A DNA stretch of 33,963 nt from Bacteroidota bacterium (GTDB lineage Bacteria; Bacteroidota; Bacteroidia; Flavobacteriales; Flavobacteriaceae), in contig JAQCFO010000019.1 in NCBI GenBank assembly GCA_027619415.1, positions 1-33,963 of the forward strand, read 5' to 3'. Positions within the stretch are counted from its first letter, which is position 1. Every line of letters starts with the position of its first letter. The notes beneath the pieces are model-generated. The model ran no database searches. It was not told the origin of the DNA and saw only the letters and a program-made list of their open reading frames with translations. The position numbers were made by a program, and so were the translations under genes. Below, one piece after another: positions 1 to 33,963 of this stretch.

Positions 1-39
1 TTCTTAACGAATCTATTATTTACAAAAAAAAATTGTGCT
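1..39 (-). repeat. 39-bp exact inverted copy of an internal mutL segment (contig-end chimera)
   Basis: The reverse complement of bases 1-39 is identical, base for base, to 3455-3493 inside mutL, including the run of nine T. The match stops at base 40 and runs to the very first base of the window. In mutL the segment encodes the normal QFFFVNNRFVK stretch, so that copy is native. Here it interrupts a DUF3810 gene immediately after its conserved IPFS motif. That pattern fits a chimeric read or amplification fold-back at a contig end rather than a genomic repeat. The identity is read directly; the artefact explanation is inference. Confidence 0.9.
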
Positions 40-225
40 AGAAAATGGTATTTTTCCTATAGTGTATAAAAAAATATAGGAGCTATACTTGTATAATGAA
101 TTACTGTAATAGTTTTCAATAAAATTAGAATCAAATTTTATTAATTCTAAAAGTATTATAATTAATAAAAGAAGAAAAAGTAACAAATTTTTTCTAAAAA
201 AAGGAATATTGTTAATTTTATGCAT
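16..225 (-). CDS. DUF3810 family membrane protein, N-terminal fragment cut by the edge chimera
   Basis: Only about the first 62 codons are genuine. They encode a short basic N-terminus, one strongly hydrophobic helix (about residues 13-30) and a stretch resembling the conserved start of DUF3810 proteins of Bacteroidetes (FIENYYSNSLYKYSSYIF, then GKIPFS). In that family the IPFS motif continues with a second membrane segment. Here the frame instead enters the 39-bp mutL-derived inverse copy at base 39, adds a few foreign residues and stops at 16-18. The full gene would be several hundred residues long. ATG at 225-223 lies 12 bp after the stop of the upstream isomerase gene, so it is the third gene of a leftward operon. 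Function unknown. Family assignment is from motif memory on a short fragment. Confidence 0.6.
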   Translation of the reverse strand: MHKINNIPFFRKNLLLFLLLLIIILLELIKFDSNFIENYYSNSLYKYSSYIFLYTIGKIPFSSTIFFCK

Positions 226-237
226 TCCTTAAAAAAA

Positions 238-1314
238 TTACTTTAATTCTATAATTTCGACTTCAAATATAAGGTTTGATTTAGGAGGAATCATCGATCC
301 TCTTCCAGCTTCTCCATAAGCTAAGTAATAAGGAAGGAAAATAGTTGCTTTATCGCCGACGTTTAACAACTTTAATCCCTCTTTAAAACCAGCTACAAGA
401 GCATCATCAGGCCCAACCTTGCATTCAAGGGGGGCGTAACCATTCGTATTCTTTTTCTGAATATCTACAATGTTATATTGTTCTGCAATTTCAAGAATAC
501 TCGTGTCTAAAAGTGCTCCATTTTCAAAATAAACTGCATAATGTGTCATGACAGTTTTATTAGAATCTACTTTTTGGCCATTACTTTTGTATGTTTTGTA
601 GTATTGCAAACCCGAACTAGTAGATAAGGCCATTGATTTTTGAACTTCAAATTCTTTTTTCTTCCCCAGTTTTACATTTTCTAATATTGCTAATCTTTTT
701 TTAATTTCTAAACTATCTTCCTTAAAATGATTAGAAAATATTTTAGAAGCTTTAAAAGATTTAGCGGCTCTTCCTACTCTTATTATTGAAACATTTTTAA
801 TTGTATCATTTTGTTCAATTAAGTTAACTACCTCCATTCCTTTAATTACTTTTCCAAAAACTGAGTGTTTTCCATTTAACCAAGGGGTTTCTTTATGAGT
901 TATAAAAAACTGACTTCCGTTAGTTTTAGGTCCTGCATTTGCCATTGATAAAACCCCAGGTCCATCATGACTTAAACTTTCGTGAAACTCATCTTTAAAT
1001 TTGTAACCTGGACCTCCTTGACCTGAACCTAGTGGATCCCCTCCTTGAATCATGAAATTAGGGATAACTCTATGAAAAATTAAGCCATCATAATATTTTT
1101 TTTTACTGTATTCTGAACTCACTTCTTTGTTCCTCCCTTCACTTAAAGAAACGAAATTCGCTACTGTTACAGGAGCTTTTTTAAAGTTTAGATTTACTAA
1201 AATATCACCTTTATTAGTTTTAAGTTCAGCGTATAAACCATCATTTAGATCTGGATGTGAGCTAACGCATGATGTAATAAGAATTAGTGTAAATAAATAA
1301 CTGTATTTTTTCAT
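238..1314 (-). CDS. Two-domain peptidyl-prolyl isomerase lipoprotein (cyclophilin + FKBP)
   Basis: A 358-residue protein with a lipoprotein signal (LITSC, lipid-bearing Cys16), so it is probably anchored in the periplasm or outer membrane, where it would catalyse proline cis-trans isomerisation during folding of exported proteins. Residues about 27-185 form a cyclophilin domain with FHRVIPNFMIQGGDP (catalytic Arg82), MANAGPKTNGSQFFIT and WLNGKHSVFGKV. After a charged linker, residues about 245-358 form an FKBP domain ending in GFKEGLKLLNVGDKATIFLP, LAYGEAGRGSMIPP and LIFEVEIIELK. The FKBP half recalls the gliding lipoprotein GldI of Flavobacterium, but no other gliding genes are present, so I do not use that symbol. 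It starts 2 bp after the nrnA stop, indicating co-transcription. High confidence for fold and location; substrates unknown. Confidence 0.93.
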   Translation of the reverse strand: MKKYSYLFTLILITSCVSSHPDLNDGLYAELKTNKGDILVNLNFKKAPVTVANFVSLSEGRNKEVSSEYSKKKYYDGLIFHRVIPNFMIQGGDPLGSGQGGPGYKFKDEFHESLSHDGPGVLSMANAGPKTNGSQFFITHKETPWLNGKHSVFGKVIKGMEVVNLIEQNDTIKNVSIIRVGRAAKSFKASKIFSNHFKEDSLEIKKRLAILENVKLGKKKEFEVQKSMALSTSSGLQYYKTYKSNGQKVDSNKTVMTHYAVYFENGALLDTSILEIAEQYNIVDIQKKNTNGYAPLECKVGPDDALVAGFKEGLKLLNVGDKATIFLPYYLAYGEAGRGSMIPPKSNLIFEVEIIELK

Positions 1315-1316
1315 AA

Positions 1317-2336
1317 TTAGTTGGTTAGTTTTTCTTTATAATTAGGTAGTATTTTTAAGAATTTATTAATAGCATCTTCAGCATTTCCATCATTTCTTCC
1401 TCCAGCTGCATTTACATGTCCACCTCCGCTAAAATATTCGCCTGCAAATTCATTACAAGAAAAATCACCTTGAGATCTAAAAGATATTTTTACATTATTG
1501 CTATCGTTTATATCTTCAATAAAAATAACACTAAAAATCACATTCTTTAGAGAAAGACCATAGTTTACAATGCCTTCAGAATCTCCTTTTTGATAATCAA
1601 ATCTTTCTAAATCATTTCTTTTTAAAAACATATATGCTGTTTTTAAACCCTCTACTTGGTTCATATTGCTAAGGGCTGATCCTAAAACCTTTAATCGACT
1701 AGCAGAAGAGTCATTATAAACTTTATTGTGAATTTCGTTCTGATCAATTCCATTATCAATTAATTGTGCGATTATTTGGTGAGTTCTAGAAGTAACACTG
1801 GAGTATTGAAATGATCCAGTATCAGTCATGATACCAAGATATATGCATTTGGAGATGTTCTGATCAATTAACTCTTCCAATCCCATAGAAATAATTATCT
1901 CAAAAAGCAATTCACATGTAGAACCAATTTCTGGTTCCGAAAACATTAAGTCAGCATAATCTTTTGGGTTTCTATGATGGTCAATCATGATTTTTTTTGA
2001 CTTACTGGATTTTATAATATCCCCTAATTCACCAATTCTGTTTAAGTCGTTAAAATCTAATGTAAAAATTAATTCAGATGATTTTATTTTTTTTTCACAA
2101 TTTTGAGCTTCTGAATCAAAGTATAATATATCGTCAAACCCAGGTGCCCAATTTAAAAAATGTGGAGGTTTGTTTGGACTTATTACTGAAACATTATGTC
2201 CGCTTTTTTTTAATAAGTTAAATAAAGCTAGACAGCTTCCTATTGCATCACCATCAGGATTTGAGTGAGGAATTATTATGAAATTTCTACTTTCAGACAG
2301 TAGTGTTTTTAAAACTTTAATATTTTCAATTTTCAT
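1317..2336 (-). CDS. nrnA: DHH/DHHA1 phosphoesterase, NrnA-like oligoribonuclease/pAp phosphatase
   Basis: Cytoplasmic DHH-family phosphoesterase of 339 residues. Members degrade nanoRNAs left by RNA decay and dephosphorylate pAp to AMP. Motif I is IPHSNPDGDAIGS near the N-terminus, followed by LDFNDLNRIG, the name motif IDHHRNP, GIMTDTGSFQYSS, and the DHHA1 substrate-binding motif SGGGHVNAAGG near the C-terminus. I place the start at the ATG 2336-2334. An in-frame TTG nine bases upstream lies inside a perfect -7 promoter element (2343-2350) and is unlikely to be transcribed. Length and domain order fit the family. First gene of a leftward operon with the isomerase lipoprotein and DUF3810. 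It replaces the ribH-side neighbour I would expect upstream of the mutL operon in many flavobacteria (from memory). Confidence 0.92.
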   Translation of the reverse strand: MKIENIKVLKTLLSESRNFIIIPHSNPDGDAIGSCLALFNLLKKSGHNVSVISPNKPPHFLNWAPGFDDILYFDSEAQNCEKKIKSSELIFTLDFNDLNRIGELGDIIKSSKSKKIMIDHHRNPKDYADLMFSEPEIGSTCELLFEIIISMGLEELIDQNISKCIYLGIMTDTGSFQYSSVTSRTHQIIAQLIDNGIDQNEIHNKVYNDSSASRLKVLGSALSNMNQVEGLKTAYMFLKRNDLERFDYQKGDSEGIVNYGLSLKNVIFSVIFIEDINDSNNVKISFRSQGDFSCNEFAGEYFSGGGHVNAAGGRNDGNAEDAINKFLKILPNYKEKLTN

Positions 2337-2342
2337 GTCTGA

Positions 2343-2350
2343 CAAATATA
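2343..2350 (-). promoter_or_regulatory. -7 element (TATATTTG) for nrnA
   Basis: On the minus strand this is TATATTTG, a full match to the Bacteroidetes sigma-ABfr -7 consensus TAnnTTTG. It ends six bases before the chosen nrnA ATG (2336), implying a leaderless or nearly leaderless message. I see no clear TTG -33 element at the expected distance. Confidence 0.55.
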
Positions 2351-2396
2351 ATGATTCCTATGAGAAGAATTGAACGAATTTTTACACTCAATTTTG

Positions 2397-2404
2397 TACA
2401 TTTG
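2397..2404 (+). promoter_or_regulatory. -7 element (TACATTTG) for the small protein-mutL operon
   Basis: TACATTTG matches the Bacteroidetes -7 consensus TAnnTTTG exactly, 19 bases before the TTG start at 2424. A TTG at 2370-2372 could be the -33 element, although its 24-base spacing is slightly long. This is back-to-back with the nrnA promoter in an 87-base divergent region. Confidence 0.6.
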
Positions 2405-2423
2405 AGATTAAATATTTATTCAA

Positions 2424-2705
2424 TTGAAAGTTAATTTATTTAAATTAAATAAAAACAAGCGTTTTAATTACAATCCAAGATATTTAAAAGAAAAATCTTT
2501 TGAAAATATCTATGAATTTGATTCAATATATTCTAAGCAGAGAAATTCAAATAGTTCAGCTGATATATCTTCAAAATGGAGTGAAGCTAGATTGTCTTCA
2601 AGAAATAGGTCTAATATGCATTTTTCAAAAATATTTTTTGTCATTCTTTTCATTTTAATTCTTGTATTTTTATTTATAATTGATTTTGATCTTTCTATTT
2701 TTTAA
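2424..2705 (+). CDS. Small conserved Bacteroidetes membrane protein preceding mutL
   Basis: A 93-residue protein with a basic, Ser/Asn-rich N-terminal part beginning NKNKRFNYNPRYLKEKS and one C-terminal membrane helix (about residues 68-88) ending IIDFDLSIF. The KFNYxPRYxK start and the IIDFDLSIF tail match, from memory, a short family found directly upstream of mutL in flavobacteria, often mislabelled in databases as riboflavin synthase beta subunit because ribH is a neighbour. Nothing in it resembles lumazine synthase. The tail-anchored layout places the N-terminus in the cytoplasm (inference). It has to start at TTG 2424: no in-frame ATG occurs before the membrane segment, and a consensus -7 element lies just upstream. 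mutL follows after 12 bp. Function unknown. Confidence 0.8.
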   Translation: MKVNLFKLNKNKRFNYNPRYLKEKSFENIYEFDSIYSKQRNSNSSADISSKWSEARLSSRNRSNMHFSKIFFVILFILILVFLFIIDFDLSIF

Positions 2706-2717
2706 TAAATCTAAATT

Positions 2718-4499
2718 ATGAGCATTATTAGGTTGCTTTCTGAAAATGTAGCAAATCAAATTGCAGCTGGAGAAGTAGTTCAAAGACCTTCATCCGTCGT
2801 TAAGGAGCTTTTAGAGAACTCAATTGACAGTGGAGCTAAATCAGTTAAACTTATTATTAAAGATGCAGGGAAATCATTAATACAGGTTGTGGATGATGGT
2901 TGTGGTATGGATAAAGCAGACTTAAATAAGTGTTTCTTGCGTCATGCTACATCTAAAATTAGAAAATCAAGTGATTTATTTAGTTTGAATACATTGGGAT
3001 TTAGGGGTGAAGCCTTATCAAGTATCTCATCTGTATCTCATATGACGATAATTTCAAATAATAATGTGCCTTTAGGAAACGAAATAAGACTTGAAGGAGG
3101 AATTTTAGTTTCTGAAAATGAAGCTGTTAGTAATTTAGGGACTTCTATTTCTGTAAAAAATCTATTTTATAATATTCCTGCTAGAAGAAATTTTTTAAAA
3201 TCTGACAATGTTGAATTAAGGCATGTTATAGATGAATTTCATAGAATAGCTTTGATAAACCACGAAATAGATTTCATATTTGTCAATAATGAAAATGAAT
3301 TATTTAACTTAAATAAATCTATTTTTAAAGAAAGAATTGTACGAATTTTTGGAAAATCTACTGAACAAAAACTAGTTCCAATTAAAGAAAATACTGATAT
3401 TGCTGTTATAGAAGGGTTTGTTTATAAGCCTGAATATTCTAAAAAAACTAAATCAGCACAATTTTTTTTTGTAAATAATAGATTCGTTAAGAATTCCCAT
3501 CTTTACCATGCAGTTAAAACAGCTTATGATGGATTGATTTATGATAACCATCATACCTCTTATTTTTTAATTGTTAAAGTCCCGCCTGATACAATTGATG
3601 TCAATATTCATCCTAATAAGACAGAAATTAAATTTGATAATGACCAGTCTATTTATGCGATATTAAAATCATCTATAAAGCACAGTTTAGGTCAGTTTAA
3701 TATTACTCCTACGATTGATTTTGAAAGTAGTGTTAATTTAAACACCCCTTATTCTTATAGGGACAAGAAAGCTTCTATGCCTAAGGTTGAATATGATACA
3801 GCTTTTAATCCCTTCAATGAACCTAAAGTGTCACCTTCTTTTTCTTCAAAAGATTTTTCGTTTGAAGGACTGGAGAATTCTTTTGAAAATTTAGAAAAAA
3901 ATTCAAATATTTTTGAAGACAATAACGATTCTATAACTTTTCCTGCTTTTCAATTGAACTTGAATTATATAATTACAAAAACTAGCGCAGGAATTGTAAT
4001 AATTGATCAAAAAAGAGCTCATCAAAGAATACTTTATGAAAAATTCTTAAATGAACTTTCATTTTTAAATAACTCAACTCAAATATTGATTTTTCCAATT
4101 AAACTCGATTTTAATAATGAGGAAAACAGAATGTTAGAATTAGTTAAAAACTCTTTAATTCATTTAGGGTTTAAATTTGATAAGTTTGATTGTGAAGGAA
4201 TTGAAATTTCGGGAATTCATCCATTTTTTGTTGAAAATCAGATTAATGCTCTTTTTCAAGAGCTTATTGATAGTCAGATTTCTGAATTTAAAAAAACCAG
4301 CCACACCATTAATGATTTTTTAGCAAAAATTCTATCTAAAAATTCTTCTTTAAAGTCAAACGTTAGATTAGAGAAAGAAGTTCAAGAATCTTTAGTCAAC
4401 GATTTATTTGCATGTAAGGATCCAAATGTGTCTCCTTTTGATAAATTAATATTTAAGGTAATTTCAACAGAAGAAATAAATAAAATGTTTTTTAAATGA
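2718..4499 (+). CDS. mutL: DNA mismatch repair protein MutL
   Basis: A 593-residue MutL, which links MutS mismatch recognition to strand removal. The N-terminal GHKL ATPase is intact: AAGEVVQRPSSVVKELLENS (Glu30 and Asn34), DDGCGM (59-64), RHATSK and TLGFRGEAL (92-100). The transducer domain follows to about residue 325, then a low-complexity linker to about 405 and a dimerisation domain. In the C-terminal domain the endonuclease signature DQHAxxExxxxE reads DQKRAHQRILYE (430-441), with Lys, Arg and Gln replacing His, Ala and the first Glu. The protein ends soon after LFACKDPNVSPFDKL with no CPHGRP motif. Nicking activity is therefore doubtful, though I cannot tell how general this is in Bacteroidetes. 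The stop overlaps the next start by 4 bp (ATGA). Confidence 0.97.
   Translation: MSIIRLLSENVANQIAAGEVVQRPSSVVKELLENSIDSGAKSVKLIIKDAGKSLIQVVDDGCGMDKADLNKCFLRHATSKIRKSSDLFSLNTLGFRGEALSSISSVSHMTIISNNNVPLGNEIRLEGGILVSENEAVSNLGTSISVKNLFYNIPARRNFLKSDNVELRHVIDEFHRIALINHEIDFIFVNNENELFNLNKSIFKERIVRIFGKSTEQKLVPIKENTDIAVIEGFVYKPEYSKKTKSAQFFFVNNRFVKNSHLYHAVKTAYDGLIYDNHHTSYFLIVKVPPDTIDVNIHPNKTEIKFDNDQSIYAILKSSIKHSLGQFNITPTIDFESSVNLNTPYSYRDKKASMPKVEYDTAFNPFNEPKVSPSFSSKDFSFEGLENSFENLEKNSNIFEDNNDSITFPAFQLNLNYIITKTSAGIVIIDQKRAHQRILYEKFLNELSFLNNSTQILIFPIKLDFNNEENRMLELVKNSLIHLGFKFDKFDCEGIEISGIHPFFVENQINALFQELIDSQISEFKKTSHTINDFLAKILSKNSSLKSNVRLEKEVQESLVNDLFACKDPNVSPFDKLIFKVISTEEINKMFFK
3455..3493 (+). repeat. 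Native copy of the 39-bp segment repeated in inverse at the left window edge
   Basis: This stretch lies within the mutL reading frame and encodes part of the conserved N-terminal region (QFFFVNNRFVKN). Its reverse complement appears exactly once more, at 1-39. Nothing in mutL is disturbed, so this is the original and the edge copy is secondary. Confidence 0.9.
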
Positions 4500-5242
4500 G
4501 AAGTATCACTGAAAGCGTAAAGCAACTTATAATAATTAATGTTATATTTTTTATTGGATCTCAGGTTTCAGGAGGTTTGAGTTACGACCTTTTAGCTCTT
4601 CATTATTTTGAAAATGACAAGTTTTTAATCAGTCAACTTATAACTCATATGTTTATGCACGGAAGTGTATCACATATTTTGTTTAATATGTTTGGACTTT
4701 GGATGTTTGGATCACCACTGGAGCAAATGTGGGGAAAAAAGAAATTTTTATATTTTTATTTCTCTGCTGGTTTAGGTGCTGCAGGATTACAGTTGCTTGC
4801 TAACTATTTAGAAATTCAATCTGTTTTTTCTGTTCTGAATTTAAGCGGTGTTTCATTTAATTCTTTTAATGATATACTTAATAATGGAAGTTATGATATA
4901 AATATTTTAAATTATGTAGATAAAAATGATTTAACTAATGCTTATTCGTTATTCAATACTACGTTGGTAGGTGCTTCTGGAGCAATTTATGGTGTGCTAG
5001 TAGCGTTTGCATTTTTATTTCCAAACTCTGAACTAATGTTGATCTTTTTACCAATTCCTATAAAAGCTAAATATTTTGTTCCTGCAATTATTCTTATGGA
5101 TCTTTTTTCAGCTTTCACAGGTGTTTCTATTTTTAGCCCTTCTAATACTGCTTTTTATGCTCATGTTGGCGGAGCTTTAACTGGCTTTATAATGTTATGC
5201 TATTGGAAAAAAAATCAATTTAATGATAATAGATGGAATTAA
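4496..5242 (+). CDS. Rhomboid family intramembrane serine protease (first of a tandem pair)
   Basis: A 248-residue polytopic inner-membrane protein with about six hydrophobic segments. Family marks are HMFMHGSVSHILFNMFGLWMFG (the HxxxN region in TM2), the catalytic serine in GASGAIYG (Ser161) and the catalytic histidine in AHVGGALTG (His223), so an active serine-histidine dyad is expected. A roughly 55-residue polar insertion lies between the third hydrophobic stretch and the GASG motif. Rhomboids cleave transmembrane segments of other membrane proteins; the substrate here is unknown. It overlaps mutL by 4 bp and the second rhomboid by 10 bp, so translation is probably coupled. Confidence 0.93.
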   Translation: MRSITESVKQLIIINVIFFIGSQVSGGLSYDLLALHYFENDKFLISQLITHMFMHGSVSHILFNMFGLWMFGSPLEQMWGKKKFLYFYFSAGLGAAGLQLLANYLEIQSVFSVLNLSGVSFNSFNDILNNGSYDINILNYVDKNDLTNAYSLFNTTLVGASGAIYGVLVAFAFLFPNSELMLIFLPIPIKAKYFVPAIILMDLFSAFTGVSIFSPSNTAFYAHVGGALTGFIMLCYWKKNQFNDNRWN

Positions 5243-6093
5243 TTCACGAGTTAAAATTGCGTTATAAAAATTTAGACATTCTAAGTCAGTTCATTGTATT
5301 GATGACTTTGTGCTTCATTTTGCCTTTTATTTTAAATACGTTTTTGTTTTTATTTAATTTAAAAAACTTATCTATAGTTGATTTTTTTGATGTTTCTCCT
5401 TTATTAAGTGAGCTTCTTTATAAGCCTTGGTCATTAATAACGTATGGTTTTTTTCATGCTGATTTATGGCACCTGATAAGTAATATGATTATTTTTTATT
5501 TCAGTGGGAAGGTGGTTTTAAATCTTTTTGGTAAAGACAAATTCATTAAAGTATTTATAATAGGATTACTTAGTGGATCAATTACATATCTGTTGAGTTA
5601 TAATATTTTTCCGGTATTCAGTGGATTAAAACCTTCTATGATTGGTGCTTCTGCTGGAGTTATGGCTGTTTTTATTTTCTTAGCATCTTATAGTCCTAAC
5701 TATACTTTTAGATTCATCATTTTTGATGTAAAAATCATATACCTAGCGTTAATTCTTATAGCTATGGATTTTATTCAAATTCCTGTCGGAAACTCGGGTG
5801 GGCATTTGGCACATCTAGGAGGGGCTGCTTGGGGTTATTATTATTGTAGTCAAGTTAAACGGGGTAATGATGCTGGTCAGTGGGTGATAAACTTCATGGA
5901 ATATCTAAAAGGGTTGTTTTTGAAAAAAAGAAATGTAAATAAGGTTTATAAAAGAAAAAACTATAAACCAACTCACAAAACGAGTGTGGATCAACAAAAG
6001 ATAGATTTAATTTTAGATAAAATAAGTGTCTCTGGTTATGATAGTTTAACTAAAAGTGAAAAAAATATACTTTTTAAAGCAGGTAAAAATTGA
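5233..6093 (+). CDS. Rhomboid family protease with DUF6576-like tail (second of the pair)
   Basis: A 286-residue polytopic membrane protein. Catalytic features are the motif GASAG (Ser140) and HLAHLGGAAWG (His194), with TYGFFHADLWHLISNM as the conserved TM2 region. After the last membrane segment there is a basic cytoplasmic stretch, then a C-terminal module ending ILDKISVSGYDSLTKSEKNI, which resembles the short DUF6576 domain attached to many Bacteroidetes rhomboids. This tail is absent from the first rhomboid, so the pair is not a simple recent duplication. It overlaps the upstream gene by 10 bp and the downstream gene by 4 bp. Confidence 0.93.
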   Translation: MELIHELKLRYKNLDILSQFIVLMTLCFILPFILNTFLFLFNLKNLSIVDFFDVSPLLSELLYKPWSLITYGFFHADLWHLISNMIIFYFSGKVVLNLFGKDKFIKVFIIGLLSGSITYLLSYNIFPVFSGLKPSMIGASAGVMAVFIFLASYSPNYTFRFIIFDVKIIYLALILIAMDFIQIPVGNSGGHLAHLGGAAWGYYYCSQVKRGNDAGQWVINFMEYLKGLFLKKRNVNKVYKRKNYKPTHKTSVDQQKIDLILDKISVSGYDSLTKSEKNILFKAGKN

Positions 6094-7106
6094 ATTTAAT
6101 TCCAAAAACATCATTTTTCAATTCATTTGTGTTTTTTTTAAACACTTTTAATTCAATTCTAATAGTAGCTTGTTTGATTCTGTACAGTTATTCTAATCCA
6201 TTTTTTTCTACATTATCATTTCTAACATTTTTTTTCCCAATTTTTGCCTTTTTGAATTTGATTTTTTTAATCTATTGGGTATTAAAGCTTGATTTAAAAT
6301 TGGTTCTTCCATTAATTTTAGTTTTTTTGATAAACAACAATTTTAGTTCTTTTTATAATATAAATGAACCTAAGCTAGATAAGAGGGGTCTTCATCTAAT
6401 GAGTTATAACGTTAGACTTTTTAATCACTACAAATGGATTGAAAACGAAAATATTCCATTAGAAATTCAAAAATTTATTACGATTCAAAAGCCTGATGTA
6501 TTAGCGATTCAAGAGTATCATGATGAATACAAACGTATTTTTAAAAATTTTAAAAATAGTCACATAGTATTGTCAGGAGATAATGTTGGACAAGCAATTT
6601 ATACAAATAATAAATTGATTAACAAGGGAGCGGTAGAGCTTCGTGGATTTGGGAATATTGCAATTTTTATTGATTTATTACAAAACAAAGACACAATTAG
6701 ATTTTATAATGCTCATTTTGAATCTTTTAAAGTTGATTTAATTTCTATGAAAGCAGATGTGAAATCTGCTAAAGAAATTATTTTTAAAACTAAAAAAACA
6801 TACTTAGTTCAAAAAGCTCAATCCTCAGCATTGATTCAGCACATGTTAAAATCGCCATATCCTATTGTATTAGCTGCTGATTTAAACAACACACAACATT
6901 CTTTTTTTTACAAACAATTTAAAGACAATTTTAACGATAGTTTTATTTCAAGTGGTGCTGGTTTTGGGTCTACTTATGACTTTAAATTTATGCCGATTAG
7001 GATTGATTATCTATTTAATTCTAAGTCTATTAATGTAAACAATTTTATTATTTATCCTGTTTTATTGTCGGATCATAAGCCTATAAGTGTTTTTTTGAAT
7101 ATCTAA
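6090..7106 (+). CDS. Membrane-anchored endonuclease/exonuclease/phosphatase (EEP) family protein
   Basis: A 338-residue protein with about three N-terminal membrane segments (roughly residues 14-32, 40-65 and 70-82) followed by an EEP-fold hydrolase domain. The metal-dependent active-site signature is present: MSYNVRLF (Asn107), LAIQEYHD (Glu142), YNAHFES (His209), AADLNN (Asp264, Asn266) and LSDHKPIS (Asp328, His329). Such domains hydrolyse phosphodiester or phosphomonoester bonds in nucleic acids, lipids or nucleotides; the substrate cannot be called. The active domain should face the side set by three helices. It uses a TTG start overlapping the rhomboid stop (TTGA), and the only other in-frame ATG would remove the membrane part. 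Last gene of the mutL operon. Confidence 0.88.
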   Translation: MNLIPKTSFFNSFVFFLNTFNSILIVACLILYSYSNPFFSTLSFLTFFFPIFAFLNLIFLIYWVLKLDLKLVLPLILVFLINNNFSSFYNINEPKLDKRGLHLMSYNVRLFNHYKWIENENIPLEIQKFITIQKPDVLAIQEYHDEYKRIFKNFKNSHIVLSGDNVGQAIYTNNKLINKGAVELRGFGNIAIFIDLLQNKDTIRFYNAHFESFKVDLISMKADVKSAKEIIFKTKKTYLVQKAQSSALIQHMLKSPYPIVLAADLNNTQHSFFYKQFKDNFNDSFISSGAGFGSTYDFKFMPIRIDYLFNSKSINVNNFIIYPVLLSDHKPISVFLNI

Positions 7107-7152
7107 TCTTTTAATTCAAATTTAATAACACAAAATACTGGAATATAGACTT

Positions 7153-7689
7153 TTATAAACAAAAAAAAGAAAAAGAACAACCGCCATATTCTCTTGATTC
7201 TTTAAAATTATTTATTGAATCCAACTTGATTGCTTTTGAATGTTCTAAAATAAAAATGCCATTACTATTTAGAGTTTTATCATTGAAAATTAAACTTTGA
7301 ATTTCTTTATAATTTTCTAATGAATAACTATAAGGGGGATCACAAAAAATAACATCATAATTAAAAATATTTGCTTTAAGAAACTTAACAACATCAGATT
7401 TTATAACGTTAATGTTTAAATTCAGCTCATTAGCAGTAGATTTAATAAACTTAACGCATTTGTGGTTATTGTCAATTGAAGTGACTTGATTAACACCTCT
7501 AGAAGAAAATTCGTAACTAATACTTCCACTTCCAGAAAACAAATCCAAGACCTTTATATTTTTAAAATCGAACTTATTATAAATTATATTAAATACAGCT
7601 TCTTTAGATTGATCGGTAGTAGGTCTTATTGGAAGATTTTTAGGAATATTTATTCTTTTCCCTTTCTTGTTTCCTGAAATAATTCTCAT
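7153..7689 (-). CDS. rsmD: 16S rRNA (guanine-966 N2)-methyltransferase RsmD
   Basis: A 178-residue class I SAM-dependent methyltransferase. It starts with the family signature MRIISGNKKGKRINIP and RPTTDQSKEAVFNII, carries the SAM-binding motif VLDLFSGSGSISYEF (about 48-62) and the catalytic CDPPY (116-120). RsmD methylates G966 of 16S rRNA in the assembled 30S subunit. Length is normal. The start overlaps the stop of the DUF3822 gene by 4 bp, so the two are translationally linked, as commonly seen in flavobacteria. The 3' end faces the EEP gene across 46 bp with no hairpin that I can find. Confidence 0.95.
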   Translation of the reverse strand: MRIISGNKKGKRINIPKNLPIRPTTDQSKEAVFNIIYNKFDFKNIKVLDLFSGSGSISYEFSSRGVNQVTSIDNNHKCVKFIKSTANELNLNINVIKSDVVKFLKANIFNYDVIFCDPPYSYSLENYKEIQSLIFNDKTLNSNGIFILEHSKAIKLDSINNFKESREYGGCSFSFFCL

Positions 7690-8519
7690 GAAAGTATAAA
7701 GTCTATTTCGCTTTTAACTAAATTTTTATTTATAAAAGTTGTTGTTGATTGGTTAATAATTAAATCCCCAGACTCAGCTTTCCATTCCCATACTTTTATA
7801 AACTTGGATAAGTAAGAAAAAATTTTATCTTTTTCTGAAAAAAATCCTGTTAAGTTTAATTTAGTTTCAGATTTGATCTCTTTGTTTTGTTCAATAGCAA
7901 AAAGTAAAAAATACAAAATATCTTCTTTAGTTTGATATTCGAAATTATTGTAATAAAGTAATTTTTTATTTTTAAATATTATTAACTGAAAACTTTCTTG
8001 ATCAATATTAGCAAATAACATAGTCTTGCTGTTACTAATTGTTTTTTTTAAAGTTTTTTTCAATAGCATTGTTGAATAATGATAATACTCAAAAGATCCA
8101 AATCTTTCAATCAAGTAATTATTTACATTAACAAACGGAAGGTAAACGTTATGAATATCTAGTTCTTCAATAAAGTCATTTGAAGCAAAATCATTTTTAA
8201 TAAGCTTTGAACTAAATTTCAAGTAATCTAAACTTAATTCTTCATCAAACAATTCTTTTGGAACAAGACAAGAAAGTTTATTTGAAATAATTAGTTTGAC
8301 ATTAATCACATTAGAAAAATCTATTTTAGATTTATTTAAAAATGAATCTAGTTCAGTTACAAGATTTTCTGCTATAACTTTCTTATTGAAATAGAGCTTT
8401 TGGTAATCATTAATAGAATTATCCAAATCATTTCTTAACACTAAATCAAAGCCGTATAAACTGATTTTAATGGAAAGCTTTGTACTGGGTTCTATTCTAA
8501 TTTCTTGCGATTGCGTCAT
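7686..8519 (-). CDS. DUF3822 family protein
   Basis: A 277-residue soluble protein. The start matches DUF3822 members (EIRIEPSTKLSIKISLYGFD), and the second half contains LFANIDQESFQLIIFKN, NNFEYQTKEDILYFLLFAIE and LTGFFSEKDKIFSYL. This layout of strand-turn-strand, helix and a GxxS-like loop recalls the actin-like fold of PilM/GspL-type proteins, but that is inference from pattern only. I start it at ATG 8519 because the conserved region begins there; an in-frame ATG at 8540 would lengthen the overlap with the upstream gene. It overlaps the upstream membrane protein gene by 23 bp and rsmD by 4 bp. Biological role undetermined. Confidence 0.75.
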   Translation of the reverse strand: MTQSQEIRIEPSTKLSIKISLYGFDLVLRNDLDNSINDYQKLYFNKKVIAENLVTELDSFLNKSKIDFSNVINVKLIISNKLSCLVPKELFDEELSLDYLKFSSKLIKNDFASNDFIEELDIHNVYLPFVNVNNYLIERFGSFEYYHYSTMLLKKTLKKTISNSKTMLFANIDQESFQLIIFKNKKLLYYNNFEYQTKEDILYFLLFAIEQNKEIKSETKLNLTGFFSEKDKIFSYLSKFIKVWEWKAESGDLIINQSTTTFINKNLVKSEIDFILS

Positions 8520-9165
8520 AGGTTGTAGGCCAATTGCCATTGGTGCTAACCTCAGTCATTGATCCTAAAACAAGATCAGGTCCATTAACTCCATCAACTG
8601 ACATTAATGCTTTTTCTTGCTTCAATAATTCTTTGTTTTGATCGAATAAAATAACATCTTTAGATACTTTTACTTCAAAAACATAAACATCGTAGTCACC
8701 TTTTTTAATCACATCAGACTTGATTGAAAAAGTTGCATCAACTCCATCAATTGGAACTTGTGCCAGATCTTTATATCTAATTGAATTTCCAAAAATAGAA
8801 TCTTTTACAGAAACAAAACCTAAAGTATCTATAACAACGACCTCTCTTAGCATGTCAATTCTATAAACTCTATCGTATTGTAAATAACTTGAATCTCTTT
8901 TTTGAATTAAAGTGTATTGAGCAGTGTCAATAAATTTAATTAATCCCTCAAAATTATCAGCATATGAACCGTTAACACTTTTATATGCTAATTGAGCATT
9001 TCTAATATCCTTAAGTTTATCAATTACTTTGAGATAACGTTCTTTTTTAACCTCGTTAAATTTTATTGGTTCATTTATTGAAGTAATAACTTGATAAGAA
9101 AAGAAAATTATAAACAGCCAAATTACTGCTTTAATAATTCTCATGTATTTTGATATGAATTCCAT
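8497..9165 (-). CDS. Conserved flavobacterial single-pass membrane protein, pseudopilin-like N-terminus
   Basis: A 222-residue protein with one membrane helix (about residues 9-27) and the rest presumably in the periplasm. Just after the helix is RYLKVIDKLKDIRNAQLAYK followed by VNGSYADNFEGLIKFID. Small type II or type IV pseudopilins have a similar arrangement of N-terminal helix, an amphipathic stretch with IRNAQ, then xxGxYxxxxxxL. There is no cleavable prepilin peptidase site, so it is not a standard pilin. It ends VDGVNGPDLVLGSMTEVSTN, a well-ordered region. MRIIKAV at 9144 is an alternative start. First gene of an operon with DUF3822 and rsmD; a -7 element lies about 22 bases upstream. 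Function unknown. Confidence 0.75.
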   Translation of the reverse strand: MEFISKYMRIIKAVIWLFIIFFSYQVITSINEPIKFNEVKKERYLKVIDKLKDIRNAQLAYKSVNGSYADNFEGLIKFIDTAQYTLIQKRDSSYLQYDRVYRIDMLREVVVIDTLGFVSVKDSIFGNSIRYKDLAQVPIDGVDATFSIKSDVIKKGDYDVYVFEVKVSKDVILFDQNKELLKQEKALMSVDGVNGPDLVLGSMTEVSTNGNWPTTYDAIARN

Positions 9166-9187
9166 TATTTAATTAATTATATTTAGA

Positions 9188-9195
9188 CAAAACTA
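9188..9195 (-). promoter_or_regulatory. -7 element (TAGTTTTG) for the membrane protein-DUF3822-rsmD operon
   Basis: Minus-strand TAGTTTTG fits TAnnTTTG and ends 22 bases upstream of the ATG at 9165. The -33 element is unclear because the only TTG candidate is too close. It sits in the 78-base divergent region shared with the helicase gene, for which I see no equally good element. Confidence 0.45.
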
Positions 9196-9243
9196 CAAAT
9201 TTTTTAATTCAAAAAACTAAATAAATATTTCAATAATTAATCA

Positions 9244-10638
9244 ATGAATTCTCAAGATTTTAGTGATCTTCTTTTAAATAATTTTAATTTTAAACCGACT
9301 TCAGATCAGAAAGTTGCTATTATTAAATTAAGCGAATTCTTGTCCAACAAAAACAATGTCTCTTTGTTTTTATTGAAAGGTTATGCAGGGACTGGAAAGA
9401 CTTCTTTAATGAAGACTTTAGTAGAGAATATTCATTTTAAAAAAATGAATTTTTGTTTATTAGCTCCAACTGGAAGAGCGGCAAAAGTGTTATCAAAGTA
9501 TTCTGGAAAAAAAGTATCTACTATACATAAAAAAATATATTATTCTAAAATTGATAAATCTGGAAAGTTTCAAACTAAATTAAAAATAAATAAAATTAAA
9601 AACACTTTGTTTATAATAGATGAGGCTTCAATGATTTCTGATTTTTCGAACTCTACTGACTTATTTGATAAAAATTCAATTCTAAAAGACATTTTTAGTT
9701 ATGTCGATTTTAAAACTAACTCAAAACTGATATTTTTAGGTGATACGGCTCAACTTCCACCAGTTAAACAAACAATTAGTCCAGCACTTAATTCACTCTT
9801 TATAAAAGAATTCTATAATGTTGACTCGTACGAGTATGAAATCAATGATGTAGTAAGACAAGCTGAAGAATCAGGTATATTAATAAATGCTACTTCAATT
9901 AGAAATAACATATCAAATAATTTAACTGATTTTAAATTTGATAACTTCTCTGATATAGAGTTTTTGTCAGATGGATTTGATATACAAGAAGCGATAGAGT
10001 CTTCGTATAATTCAAATGGCTCAGAAAATTCAATAATTATAGTTAGATCTAATAAGAGAGCTAATCAATACAACCAACAAATTAGAAAAACCATTTTAGC
10101 TCATGAAAATAAAGTTTGTGTTGGAGATTTATTAATGATTACAAAAAATAATTATTTTTGGACTTCTCCTGATTCTGAAATACCTTTTTTAGCTAATGGA
10201 GATATTATTCAAATTCTTGAAATATTTTCATTTAAAGATCTTTATGGATTTGAGTTTGCAGAAGTGAAGATTAAGATGGTTGATTATACAGATCAACCTA
10301 CTTTTGATACGGTGATTATTTTAAATACTCTAGACATAGATACACCTTCACTTTCATATGAACAATCTAATAAGCTATACCATGAAGTTCAAAATGATTA
10401 CAGTAGTATTAAATCTAAGTATAAGAGATTTTTAAAGACTAAAGAAAACCCTTTTTTTAACGCTCTTCAAGTTAAATTTTCTTATGCTATAACTTGTCAT
10501 AAAGCTCAGGGTGGTCAGTGGCCTGTAGTATTTTTAGAAAAACCATACCTTAAAGAAGGTCCAAATATTGATTATTTTAGATGGCTATATACTGCTGTAA
10601 CAAGAGCTGAAAGGAAATTATACTTAATTGGTTTTTAA
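9244..10638 (+). CDS. ATP-dependent RecD/Pif1-like DNA helicase
   Basis: A 464-residue superfamily 1B helicase. Motifs in order are Walker A KGYAGTGKTSLM (45-56), LLAPTGRAAKVLS (motif Ia), STIHKKIYY, Walker B LFIIDEASMIS (122-132), motif III LIFLGDTAQLPPV, motif IV-like IIIVRSNKRANQYNQQIR, and the C-terminal UvrD_C_2 part with AITCHKAQGGQWPVVFLE and LYTAVTRAERKLYLIGF. It is shorter than RecD or RecD2 and has no N-terminal extension, so it matches the compact stand-alone RecD-like helicases of Bacteroidetes, presumed to act 5'-3' in DNA repair or replication restart. kdsB follows after 29 bp; the pairing has no obvious functional meaning. Confidence 0.92.
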   Translation: MNSQDFSDLLLNNFNFKPTSDQKVAIIKLSEFLSNKNNVSLFLLKGYAGTGKTSLMKTLVENIHFKKMNFCLLAPTGRAAKVLSKYSGKKVSTIHKKIYYSKIDKSGKFQTKLKINKIKNTLFIIDEASMISDFSNSTDLFDKNSILKDIFSYVDFKTNSKLIFLGDTAQLPPVKQTISPALNSLFIKEFYNVDSYEYEINDVVRQAEESGILINATSIRNNISNNLTDFKFDNFSDIEFLSDGFDIQEAIESSYNSNGSENSIIIVRSNKRANQYNQQIRKTILAHENKVCVGDLLMITKNNYFWTSPDSEIPFLANGDIIQILEIFSFKDLYGFEFAEVKIKMVDYTDQPTFDTVIILNTLDIDTPSLSYEQSNKLYHEVQNDYSSIKSKYKRFLKTKENPFFNALQVKFSYAITCHKAQGGQWPVVFLEKPYLKEGPNIDYFRWLYTAVTRAERKLYLIGF

Positions 10639-10667
10639 ATAAAAATGTATTTTTGAAAAAAAAACTT

Positions 10668-11393
10668 ATGAAAGTCGTTGCAATGATCCCTGCAAGGTTT
10701 GATTCTGAAAGATTACCTGGTAAGTTGATGATGGATTTGGGAGGAGAGCCTGTAATTTTAAGAACTTATAAAAATGCTTTAAAATCTAAATTATTTAATG
10801 AGGTTTATGTAGTTACTGACTCTAAATTAATTTATGATTGTCTTAAAGAAAATGGCGGTCAAGTATTAATGAGTTCAGCTGAGCATATTTCAGGATCTGA
10901 TAGAATTGCTGAATTTTCATCATACATATCTACAGATATAATAGTAAACATACAGGGTGATGAGCCTTTTATTGATATTAATAGCCTAAGTAAGCTAATT
11001 AATCTATTTAAAAAGGATGTAAATAGCAATATTGATTTAGCTTCTCTTATGCAAAAAATATCTAATGTTAATGAAATTGCTAATCCTAACGTAGTTAAAG
11101 TTGTTGTAGATTCAAATAATTTTGCATTATATTTTTCAAGATCTCCAATTCCATATGACAGATCAAGTGTTAATAAAACATATTTCTTTAAGCATATTGG
11201 GGTGTATGCATTTAGAAAGAATAGTTTACTCGATTTTTACAACTCAAAAGCAACCCCTTTAGAAAAGTCTGAAAAACTAGAGCAATTAAGGTATTTAGAA
11301 AACGGAAAAAAAATCATGATGATTGAAACTAATTACAATGGTTTGGGTATTGACACCATGGATGATCTTATTAACGCTAGAAAAATTATTTAA
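10668..11393 (+). CDS. kdsB: 3-deoxy-manno-octulosonate cytidylyltransferase KdsB
   Basis: A 241-residue cytoplasmic enzyme that activates Kdo with CTP to CMP-Kdo, the donor for the lipopolysaccharide inner core. It starts with the nucleotidyltransferase signature VVAMIPARFDSERLPGKLM, followed by GDEPFI for metal and nucleotide binding, ASLMQKI, YFSRSPIPYDR, FFKHIGVYAFRK and EKLEQLRYLENG. I prefer ATG 10668: the frame is open to a TTG at 10653, but the added KKKL residues are not part of the family and the ATG is the normal distance from the first strand. Stop codon and the next ATG share one base (TAATG). Shows that this organism makes Kdo-containing LPS. Confidence 0.96.
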   Translation: MKVVAMIPARFDSERLPGKLMMDLGGEPVILRTYKNALKSKLFNEVYVVTDSKLIYDCLKENGGQVLMSSAEHISGSDRIAEFSSYISTDIIVNIQGDEPFIDINSLSKLINLFKKDVNSNIDLASLMQKISNVNEIANPNVVKVVVDSNNFALYFSRSPIPYDRSSVNKTYFFKHIGVYAFRKNSLLDFYNSKATPLEKSEKLEQLRYLENGKKIMMIETNYNGLGIDTMDDLINARKII

Positions 11394-11929
11394 TGTTTTT
11401 AATAACTAAGTTTATTTTCAATAAATTACTGAAATGGAAAGTGACAGGTAACACTGTTTTGTTAAAAAAATGTGTAATTATTGCTGCACCTCATACTCAC
11501 TGGCATGACTTACTTATAGCCATAATGGCTAGAAAAGTAATGCAACAAGAAATTAATTTCATTGGAAAAAAAGAACTTTTTAAATTTCCTTTTGGATTTT
11601 TTTTTAGAATTATGGGTGGAAAACCTGTAGAAAGAGGGAGTAAATCAAATAATGTCAAGTTAATTGCAGATGTCTTTAAAAATAATGATTTATTTAGACT
11701 TGCTCTATCGCCTGAAGGAACTAGGAAAAAAGTTGATAATTGGAAAACAGGGTTTTATTATATTGCAAAAGAAGCTAATGTTCCAATAATTAGTGCTTCA
11801 TTAAACTTTAAGGAAAAGGAAATTAAAATTTCCGAACCCTATTATATAACAGGTGATATAGAAAAAGATATTAAATTTTTAAAACTTTTTTTTAAAGAAA
11901 TTAAGGGTAAAATTCCAGAATTCTCTTAA
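11393..11929 (+). CDS. Lysophospholipid/1-acylglycerol-3-phosphate acyltransferase-like protein
   Basis: A 178-residue PlsC-type acyltransferase. Motif I APHTHWHDLL gives the catalytic HxxxxD (His34, Asp39), motif II is GGKPVERGSKSNN, motif III is ALSPEGTRKK (Glu108) and motif IV lies around ANVPIISASLNF. The protein is shorter than typical PlsC (about 240 residues) and resembles the compact acyltransferases of Bacteroidetes. The acceptor could be lysophosphatidate or another glycerol or amino lipid. ATG overlaps the kdsB stop by one base, so both envelope-lipid genes are co-expressed. Its 3' end comes within 2 bp of the convergent yebC. Confidence 0.88.
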   Translation: MFLITKFIFNKLLKWKVTGNTVLLKKCVIIAAPHTHWHDLLIAIMARKVMQQEINFIGKKELFKFPFGFFFRIMGGKPVERGSKSNNVKLIADVFKNNDLFRLALSPEGTRKKVDNWKTGFYYIAKEANVPIISASLNFKEKEIKISEPYYITGDIEKDIKFLKLFFKEIKGKIPEFS

Positions 11930-11931
11930 AT

Positions 11932-12636
11932 TCATTCCATGTTGTGAAATACATTTTGAACATCGTCGTCATCTTCAATTTTTTCTATTAAAATATCCAA
12001 TTCTTCCTTTTGTTCATCATTTAACTCCTTTAGCAGTTTTGGAATTCTTTCAAAATCTGAAGAAAGAATTTCAATTTCTTTTTTCTCAATTTCTTTTTGA
12101 ATAGATCCGTAATTTTCAAACGGAGAATAAAACACTACACCATCTTCTTCCTTAATTACTTCATCTACTCCAAAATCAATAAATTCTAATTCTAATTCTT
12201 CAATATCTGTATCTGTCTTTACTTTAAAGCTACATACTCTGTCAAACATGAATTCAACTGACCCTGCTGTACCTAAATTACCGCCATGCTTATTAAATAA
12301 ACTTCTTATATTAGCTACTGTTCTGTTATTATTGTCACTTGCTGTTTCAACTATAATAGCAATACCAAATGGACCATATCCTTCAAAAATAATTTCTTTA
12401 TAGTTTTCAGTTGATTTGTCTGAAGCCTTTTTTATAGCCCTTGCTACATTCTCTTTAGGCATATTGGCAGCTTTAGCATTTTGAATCACTGCTCTTAACT
12501 TAGAATTGCTCTCAATTACCGGTCCGCCATCTTTTACGGCCATTACAATGTCTTTCCCGATTCTTGTAAAGGTTTTTGCCATAGCTGACCACCTTTTCAT
12601 TTTCCTTGCTTTTCTAAATTCAAATGCTCTTCCCAT
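11932..12636 (-). CDS. yebC: YebC/PmpR (TACO1) family protein
   Basis: A 234-residue YebC family protein. The N-terminus MGRAFEFRKARKMKRWSAMA is the Bacteroidetes form of the usual GHSKWANIKHRK start. It is followed by FTRIGKDIVMAVKDGG, SKLRAVIQNAKAANMPKENV, FEGYGPFGIAIIVE, DNNNRTVANIRSLFNKHGG and LGTAGSVEFMF. Members have been described as DNA-binding transcriptional regulators and more recently as ribosome-associated factors that help translation of difficult sequences; I cannot say which applies. The C-terminal part is strongly acidic. 42 bp separate it from the upstream reductase gene, so it may have its own promoter (a near-consensus TATATTTA at 12641-12648). Confidence 0.95.
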   Translation of the reverse strand: MGRAFEFRKARKMKRWSAMAKTFTRIGKDIVMAVKDGGPVIESNSKLRAVIQNAKAANMPKENVARAIKKASDKSTENYKEIIFEGYGPFGIAIIVETASDNNNRTVANIRSLFNKHGGNLGTAGSVEFMFDRVCSFKVKTDTDIEELELEFIDFGVDEVIKEEDGVVFYSPFENYGSIQKEIEKKEIEILSSDFERIPKLLKELNDEQKEELDILIEKIEDDDDVQNVFHNME

Positions 12637-12678
12637 GTTTTAAATATATTTATATATTAAAAATAAGTATTATTAATT

Positions 12679-13485
12679 TTACTTAATCATTTCTGATAAA
12701 ACATCTTCATAAGTAAATTGCAAATGTTTTGGAAATAAATTAGTGTTAGAAAATAATGCTAAATATCTATTTTCATTAGTTGTATAAACAAACTTATAAT
12801 TGACATGTTTTAAATTTTGATTTTTAATGACTGAAAAAATAAATTCATCATGATTAATTAGGTCTTTTGATCCATGATGAAAAATTCCTTCAAGCTTTCT
12901 ACTAATTATGTAGTGTATTTGTTTAACAAAAATTTCAGTTGAGTTTATATTGACAATTAAGTTTGGAAATATTTCTATAGCAATAGAATGTTTGACGTCA
13001 TTTATTAATTTTTTTAATCTTACAGATTTTTTATCGAATAACATTGCAGATCTAAGAATAACCCAGTTTTTTGTTTTCATTCTTAAAATTTTATTTTCAA
13101 TATTTATCTTGACCTTTCCGTAAACACTATTAGAAAATGTTTTATCATTTTCATAGCTAGGGAAGTTTGTGAAGTAGTCAAATACATTAGAAGATGAAAT
13201 AAATAAAAGTTTGACTCTATTTTTTTCACAGTATTTAATTAGATTTTCGTGAAATCTAATTTGCGCATTAAAATCACCTTTTAAACTAGATATAATTAGA
13301 TTAGGTCTTGTTTTATTTAACAAATCATGAAAATCATTAGATATGTTAAAGTAGAAATATCTCTTATTTTTTTTAAATTTATTTTGAGTGTAGTAAGAAG
13401 AGTAAATATCAAAAAAAGGAATTAATTCTTTGAAAATAGCTTTTCCTAAAGATCCGCTTCCTCCAAAAATTAAAATTTTATTCAT
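12679..13485 (-). CDS. NAD(P)-dependent SDR/RmlD-like sugar-nucleotide reductase family protein
   Basis: A 268-residue extended short-chain dehydrogenase-like protein. The Rossmann motif is FGGSGSLGKAIF (7-18), followed by RPNLIISSLKGD, LLFISSSNVFDYF and a YGKVK motif (Tyr122, Lys126) that supplies the catalytic YxxxK. VILRSAMLFD and FHHGSKDLINHDEFI match the RmlD (dTDP-4-dehydrorhamnose reductase) pattern. Divergence is high and no other rhamnose genes are nearby, so I assign only the family. It begins 3 bp after gcvT and is probably transcribed with it. The mixture of unrelated functions suggests genome compaction rather than a pathway. Confidence 0.75.
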   Translation of the reverse strand: MNKILIFGGSGSLGKAIFKELIPFFDIYSSYYTQNKFKKNKRYFYFNISNDFHDLLNKTRPNLIISSLKGDFNAQIRFHENLIKYCEKNRVKLLFISSSNVFDYFTNFPSYENDKTFSNSVYGKVKINIENKILRMKTKNWVILRSAMLFDKKSVRLKKLINDVKHSIAIEIFPNLIVNINSTEIFVKQIHYIISRKLEGIFHHGSKDLINHDEFIFSVIKNQNLKHVNYKFVYTTNENRYLALFSNTNLFPKHLQFTYEDVLSEMIK

Positions 13486-13488
13486 TTC

Positions 13489-14574
13489 CTATGTTATTAC
13501 GAAAGGTAATTTCACAACACTAGCTTCTAATTTCTTGTCTCTTATTTCAATTAATATTGTTGTATCCATTTTTGAATTAGTTGTATTTACATAACCTAAT
13601 CCAATACCTTTTTTTAAACATGGAGACATAGTGCCAGAAGTGACAACTCCAATTTCATTTTTTTCTTCATCAAAAATCTTATAACCTGCTCTTGGAATTC
13701 CCCTTTCTTTTATTTTAAAGCCAACAAGTTTTTTACTTATTCCATTTTCTAGTGCATCAATGATCTTTTCTTTACCAATAAAATCTTTATTAGTTTTTGT
13801 AATCCATTTTAATCCGGCTTCTATAGGGTTTGTGTGATCGTTTATATCGTTTCCGTACAAACAATACCCCATCTCAAGCCTTAGGGTGTCTCTAGCCGCC
13901 AGCCCTATGGGTTTTATACCTAACTCTTTACCAGCTTTAAATAAAAGCTCCCACATACTCTTGACATCGGTATTTTTACAATAAATTTCAAATCCTCCAG
14001 AGCCAGTATATCCTGTGGTTGAAATTATAACATCTTTGAAACAATTAAAATCAACATTAACAAAGCTGTAATACTCTAGATTCTTTAAATCAAAACTTAC
14101 TAATTTTTGTAAAACGTCATATGATTTAGGGCCTTGAAGAGCTAATAAAGAAGTCGAATCAGAAATATTTTTTAGTTCATTATTAAATTCTTTATTATGG
14201 TGTGTAATCCAATTCCAGTCTTTTTCAATATTTGCAGCATTAACTACAAGCATGAATTTGTTATTATGAAATTTATAGATGATTAAATCATCAACAATAC
14301 CACCAGCTTCATTAACTAAGCAATTATATTGTGCCTTTCCATCTGCAATAATCGACACATCGTTAGAGCATATGAGTTGAAGTAAGCTTAAGGATTGATC
14401 TCCTTCTAAAATAAATTCACCCATGTGAGACACGTCAAACAGTCCCACATTTTGTCTTACATTCAGATGTTCAATATTAATACCTTCGTATTGAACAGGC
14501 ATTAAATAACCTGCAAATGGCACTAGTTTAGCTCCGTGATTAATATGGGATTTGTAAAGTATAGTTTTTTTCAT
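13489..14574 (-). CDS. gcvT: Glycine cleavage system aminomethyltransferase (T protein)
   Basis: A 361-residue T protein, which transfers the methylene group from aminomethyl-lipoyl-H protein to tetrahydrofolate with release of ammonia. Diagnostic stretches are GAKLVPFAGYLMPVQY, NVGLFDVSHMGEF, LMLVVNAANIEKDWNWI-type folate region (conserved Asp after NAANIEK), GYTGSGGFEIYC, GLAARDTLRLEMGYCLYGND and PIEAGLKWITK. The C-terminal barrel ends GVVTSGTMSPCLKKGIGLGY. Full length. The partners gcvP and gcvH are not in the window, which is usual. First gene of a leftward group with the reductase and perhaps yebC. Confidence 0.97.
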   Translation of the reverse strand: MKKTILYKSHINHGAKLVPFAGYLMPVQYEGINIEHLNVRQNVGLFDVSHMGEFILEGDQSLSLLQLICSNDVSIIADGKAQYNCLVNEAGGIVDDLIIYKFHNNKFMLVVNAANIEKDWNWITHHNKEFNNELKNISDSTSLLALQGPKSYDVLQKLVSFDLKNLEYYSFVNVDFNCFKDVIISTTGYTGSGGFEIYCKNTDVKSMWELLFKAGKELGIKPIGLAARDTLRLEMGYCLYGNDINDHTNPIEAGLKWITKTNKDFIGKEKIIDALENGISKKLVGFKIKERGIPRAGYKIFDEEKNEIGVVTSGTMSPCLKKGIGLGYVNTTNSKMDTTILIEIRDKKLEASVVKLPFVIT

Positions 14575-14635
14575 AATAAATATATTCAGTGCAAATTTCG
14601 TAGTTTTTTCTTACTTTACAATTAATTAGCAACAA

Positions 14636-14643
14636 TACATTTG
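14636..14643 (+). promoter_or_regulatory. -7 element (TACATTTG) for the M1-M24 peptidase operon
   Basis: TACATTTG is an exact TAnnTTTG match, 35 bases before the M1 peptidase ATG at 14679, and is identical to the element before the mutL operon. No clear TTG -33 box is seen. The untranslated leader would be about 25-30 bases, A/T-rich, with no Shine-Dalgarno site. Confidence 0.55.
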
Positions 14644-14678
14644 AATTGATTAAATTTAATATTCAAAAGAAATAATTT

Positions 14679-16331
14679 ATGAACCATAAAATTTTTTATT
14701 TAACAATTATTAATTTTTTAATGATTTTTAACTGTTTAAATGCTCAAGGGATTATGGGTGTTAAAACTAAATTTACCCATCAAGACACTTTAAGAGGGTC
14801 TATAACAAAAGAACGAATTTGGTGGGACTTAAAACATTACCATTTAGATATTTCTGTAAACCCAGAAGAAAAATCGATTTCAGGATCTAACACAATTACT
14901 TATACTGTAATTGAGCCTTATTCCGAAATGCAGATTGATTTACAAACCCCATTGGTTTTAACTAGAGCAGAGCAAAACGGTAATATTTTGAATATAAGAC
15001 ACGATGGAAATGCTCATTTTATTAAATTAATTGACAAACAAATTAAAGGGTCTAGTTATGTGGTTAAAGTGTTCTATGAAGGAAAGCCCAGGGAAGCTCC
15101 AAGAGCTCCTTGGGATGGAGGAATTTCGTGGGACAAAGATGTGAACGGGAATCATTTTATAGCCTCTTCTTGTCAAGGTTTAGGAGCAAGTGTTTGGTGG
15201 CCAAATAAAGATCATATGTATGATGAAGTAGATGATGGTATGTTGATTAGTGTAAATGTTCCAAAAGGATTAACTAATGTTTCAAATGGAAGGTTAGTTA
15301 ATGTAGAAGAAAAGCTTAATTCAAATACTTTTCACTGGGAAGTATTAAATCCTATTAATAATTATGGTGTAAATATTAACATTGCTGATTATGTGAACTT
15401 TTCAGAAATCTATAAAGGTGAAAAAGGCGATTTAGATATGAATTATTATGTCTTAAGAGATAATTTTGATAAGGCCAAAGTTCATTTTAAAGATGCTATT
15501 AAAACAATGCAAGCTTTTGAATATTGGTTTGGACCATATCCTTTTTATGAAGATAGTTTTAAATTAGTTGAAACACCCTATTTAGGAATGGAACATCAAA
15601 GTTCAGTAACTTATGGAAATAAATATAAACAAGGTTATTTAGGAAGTGATTTATCTGGAACTGGCTGGGGTTTAAAGTTTGATTATATTATTATTCATGA
15701 ATCAGGACATGAATGGTTTGCAAATAATATTACTTATATAGATATTGCTGACATGTGGATTCATGAGAGTTTTACTACTTATTCAGAAAATTTATTTTTA
15801 GATTATCATTATGGTAAAACTGCATCTTCTGAATATGTTATAGGTACTAGAAAGGGGATTGGAAACAAGCAGCAAATAATAGGTACATATAATGTAAATA
15901 AAGGTGGTTCAGGAGATATGTATCCAAAAGGTGCTAATTTATTACACACATTAAGACAGTTAGCTAATGATGATGAGAAATGGAGAACAATCTTAAGAGG
16001 ATTGAATAGTGATTTTTATCACCAAATGGTTAATACATCTCAAATTGAAAATTATATTTCTGAAAAAATGAATATGGATTTAAGTCCAATATTTGATCAA
16101 TATTTAAGGGGGGTTAGAATTCCTGTATTTGAATATGTTTATAAAGATGGAATTTTAAAATTTCGATGGAATGATGTAGTTCCTAATTTTAATATGCCAA
16201 TAGAATTGATTTATGATAATAATACTATATGGTTGTTTCCAACTAAAGACTGGCAAGATTTAAAATTAGAAAATAATGATTTTAAAATTGATGAAAATTA
16301 CTATGTTGTATCTAAAGAATTAATAAATTAA
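14679..16331 (+). CDS. Secreted M1 family zinc metallopeptidase (aminopeptidase-like)
   Basis: A 550-residue protein with a signal peptide (hydrophobic residues 5-20, cleavage after LNAQG or nearby), so it acts in the periplasm, on the surface or outside. The N-terminal beta domain starts RIWWDLKHYHLDISVNPEEK. The catalytic site is HESGHEW with Glu363 eighteen residues on (HExxHx18E: His340, Glu341, His344), and the usual GAMEN exopeptidase motif reads GMEHQS. A tyrosine in MYPKGANLLHTLR is placed like the transition-state tyrosine. It is shorter than classical M1 enzymes and lacks the C-terminal helical domain. The M24 peptidase follows after 15 bp, so the two likely trim peptides together. 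Confidence 0.93.
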   Translation: MNHKIFYLTIINFLMIFNCLNAQGIMGVKTKFTHQDTLRGSITKERIWWDLKHYHLDISVNPEEKSISGSNTITYTVIEPYSEMQIDLQTPLVLTRAEQNGNILNIRHDGNAHFIKLIDKQIKGSSYVVKVFYEGKPREAPRAPWDGGISWDKDVNGNHFIASSCQGLGASVWWPNKDHMYDEVDDGMLISVNVPKGLTNVSNGRLVNVEEKLNSNTFHWEVLNPINNYGVNINIADYVNFSEIYKGEKGDLDMNYYVLRDNFDKAKVHFKDAIKTMQAFEYWFGPYPFYEDSFKLVETPYLGMEHQSSVTYGNKYKQGYLGSDLSGTGWGLKFDYIIIHESGHEWFANNITYIDIADMWIHESFTTYSENLFLDYHYGKTASSEYVIGTRKGIGNKQQIIGTYNVNKGGSGDMYPKGANLLHTLRQLANDDEKWRTILRGLNSDFYHQMVNTSQIENYISEKMNMDLSPIFDQYLRGVRIPVFEYVYKDGILKFRWNDVVPNFNMPIELIYDNNTIWLFPTKDWQDLKLENNDFKIDENYYVVSKELIN

Positions 16332-16346
16332 ATTCATTTAATTATT

Positions 16347-17960
16347 ATGAGAAATATTTTTTTTAATATTATTTTATTTTTTATCACATCTTCTTTCTTA
16401 AGTGCGCAATCAGAGCCACAAGATTATCTTCCGTCTGATTTTCATAAGGAAAGAAGGGATAATGTAAAATTAATGATGCCAGATAATAGTATGGCTATTT
16501 TTTTTTCAAACCCTGTAAGAAATCGAGCAAATGATGTGGACTATCATTACCATCAAGATCCAAATTTTTATTACTTAACAGGTCTAAAAGAACCTAATTC
16601 TGTATTATTACTATTTTCTGAATCGCAAAGTCAAAATAGCATTAATTATGATGAAATCATCTTTGTTCAGTTCAGAGATTCTATAAGAGAAAGATGGGAT
16701 GGTAAAAGATTGGGGGTTAAGGGTGTAAAATCAAAACTAGGCTTTGACATGGTTTATACAGCTGATAAGTTCAAGGAAATTTCACCAGAATTTAAAAAGT
16801 TTAATAATGTTTTGTTTTATGATTTCAAAAATGATGTAAGAGATAAAAAAAACAATAATGAAGACCTTTATTCTTTGATTCAACAATTTAAAAACATGTC
16901 AAATTACCCGATAAATTTTGATCCTGAAAGGGAAAAATTTTATGACATAATCAGTCTTGCTCCTGAAAAAAATTCAGCTAATGTAGCTCAAGTTTTAAAA
17001 AGTAACTTTATATATCGTAATGTTATAAAAAAAGATGAATTACTTAATGAATTTCAATCTACAACTGATGAGATTAAGTTGATCGAAATTAAAAAGCGAA
17101 TTTCTGTAAAATCTGCTGAGACTAACTTAGACGGTATTACATTATCTGATATTATGAGGCAATTAAGAGAGGTCAAAACTCAAGAAGAATTAGTCTTAAT
17201 GAAAAAAGCTTCTAAAATTTCTGCAATAGGTCAAGTTGAGGTGATGAAAGCAATGAATCCTGATTTATCTGAAATGGAAATTCAAGGAATTCATGAGTTT
17301 GTATATAAAAAATATAATGTTGAGTATGAGGGTTATCCTTCAATTGTTGGAGGAGGTCACAATGGCTGTATTCTTCATTATATAGAAAACACTAAACTTA
17401 ATGTTGGAAACGATTTAGTTCTGATGGATTTAGGAGCGGAATACCATGGTTATACTGCTGACGTTACAAGAACTATTCCAGCAAACGGAGTTTTTTCAAA
17501 AGAACAAAAAATAATTTATGATATTGTTTATGATGCTCAAGAAGCAGGTATAAAAGCAAGTGTTGTAGGAGCTGAATTTAGGGCCCCTCATCAAGCTGCT
17601 GTTAAAGTAATTGCAAAAAGATTGATAGACATAGGCTTAATTAAGAATGAAAATGAAGTAAGGAAATATTTTCCACATGGAACCTCACATTATGTAGGGT
17701 TAGATGTTCATGATCCAGGAACTACAGGTCCTTTTAAAGCCAATTCTATAATAACTGTTGAGCCAGGGATATATATTCCCAAAAATAGTGACTGTGATTC
17801 AAAATGGTGGGGTATAGCAGTAAGAATAGAGGATACCGTATTAATTACTAATAATGGTCCTGTAAACCTTTCATCATATGCTCCCAGAAAATCAGAAGAC
17901 ATTGAACTTTTAATGAAAAGTAAAAGTCCGTTAGATTCGTTTATTTTACCTAAAATTTAA
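16347..17960 (+). CDS. Secreted aminopeptidase P-type Xaa-Pro peptidase (M24B)
   Basis: A 537-residue protein with a signal peptide ending near FLSAQ. Residues about 30-190 form the aminopeptidase P N-terminal domain (NDVDYHYHQDPNFYYLTGL). The M24 pita-bread domain holds all five metal ligands, Asp361 and Asp372 (DLGAEYHGYTADVTRTIP), His448 (HGTSHYVGLDVHD), Glu472 (TVEPGIYIP) and Glu495 (RIEDTVLIT), plus the supporting His444 and His455. It should remove N-terminal residues before proline, complementing the M1 enzyme encoded 15 bp upstream. The insertion between the two domains is longer than in E. coli PepP. The last 11 bp overlap the 3' end of thrC on the other strand. Confidence 0.95.
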   Translation: MRNIFFNIILFFITSSFLSAQSEPQDYLPSDFHKERRDNVKLMMPDNSMAIFFSNPVRNRANDVDYHYHQDPNFYYLTGLKEPNSVLLLFSESQSQNSINYDEIIFVQFRDSIRERWDGKRLGVKGVKSKLGFDMVYTADKFKEISPEFKKFNNVLFYDFKNDVRDKKNNNEDLYSLIQQFKNMSNYPINFDPEREKFYDIISLAPEKNSANVAQVLKSNFIYRNVIKKDELLNEFQSTTDEIKLIEIKKRISVKSAETNLDGITLSDIMRQLREVKTQEELVLMKKASKISAIGQVEVMKAMNPDLSEMEIQGIHEFVYKKYNVEYEGYPSIVGGGHNGCILHYIENTKLNVGNDLVLMDLGAEYHGYTADVTRTIPANGVFSKEQKIIYDIVYDAQEAGIKASVVGAEFRAPHQAAVKVIAKRLIDIGLIKNENEVRKYFPHGTSHYVGLDVHDPGTTGPFKANSIITVEPGIYIPKNSDCDSKWWGIAVRIEDTVLITNNGPVNLSSYAPRKSEDIELLMKSKSPLDSFILPKI

Positions 17961-19242
17961 TTAATTCTCTTTTAAATTCTTTGTAATTATTAATAGTGAT
18001 AAACTTTTTTTCTTTTTCTAATAAATGAGATATTTCAGTTGGAATTTTTATTTTACAACCTATGGTCTTTTCAATGTCATCTGAAAATTTGACTGGATGA
18101 GCAGTTTCAAGAAAAATACCAAGATATTTAGGATTCTTTTTTAGGTATTTTATCAAGCCTAAATATCCAATTGCTCCATGAGGATCTAGAATATATTTAG
18201 ACTTATTATAAACGTCAAGTATTACCTTAACTGTTTGTTTATCATCAAAGCTGAATGAACTCATTTTGTCCAATAAACTGTCATGATCATTTTCAAATAT
18301 CTCAGTTATTCTCACAAAATTACTTGGGTCACCAACGTCCATAGCATTTGATATTGTTTGCTTAGATGCTTTAGCTATATATTTCTTTGTTTTAAAATAA
18401 CGAGGTATAGTATCGTTTATGTTAGTACTAGCAATGAAATGTTTTACAGGTAGTCCTAATTTCATGGCAATTAATCCTGCACATATATTTCCAAAATTTC
18501 CACTAGGAACACTAAAGACTATTTCTTTTTGTTGCTTAGTTAGTTCCTTGTATGCTATAAAATAATAAAACATTTGAGGAAGCCATCTCGCTACATTTAT
18601 TGAATTAGCAGATGTTAAGTTTAACTTTTTATTCAAATCATAGTCCGTAAATGCAGTTTTAACAATTTTTTGACAATCGTCAAAAACTCCATTAACCTTC
18701 ATAGCTATAATATTCCCTCCATTTGTTGTTAATTGACGTTCTTGAATTTCACTAACTTTTCCGCCTCCAGGATATAGTATAATTACTTTAGTTCCTTTTA
18801 CATCTAAAAACCCATTAGCTACAGCTGCTCCAGTATCTCCGGATGTTGCTACTAACACTATACTTTCTTTTTCTGTATTAAAATGCGAAAGACAATTTGC
18901 TAAAAATCTAGCACCAACATCTTTAAATGCTAATGTTGGTCCATGAAAAAGCTCTAATACTTTTATGTTTTTTTCTAGATCAATTAATGGAAATTCAAAA
19001 TCTAAAGTTTTTTTAATTATTTTTTTTAAATCAGATTCATTTATGCTTTGCCCAACAAATTGCTTTATTACATCGTAAGCAATTTCATAATTAGTTTTTT
19101 TATCTAAATTTTTGATAAAACTTTCATCAAGTTCCTTTATTTCTGAAGGAAAATAAAGGCCACCGTCTTTTGCTAAGCCATTAATTACTGCAGTTTTAAA
19201 ATCTACTAACTCTAAATTGGATTTTAAACTTTTATATAACAT
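17950..19242 (-). CDS. thrC: Threonine synthase
   Basis: A 430-residue PLP enzyme converting O-phosphohomoserine to threonine. The cofactor lysine is Lys107 in FHGPTLAFKDVGARFL; other marks are LVATSGDTGAAVANGF, GGKVSEIQERQLTTNGGN, NSINVARWLPQMFYYF and SVPSGNFGNICAGLIA. It belongs to the E. coli-like threonine synthase class. The ATG directly follows the thrB stop without a spacer. Last gene of the threonine operon. Its 3' end overlaps the M24 peptidase gene by 11 bp in convergent orientation, leaving no room for a conventional terminator. Confidence 0.97.
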   Translation of the reverse strand: MLYKSLKSNLELVDFKTAVINGLAKDGGLYFPSEIKELDESFIKNLDKKTNYEIAYDVIKQFVGQSINESDLKKIIKKTLDFEFPLIDLEKNIKVLELFHGPTLAFKDVGARFLANCLSHFNTEKESIVLVATSGDTGAAVANGFLDVKGTKVIILYPGGGKVSEIQERQLTTNGGNIIAMKVNGVFDDCQKIVKTAFTDYDLNKKLNLTSANSINVARWLPQMFYYFIAYKELTKQQKEIVFSVPSGNFGNICAGLIAMKLGLPVKHFIASTNINDTIPRYFKTKKYIAKASKQTISNAMDVGDPSNFVRITEIFENDHDSLLDKMSSFSFDDKQTVKVILDVYNKSKYILDPHGAIGYLGLIKYLKKNPKYLGIFLETAHPVKFSDDIEKTIGCKIKIPTEISHLLEKEKKFITINNYKEFKRELIKF

Positions 19243-20172
19243 TTATTTATATTCAATAATTTTAATCCCTTTTTCATTTACAGATGAAGTGTGAATATCA
19301 AATTCTATCCCAAGTTGGTTGTATTCAATTTTTAATAAATTTCCAATTTTTTTGGCATTTAACAAACCTTTTGACAAAGCAAATACTGAAGGTCCAGACC
19401 CTGAAATTCCAAAGCCTAAAGCACCATTTGATAAGCTAATTTCTTTTAATTTGTCAAACTTAGGAATTAATATTGATCTTAAAGGTTCAATAATTACATC
19501 TTTTATTGATCGACCGATTAAGTTATAATCTTCAGTGTAAAGTCCACTTATGAAAGCTCCTAAATTAGCTGTTTGTACTATCATTTTTCTTAAAGGAACT
19601 TGATTTTTTATAATAGCTCTAGATTCAGAAGTTTTGACTTCAATTTGTGGATGAAGTATTGTGAAAGCTAATTCTATTGGAGTATTTAACTTGAAAATAT
19701 CAAATTCTAAACTATCTCTAACAAATGTAAAACCACCTAATAATACAGCGGCAACATTATCAGCGTGTGCAGATCCACTTGCAATTTTCTCTCCTTCTAT
19801 TGCAAATTTAATTAATTCTTTATTTGAGTAAGGTCTTCCGAGAAGTTCATTAATCGCATATACACTTCCTGCAGAGCTTGCAGCGCTACTCCCAATACCA
19901 CTTCCTGGTTTTATTCCTTTATGAATTTCAATTTCAAAACCGCAATTAACTTTTGTTTCTTTTAATAATGCTAAAGCTGAAACTCCTGCGACATTTTTAT
20001 ATATATCTGTATTTAGTTTTTGTCCAGTAACCTTTAAGATTTTAATTCCTTTTTCACTGGTTTTTCTAACTACTATTGTGTCACCAATATCATTTAAACA
20101 TACTCCAAGAATATCAAACCCACATGATAAGTTAGCTATACTTGCAGGTGAAAAAATTTTAATTTCTTTCAT
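19243..20172 (-). CDS. thrB: Homoserine kinase
   Basis: A 309-residue GHMP-family kinase that phosphorylates homoserine with ATP. The ATP-binding motif is KPGSGIGSSAASSAG (88-102), the N-terminal strand FSPASIANLSCGFDILG is typical, and GALGFGISGSGPSVFAL is the C-terminal GHMP motif. Normal length. Start overlaps the hom stop by 4 bp (ATGA), so the pathway genes are translationally coupled in the order hom, thrB, thrC. Confidence 0.97.
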   Translation of the reverse strand: MKEIKIFSPASIANLSCGFDILGVCLNDIGDTIVVRKTSEKGIKILKVTGQKLNTDIYKNVAGVSALALLKETKVNCGFEIEIHKGIKPGSGIGSSAASSAGSVYAINELLGRPYSNKELIKFAIEGEKIASGSAHADNVAAVLLGGFTFVRDSLEFDIFKLNTPIELAFTILHPQIEVKTSESRAIIKNQVPLRKMIVQTANLGAFISGLYTEDYNLIGRSIKDVIIEPLRSILIPKFDKLKEISLSNGALGFGISGSGPSVFALSKGLLNAKKIGNLLKIEYNQLGIEFDIHTSSVNEKGIKIIEYK

Positions 20173-21275
20173 TGTTTGCTTATTTTAATTATATCAGCAA
20201 AAATACCAGCTGCAGTTACTTCAGAGCCTGCACCAGCTCCTTTAATTGTTAAAGGTCGATTACGATATCTGTCAGTATAGAATAAAACTATGTTATCACT
20301 TCCTTCAATGTTGTAAAAGTCATGTCCTTCAGGAATATTTTTTAAACCTACTTTTGTTTTTCCGTTATTAAATTCAGCTATATATTTTATTTTACATTTT
20401 TCTTTATTAGCTTTTTTTAAGATATTATTAAAATGTAAAGAGTTATTTTGTAGTGAGATTAAAAAATCATCATTATTTTTTGATTTTAAACATTGTTCTG
20501 GTAAAAAAGAGTTGTTTTCGACATCTGACAGCTCGATTTGTTCTCCACTTTCTCTTGAAAGTATTAATATTTTTCTAGCAACATCAATTCCACTAAGATC
20601 GATTTTCGGATCAGGCTCTGTGTACCCTTCATTCATAGCATTTTGAACTATTTCATGAAATGTATTCTCATTTTTAAAATTATTAAATATATAGTTTAAG
20701 CTTCCAGATAGAATAGCCTGAATAGAAATAATTTTATCTCCAGTAGCAATTAAATTATTTAAGGTGTTAATAATGGGTAGTCCAGCTCCTATATTTGTTT
20801 CAAATAGAAATGAGGTACTATGTTGATTAGCTAAATTTTTTAAGTTCAAATAATTTGAATAGGTATCAGAACAAGCAATTTTATTACAGGTTACTACGTT
20901 TATTCCGTTTTTTAGATAATATTTGTAATTATTAGCAATTTCAGCACTATCTGAATTGTCTATAAAAATGCTATTTCTTAAGTTTATTTCTTTTGACTTA
21001 GACATGAATTTAATGGAATCTGCCTTTTCTCCCTTAATTAGCTCTGCTAACCAGTCGTTTAACTCGATTCCATTTGATTTAAATGTCATTTTTTTGGAAT
21101 TGGAAATTCCGATTACTTTAATCTGTAGATTTTCTTTGCTTTCAAGATATTCTTTTTGTTTAAAAATTTGTTCTATAAGTTTCTTCCCAACATTTCCAAC
21201 ACCTGTAATAAATAAATAAATTTGTTTGATTATTTTAGTATTTGAGACTGAAGATTCTATATTAATTTCATTCAT
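20169..21275 (-). CDS. hom: Stand-alone homoserine dehydrogenase (no aspartokinase domain)
   Basis: A 368-residue enzyme that reduces aspartate semialdehyde to homoserine. NAD(P)-binding motif FITGVGNVGKKLIEQIF lies near the N-terminus, followed by VVTCNKIACSD, ETNIGAGLPIINTL, AILSGSLNYIFNNF and EGYTEPDPKIDLSGIDVARK. The end, GAGAGSEVTAAGIFADIIKI, aligns with the C-terminus of bifunctional ThrA of E. coli, and there is no ACT domain. From memory, flavobacterial thr operons usually begin with an aspartokinase-homoserine dehydrogenase fusion; here only the second half exists. No aspartokinase remnant is visible in the 173 bases upstream. I start at ATG 21275; an in-frame TTG lies two codons earlier. 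Regulation by threonine through the kinase domain is therefore absent. Confidence 0.93.
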   Translation of the reverse strand: MNEINIESSVSNTKIIKQIYLFITGVGNVGKKLIEQIFKQKEYLESKENLQIKVIGISNSKKMTFKSNGIELNDWLAELIKGEKADSIKFMSKSKEINLRNSIFIDNSDSAEIANNYKYYLKNGINVVTCNKIACSDTYSNYLNLKNLANQHSTSFLFETNIGAGLPIINTLNNLIATGDKIISIQAILSGSLNYIFNNFKNENTFHEIVQNAMNEGYTEPDPKIDLSGIDVARKILILSRESGEQIELSDVENNSFLPEQCLKSKNNDDFLISLQNNSLHFNNILKKANKEKCKIKYIAEFNNGKTKVGLKNIPEGHDFYNIEGSDNIVLFYTDRYRNRPLTIKGAGAGSEVTAAGIFADIIKISKQ

Positions 21276-21339
21276 TTTCAATAAATTAATGCTCTAAATT
21301 AAAGAATATGTTTACGGATAAATAAATAAAATAGGAATA

Positions 21340-21365
21340 TTTAACATAATTGATAATTTGTTAAA
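21340..21365 (-). terminator. Weak hairpin downstream of clpC
   Basis: A 7-bp inverted repeat (TTTAACA ... TGTTAAA) with a 12-base loop lies about 84 bases beyond the clpC stop on the minus strand and is followed by a T-rich run. It could be a transcription terminator between clpC and the thr operon, but such AT-only stems are easily found by chance here. The 21276-21448 spacer also has to hold the hom promoter; I find no exact TAnnTTTG match in it. Confidence 0.22.
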
Positions 21366-21448
21366 ATTTTAGTGATAAACTTGAGATTTCTTTAATAGAA
21401 TTAAGTTAAAGATTAATTATTAAATCTAAAAAACGTTGACTAGAAATT

Positions 21449-23983
21449 TTATTTAATGGAAATTAAATTCAATTTTTCAGATTTACCATCCCAATCAATC
21501 CTTATATTATTTCCTTTTTTAAGTTTTGATTGGACTATTTCTTCTGCTATTAAATCTTCCACATAATTTTGAATTGCCCTTTTCAGTGGTCTAGCGCCAT
21601 ATTTTTTATCATACCCCTTTTTACAAAGAAAATTTACAGCTTTTGTTGATATTTTAATATCATATCCTAACTCTTTTACTCTTGATTTGAGCTTTTCTAG
21701 CTCAATAGAAATTATCTTTCTAAGATCTTCTTTTTCTAAACTATTGAATATAACAATTTCATCGATTCTGTTTAAAAACTCAGGTGAAAAAGCTTTTTTT
21801 AATGACTTTTCAATTGTTTCTCTAATGTTTTTAGATTCTTGAGATTTAACTGCTTCCGTTCCAAATCCTACTCCATTTCCAAAATCTTTTACTTGTCGAG
21901 CTCCTAAGTTAGAAGTCATTATTATAACAGTATTTTTGAAATCAATTTTTCTTCCTAGGCTATCTGTTATTACACCTTCATCTAGAATTTGCAGCAACAT
22001 ATTAAAAATATCAGGATGAGCTTTCTCAATCTCATCTAATAATATTACGCTATATGGTTTTCTTCTTACTTTTTCAGTTAGTTGCCCGCCTTCCTCGTAA
22101 CCAACATAACCGGGAGGCGCACCTATTAATCTAGAAACAGCAAACTTTTCCATATACTCACTCATATCTACTCTTATTAGTGAATCTGCTCCATTGAAGA
22201 GTTCTGAGGATAGTATTTTCGCTAATTGTGTTTTTCCAACTCCAGTTTGTCCTAGAAAAATAAATGATCCAATAGGTTTGTTAGGGTCTTTTATTCCAGC
22301 TCTATTTCTCTGTATTGCTTTTACCACTTTACTCACAGCTTCTTCTTGACCTATGACCTTACCTGAAATGTTTTTATCAAGCTTCGATAATTGATTTAAT
22401 TCTGCTTTTGCAATTTTATTGATTGGTATTCCGGTAATCATTGAGACAACTTCAGATACGTCATTTTCAGTCACCGTTTCACGTTGTAACTTTAAATCTT
22501 CTTGCCATTTATCCTGTGCAACTATTAATTCTTTTTCAATTCTTTTTTCATCATCTCTAAGTTTAGCTGCTTCTTCGTACTTTTGTTTTTTTACAACTTC
22601 ATTCTTTTTTTCTTTGACTTTCTCTAAACTGATCTCTAAATCAACAACAATTTTAGGGACATCCATGTTGGTGATGTGTACTCTAGATCCTGCTTCGTCC
22701 ATTGCATCGATTGCTTTATCGGGTAAAAATCTATCTGAAATATATCTATCAGTTAATTTAACACAGGCAATAATTGCCTCGTCAGTAAAATTTACATTAT
22801 GATGAGATTCATATTTGTCTTTAATATTTTGTAAAATCTCAATTGTTTCATCGACTGATGTTGGTTCAATAATTATTTTTTGGAATCTTCTCTCTAAGGC
22901 TCCGTCTTTTTCAATATATTGTCGGTACTCGTCTAAAGTAGTTGCGCCAATACATTGAATTTCTCCTCTTGCTAAAGCCGGTTTAAACATGTTGGCTGCA
23001 TCTAAGCTTCCAGTTGCTGCTCCAGCTCCAACTATAGTGTGTATTTCATCTATAAAAAGAATAATATCATCATTCTTTTCAATTTCGTTCATAACAGCCT
23101 TCATTCTTTCTTCAAATTGTCCTCTATACTTAGTCCCAGCAACAATACTTGCTAAGTCTAACGTTACCACTCTTTTATTGTACAGAATTCTAGAAACCTT
23201 TTTTTCAATAATCCTTAAAGCTAAGCCTTCAGCTATAGCAGATTTACCAACACCTGGCTCACCAATCAATAATGGATTATTTTTTTTTCTTCTACTCAGA
23301 ATTTGGGATACTCTTTCTATTTCTTTTTCTCTTCCAATAACTGGATCTAGCTTTCCTAACTTAGCCAAATAAGTGAGATCTCTGCCAAAATTATCAAGAA
23401 CAGGAGTTTTTGATTTTACTGTAGATTTAGTATCAGATTTTATTGTAAAAGGATTTTCTTCAATTGAACCATCATCTTCTTTTGAATCTTCAGGAAATGT
23501 TTCAGAAGATGGTAAGTTAGAAAATGTGTCATCTGATTCGGTTAACATGTATTTAAACTCATCTTTAACTGTTTCATAGTCAAGTTGAAGTTTGATTAAA
23601 AGTTTAGTCGTTGGATCATTTTCATTTCTCAAAATACATAAAAGCAAATGTGCTGTGTTAATTGATTTTCCTTGAAATAATTTAGCTTCTAAAAACGTTG
23701 TTTTTAGAGCTCTCTCAGCTTGCCTTGTGAGATGTAAATTTTTTTTATGATTTTGATTAAAATCAACAATTGGATTAGGAGGGCTTAAGATTTCAACTTT
23801 TTTTCTTAAATAATCTAGATCTATTTCTAAAGAATTTAATATGGTTATTGCTTTTCCGCCACCATCCCTTAACATCCCTAATAATAAATGTTCAGTTCCA
23901 ATAAAATCATGGCCTAATCTTAAAGCCTCTTCTTTACTGTAGGTTATTACATCTTTTACTCTAGAAGAAAAATTATCATCCAT
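21449..23983 (-). CDS. clpC: ATP-dependent Clp protease ATP-binding subunit ClpC
   Basis: An 844-residue Clp/Hsp100 unfoldase that feeds substrates to ClpP. It contains a double Clp_N repeat (about 1-148), an acidic linker, AAA module 1 with Walker A GEPGVGKSAIAEG (241-253) and FIDEIHTIVGAG, a UVR motif in the middle region (QKYEEAAKLRDDEKRIE) that separates ClpC from ClpA and ClpB, AAA module 2 with GQTGVGKTQLAK and a D2-small domain. Full length for the family. It is divergent from gyrA across a 200-base spacer. No hexapeptide heat-shock repressor operator (CIRCE-like) is visible in that spacer. Confidence 0.98.
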   Translation of the reverse strand: MDDNFSSRVKDVITYSKEEALRLGHDFIGTEHLLLGMLRDGGGKAITILNSLEIDLDYLRKKVEILSPPNPIVDFNQNHKKNLHLTRQAERALKTTFLEAKLFQGKSINTAHLLLCILRNENDPTTKLLIKLQLDYETVKDEFKYMLTESDDTFSNLPSSETFPEDSKEDDGSIEENPFTIKSDTKSTVKSKTPVLDNFGRDLTYLAKLGKLDPVIGREKEIERVSQILSRRKKNNPLLIGEPGVGKSAIAEGLALRIIEKKVSRILYNKRVVTLDLASIVAGTKYRGQFEERMKAVMNEIEKNDDIILFIDEIHTIVGAGAATGSLDAANMFKPALARGEIQCIGATTLDEYRQYIEKDGALERRFQKIIIEPTSVDETIEILQNIKDKYESHHNVNFTDEAIIACVKLTDRYISDRFLPDKAIDAMDEAGSRVHITNMDVPKIVVDLEISLEKVKEKKNEVVKKQKYEEAAKLRDDEKRIEKELIVAQDKWQEDLKLQRETVTENDVSEVVSMITGIPINKIAKAELNQLSKLDKNISGKVIGQEEAVSKVVKAIQRNRAGIKDPNKPIGSFIFLGQTGVGKTQLAKILSSELFNGADSLIRVDMSEYMEKFAVSRLIGAPPGYVGYEEGGQLTEKVRRKPYSVILLDEIEKAHPDIFNMLLQILDEGVITDSLGRKIDFKNTVIIMTSNLGARQVKDFGNGVGFGTEAVKSQESKNIRETIEKSLKKAFSPEFLNRIDEIVIFNSLEKEDLRKIISIELEKLKSRVKELGYDIKISTKAVNFLCKKGYDKKYGARPLKRAIQNYVEDLIAEEIVQSKLKKGNNIRIDWDGKSEKLNLISIK

Positions 23984-24183
23984 TATTATTTATTTATTAC
24001 TATTCTTAAAAGTAAATAGACAAAAAATTTTTTTTAATTGCAAGTTTTTTTATGTGTCAATTTTTGTAAATGTTTATAATAAATATGTTAATAAAATTAT
24101 GTAAAATTATTTCTATTATTAATGCATATAACTGAGGCAATTATTATATTCGTTTGGTTATAATTAACGTTAAAAAATAATTT

Positions 24184-26724
24184 ATGAGTGATGGAGAAAA
24201 GCTTATCCCTATAAATATTGAAGATGCAATGAAATCTGCATACATTGATTACTCAATGTCTGTGATTGTTTCAAGAGCATTGCCAGATGTAAGAGATGGC
24301 TTGAAGCCTGTACATAGAAGGGTTTTGTATGGTATGCATCAATTGGGTTTAAGGTCATCTAGCAAGTTTAAAAAATCTGCTTTTATTGTAGGAGAAGTTT
24401 TAGGTAAGTACCATCCACATGGTGATTCATCTGTTTATGATACAATGGTAAGAATGGCTCAAGAATGGAGTCTTAGATATCTTCTGGTCGATGGACAAGG
24501 TAATTTTGGCTCAGTTGACGGAGATAGTCCTGCTGCAATGCGTTATACGGAAGCTAGAATGCAAAAAATTTCTGAAGAAATGGTTGCTGATTTAGATAAG
24601 GAAACTGTGGATCATCAATTAAATTACGATGATTCGATTATGGAGCCAACTGTGTTACCTACAAAAATACCAGCTCTGTTGGTTAATGGAGCATCTGGTA
24701 TAGCTGTGGGTATGGCGACTAATATGCCTCCTCATAATTTAACAGAAGTTATAAATGGGACTATAGCTTATATAAAAAATAATGACATTACAATTGATGA
24801 ATTGATGCAATATGTTAAAGCTCCAGATTTTCCAACAGGCGGAACTATTTACGGATATGATGGCGTTAAAGAAGCTTTTCATACAGGTAGGGGGAGGATT
24901 GTTATGAGAGCAAAAGCTGTTATTGAAGAAGTTAATGGCAGAGAGTGTATTATTATTACTGAAATACCATATCAGGTTAATAAAGCTGAGATGATAAGAA
25001 AAACAGCTGAGATGGTTAATGATAAGAAAATTGAAGGAATCTCAACTATAAGAGATGAATCAGATAGAATGGGAATGAGAATTGTTTATATTTTAAAAAG
25101 AGATGCTATTCCTAATATTGTTCTGAATACCCTTTTTAAACATACAGCATTACAATCTTCTTTTAGCGTTAACAATATCGCTCTTGTTAAAGGTAGACCT
25201 CAAATGCTTAATCTAAAAGAAATGATTGGTTATTTTGTTGACCATAGACATGAAGTAGTAGTCAGGAGGACTAAATTTGAATTAAGAAAAGCTGAAGAAA
25301 GGGCTCATATTCTTGAAGGATTAATAGTTGCTTCTGATAATATAGATAAAGTAATTTCATTAATCAGGTCTTCTTCAAATGCAGATCAAGCGAGAGAAAA
25401 ATTAATATCTGAATTTAAGTTAAGCGAGTTACAATCTAAGGCTATTGTAGAAATGAGACTTAGACAATTAACTGGTTTAGAACAAGATAAATTAAGATCA
25501 GAATTTGATGATTTAATGAAAACTATTCAAGATTTACATGGTATTCTTGATAGTGAAGAAAGAAGAATGGAGATTATTAAGACTGAACTTTCAGAAGTTT
25601 TAGATAAATATGGAGATGAAAGAAGATCTCAAATTGAATATGCAGGTGGTGATCTAAGTATGGAAGACATGATTCCTGACGAACAAGTTGTTTTAACTAT
25701 ATCTAATGCAGGATATATTAAAAGAACTCCTTTAGTTGAATACAAAACTCAAAATAGAGGAGGAGTAGGTCAAAAAGGTTCTACAACAAGAAATGAAGAT
25801 TTTCTTGAACACTTATTTGTAGGAACTAATCATCAGTACATGCTTTTCTTTACTCAAAAGGGAAAATGTTTTTGGATGAGAGTCTTTGAAATTCCGGAAG
25901 GAAGTAAGACTTCTAAAGGTAGAGCTATGCAAAATTTAATTAACATAGAACAGGATGATGAGGTTAAAGCGTTCATTTGTACTCAAGATTTAAAGGATGA
26001 AGATTATATAAATAGTCATTATGTAATAATGACTACTAAAAAGGGTCAGGTTAAGAAAACTTCTCTTGAACAATATTCTAGACCAAGGTCCAATGGAATT
26101 AATGCTATTACAATTAAAGATGGTGATGAGCTTTTGGAAGCTAAACTTTCCAATGGAAATTCACAAGTCTTGATTGCGGTAAAATCTGGTAAGTGCATTA
26201 GATTTGAAGAAAGTAAAACTCGTCCAATGGGTAGGAACGCTTCTGGCGTTAGAGGGATTAGGTTAAAGGATGATAAAGATGAAGTTGTTGGCATGATTTC
26301 TGTAAACGATATGAGTAGTGATATTTTAGTTGTTTCAGAAAACGGATATGGCAAAAGGTCAAGTCTTGAAGATTACAGGATTACAAACAGAGGAGGAAAG
26401 GGAGTTAAAACCATTTCAATTACGGAAAAGACAGGTAGCCTAGTTTCTATTAAAAATGTTTCTGATAGTGATGATTTAATGATAATAAATAAATCTGGTA
26501 TTGCAATTAGAATGGAGGTCTCTTCTTTAAGAGTCATGGGTAGAGCCACACAAGGAGTTAAGTTAATTAATTTGAAAGACTCTGATTCAATAGCAGCTGT
26601 TGCTAAGGTTGTTAATGATGATGAGGATGTAGCTAATTTTGAAGAAATTGATTTAGCAGTTGAAGACTCAGTTATAAACAACGAACAAAAAAACGAAGAA
26701 AACAACGAAGAAAATAATACTTAA
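24184..26724 (+). CDS. gyrA: DNA gyrase subunit A
   Basis: An 846-residue GyrA, the cleavage-reunion subunit that introduces negative supercoils with GyrB. The catalytic tyrosine is Tyr121 in AMRYTEARM. The quinolone-determining region reads [17 protein letters not shown] with Ser82 and Asp86 at the positions of E. coli Ser83 and Asp87, the susceptible state. The C-terminal beta-pinwheel wraps DNA; its GyrA box reads QNRGGVG rather than QRRGGKG. The protein ends in an acidic Asn/Glu-rich tail (about the last 15 residues) encoded by a short near-repeat (26691-26721). The spacer 23984-24183 holds the divergent clpC and gyrA promoters but no exact TAnnTTTG site. The TPR gene follows after 10 bp. 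Confidence 0.98.
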
Positions 26725-26734
26725 TAGATAAGAA

Positions 26735-28003
26735 ATGAAAAAAATACTACTAATTGCTTTACTTTCATTTTCCTTTTTATCTTTTGCACAAAAGAAGGAA
26801 TTAAGACAAACTCAAAAATTATTAGATCAAAGTTTTTATAATGAAGCTTTAGATGTTTTAAGTCAAATAGAATCAATAATTGATGGGACAGATCAAAAAT
26901 ATCAAGCTCAATATTATTACTTGAAAGGATGGGCCTTAAAAGGAGAAGCCAGTTTTAACGATGCTGTAGTGTCTTTAAAAAGAGCTGTTGAAATTGACAA
27001 AATCATAAAATTAGATAAGTTCGTTGATCTATCAAATGATCTTATTCAACAAATAGAAGCTGAATTAGTTAACGCTGCTGTTGCTGACAATAAAAGTGAA
27101 GATTTTAATAGTGCTGCAATAAAATTATACGATGCTTATTTAATCAATCCTAGTAAAGAAAATAATATAAATTATCTTTATTATGCAGCCTCTAGTGCTG
27201 TAAATGCCAAGGAATATGACACTTCATTAGAATACTATATGCTTTTAAAAAACATGGGCTATACTGGTATTTCATCTGAATTTTTTGTAACACCTATTGA
27301 ATCTGGAATTGAAGAAAAAGTAACTGAAACTGAGTACAATCTTTTTAAAAACTCTAAAGATTATACTAATCCAAGAATAGGTAAAACTGAATCTAGACTT
27401 CCTGAAATTGTAAAAAATATTGCACTAATATACGTTCAAAAGGGTGAAGTGGATTCAGCTATTGCAGCTATTAAAGAAGCTAGACAAATTAATCCAGATG
27501 ATGTTAATTTACTCCTTTCAGAAGCAGATTTATATATCAAATTAGGAGATAAGCTGAAATTTAAAGAACTAATGCAATTAGCAATTACTAAAGACCCTGA
27601 TAATGCCATACTATATTATAACCTTGGAGTTATTTATGTTGAACAAGGTGAATTTGAAGATGCAATGAATTATTACAAGAAAGCTTTAGAATTAGATGAT
27701 TCTTACGCTCCTACTTATCTTAACATAGTTGGGTTAATTCTGGAAGGTGAAAGTGTAATTGTTGAAGCAATGAATAAGTTGGTTACTTCAAATAAAAGAA
27801 GTGATCAGTTAAAATATGATGCCCTTGAGTTAAGTAGAGAAGATTTATATAAAACTTGTTTACCTTATTTAGAGAAATTAATAGAAATTGATCCTCAAAA
27901 TTTAGAAGCACTGAGAACAGCTAAAAACATTTACTACACTGTAGGAAATAACGAAAAGTTTAAATTAATGAACGTTAAAATTGAGGAGTTAGAAAATCAA
28001 TAA
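26735..28003 (+). CDS. Secreted tetratricopeptide-repeat protein
   Basis: A 422-residue protein with a signal peptide (MKKILLIALLSFSFLSFAQ) and several TPR units: about residues 60-95 (YYLKGWALKGEASFNDAVVS), 225-260 (ALIYVQKGEVDSAIAAIKEA) and 285-330 (YYNLGVIYVEQGEFEDAMNY). TPR arrays mediate protein binding, so it is a probable periplasmic scaffold. A TPR protein of this type directly after gyrA recurs in flavobacteria (from memory); no molecular role is known. Ten bp separate it from gyrA, indicating co-transcription. Its last 7 bp overlap the NlpC/P60 gene on the other strand. Confidence 0.88.
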   Translation: MKKILLIALLSFSFLSFAQKKELRQTQKLLDQSFYNEALDVLSQIESIIDGTDQKYQAQYYYLKGWALKGEASFNDAVVSLKRAVEIDKIIKLDKFVDLSNDLIQQIEAELVNAAVADNKSEDFNSAAIKLYDAYLINPSKENNINYLYYAASSAVNAKEYDTSLEYYMLLKNMGYTGISSEFFVTPIESGIEEKVTETEYNLFKNSKDYTNPRIGKTESRLPEIVKNIALIYVQKGEVDSAIAAIKEARQINPDDVNLLLSEADLYIKLGDKLKFKELMQLAITKDPDNAILYYNLGVIYVEQGEFEDAMNYYKKALELDDSYAPTYLNIVGLILEGESVIVEAMNKLVTSNKRSDQLKYDALELSREDLYKTCLPYLEKLIEIDPQNLEALRTAKNIYYTVGNNEKFKLMNVKIEELENQ

Positions 28004-28749
28004 GTTTTAAAACATATTAATTTATGTGAGATTCTTTGTGAAACTAAATTAATTATTCCTTTTGAATTAATTTTATCAATTCTTACTTTTCCAAATGCAT
28101 GAATTATTTTCTCTTTGTTAAGCATGATTCCTACATGAGTTATCTTTTTGTTAGATTCGCCAAAAAAGGCTAAATCCCCAGGTTTTATTTCTTTTTCAGT
28201 TATTAACCTTCCTTGACTAGCTTGCAGACTCGCATCTCTAGATATATTAATGTTATTTATTTTGTAAACTATTTGAGTGAATCCAGAACAATCAACACCT
28301 AATGAAGTTTTTCCTCCCCATAAGTAGGGAGAGTTTAAGAATTTAGTTGCTGATTCTAATATAGTCTTATTGTTAATGTCTTCAGAAAAATCCCCTTTAT
28401 AAGTATAACCTAAATATTGACATGAACTTATTTTACTTCCCATTGAAATTAGAGTAGGTTCGGAATTTTTATATATGAAATCTATAATTTTTATTGAGTA
28501 CTTAGGTTTTACTAAATTTAATATATCAAAATCAATTTTAGATATAATTCTTATTTGAGTGTAATTAACCCATCCATTATAAGAATCATCCTCTACTTTA
28601 ATATAGTACCACTTTTCAACTTGTTTAGTTATTGTATAAAGTTCTCCAAACATTAATTGAGTTATTAACTCACTTATACTAGAAGGGTCTTTTCTAACAG
28701 GAACTACACTTAAATTGCAAATTCCATATTTGTATTTTTTGCTACTCAT
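27997..28749 (-). CDS. NlpC/P60 family cysteine peptidase with SH3-like domain
   Basis: A 250-residue protein. The N-terminal half (about 1-70) resembles a bacterial SH3 domain (LMFGELYTITKQVEKWYYIK, then GWVNYTQI), followed by a second SH3-like stretch to about 125. Residues about 130-235 form the NlpC/P60 domain with catalytic Cys154 (GVDCSGF), His205 (THVGIML) and His217 (IIHAFGKVRID), and YLWGGKTS before the cysteine. Such enzymes cut the D-Glu to meso-diaminopimelate bond in peptidoglycan stem peptides. It lacks a recognisable signal peptide, so it may act on recycled muropeptides in the cytoplasm. A 14-base palindrome (28752-28765) lies just upstream of the start. Confidence 0.93.
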   Translation of the reverse strand: MSSKKYKYGICNLSVVPVRKDPSSISELITQLMFGELYTITKQVEKWYYIKVEDDSYNGWVNYTQIRIISKIDFDILNLVKPKYSIKIIDFIYKNSEPTLISMGSKISSCQYLGYTYKGDFSEDINNKTILESATKFLNSPYLWGGKTSLGVDCSGFTQIVYKINNINISRDASLQASQGRLITEKEIKPGDLAFFGESNKKITHVGIMLNKEKIIHAFGKVRIDKINSKGIINLVSQRISHKLICFKTY

Positions 28750-28751
28750 TT

Positions 28752-28765
28752 ATCTAAACTTAGAT
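28752..28765. repeat. Short palindrome at the NlpC/P60 start
   Basis: ATCTAAACTTAGAT consists of perfect 6-base arms around two central bases, beginning 3 bases upstream of the NlpC/P60 ATG. It includes a near-consensus minus-strand -7 element TAAGTTTA (28755-28762). It may be an operator, but could be chance in such AT-rich sequence. Confidence 0.25.
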
Positions 28766-28853
28766 TTTTTAGAAAGTTAATATTATAAAATATAAATTTA
28801 AAGTAATAAAAAACCATTCATTATTTATATTTTTATGTAATAAAAAATATGTT

Positions 28854-30251
28854 TTGATAGTTAAGCAAATTTATACCGGTTGTTTGTTTCAAGGAGCTTA
28901 TTATATAGAAAGCAATGGAGAGGCAGCTGTTATTGACCCTCTAAGAGAAGTCTCGCAGTATATAGCATTAGCAGAATCTTCAAATTCAAAAATTAAATAC
29001 ATATTTGAAACTCACTTTCATGCTGACTTTATTAGTGGACACTTAACTCTTTCTAAAAAAACAGGAGCACCCATTATATTTGGGCCAAATGCAAAACCTA
29101 AATTTGAGTGTCTTATAGCTAAGGATAATGAAGAATTCAAAGTTGGAAACATAACAATCACTGCAATCCATACACCTGGTCACACTTTAGAAAGTACATG
29201 TTATTTGCTAAAAGACGAGAATAATAAGGAATATTGCTTATTTTCAGGAGATACTTTATTTTTAGGTGATGTAGGTAGACCTGATCTAGCTCAGAAGTCT
29301 CAAAAAATTTCTAAAGAAGAATTAGCTGGAATTTTATTTGACTCAGTTAACAATAGAATAAAACCTTTACCAGAAGACATTTTAATCTATCCTGCGCATG
29401 GTGCAGGTTCTGCTTGTGGTAAAAACATGATGAAAGAAACGGTTGATACTTTAGCGAATCAAAAAAAAATAAATTATGCTTTAAACGGTTCTTTAAATAG
29501 AGAGAATTTTATAAAGGAGTTGACACTTGATTTACCAAATCCACCCTTATATTTTCCTTCAAATGTAAAATTAAATCAAGAAGGTTATTTAGATATTGAT
29601 AAGGTTTTAGAGAAAAGTTTACTAGAATTGAGTTTGGATAAATTTAAAAATTTAATGCAAGATGGTAATACAATAATTTTGGATGTAAGAGATCAAAATT
29701 TATTTAAGCAAGGTTTTGTGCCAGGATCAATATTTATCGGTTTAAATGGAAGTTTTGCACCTTGGGTAGGCTCTGTAATAAAAAAAATAGAAACTAAAAT
29801 TCTGTTAATTTCTGAAAAAGATAAAGAACAAGAAGCTATAATCAGGTTATCAAGAGTTGGTTTTGATAATTGTATTGGATTTCTTGAAGGTGGATTTGGC
29901 ACTTGGAGAAATTCTGAGAATCAAATTGATTCTGTTGAATCTATTTCTGCAAAAGAATTGAAAATAGTAATAGGTTCAATAAGTTTAATTGATGTGAGAA
30001 AAAAAGGAGAAAGAAATAATGGGTATTTAAATGATTCCGTTAATATTCCTTTAGATGACTTTAAAGATGATATAACGCAAATTGATAAAAAGGAGAAGCA
30101 TTTTATTCATTGTGCTGGAGGATATCGAAGTATGATAGCAGCTTCTTTGCTTAAAAGAAATGGATTTAAATCAATCGTTGATGTGAGTGGAGGTTTTGCT
30201 GCAATTAGAAAAGAGAATTTTAATATATTAGAAGGAACATGTACAAATTAA
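28854..30251 (+). CDS. MBL-fold hydrolase with two rhodanese domains, persulfide dioxygenase-like
   Basis: A 465-residue cytoplasmic protein. Residues 1-205 are a metallo-beta-lactamase fold with THFHADFISGH (His54, His56, Asp58), His110 (TPGH), Asp133 (SGDTLFLGDVGRPDL) and His182 (PAHG), the ETHE1-like iron-site pattern. Two rhodanese domains follow. In the first (about 265-355) the active-site loop reads LISEKDKEQ and has no cysteine; the second (about 365-460) has HCAGGYRS with Cys420. Such proteins oxidise glutathione or low-molecular-weight persulfide to sulfite and pass sulfane sulfur. TTG start: the nearest ATG is immediately followed by a stop in its frame. It overlaps the following rhodanese gene by 13 bp. 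Confidence 0.92.
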   Translation: MIVKQIYTGCLFQGAYYIESNGEAAVIDPLREVSQYIALAESSNSKIKYIFETHFHADFISGHLTLSKKTGAPIIFGPNAKPKFECLIAKDNEEFKVGNITITAIHTPGHTLESTCYLLKDENNKEYCLFSGDTLFLGDVGRPDLAQKSQKISKEELAGILFDSVNNRIKPLPEDILIYPAHGAGSACGKNMMKETVDTLANQKKINYALNGSLNRENFIKELTLDLPNPPLYFPSNVKLNQEGYLDIDKVLEKSLLELSLDKFKNLMQDGNTIILDVRDQNLFKQGFVPGSIFIGLNGSFAPWVGSVIKKIETKILLISEKDKEQEAIIRLSRVGFDNCIGFLEGGFGTWRNSENQIDSVESISAKELKIVIGSISLIDVRKKGERNNGYLNDSVNIPLDDFKDDITQIDKKEKHFIHCAGGYRSMIAASLLKRNGFKSIVDVSGGFAAIRKENFNILEGTCTN

Positions 30252-30622
30252 TCATATTACTTATTTTTCCGTTGGTTTGTTTTTCTCAGATTTCAAAACA
30301 AAATAAATATGAAATTTTAGATTACGATACTTTTAAAAAAAACGTTGAACTAGAAAATATTTTATTGGTTGATGTAAGAACATTTGAAGAATATAACGAT
30401 GGTCATATAAATGGGGCAATTAATATTGATTTTTATCAAGAAAATATTTTTAATTCTTATTTTAAATCTATTGACAAAAATAAACCTTTATATGTATACT
30501 GTAGATCAGGAAATCGAAGTAGAAAGACCTCAGACAAGTTAATAGAATTAGGTTTTTTTAAAATATTTGATCTAAAAGATGGTTATGTGAACTGGGTCAA
30601 TAATCAAGAAAAAGAAAATTAA
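30239..30622 (+). CDS. Exported single-domain rhodanese-like protein
   Basis: A 127-residue protein with a signal peptide (residues 1-16, ending VCFSQ) and one rhodanese domain: LVDVRTFEEYNDGHINGAIN and active-site Cys88 in YVYCRSGNRS. It should carry or transfer sulfane sulfur in the periplasm. Starting inside the MBL-rhodanese gene (13-bp overlap), it forms a two-gene sulfur unit, one part in the cytoplasm and one exported. Its stop overlaps the methyltransferase stop on the other strand by 4 bp. Confidence 0.9.
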   Translation: MYKLIILLIFPLVCFSQISKQNKYEILDYDTFKKNVELENILLVDVRTFEEYNDGHINGAINIDFYQENIFNSYFKSIDKNKPLYVYCRSGNRSRKTSDKLIELGFFKIFDLKDGYVNWVNNQEKEN

Positions 30623-31233
30623 TTTTTAGTCCCTGAAAGTATTAACGTGCCATTCCAATTATCACTTTCTCCATATGTCCAGCTTTCAATATTTTTAAAC
30701 CCAGAATTAATTAATACCTTTTCCCATTGTTTGGTTGTTAGAAGAGTCATTATGCTAACATTTGTTTTTTTAGGCCAATCATGAGACGTTTTGTTTTCAA
30801 AATAAAAATCTACACCAATTATTAACCTTCCGTTATCATTTAACCAGTTTTTATGAATATTTTTTAATACTTCAATTGGTTTCTCAAAGTAATATAGAAC
30901 TTCCATTGAATGAACAACGTCTTTTTTTGAATTCGGTTTCCAATTCATCAAATCAGCACAATCATATTTATTTATAGAATCTAAACTTCTAGCTTTTTTA
31001 ATCATTCTTATTGAACCGTCAACTCCATTTGAACTAAAACATGATTTCATTTCTGAAACCATTCTTACAACCCACCCCGTACCACATCCGGCATCAATAA
31101 ATGTAAAATCATCTAAGTCTTTTAAAACAAAATCTAACATGTTTTTAACTGAATTCATGTGATTCTTTTCCATACCATCATCTTTGCCTTCGTCAACCCA
31201 TTGACTGAATATCTCTATTGGACTTTTTCTCAT
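30619..31233 (-). CDS. Class I SAM-dependent methyltransferase
   Basis: A 204-residue protein with a SAM-binding motif FIDAGCGTGWVVRMVS (45-60), an acidic loop GVDGSIRMIKKAR, CADLMNW (motif II) and HSMEVLYYFEKPIEVLKNI (motif III region). It belongs to the Methyltransf_11/25 type; the acceptor is not evident. The N-terminal KSPIEIFSQWVDEGKDDGME resembles other Bacteroidetes members. It starts 2 bp after the upstream membrane protein gene, so the two are co-transcribed; no functional link is known. Confidence 0.88.
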   Translation of the reverse strand: MRKSPIEIFSQWVDEGKDDGMEKNHMNSVKNMLDFVLKDLDDFTFIDAGCGTGWVVRMVSEMKSCFSSNGVDGSIRMIKKARSLDSINKYDCADLMNWKPNSKKDVVHSMEVLYYFEKPIEVLKNIHKNWLNDNGRLIIGVDFYFENKTSHDWPKKTNVSIMTLLTTKQWEKVLINSGFKNIESWTYGESDNWNGTLILSGTKN

Positions 31234-31235
31234 TA

Positions 31236-31964
31236 TTATATTTTTTTTCTAGTGAAGATTAAGTATGTGAAATAAAATAAAACTAATACAATTATTTCCC
31301 AATTTATTATATAATAAGGCCAGTCTCCAAACACAAGAGGATTGTCGATTTTTGGAGATTCAGCTAAGTACATATAATTAGACCCTGAGCCAATTATAAA
31401 ATTTAATGGCATAATAAGAACCATTATTATATTAAGAATTATAAATGTTTTTAACCATGAATACTTAGAAAGCTTCATTTCTAGATGGTAAAACATGTAT
31501 AATGGAATAAGTATAATAGTACCATGGCTAATATAATAATAGAAATACATAAACAATCCCCCATCATAATAATTGATTTGAGGTGTTATAATTGCCATTA
31601 ACCCTCCTATAAACCCACAATAAAAAAGAAATTCAAAAAGTTTATTGTTTTTTGGAATGAAAAGAATAATACAGGTGATTAAATTCGAAATTGAACATAA
31701 ATGTAGAGGAAGATTTAAGTGTATTTCCCAATTACCATTAATAACATTTATTAAATGATCATATGAAATTAGGACAATTGCCAAAACACAAATTGATTTT
31801 GCTAAAAGCACCTTAGATTCTTTGTTTAAATACCTGCCTAGAATTAAAATAGATATTATTATTACAGAAGTTATTGTTAAATTCCTTAACCCTTCAAATG
31901 ATTCTAAAGCAATTATTTTATGTTCATTCTGTTTAAAAATGAAGTTGTTTAACAAAAAATTCAT
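31236..31964 (-). CDS. TIGR02206/YwaF-like integral membrane protein
   Basis: A 242-residue polytopic protein with about seven hydrophobic segments. Conserved stretches are NGNWEIHLNLPLHLCSISNL, YYISHGTIILIPLYMFYH, IIGSGSNYMYLAESP and FGDWPYYIINWEI, the pattern of the YwaF (TIGR02206) family. Function unknown; the buried His, Cys and Ser residues in the LPLHLCSISN motif are notable. 21 bp separate it from the upstream secreted protein gene. Confidence 0.8.
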   Translation of the reverse strand: MNFLLNNFIFKQNEHKIIALESFEGLRNLTITSVIIISILILGRYLNKESKVLLAKSICVLAIVLISYDHLINVINGNWEIHLNLPLHLCSISNLITCIILFIPKNNKLFEFLFYCGFIGGLMAIITPQINYYDGGLFMYFYYYISHGTIILIPLYMFYHLEMKLSKYSWLKTFIILNIIMVLIMPLNFIIGSGSNYMYLAESPKIDNPLVFGDWPYYIINWEIIVLVLFYFTYLIFTRKKI

Positions 31965-31985
31965 TTAATGAAAATAAGAAAAAAA

Positions 31986-32813
31986 TTATAACTGTAAATT
32001 GATTTTCATAAGCCTTGCATGCTTAGAACTACTTTCATCTTCTGATGTAATCCAAAAACTTTTATTAGTTATGATTTTTATAGCTTCTACTTGAGTTTTT
32101 CCTATGGGAATTTTAAACATATTGATTTTATGATTTTTTTTCCATTCTAAAGAAAAGTCATTAATTGTTATTAAATAATATTCATTAAAATCAATAGTTG
32201 AAGTTAAAGCTAATAGTTTAAGATCTTTGTTGTAATCTGCTCCAGTAATAATGGAATTAACTTTTAATGTTCCAATTTTTTTTGCGTCATAATTACCAGG
32301 AACTTTAGGTATTAAGTAAAGTTCGGTTATTTTATTAGCCCTGTTTTTTGTAAATATCAAAAGCTTGTCATCAATAGAAATTAATCCTTCCGCATCATAG
32401 ATAGTGTTTCTGTTTATTTTAAAAGAATCTTGTTCAGGGTAATTAAAAGAAATTATTTTAGTTTTTTCTTCACTACTTTCATCAATAGGAACTTTATATA
32501 TCTTAAGATCTTTTCTGTTATTGAAGTTGTTCCCCATATCTGAAATATAAATATATTCCTCATCCCTAGTCAGATCCTCCCAGTCTTTGTTAACTGCAGA
32601 TTTAATCTCTCTGGTCTTTATTATTTTCCCTTCTTTTGAAAGGTAATACAGACTTGCCTGACCACCTGAATCATTATGAGTAACAAATAAATCATCTATT
32701 ATTTCTAAACCAGATGTTTCTTCTATTTTTTTAGAAAGAGGATAATCTTTTTCAACTTTTTGAGAACTTATTTCTTGTAAAAAAAAAAGGGATAATATGA
32801 GTAATTTTTTCAT
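31986..32813 (-). CDS. Secreted beta-propeller-like protein of unknown function
   Basis: A 275-residue protein with a signal peptide (about residues 1-17, ending EISSQ). The sequence consists of short strands with repeated D/N-rich turns, for example SGLEIIDDLFVTHNDSGGQ, WEDLTRDEEYIYISDMGNNF, DAEGLISIDDKLLIFTKNR and VEAIKIITNKSFWITSEDES. The recurrent SGLE/DAEGL/EAI plus Asp pattern fits a beta-propeller, resembling esterase-like or SdiA-regulated propeller proteins. No sorting domain at the C-terminus is visible. Conserved in Bacteroidetes by recollection; role not known. Confidence 0.72.
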   Translation of the reverse strand: MKKLLILSLFFLQEISSQKVEKDYPLSKKIEETSGLEIIDDLFVTHNDSGGQASLYYLSKEGKIIKTREIKSAVNKDWEDLTRDEEYIYISDMGNNFNNRKDLKIYKVPIDESSEEKTKIISFNYPEQDSFKINRNTIYDAEGLISIDDKLLIFTKNRANKITELYLIPKVPGNYDAKKIGTLKVNSIITGADYNKDLKLLALTSTIDFNEYYLITINDFSLEWKKNHKINMFKIPIGKTQVEAIKIITNKSFWITSEDESSSKHARLMKINLQL

Positions 32814-32928
32814 TTCTCTATATTAGCGATTTATTACATAATCTACCATTGATTTAAAAAATAAATATTTGTATTATTAAATTAATAGCTCGGCACATAT
32901 ATAACTAAAAAACAGATTAATATGCAGA

Positions 32929-32936
32929 TATATTTG
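32929..32936 (+). promoter_or_regulatory. Orphan plus-strand -7 element (TATATTTG)
   Basis: Exact TAnnTTTG match on the plus strand within the 178-base spacer 32814-32991, which lies between two minus-strand genes, so no plus-strand gene explains it. A start about 7 bases downstream would coincide with the hairpin beginning at 32943. It may be chance. Confidence 0.25.
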
Positions 32937-32942
32937 GTTTTT

Positions 32943-32978
32943 CTTTAAATAAAATTCGTTATAGAATTTTATCTAAAG
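32943..32978. terminator. Strong inverted repeat downstream of the secreted protein gene
   Basis: Arms 32943-32957 and 32964-32978 pair in 14 of 15 positions (single A-C mismatch) around a 6-base loop (GTTATA). It is the best hairpin I found in the window. It begins 14 bases beyond the stop of the minus-strand gene 32992-33669 and is followed on that strand by A-rich, not T-rich, sequence, so it would be an atypical terminator. The rest of the 32814-32991 spacer must contain the promoter of the beta-propeller gene, but no exact minus-strand TAnnTTTG site is seen. Confidence 0.45.
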
Positions 32979-32991
32979 ACTCAATAAAAGT

Positions 32992-33669
32992 TTAGTTAGT
33001 TGGTAAAATATCTTTAAAACTATCAAATAGAAGTTTTAGCATTTTGGAATCTCTAATAGAAATTTTATTTTTTTTAATAAAAGATTTAATTTTTTTTTCA
33101 TTACTATTTCCAAACATCGCAATTATTGCTTTTTTCGATGCTTTTATTTCACTTATTTTATTATTACTTTCTATAAATATCCTGCTAACCTTCTTGTATA
33201 TAAGGTTAGGTTTTTGTTGAATACCAGGCTGATAATCTTGTTCATTAGCTTCTAAGGAATATGATTTTAATATTGAAAATTTATCATTTTTGGTGATTAG
33301 TTCGTAAAATTTAGAATCAAAAACAACAAAAGAATGATCTTTAAAGTTTATGGAATGAATTTTATTAGGGGAAAGGTTTAAAAGTCCATCTTGACTTTCT
33401 ACTTCAAAAGTTTCGTTTAAAATATTATAATTTGTTTTAATTCTAATTGGTATTTTCCCGTCTAAAATAATAATATTAGAGTTTTGAGGTTTTTTATAAA
33501 AATAAGTGCTACCATCAATTTCTAACGGAATTTTAGATTTCAACATACTTATTTCTTTAAGAGTTGCTTGAAACTGCGCATTTAAATTACCCTGAGAGTA
33601 ATCAAATGACTGGGAATATCCAAGAACAATAAATAACAAAAAAAGAATCTGAGTGTAAATTTTTTTCAT
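32992..33669 (-). CDS. Secreted Bacteroidetes protein of unknown function
   Basis: A 225-residue protein with a clear signal peptide (MKKIYTQILFLLFIVLGYSQ). I place the start at ATG 33669 because this puts the signal peptide at the N-terminus; the open frame extends 31 codons upstream but adds only unrelated hydrophobic codons. The body has beta-rich segments (IDGSTYFYKKPQNSNIIILD, FVVFDSKFYELITKNDKFSI) and a basic C-terminal part with KKAIIAMFGNSNEKKIKSFI and KNKISIRD. The pattern of beta-rich half plus a KKx(F)-FIKKNKI helix recalls a common uncharacterised flavobacterial family. A near-consensus -7 element TATATTTA (33677-33684) lies 7 bases before the ATG. Confidence 0.75.
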   Translation of the reverse strand: MKKIYTQILFLLFIVLGYSQSFDYSQGNLNAQFQATLKEISMLKSKIPLEIDGSTYFYKKPQNSNIIILDGKIPIRIKTNYNILNETFEVESQDGLLNLSPNKIHSINFKDHSFVVFDSKFYELITKNDKFSILKSYSLEANEQDYQPGIQQKPNLIYKKVSRIFIESNNKISEIKASKKAIIAMFGNSNEKKIKSFIKKNKISIRDSKMLKLLFDSFKDILPTN

Positions 33670-33804
33670 AATAATATAAATATACAATAAACGTGCTAAA
33701 TTTTTTATTTGATTTATTGTAAATAATATAGAGAAGATTGAAGTAAAAGAATAAATAAACAAAATATATATTACCTTTCTTATGATTAATTAAAATACTT
33801 CATC

Positions 33805-33963
33805 ATGAACAATTCAATACTCACTTTTATAGTTCTGTCTTTTATTTTTTTAAGTTGTGATTCGAATAAAAACAGTAGCATAGAAATAAATAAAATATTT
33901 GAAAATTATTATCAAGAAAGTTTAAAGATGTATCCGTTAAAAGCTACAAGTCAAGGTGATGTT
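33805..33963 (+). CDS. DUF885 family lipoprotein, 5' part (runs off the window)
   Basis: The first 53 codons of a gene cut by the window end. They encode a lipoprotein signal (hydrophobic stretch, then FLSC with Cys18), a short Asn/Ser linker, and FENYYQESLKMYPLKATSQGDV, matching the start of mature DUF885 proteins (yyexxLxlxPLxATxxGd). DUF885 proteins have a metallopeptidase-like HExxH fold later in the sequence; that part is not visible here. ATG 33805 is chosen since an in-frame stop occurs just upstream. The 135-base spacer before it (33670-33804) holds the divergent promoters; TACCTTTC at 33772-33779 is a near match to the -7 consensus. Confidence 0.72.
   Translation, partial: MNNSILTFIVLSFIFLSCDSNKNSSIEINKIFENYYQESLKMYPLKATSQGDV

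Follow-up and report, generated by a model that had tools for sequence, protein, structure and literature searches.

The first 39 bases of contig C29 are, with little room left for doubt, an artefact of the contig end: probably a dead end lengthened with one or several chimeric reads in which part of mutL would be joined to a gene for a DUF3810 protein. The window, by which we mean the whole stretch of 33,963 nucleotides analysed here, represents the entire contig C29 (1-33963) of its assembly, so that the contig genuinely ends at base 1. The assembly comprises 61 contigs with a total of 1.66 Mb and is 86% complete. Alignments show that, to the left of base 40, relatives carry on with the rest of the DUF3810 gene, most of which we located at one end of C7, a second contig from this assembly. 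The features on which our argument relies are the following.

1-39, minus strand: tail judged to be false, an exact reverse-complement copy of 3455-3493 without a counterpart at this place in the compared relatives
39-40, no strand: putative chimeric junction, the joined loci having no shared bases as judged from relatives
40-225, minus strand: genuine N-terminal 62 codons of the DUF3810 gene, assigned to its family via the PF12725 match of a relative's full-length protein; the rest lies on C7
2718-4499, plus strand: mutL, intact, 593 aa (PF01119, PF08676)
3455-3493, plus strand: genuine source copy, in frame within mutL

A repeat search of the window reproduced what the first-pass annotation of this DNA had reported from the letters. 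The reverse complement of bases 1-39 is identical to 3455-3493, its single other occurrence within the window, and the inverted identity ends at 39 since bases 40 and 3454 no longer correspond. Measured from base 40 to base 3455, the joined loci are 3,415 bases apart and in opposite orientation, in keeping with the earlier estimate of about 3.4 kb, and the mutL copy indeed lies in frame, within an intact MutL protein. The second-longest inverted repeat in the window has 20 bases; in 100 random first-order Markov sequences, each as long as the window, the longest inverted repeat measured 18 bases on average and at most 24. When up to two mismatches were allowed, the 39-mer was present at just these two places in the readable part of the assembly (five contigs of less than 3 kb, 13,751 bases in total, read as N and lay outside the search). 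With two copies only, at this tolerance and in this readable part, a genome repeat such as a mobile element was rejected as an explanation. A natural inverted repeat was likewise discarded because the copy is absent from all relatives compared and runs right up to base 1 of the contig. Over 33805-33963, a second gene is truncated by the right edge of the contig, judged by eye to be a lipoprotein-like start running off the edge; a flush inverted tail of at least 14 bases was looked for at this end, and none was found.

When read on the minus strand from position 225, the frame encodes the start of a DUF3810 protein up to the motif IPFS, followed by seven foreign residues and a stop codon. The gene is thus broken directly after IPFS, as had been proposed; the predicted false protein end of "eight or so" residues plus stop is borne out in its falsity, and the actual count is seven. 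On its own, the 69-residue fragment matched no Pfam family. In the closest relative, L007, the complete protein corresponds to DUF3810 across the whole profile (PF12725, E 8.4e-89). Inspection of the DUF3810 gene in related genomes, the check that the first-pass annotation had suggested, revealed it to be intact in L007, with 355 residues from the start codon and spanning the point of the break, and in L008, with 356 residues from the start codon. A strict motif search, which found the gene in three of the 13 loci tested, showed that the break point in L007, L008 and L013 lies within an uninterrupted frame of 356-360 codons, counted between stops.

A mutL scan yielded 58 loci, and eight of the closer ones were compared with the window. 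The long collinear match starts at base 40 (L007, L013) or at base 41 (L008, L009, L010, L019) in six of these eight loci, and at 102 and 104 in L014 and L018, respectively; in none of the eight does a match run through 39/40. The relative of the 39-mer resides at its mutL position in seven of the eight loci, L018 being without such a match. Against the closest relative, bases 40-59 are identical, and seven of bases 1-39 match. A search of the genus covered 22 genomes, including the window's own, and gave a match in 18. Five of the 21 other genomes (G020, G016, G002, G007, G012) align from base 40 or 41, two (G004, G017) align from 102 or 104, and ten contain short partial matches only; a match crossing the junction was found in none of the 22 genomes searched. 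The counts from the two sets are not independent, as the sets overlap: G020 is apparently the source of L007 and G016 that of L008, the letters of L008 and G016 being identical in a base-by-base comparison. The call of a chimeric contig end is thereby upheld, with relatives collinear only from base 40 or 41 and the remainder of the gene residing on C7.

The whereabouts of this remainder speak more strongly than any other finding for a false 39-base tail. We searched the window's own assembly with the DUF3810 protein of the relative and recovered residues 1-63 at C29:37-225 and residues 97-355 at C7:55485-56261, no more than 2 bases from the right end of C7 (56,263 bases); the latter segment is open and 89% identical to its counterpart in the relative. 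Residues 64-96 were not found in this search of the assembly. On C7, the DUF3810 remainder is adjoined by the gene for a 1,077-residue protein, the same neighbour as in the relative. The position of the remainder at the right end of C7, together with this shared neighbour, makes it very probable that C7 is the left neighbour of C29, across a gap of about 34 codons, which corresponds to 102 bases in the relative. The gap has a G+C content of 22%, close to the 24% of the entire gene in the relative; the lack of any unusual A+T richness is a point against the explanation that we favour, with its loss of read coverage. These data also bear on the idea that part of mutL was truly duplicated in inverted orientation into the DUF3810 gene, either in this strain or in a fraction of its cells. 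We attach only a very faint likelihood to such an event: the tail stops flush at the contig end and is without counterpart in the compared relatives, and C7 carries the remaining part of DUF3810, open and only about 102 bases away. That the assembly sampled a subset of cells carrying a real inverted mutL-DUF3810 junction, for instance from a fold-back rearrangement at replication, appears to us similarly far-fetched.

The bases at the junction inform the choice between a false path in the assembly graph and a chimeric read. After the PFS motif, L007, L008 and L013 continue with GTT or TTA, as opposed to AGC at the start of the tail, and the base preceding the tail differs from that of mutL. 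The joined loci hence seem to have zero bases in common at the junction, with the true continuation being deduced from relatives as the window's own lies in the gap. A repeat-driven mis-join, in which the assembler would have walked the graph wrongly at a common k-mer and no chimeric molecule would have existed, could draw on the observation that 39 and 69, the latter a length shared by several contig ends described below, may both belong to a series of k-mer sizes spaced ten apart. However, as DUF3810 in L007, L008 and L013 continues without a base in common with mutL at the junction, there would have been no common word by which the graph could be misread, and the other inverted tails in this assembly have 18 and 24 bases, so that 39 need not be k. 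We consequently view this mis-join as improbable, and a chimeric read or molecule would be the best source of the tail.

To place the C29 end in context, we surveyed the assembly within up to 6 kb of both ends of each contig (all of C29), 558 kb altogether; the interiors of long contigs lay outside the survey, so that distant partners could be missed. Five contigs of less than 3 kb that read as N were dropped (10 of 122 ends), leaving 112 ends on 56 contigs. A flush exact match of at least 20 bases elsewhere was present at 24 of the 112 ends, compared with 11 of 5,000 internal control positions (two of these 11 with at least 39 bases). Seven ends, on C3, C6, C13, C15, C36, C44 and C47, have exactly 69 bases in common with another place, which looks like the overlap length of the assembly. 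The 69-base end of C13 resembles a tRNA when judged by eye. The notion that 39 is itself an assembler k-mer overlap was not firmly maintained, as these seven ends have 69 bases in common but the other inverted tails have 18 and 24. Dovetail overlaps between contig ends were observed for C4L/C49L (30 bases), C9R/C50L (22 bases), C16L/C34R (20 bases) and C39R/C42R (27 bases); these pairs may be true adjacencies that were left unjoined.

Flush inverted copies of at least 16 bases within the same stretch were detected at five ends, C29L (39 bases), C47R (24), C27L (18), C33R (16) and C51L (16), against a background of 194 among 556,702 positions whose 16-mer recurs inverted within its own stretch, a count that takes in those arms. 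Besides C29L, tails of at least 18 bases occur at C27L (L093:1-18, span 353 bases) and C47R (L112:3630-3653, span 261 bases). At the C27L site, four of six relatives align, from bases 15, 16, 29 and 29 and with 67-80% identity, so that collinearity is lacking over most of the tail, in agreement with a putative false tail to within a few bases. For C51L, G020 aligns from base 17, just past the copy, and G016 and G017 from base 7, inside it. C51L, with these conflicting alignments, and C33R, for which none of the six relatives searched was usable, were left out of the chimeric count.

Collectively, our data lend themselves to the following scenario for the C29 end. Read coverage would have given out at the DUF3810 gap, and the assembler would then have lengthened the dead end using a single chimeric read or a handful of them, with the DUF3810 strand placed head to head with mutL from 3.4 kb away. 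Such reads could stem from a fold-back or template-switch molecule generated during library preparation or amplification. The extension presumably halted at 39 bases, too short for the tail to be merged into the true path through mutL, given an overlap length of apparently 69 in this assembly.

A special case of this explanation is a chimera formed during multiple displacement amplification (MDA) of a single-cell genome, in which, with phi29, a displaced 3' end re-primes on a nearby strand and an inverted join results. The first-pass annotation had offered MDA and the extension of a dead end by an assembler as alternative causes; the chimera has stood, while MDA is unproven and mildly disfavoured, and we regard it as conceivable but rather doubtful. 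An inverted join of less than 10 kb is the typical form of MDA chimeras, and here the distance is 3,415 bases; in the study PMC1855051, 406 of 475 chimeras were inverted, 337 of these with less than 10 kb between the segments. The two other contig ends with similar inverted tails, with their short spans, point in the same direction, given that the distance in MDA chimeras peaked at about 250-300 nt in one study (PMC4595205). However, the C29 junction is without shared bases when judged from relatives, whereas most MDA chimeras have complementarity of at least 2 bp: PMC1855051 gives at least two shared bases for 93.5% of the inverted chimeras below 10 kb, and PMC4595205 places the peak of the overlaps at 6. 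Moreover, inverted tails of at least 18 bases are present at just three of the 112 ends, and the shortest contig, with 2,517 bases, suggests a length cut of the kind used in metagenome binning.

In our assessment, the 39-base tail is almost certainly artefactual in origin and, a correction of the annotation aside, is devoid of biological content. Curators should trim bases 1-39 and leave the truncated DUF3810 end unannotated. The gap of about 102 bases between the two contigs, very probably neighbours, could be closed, and screening contig ends for flush inverted copies exposed another two suspect ends in this assembly.

The C29 end resembles the inverted MDA chimeras described in PMC1855051 in that opposite-strand segments less than 10 kb apart are joined with an intervening deletion, and it differs from them in that no junctional complementarity is seen. 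Judging by titles and the beginnings of abstracts, no study among the matches listed dealt directly with inverted copies flush at contig ends or with library chimeras of the fold-back type. In short-read assemblies, dead-end tips or chimeric contig ends are short, flush at the contig end and located next to a gap. The C29 tail is alike in all of these properties, being short, flush at its end and positioned beside a gap whose far side opens another contig, and no difference from such ends is apparent.
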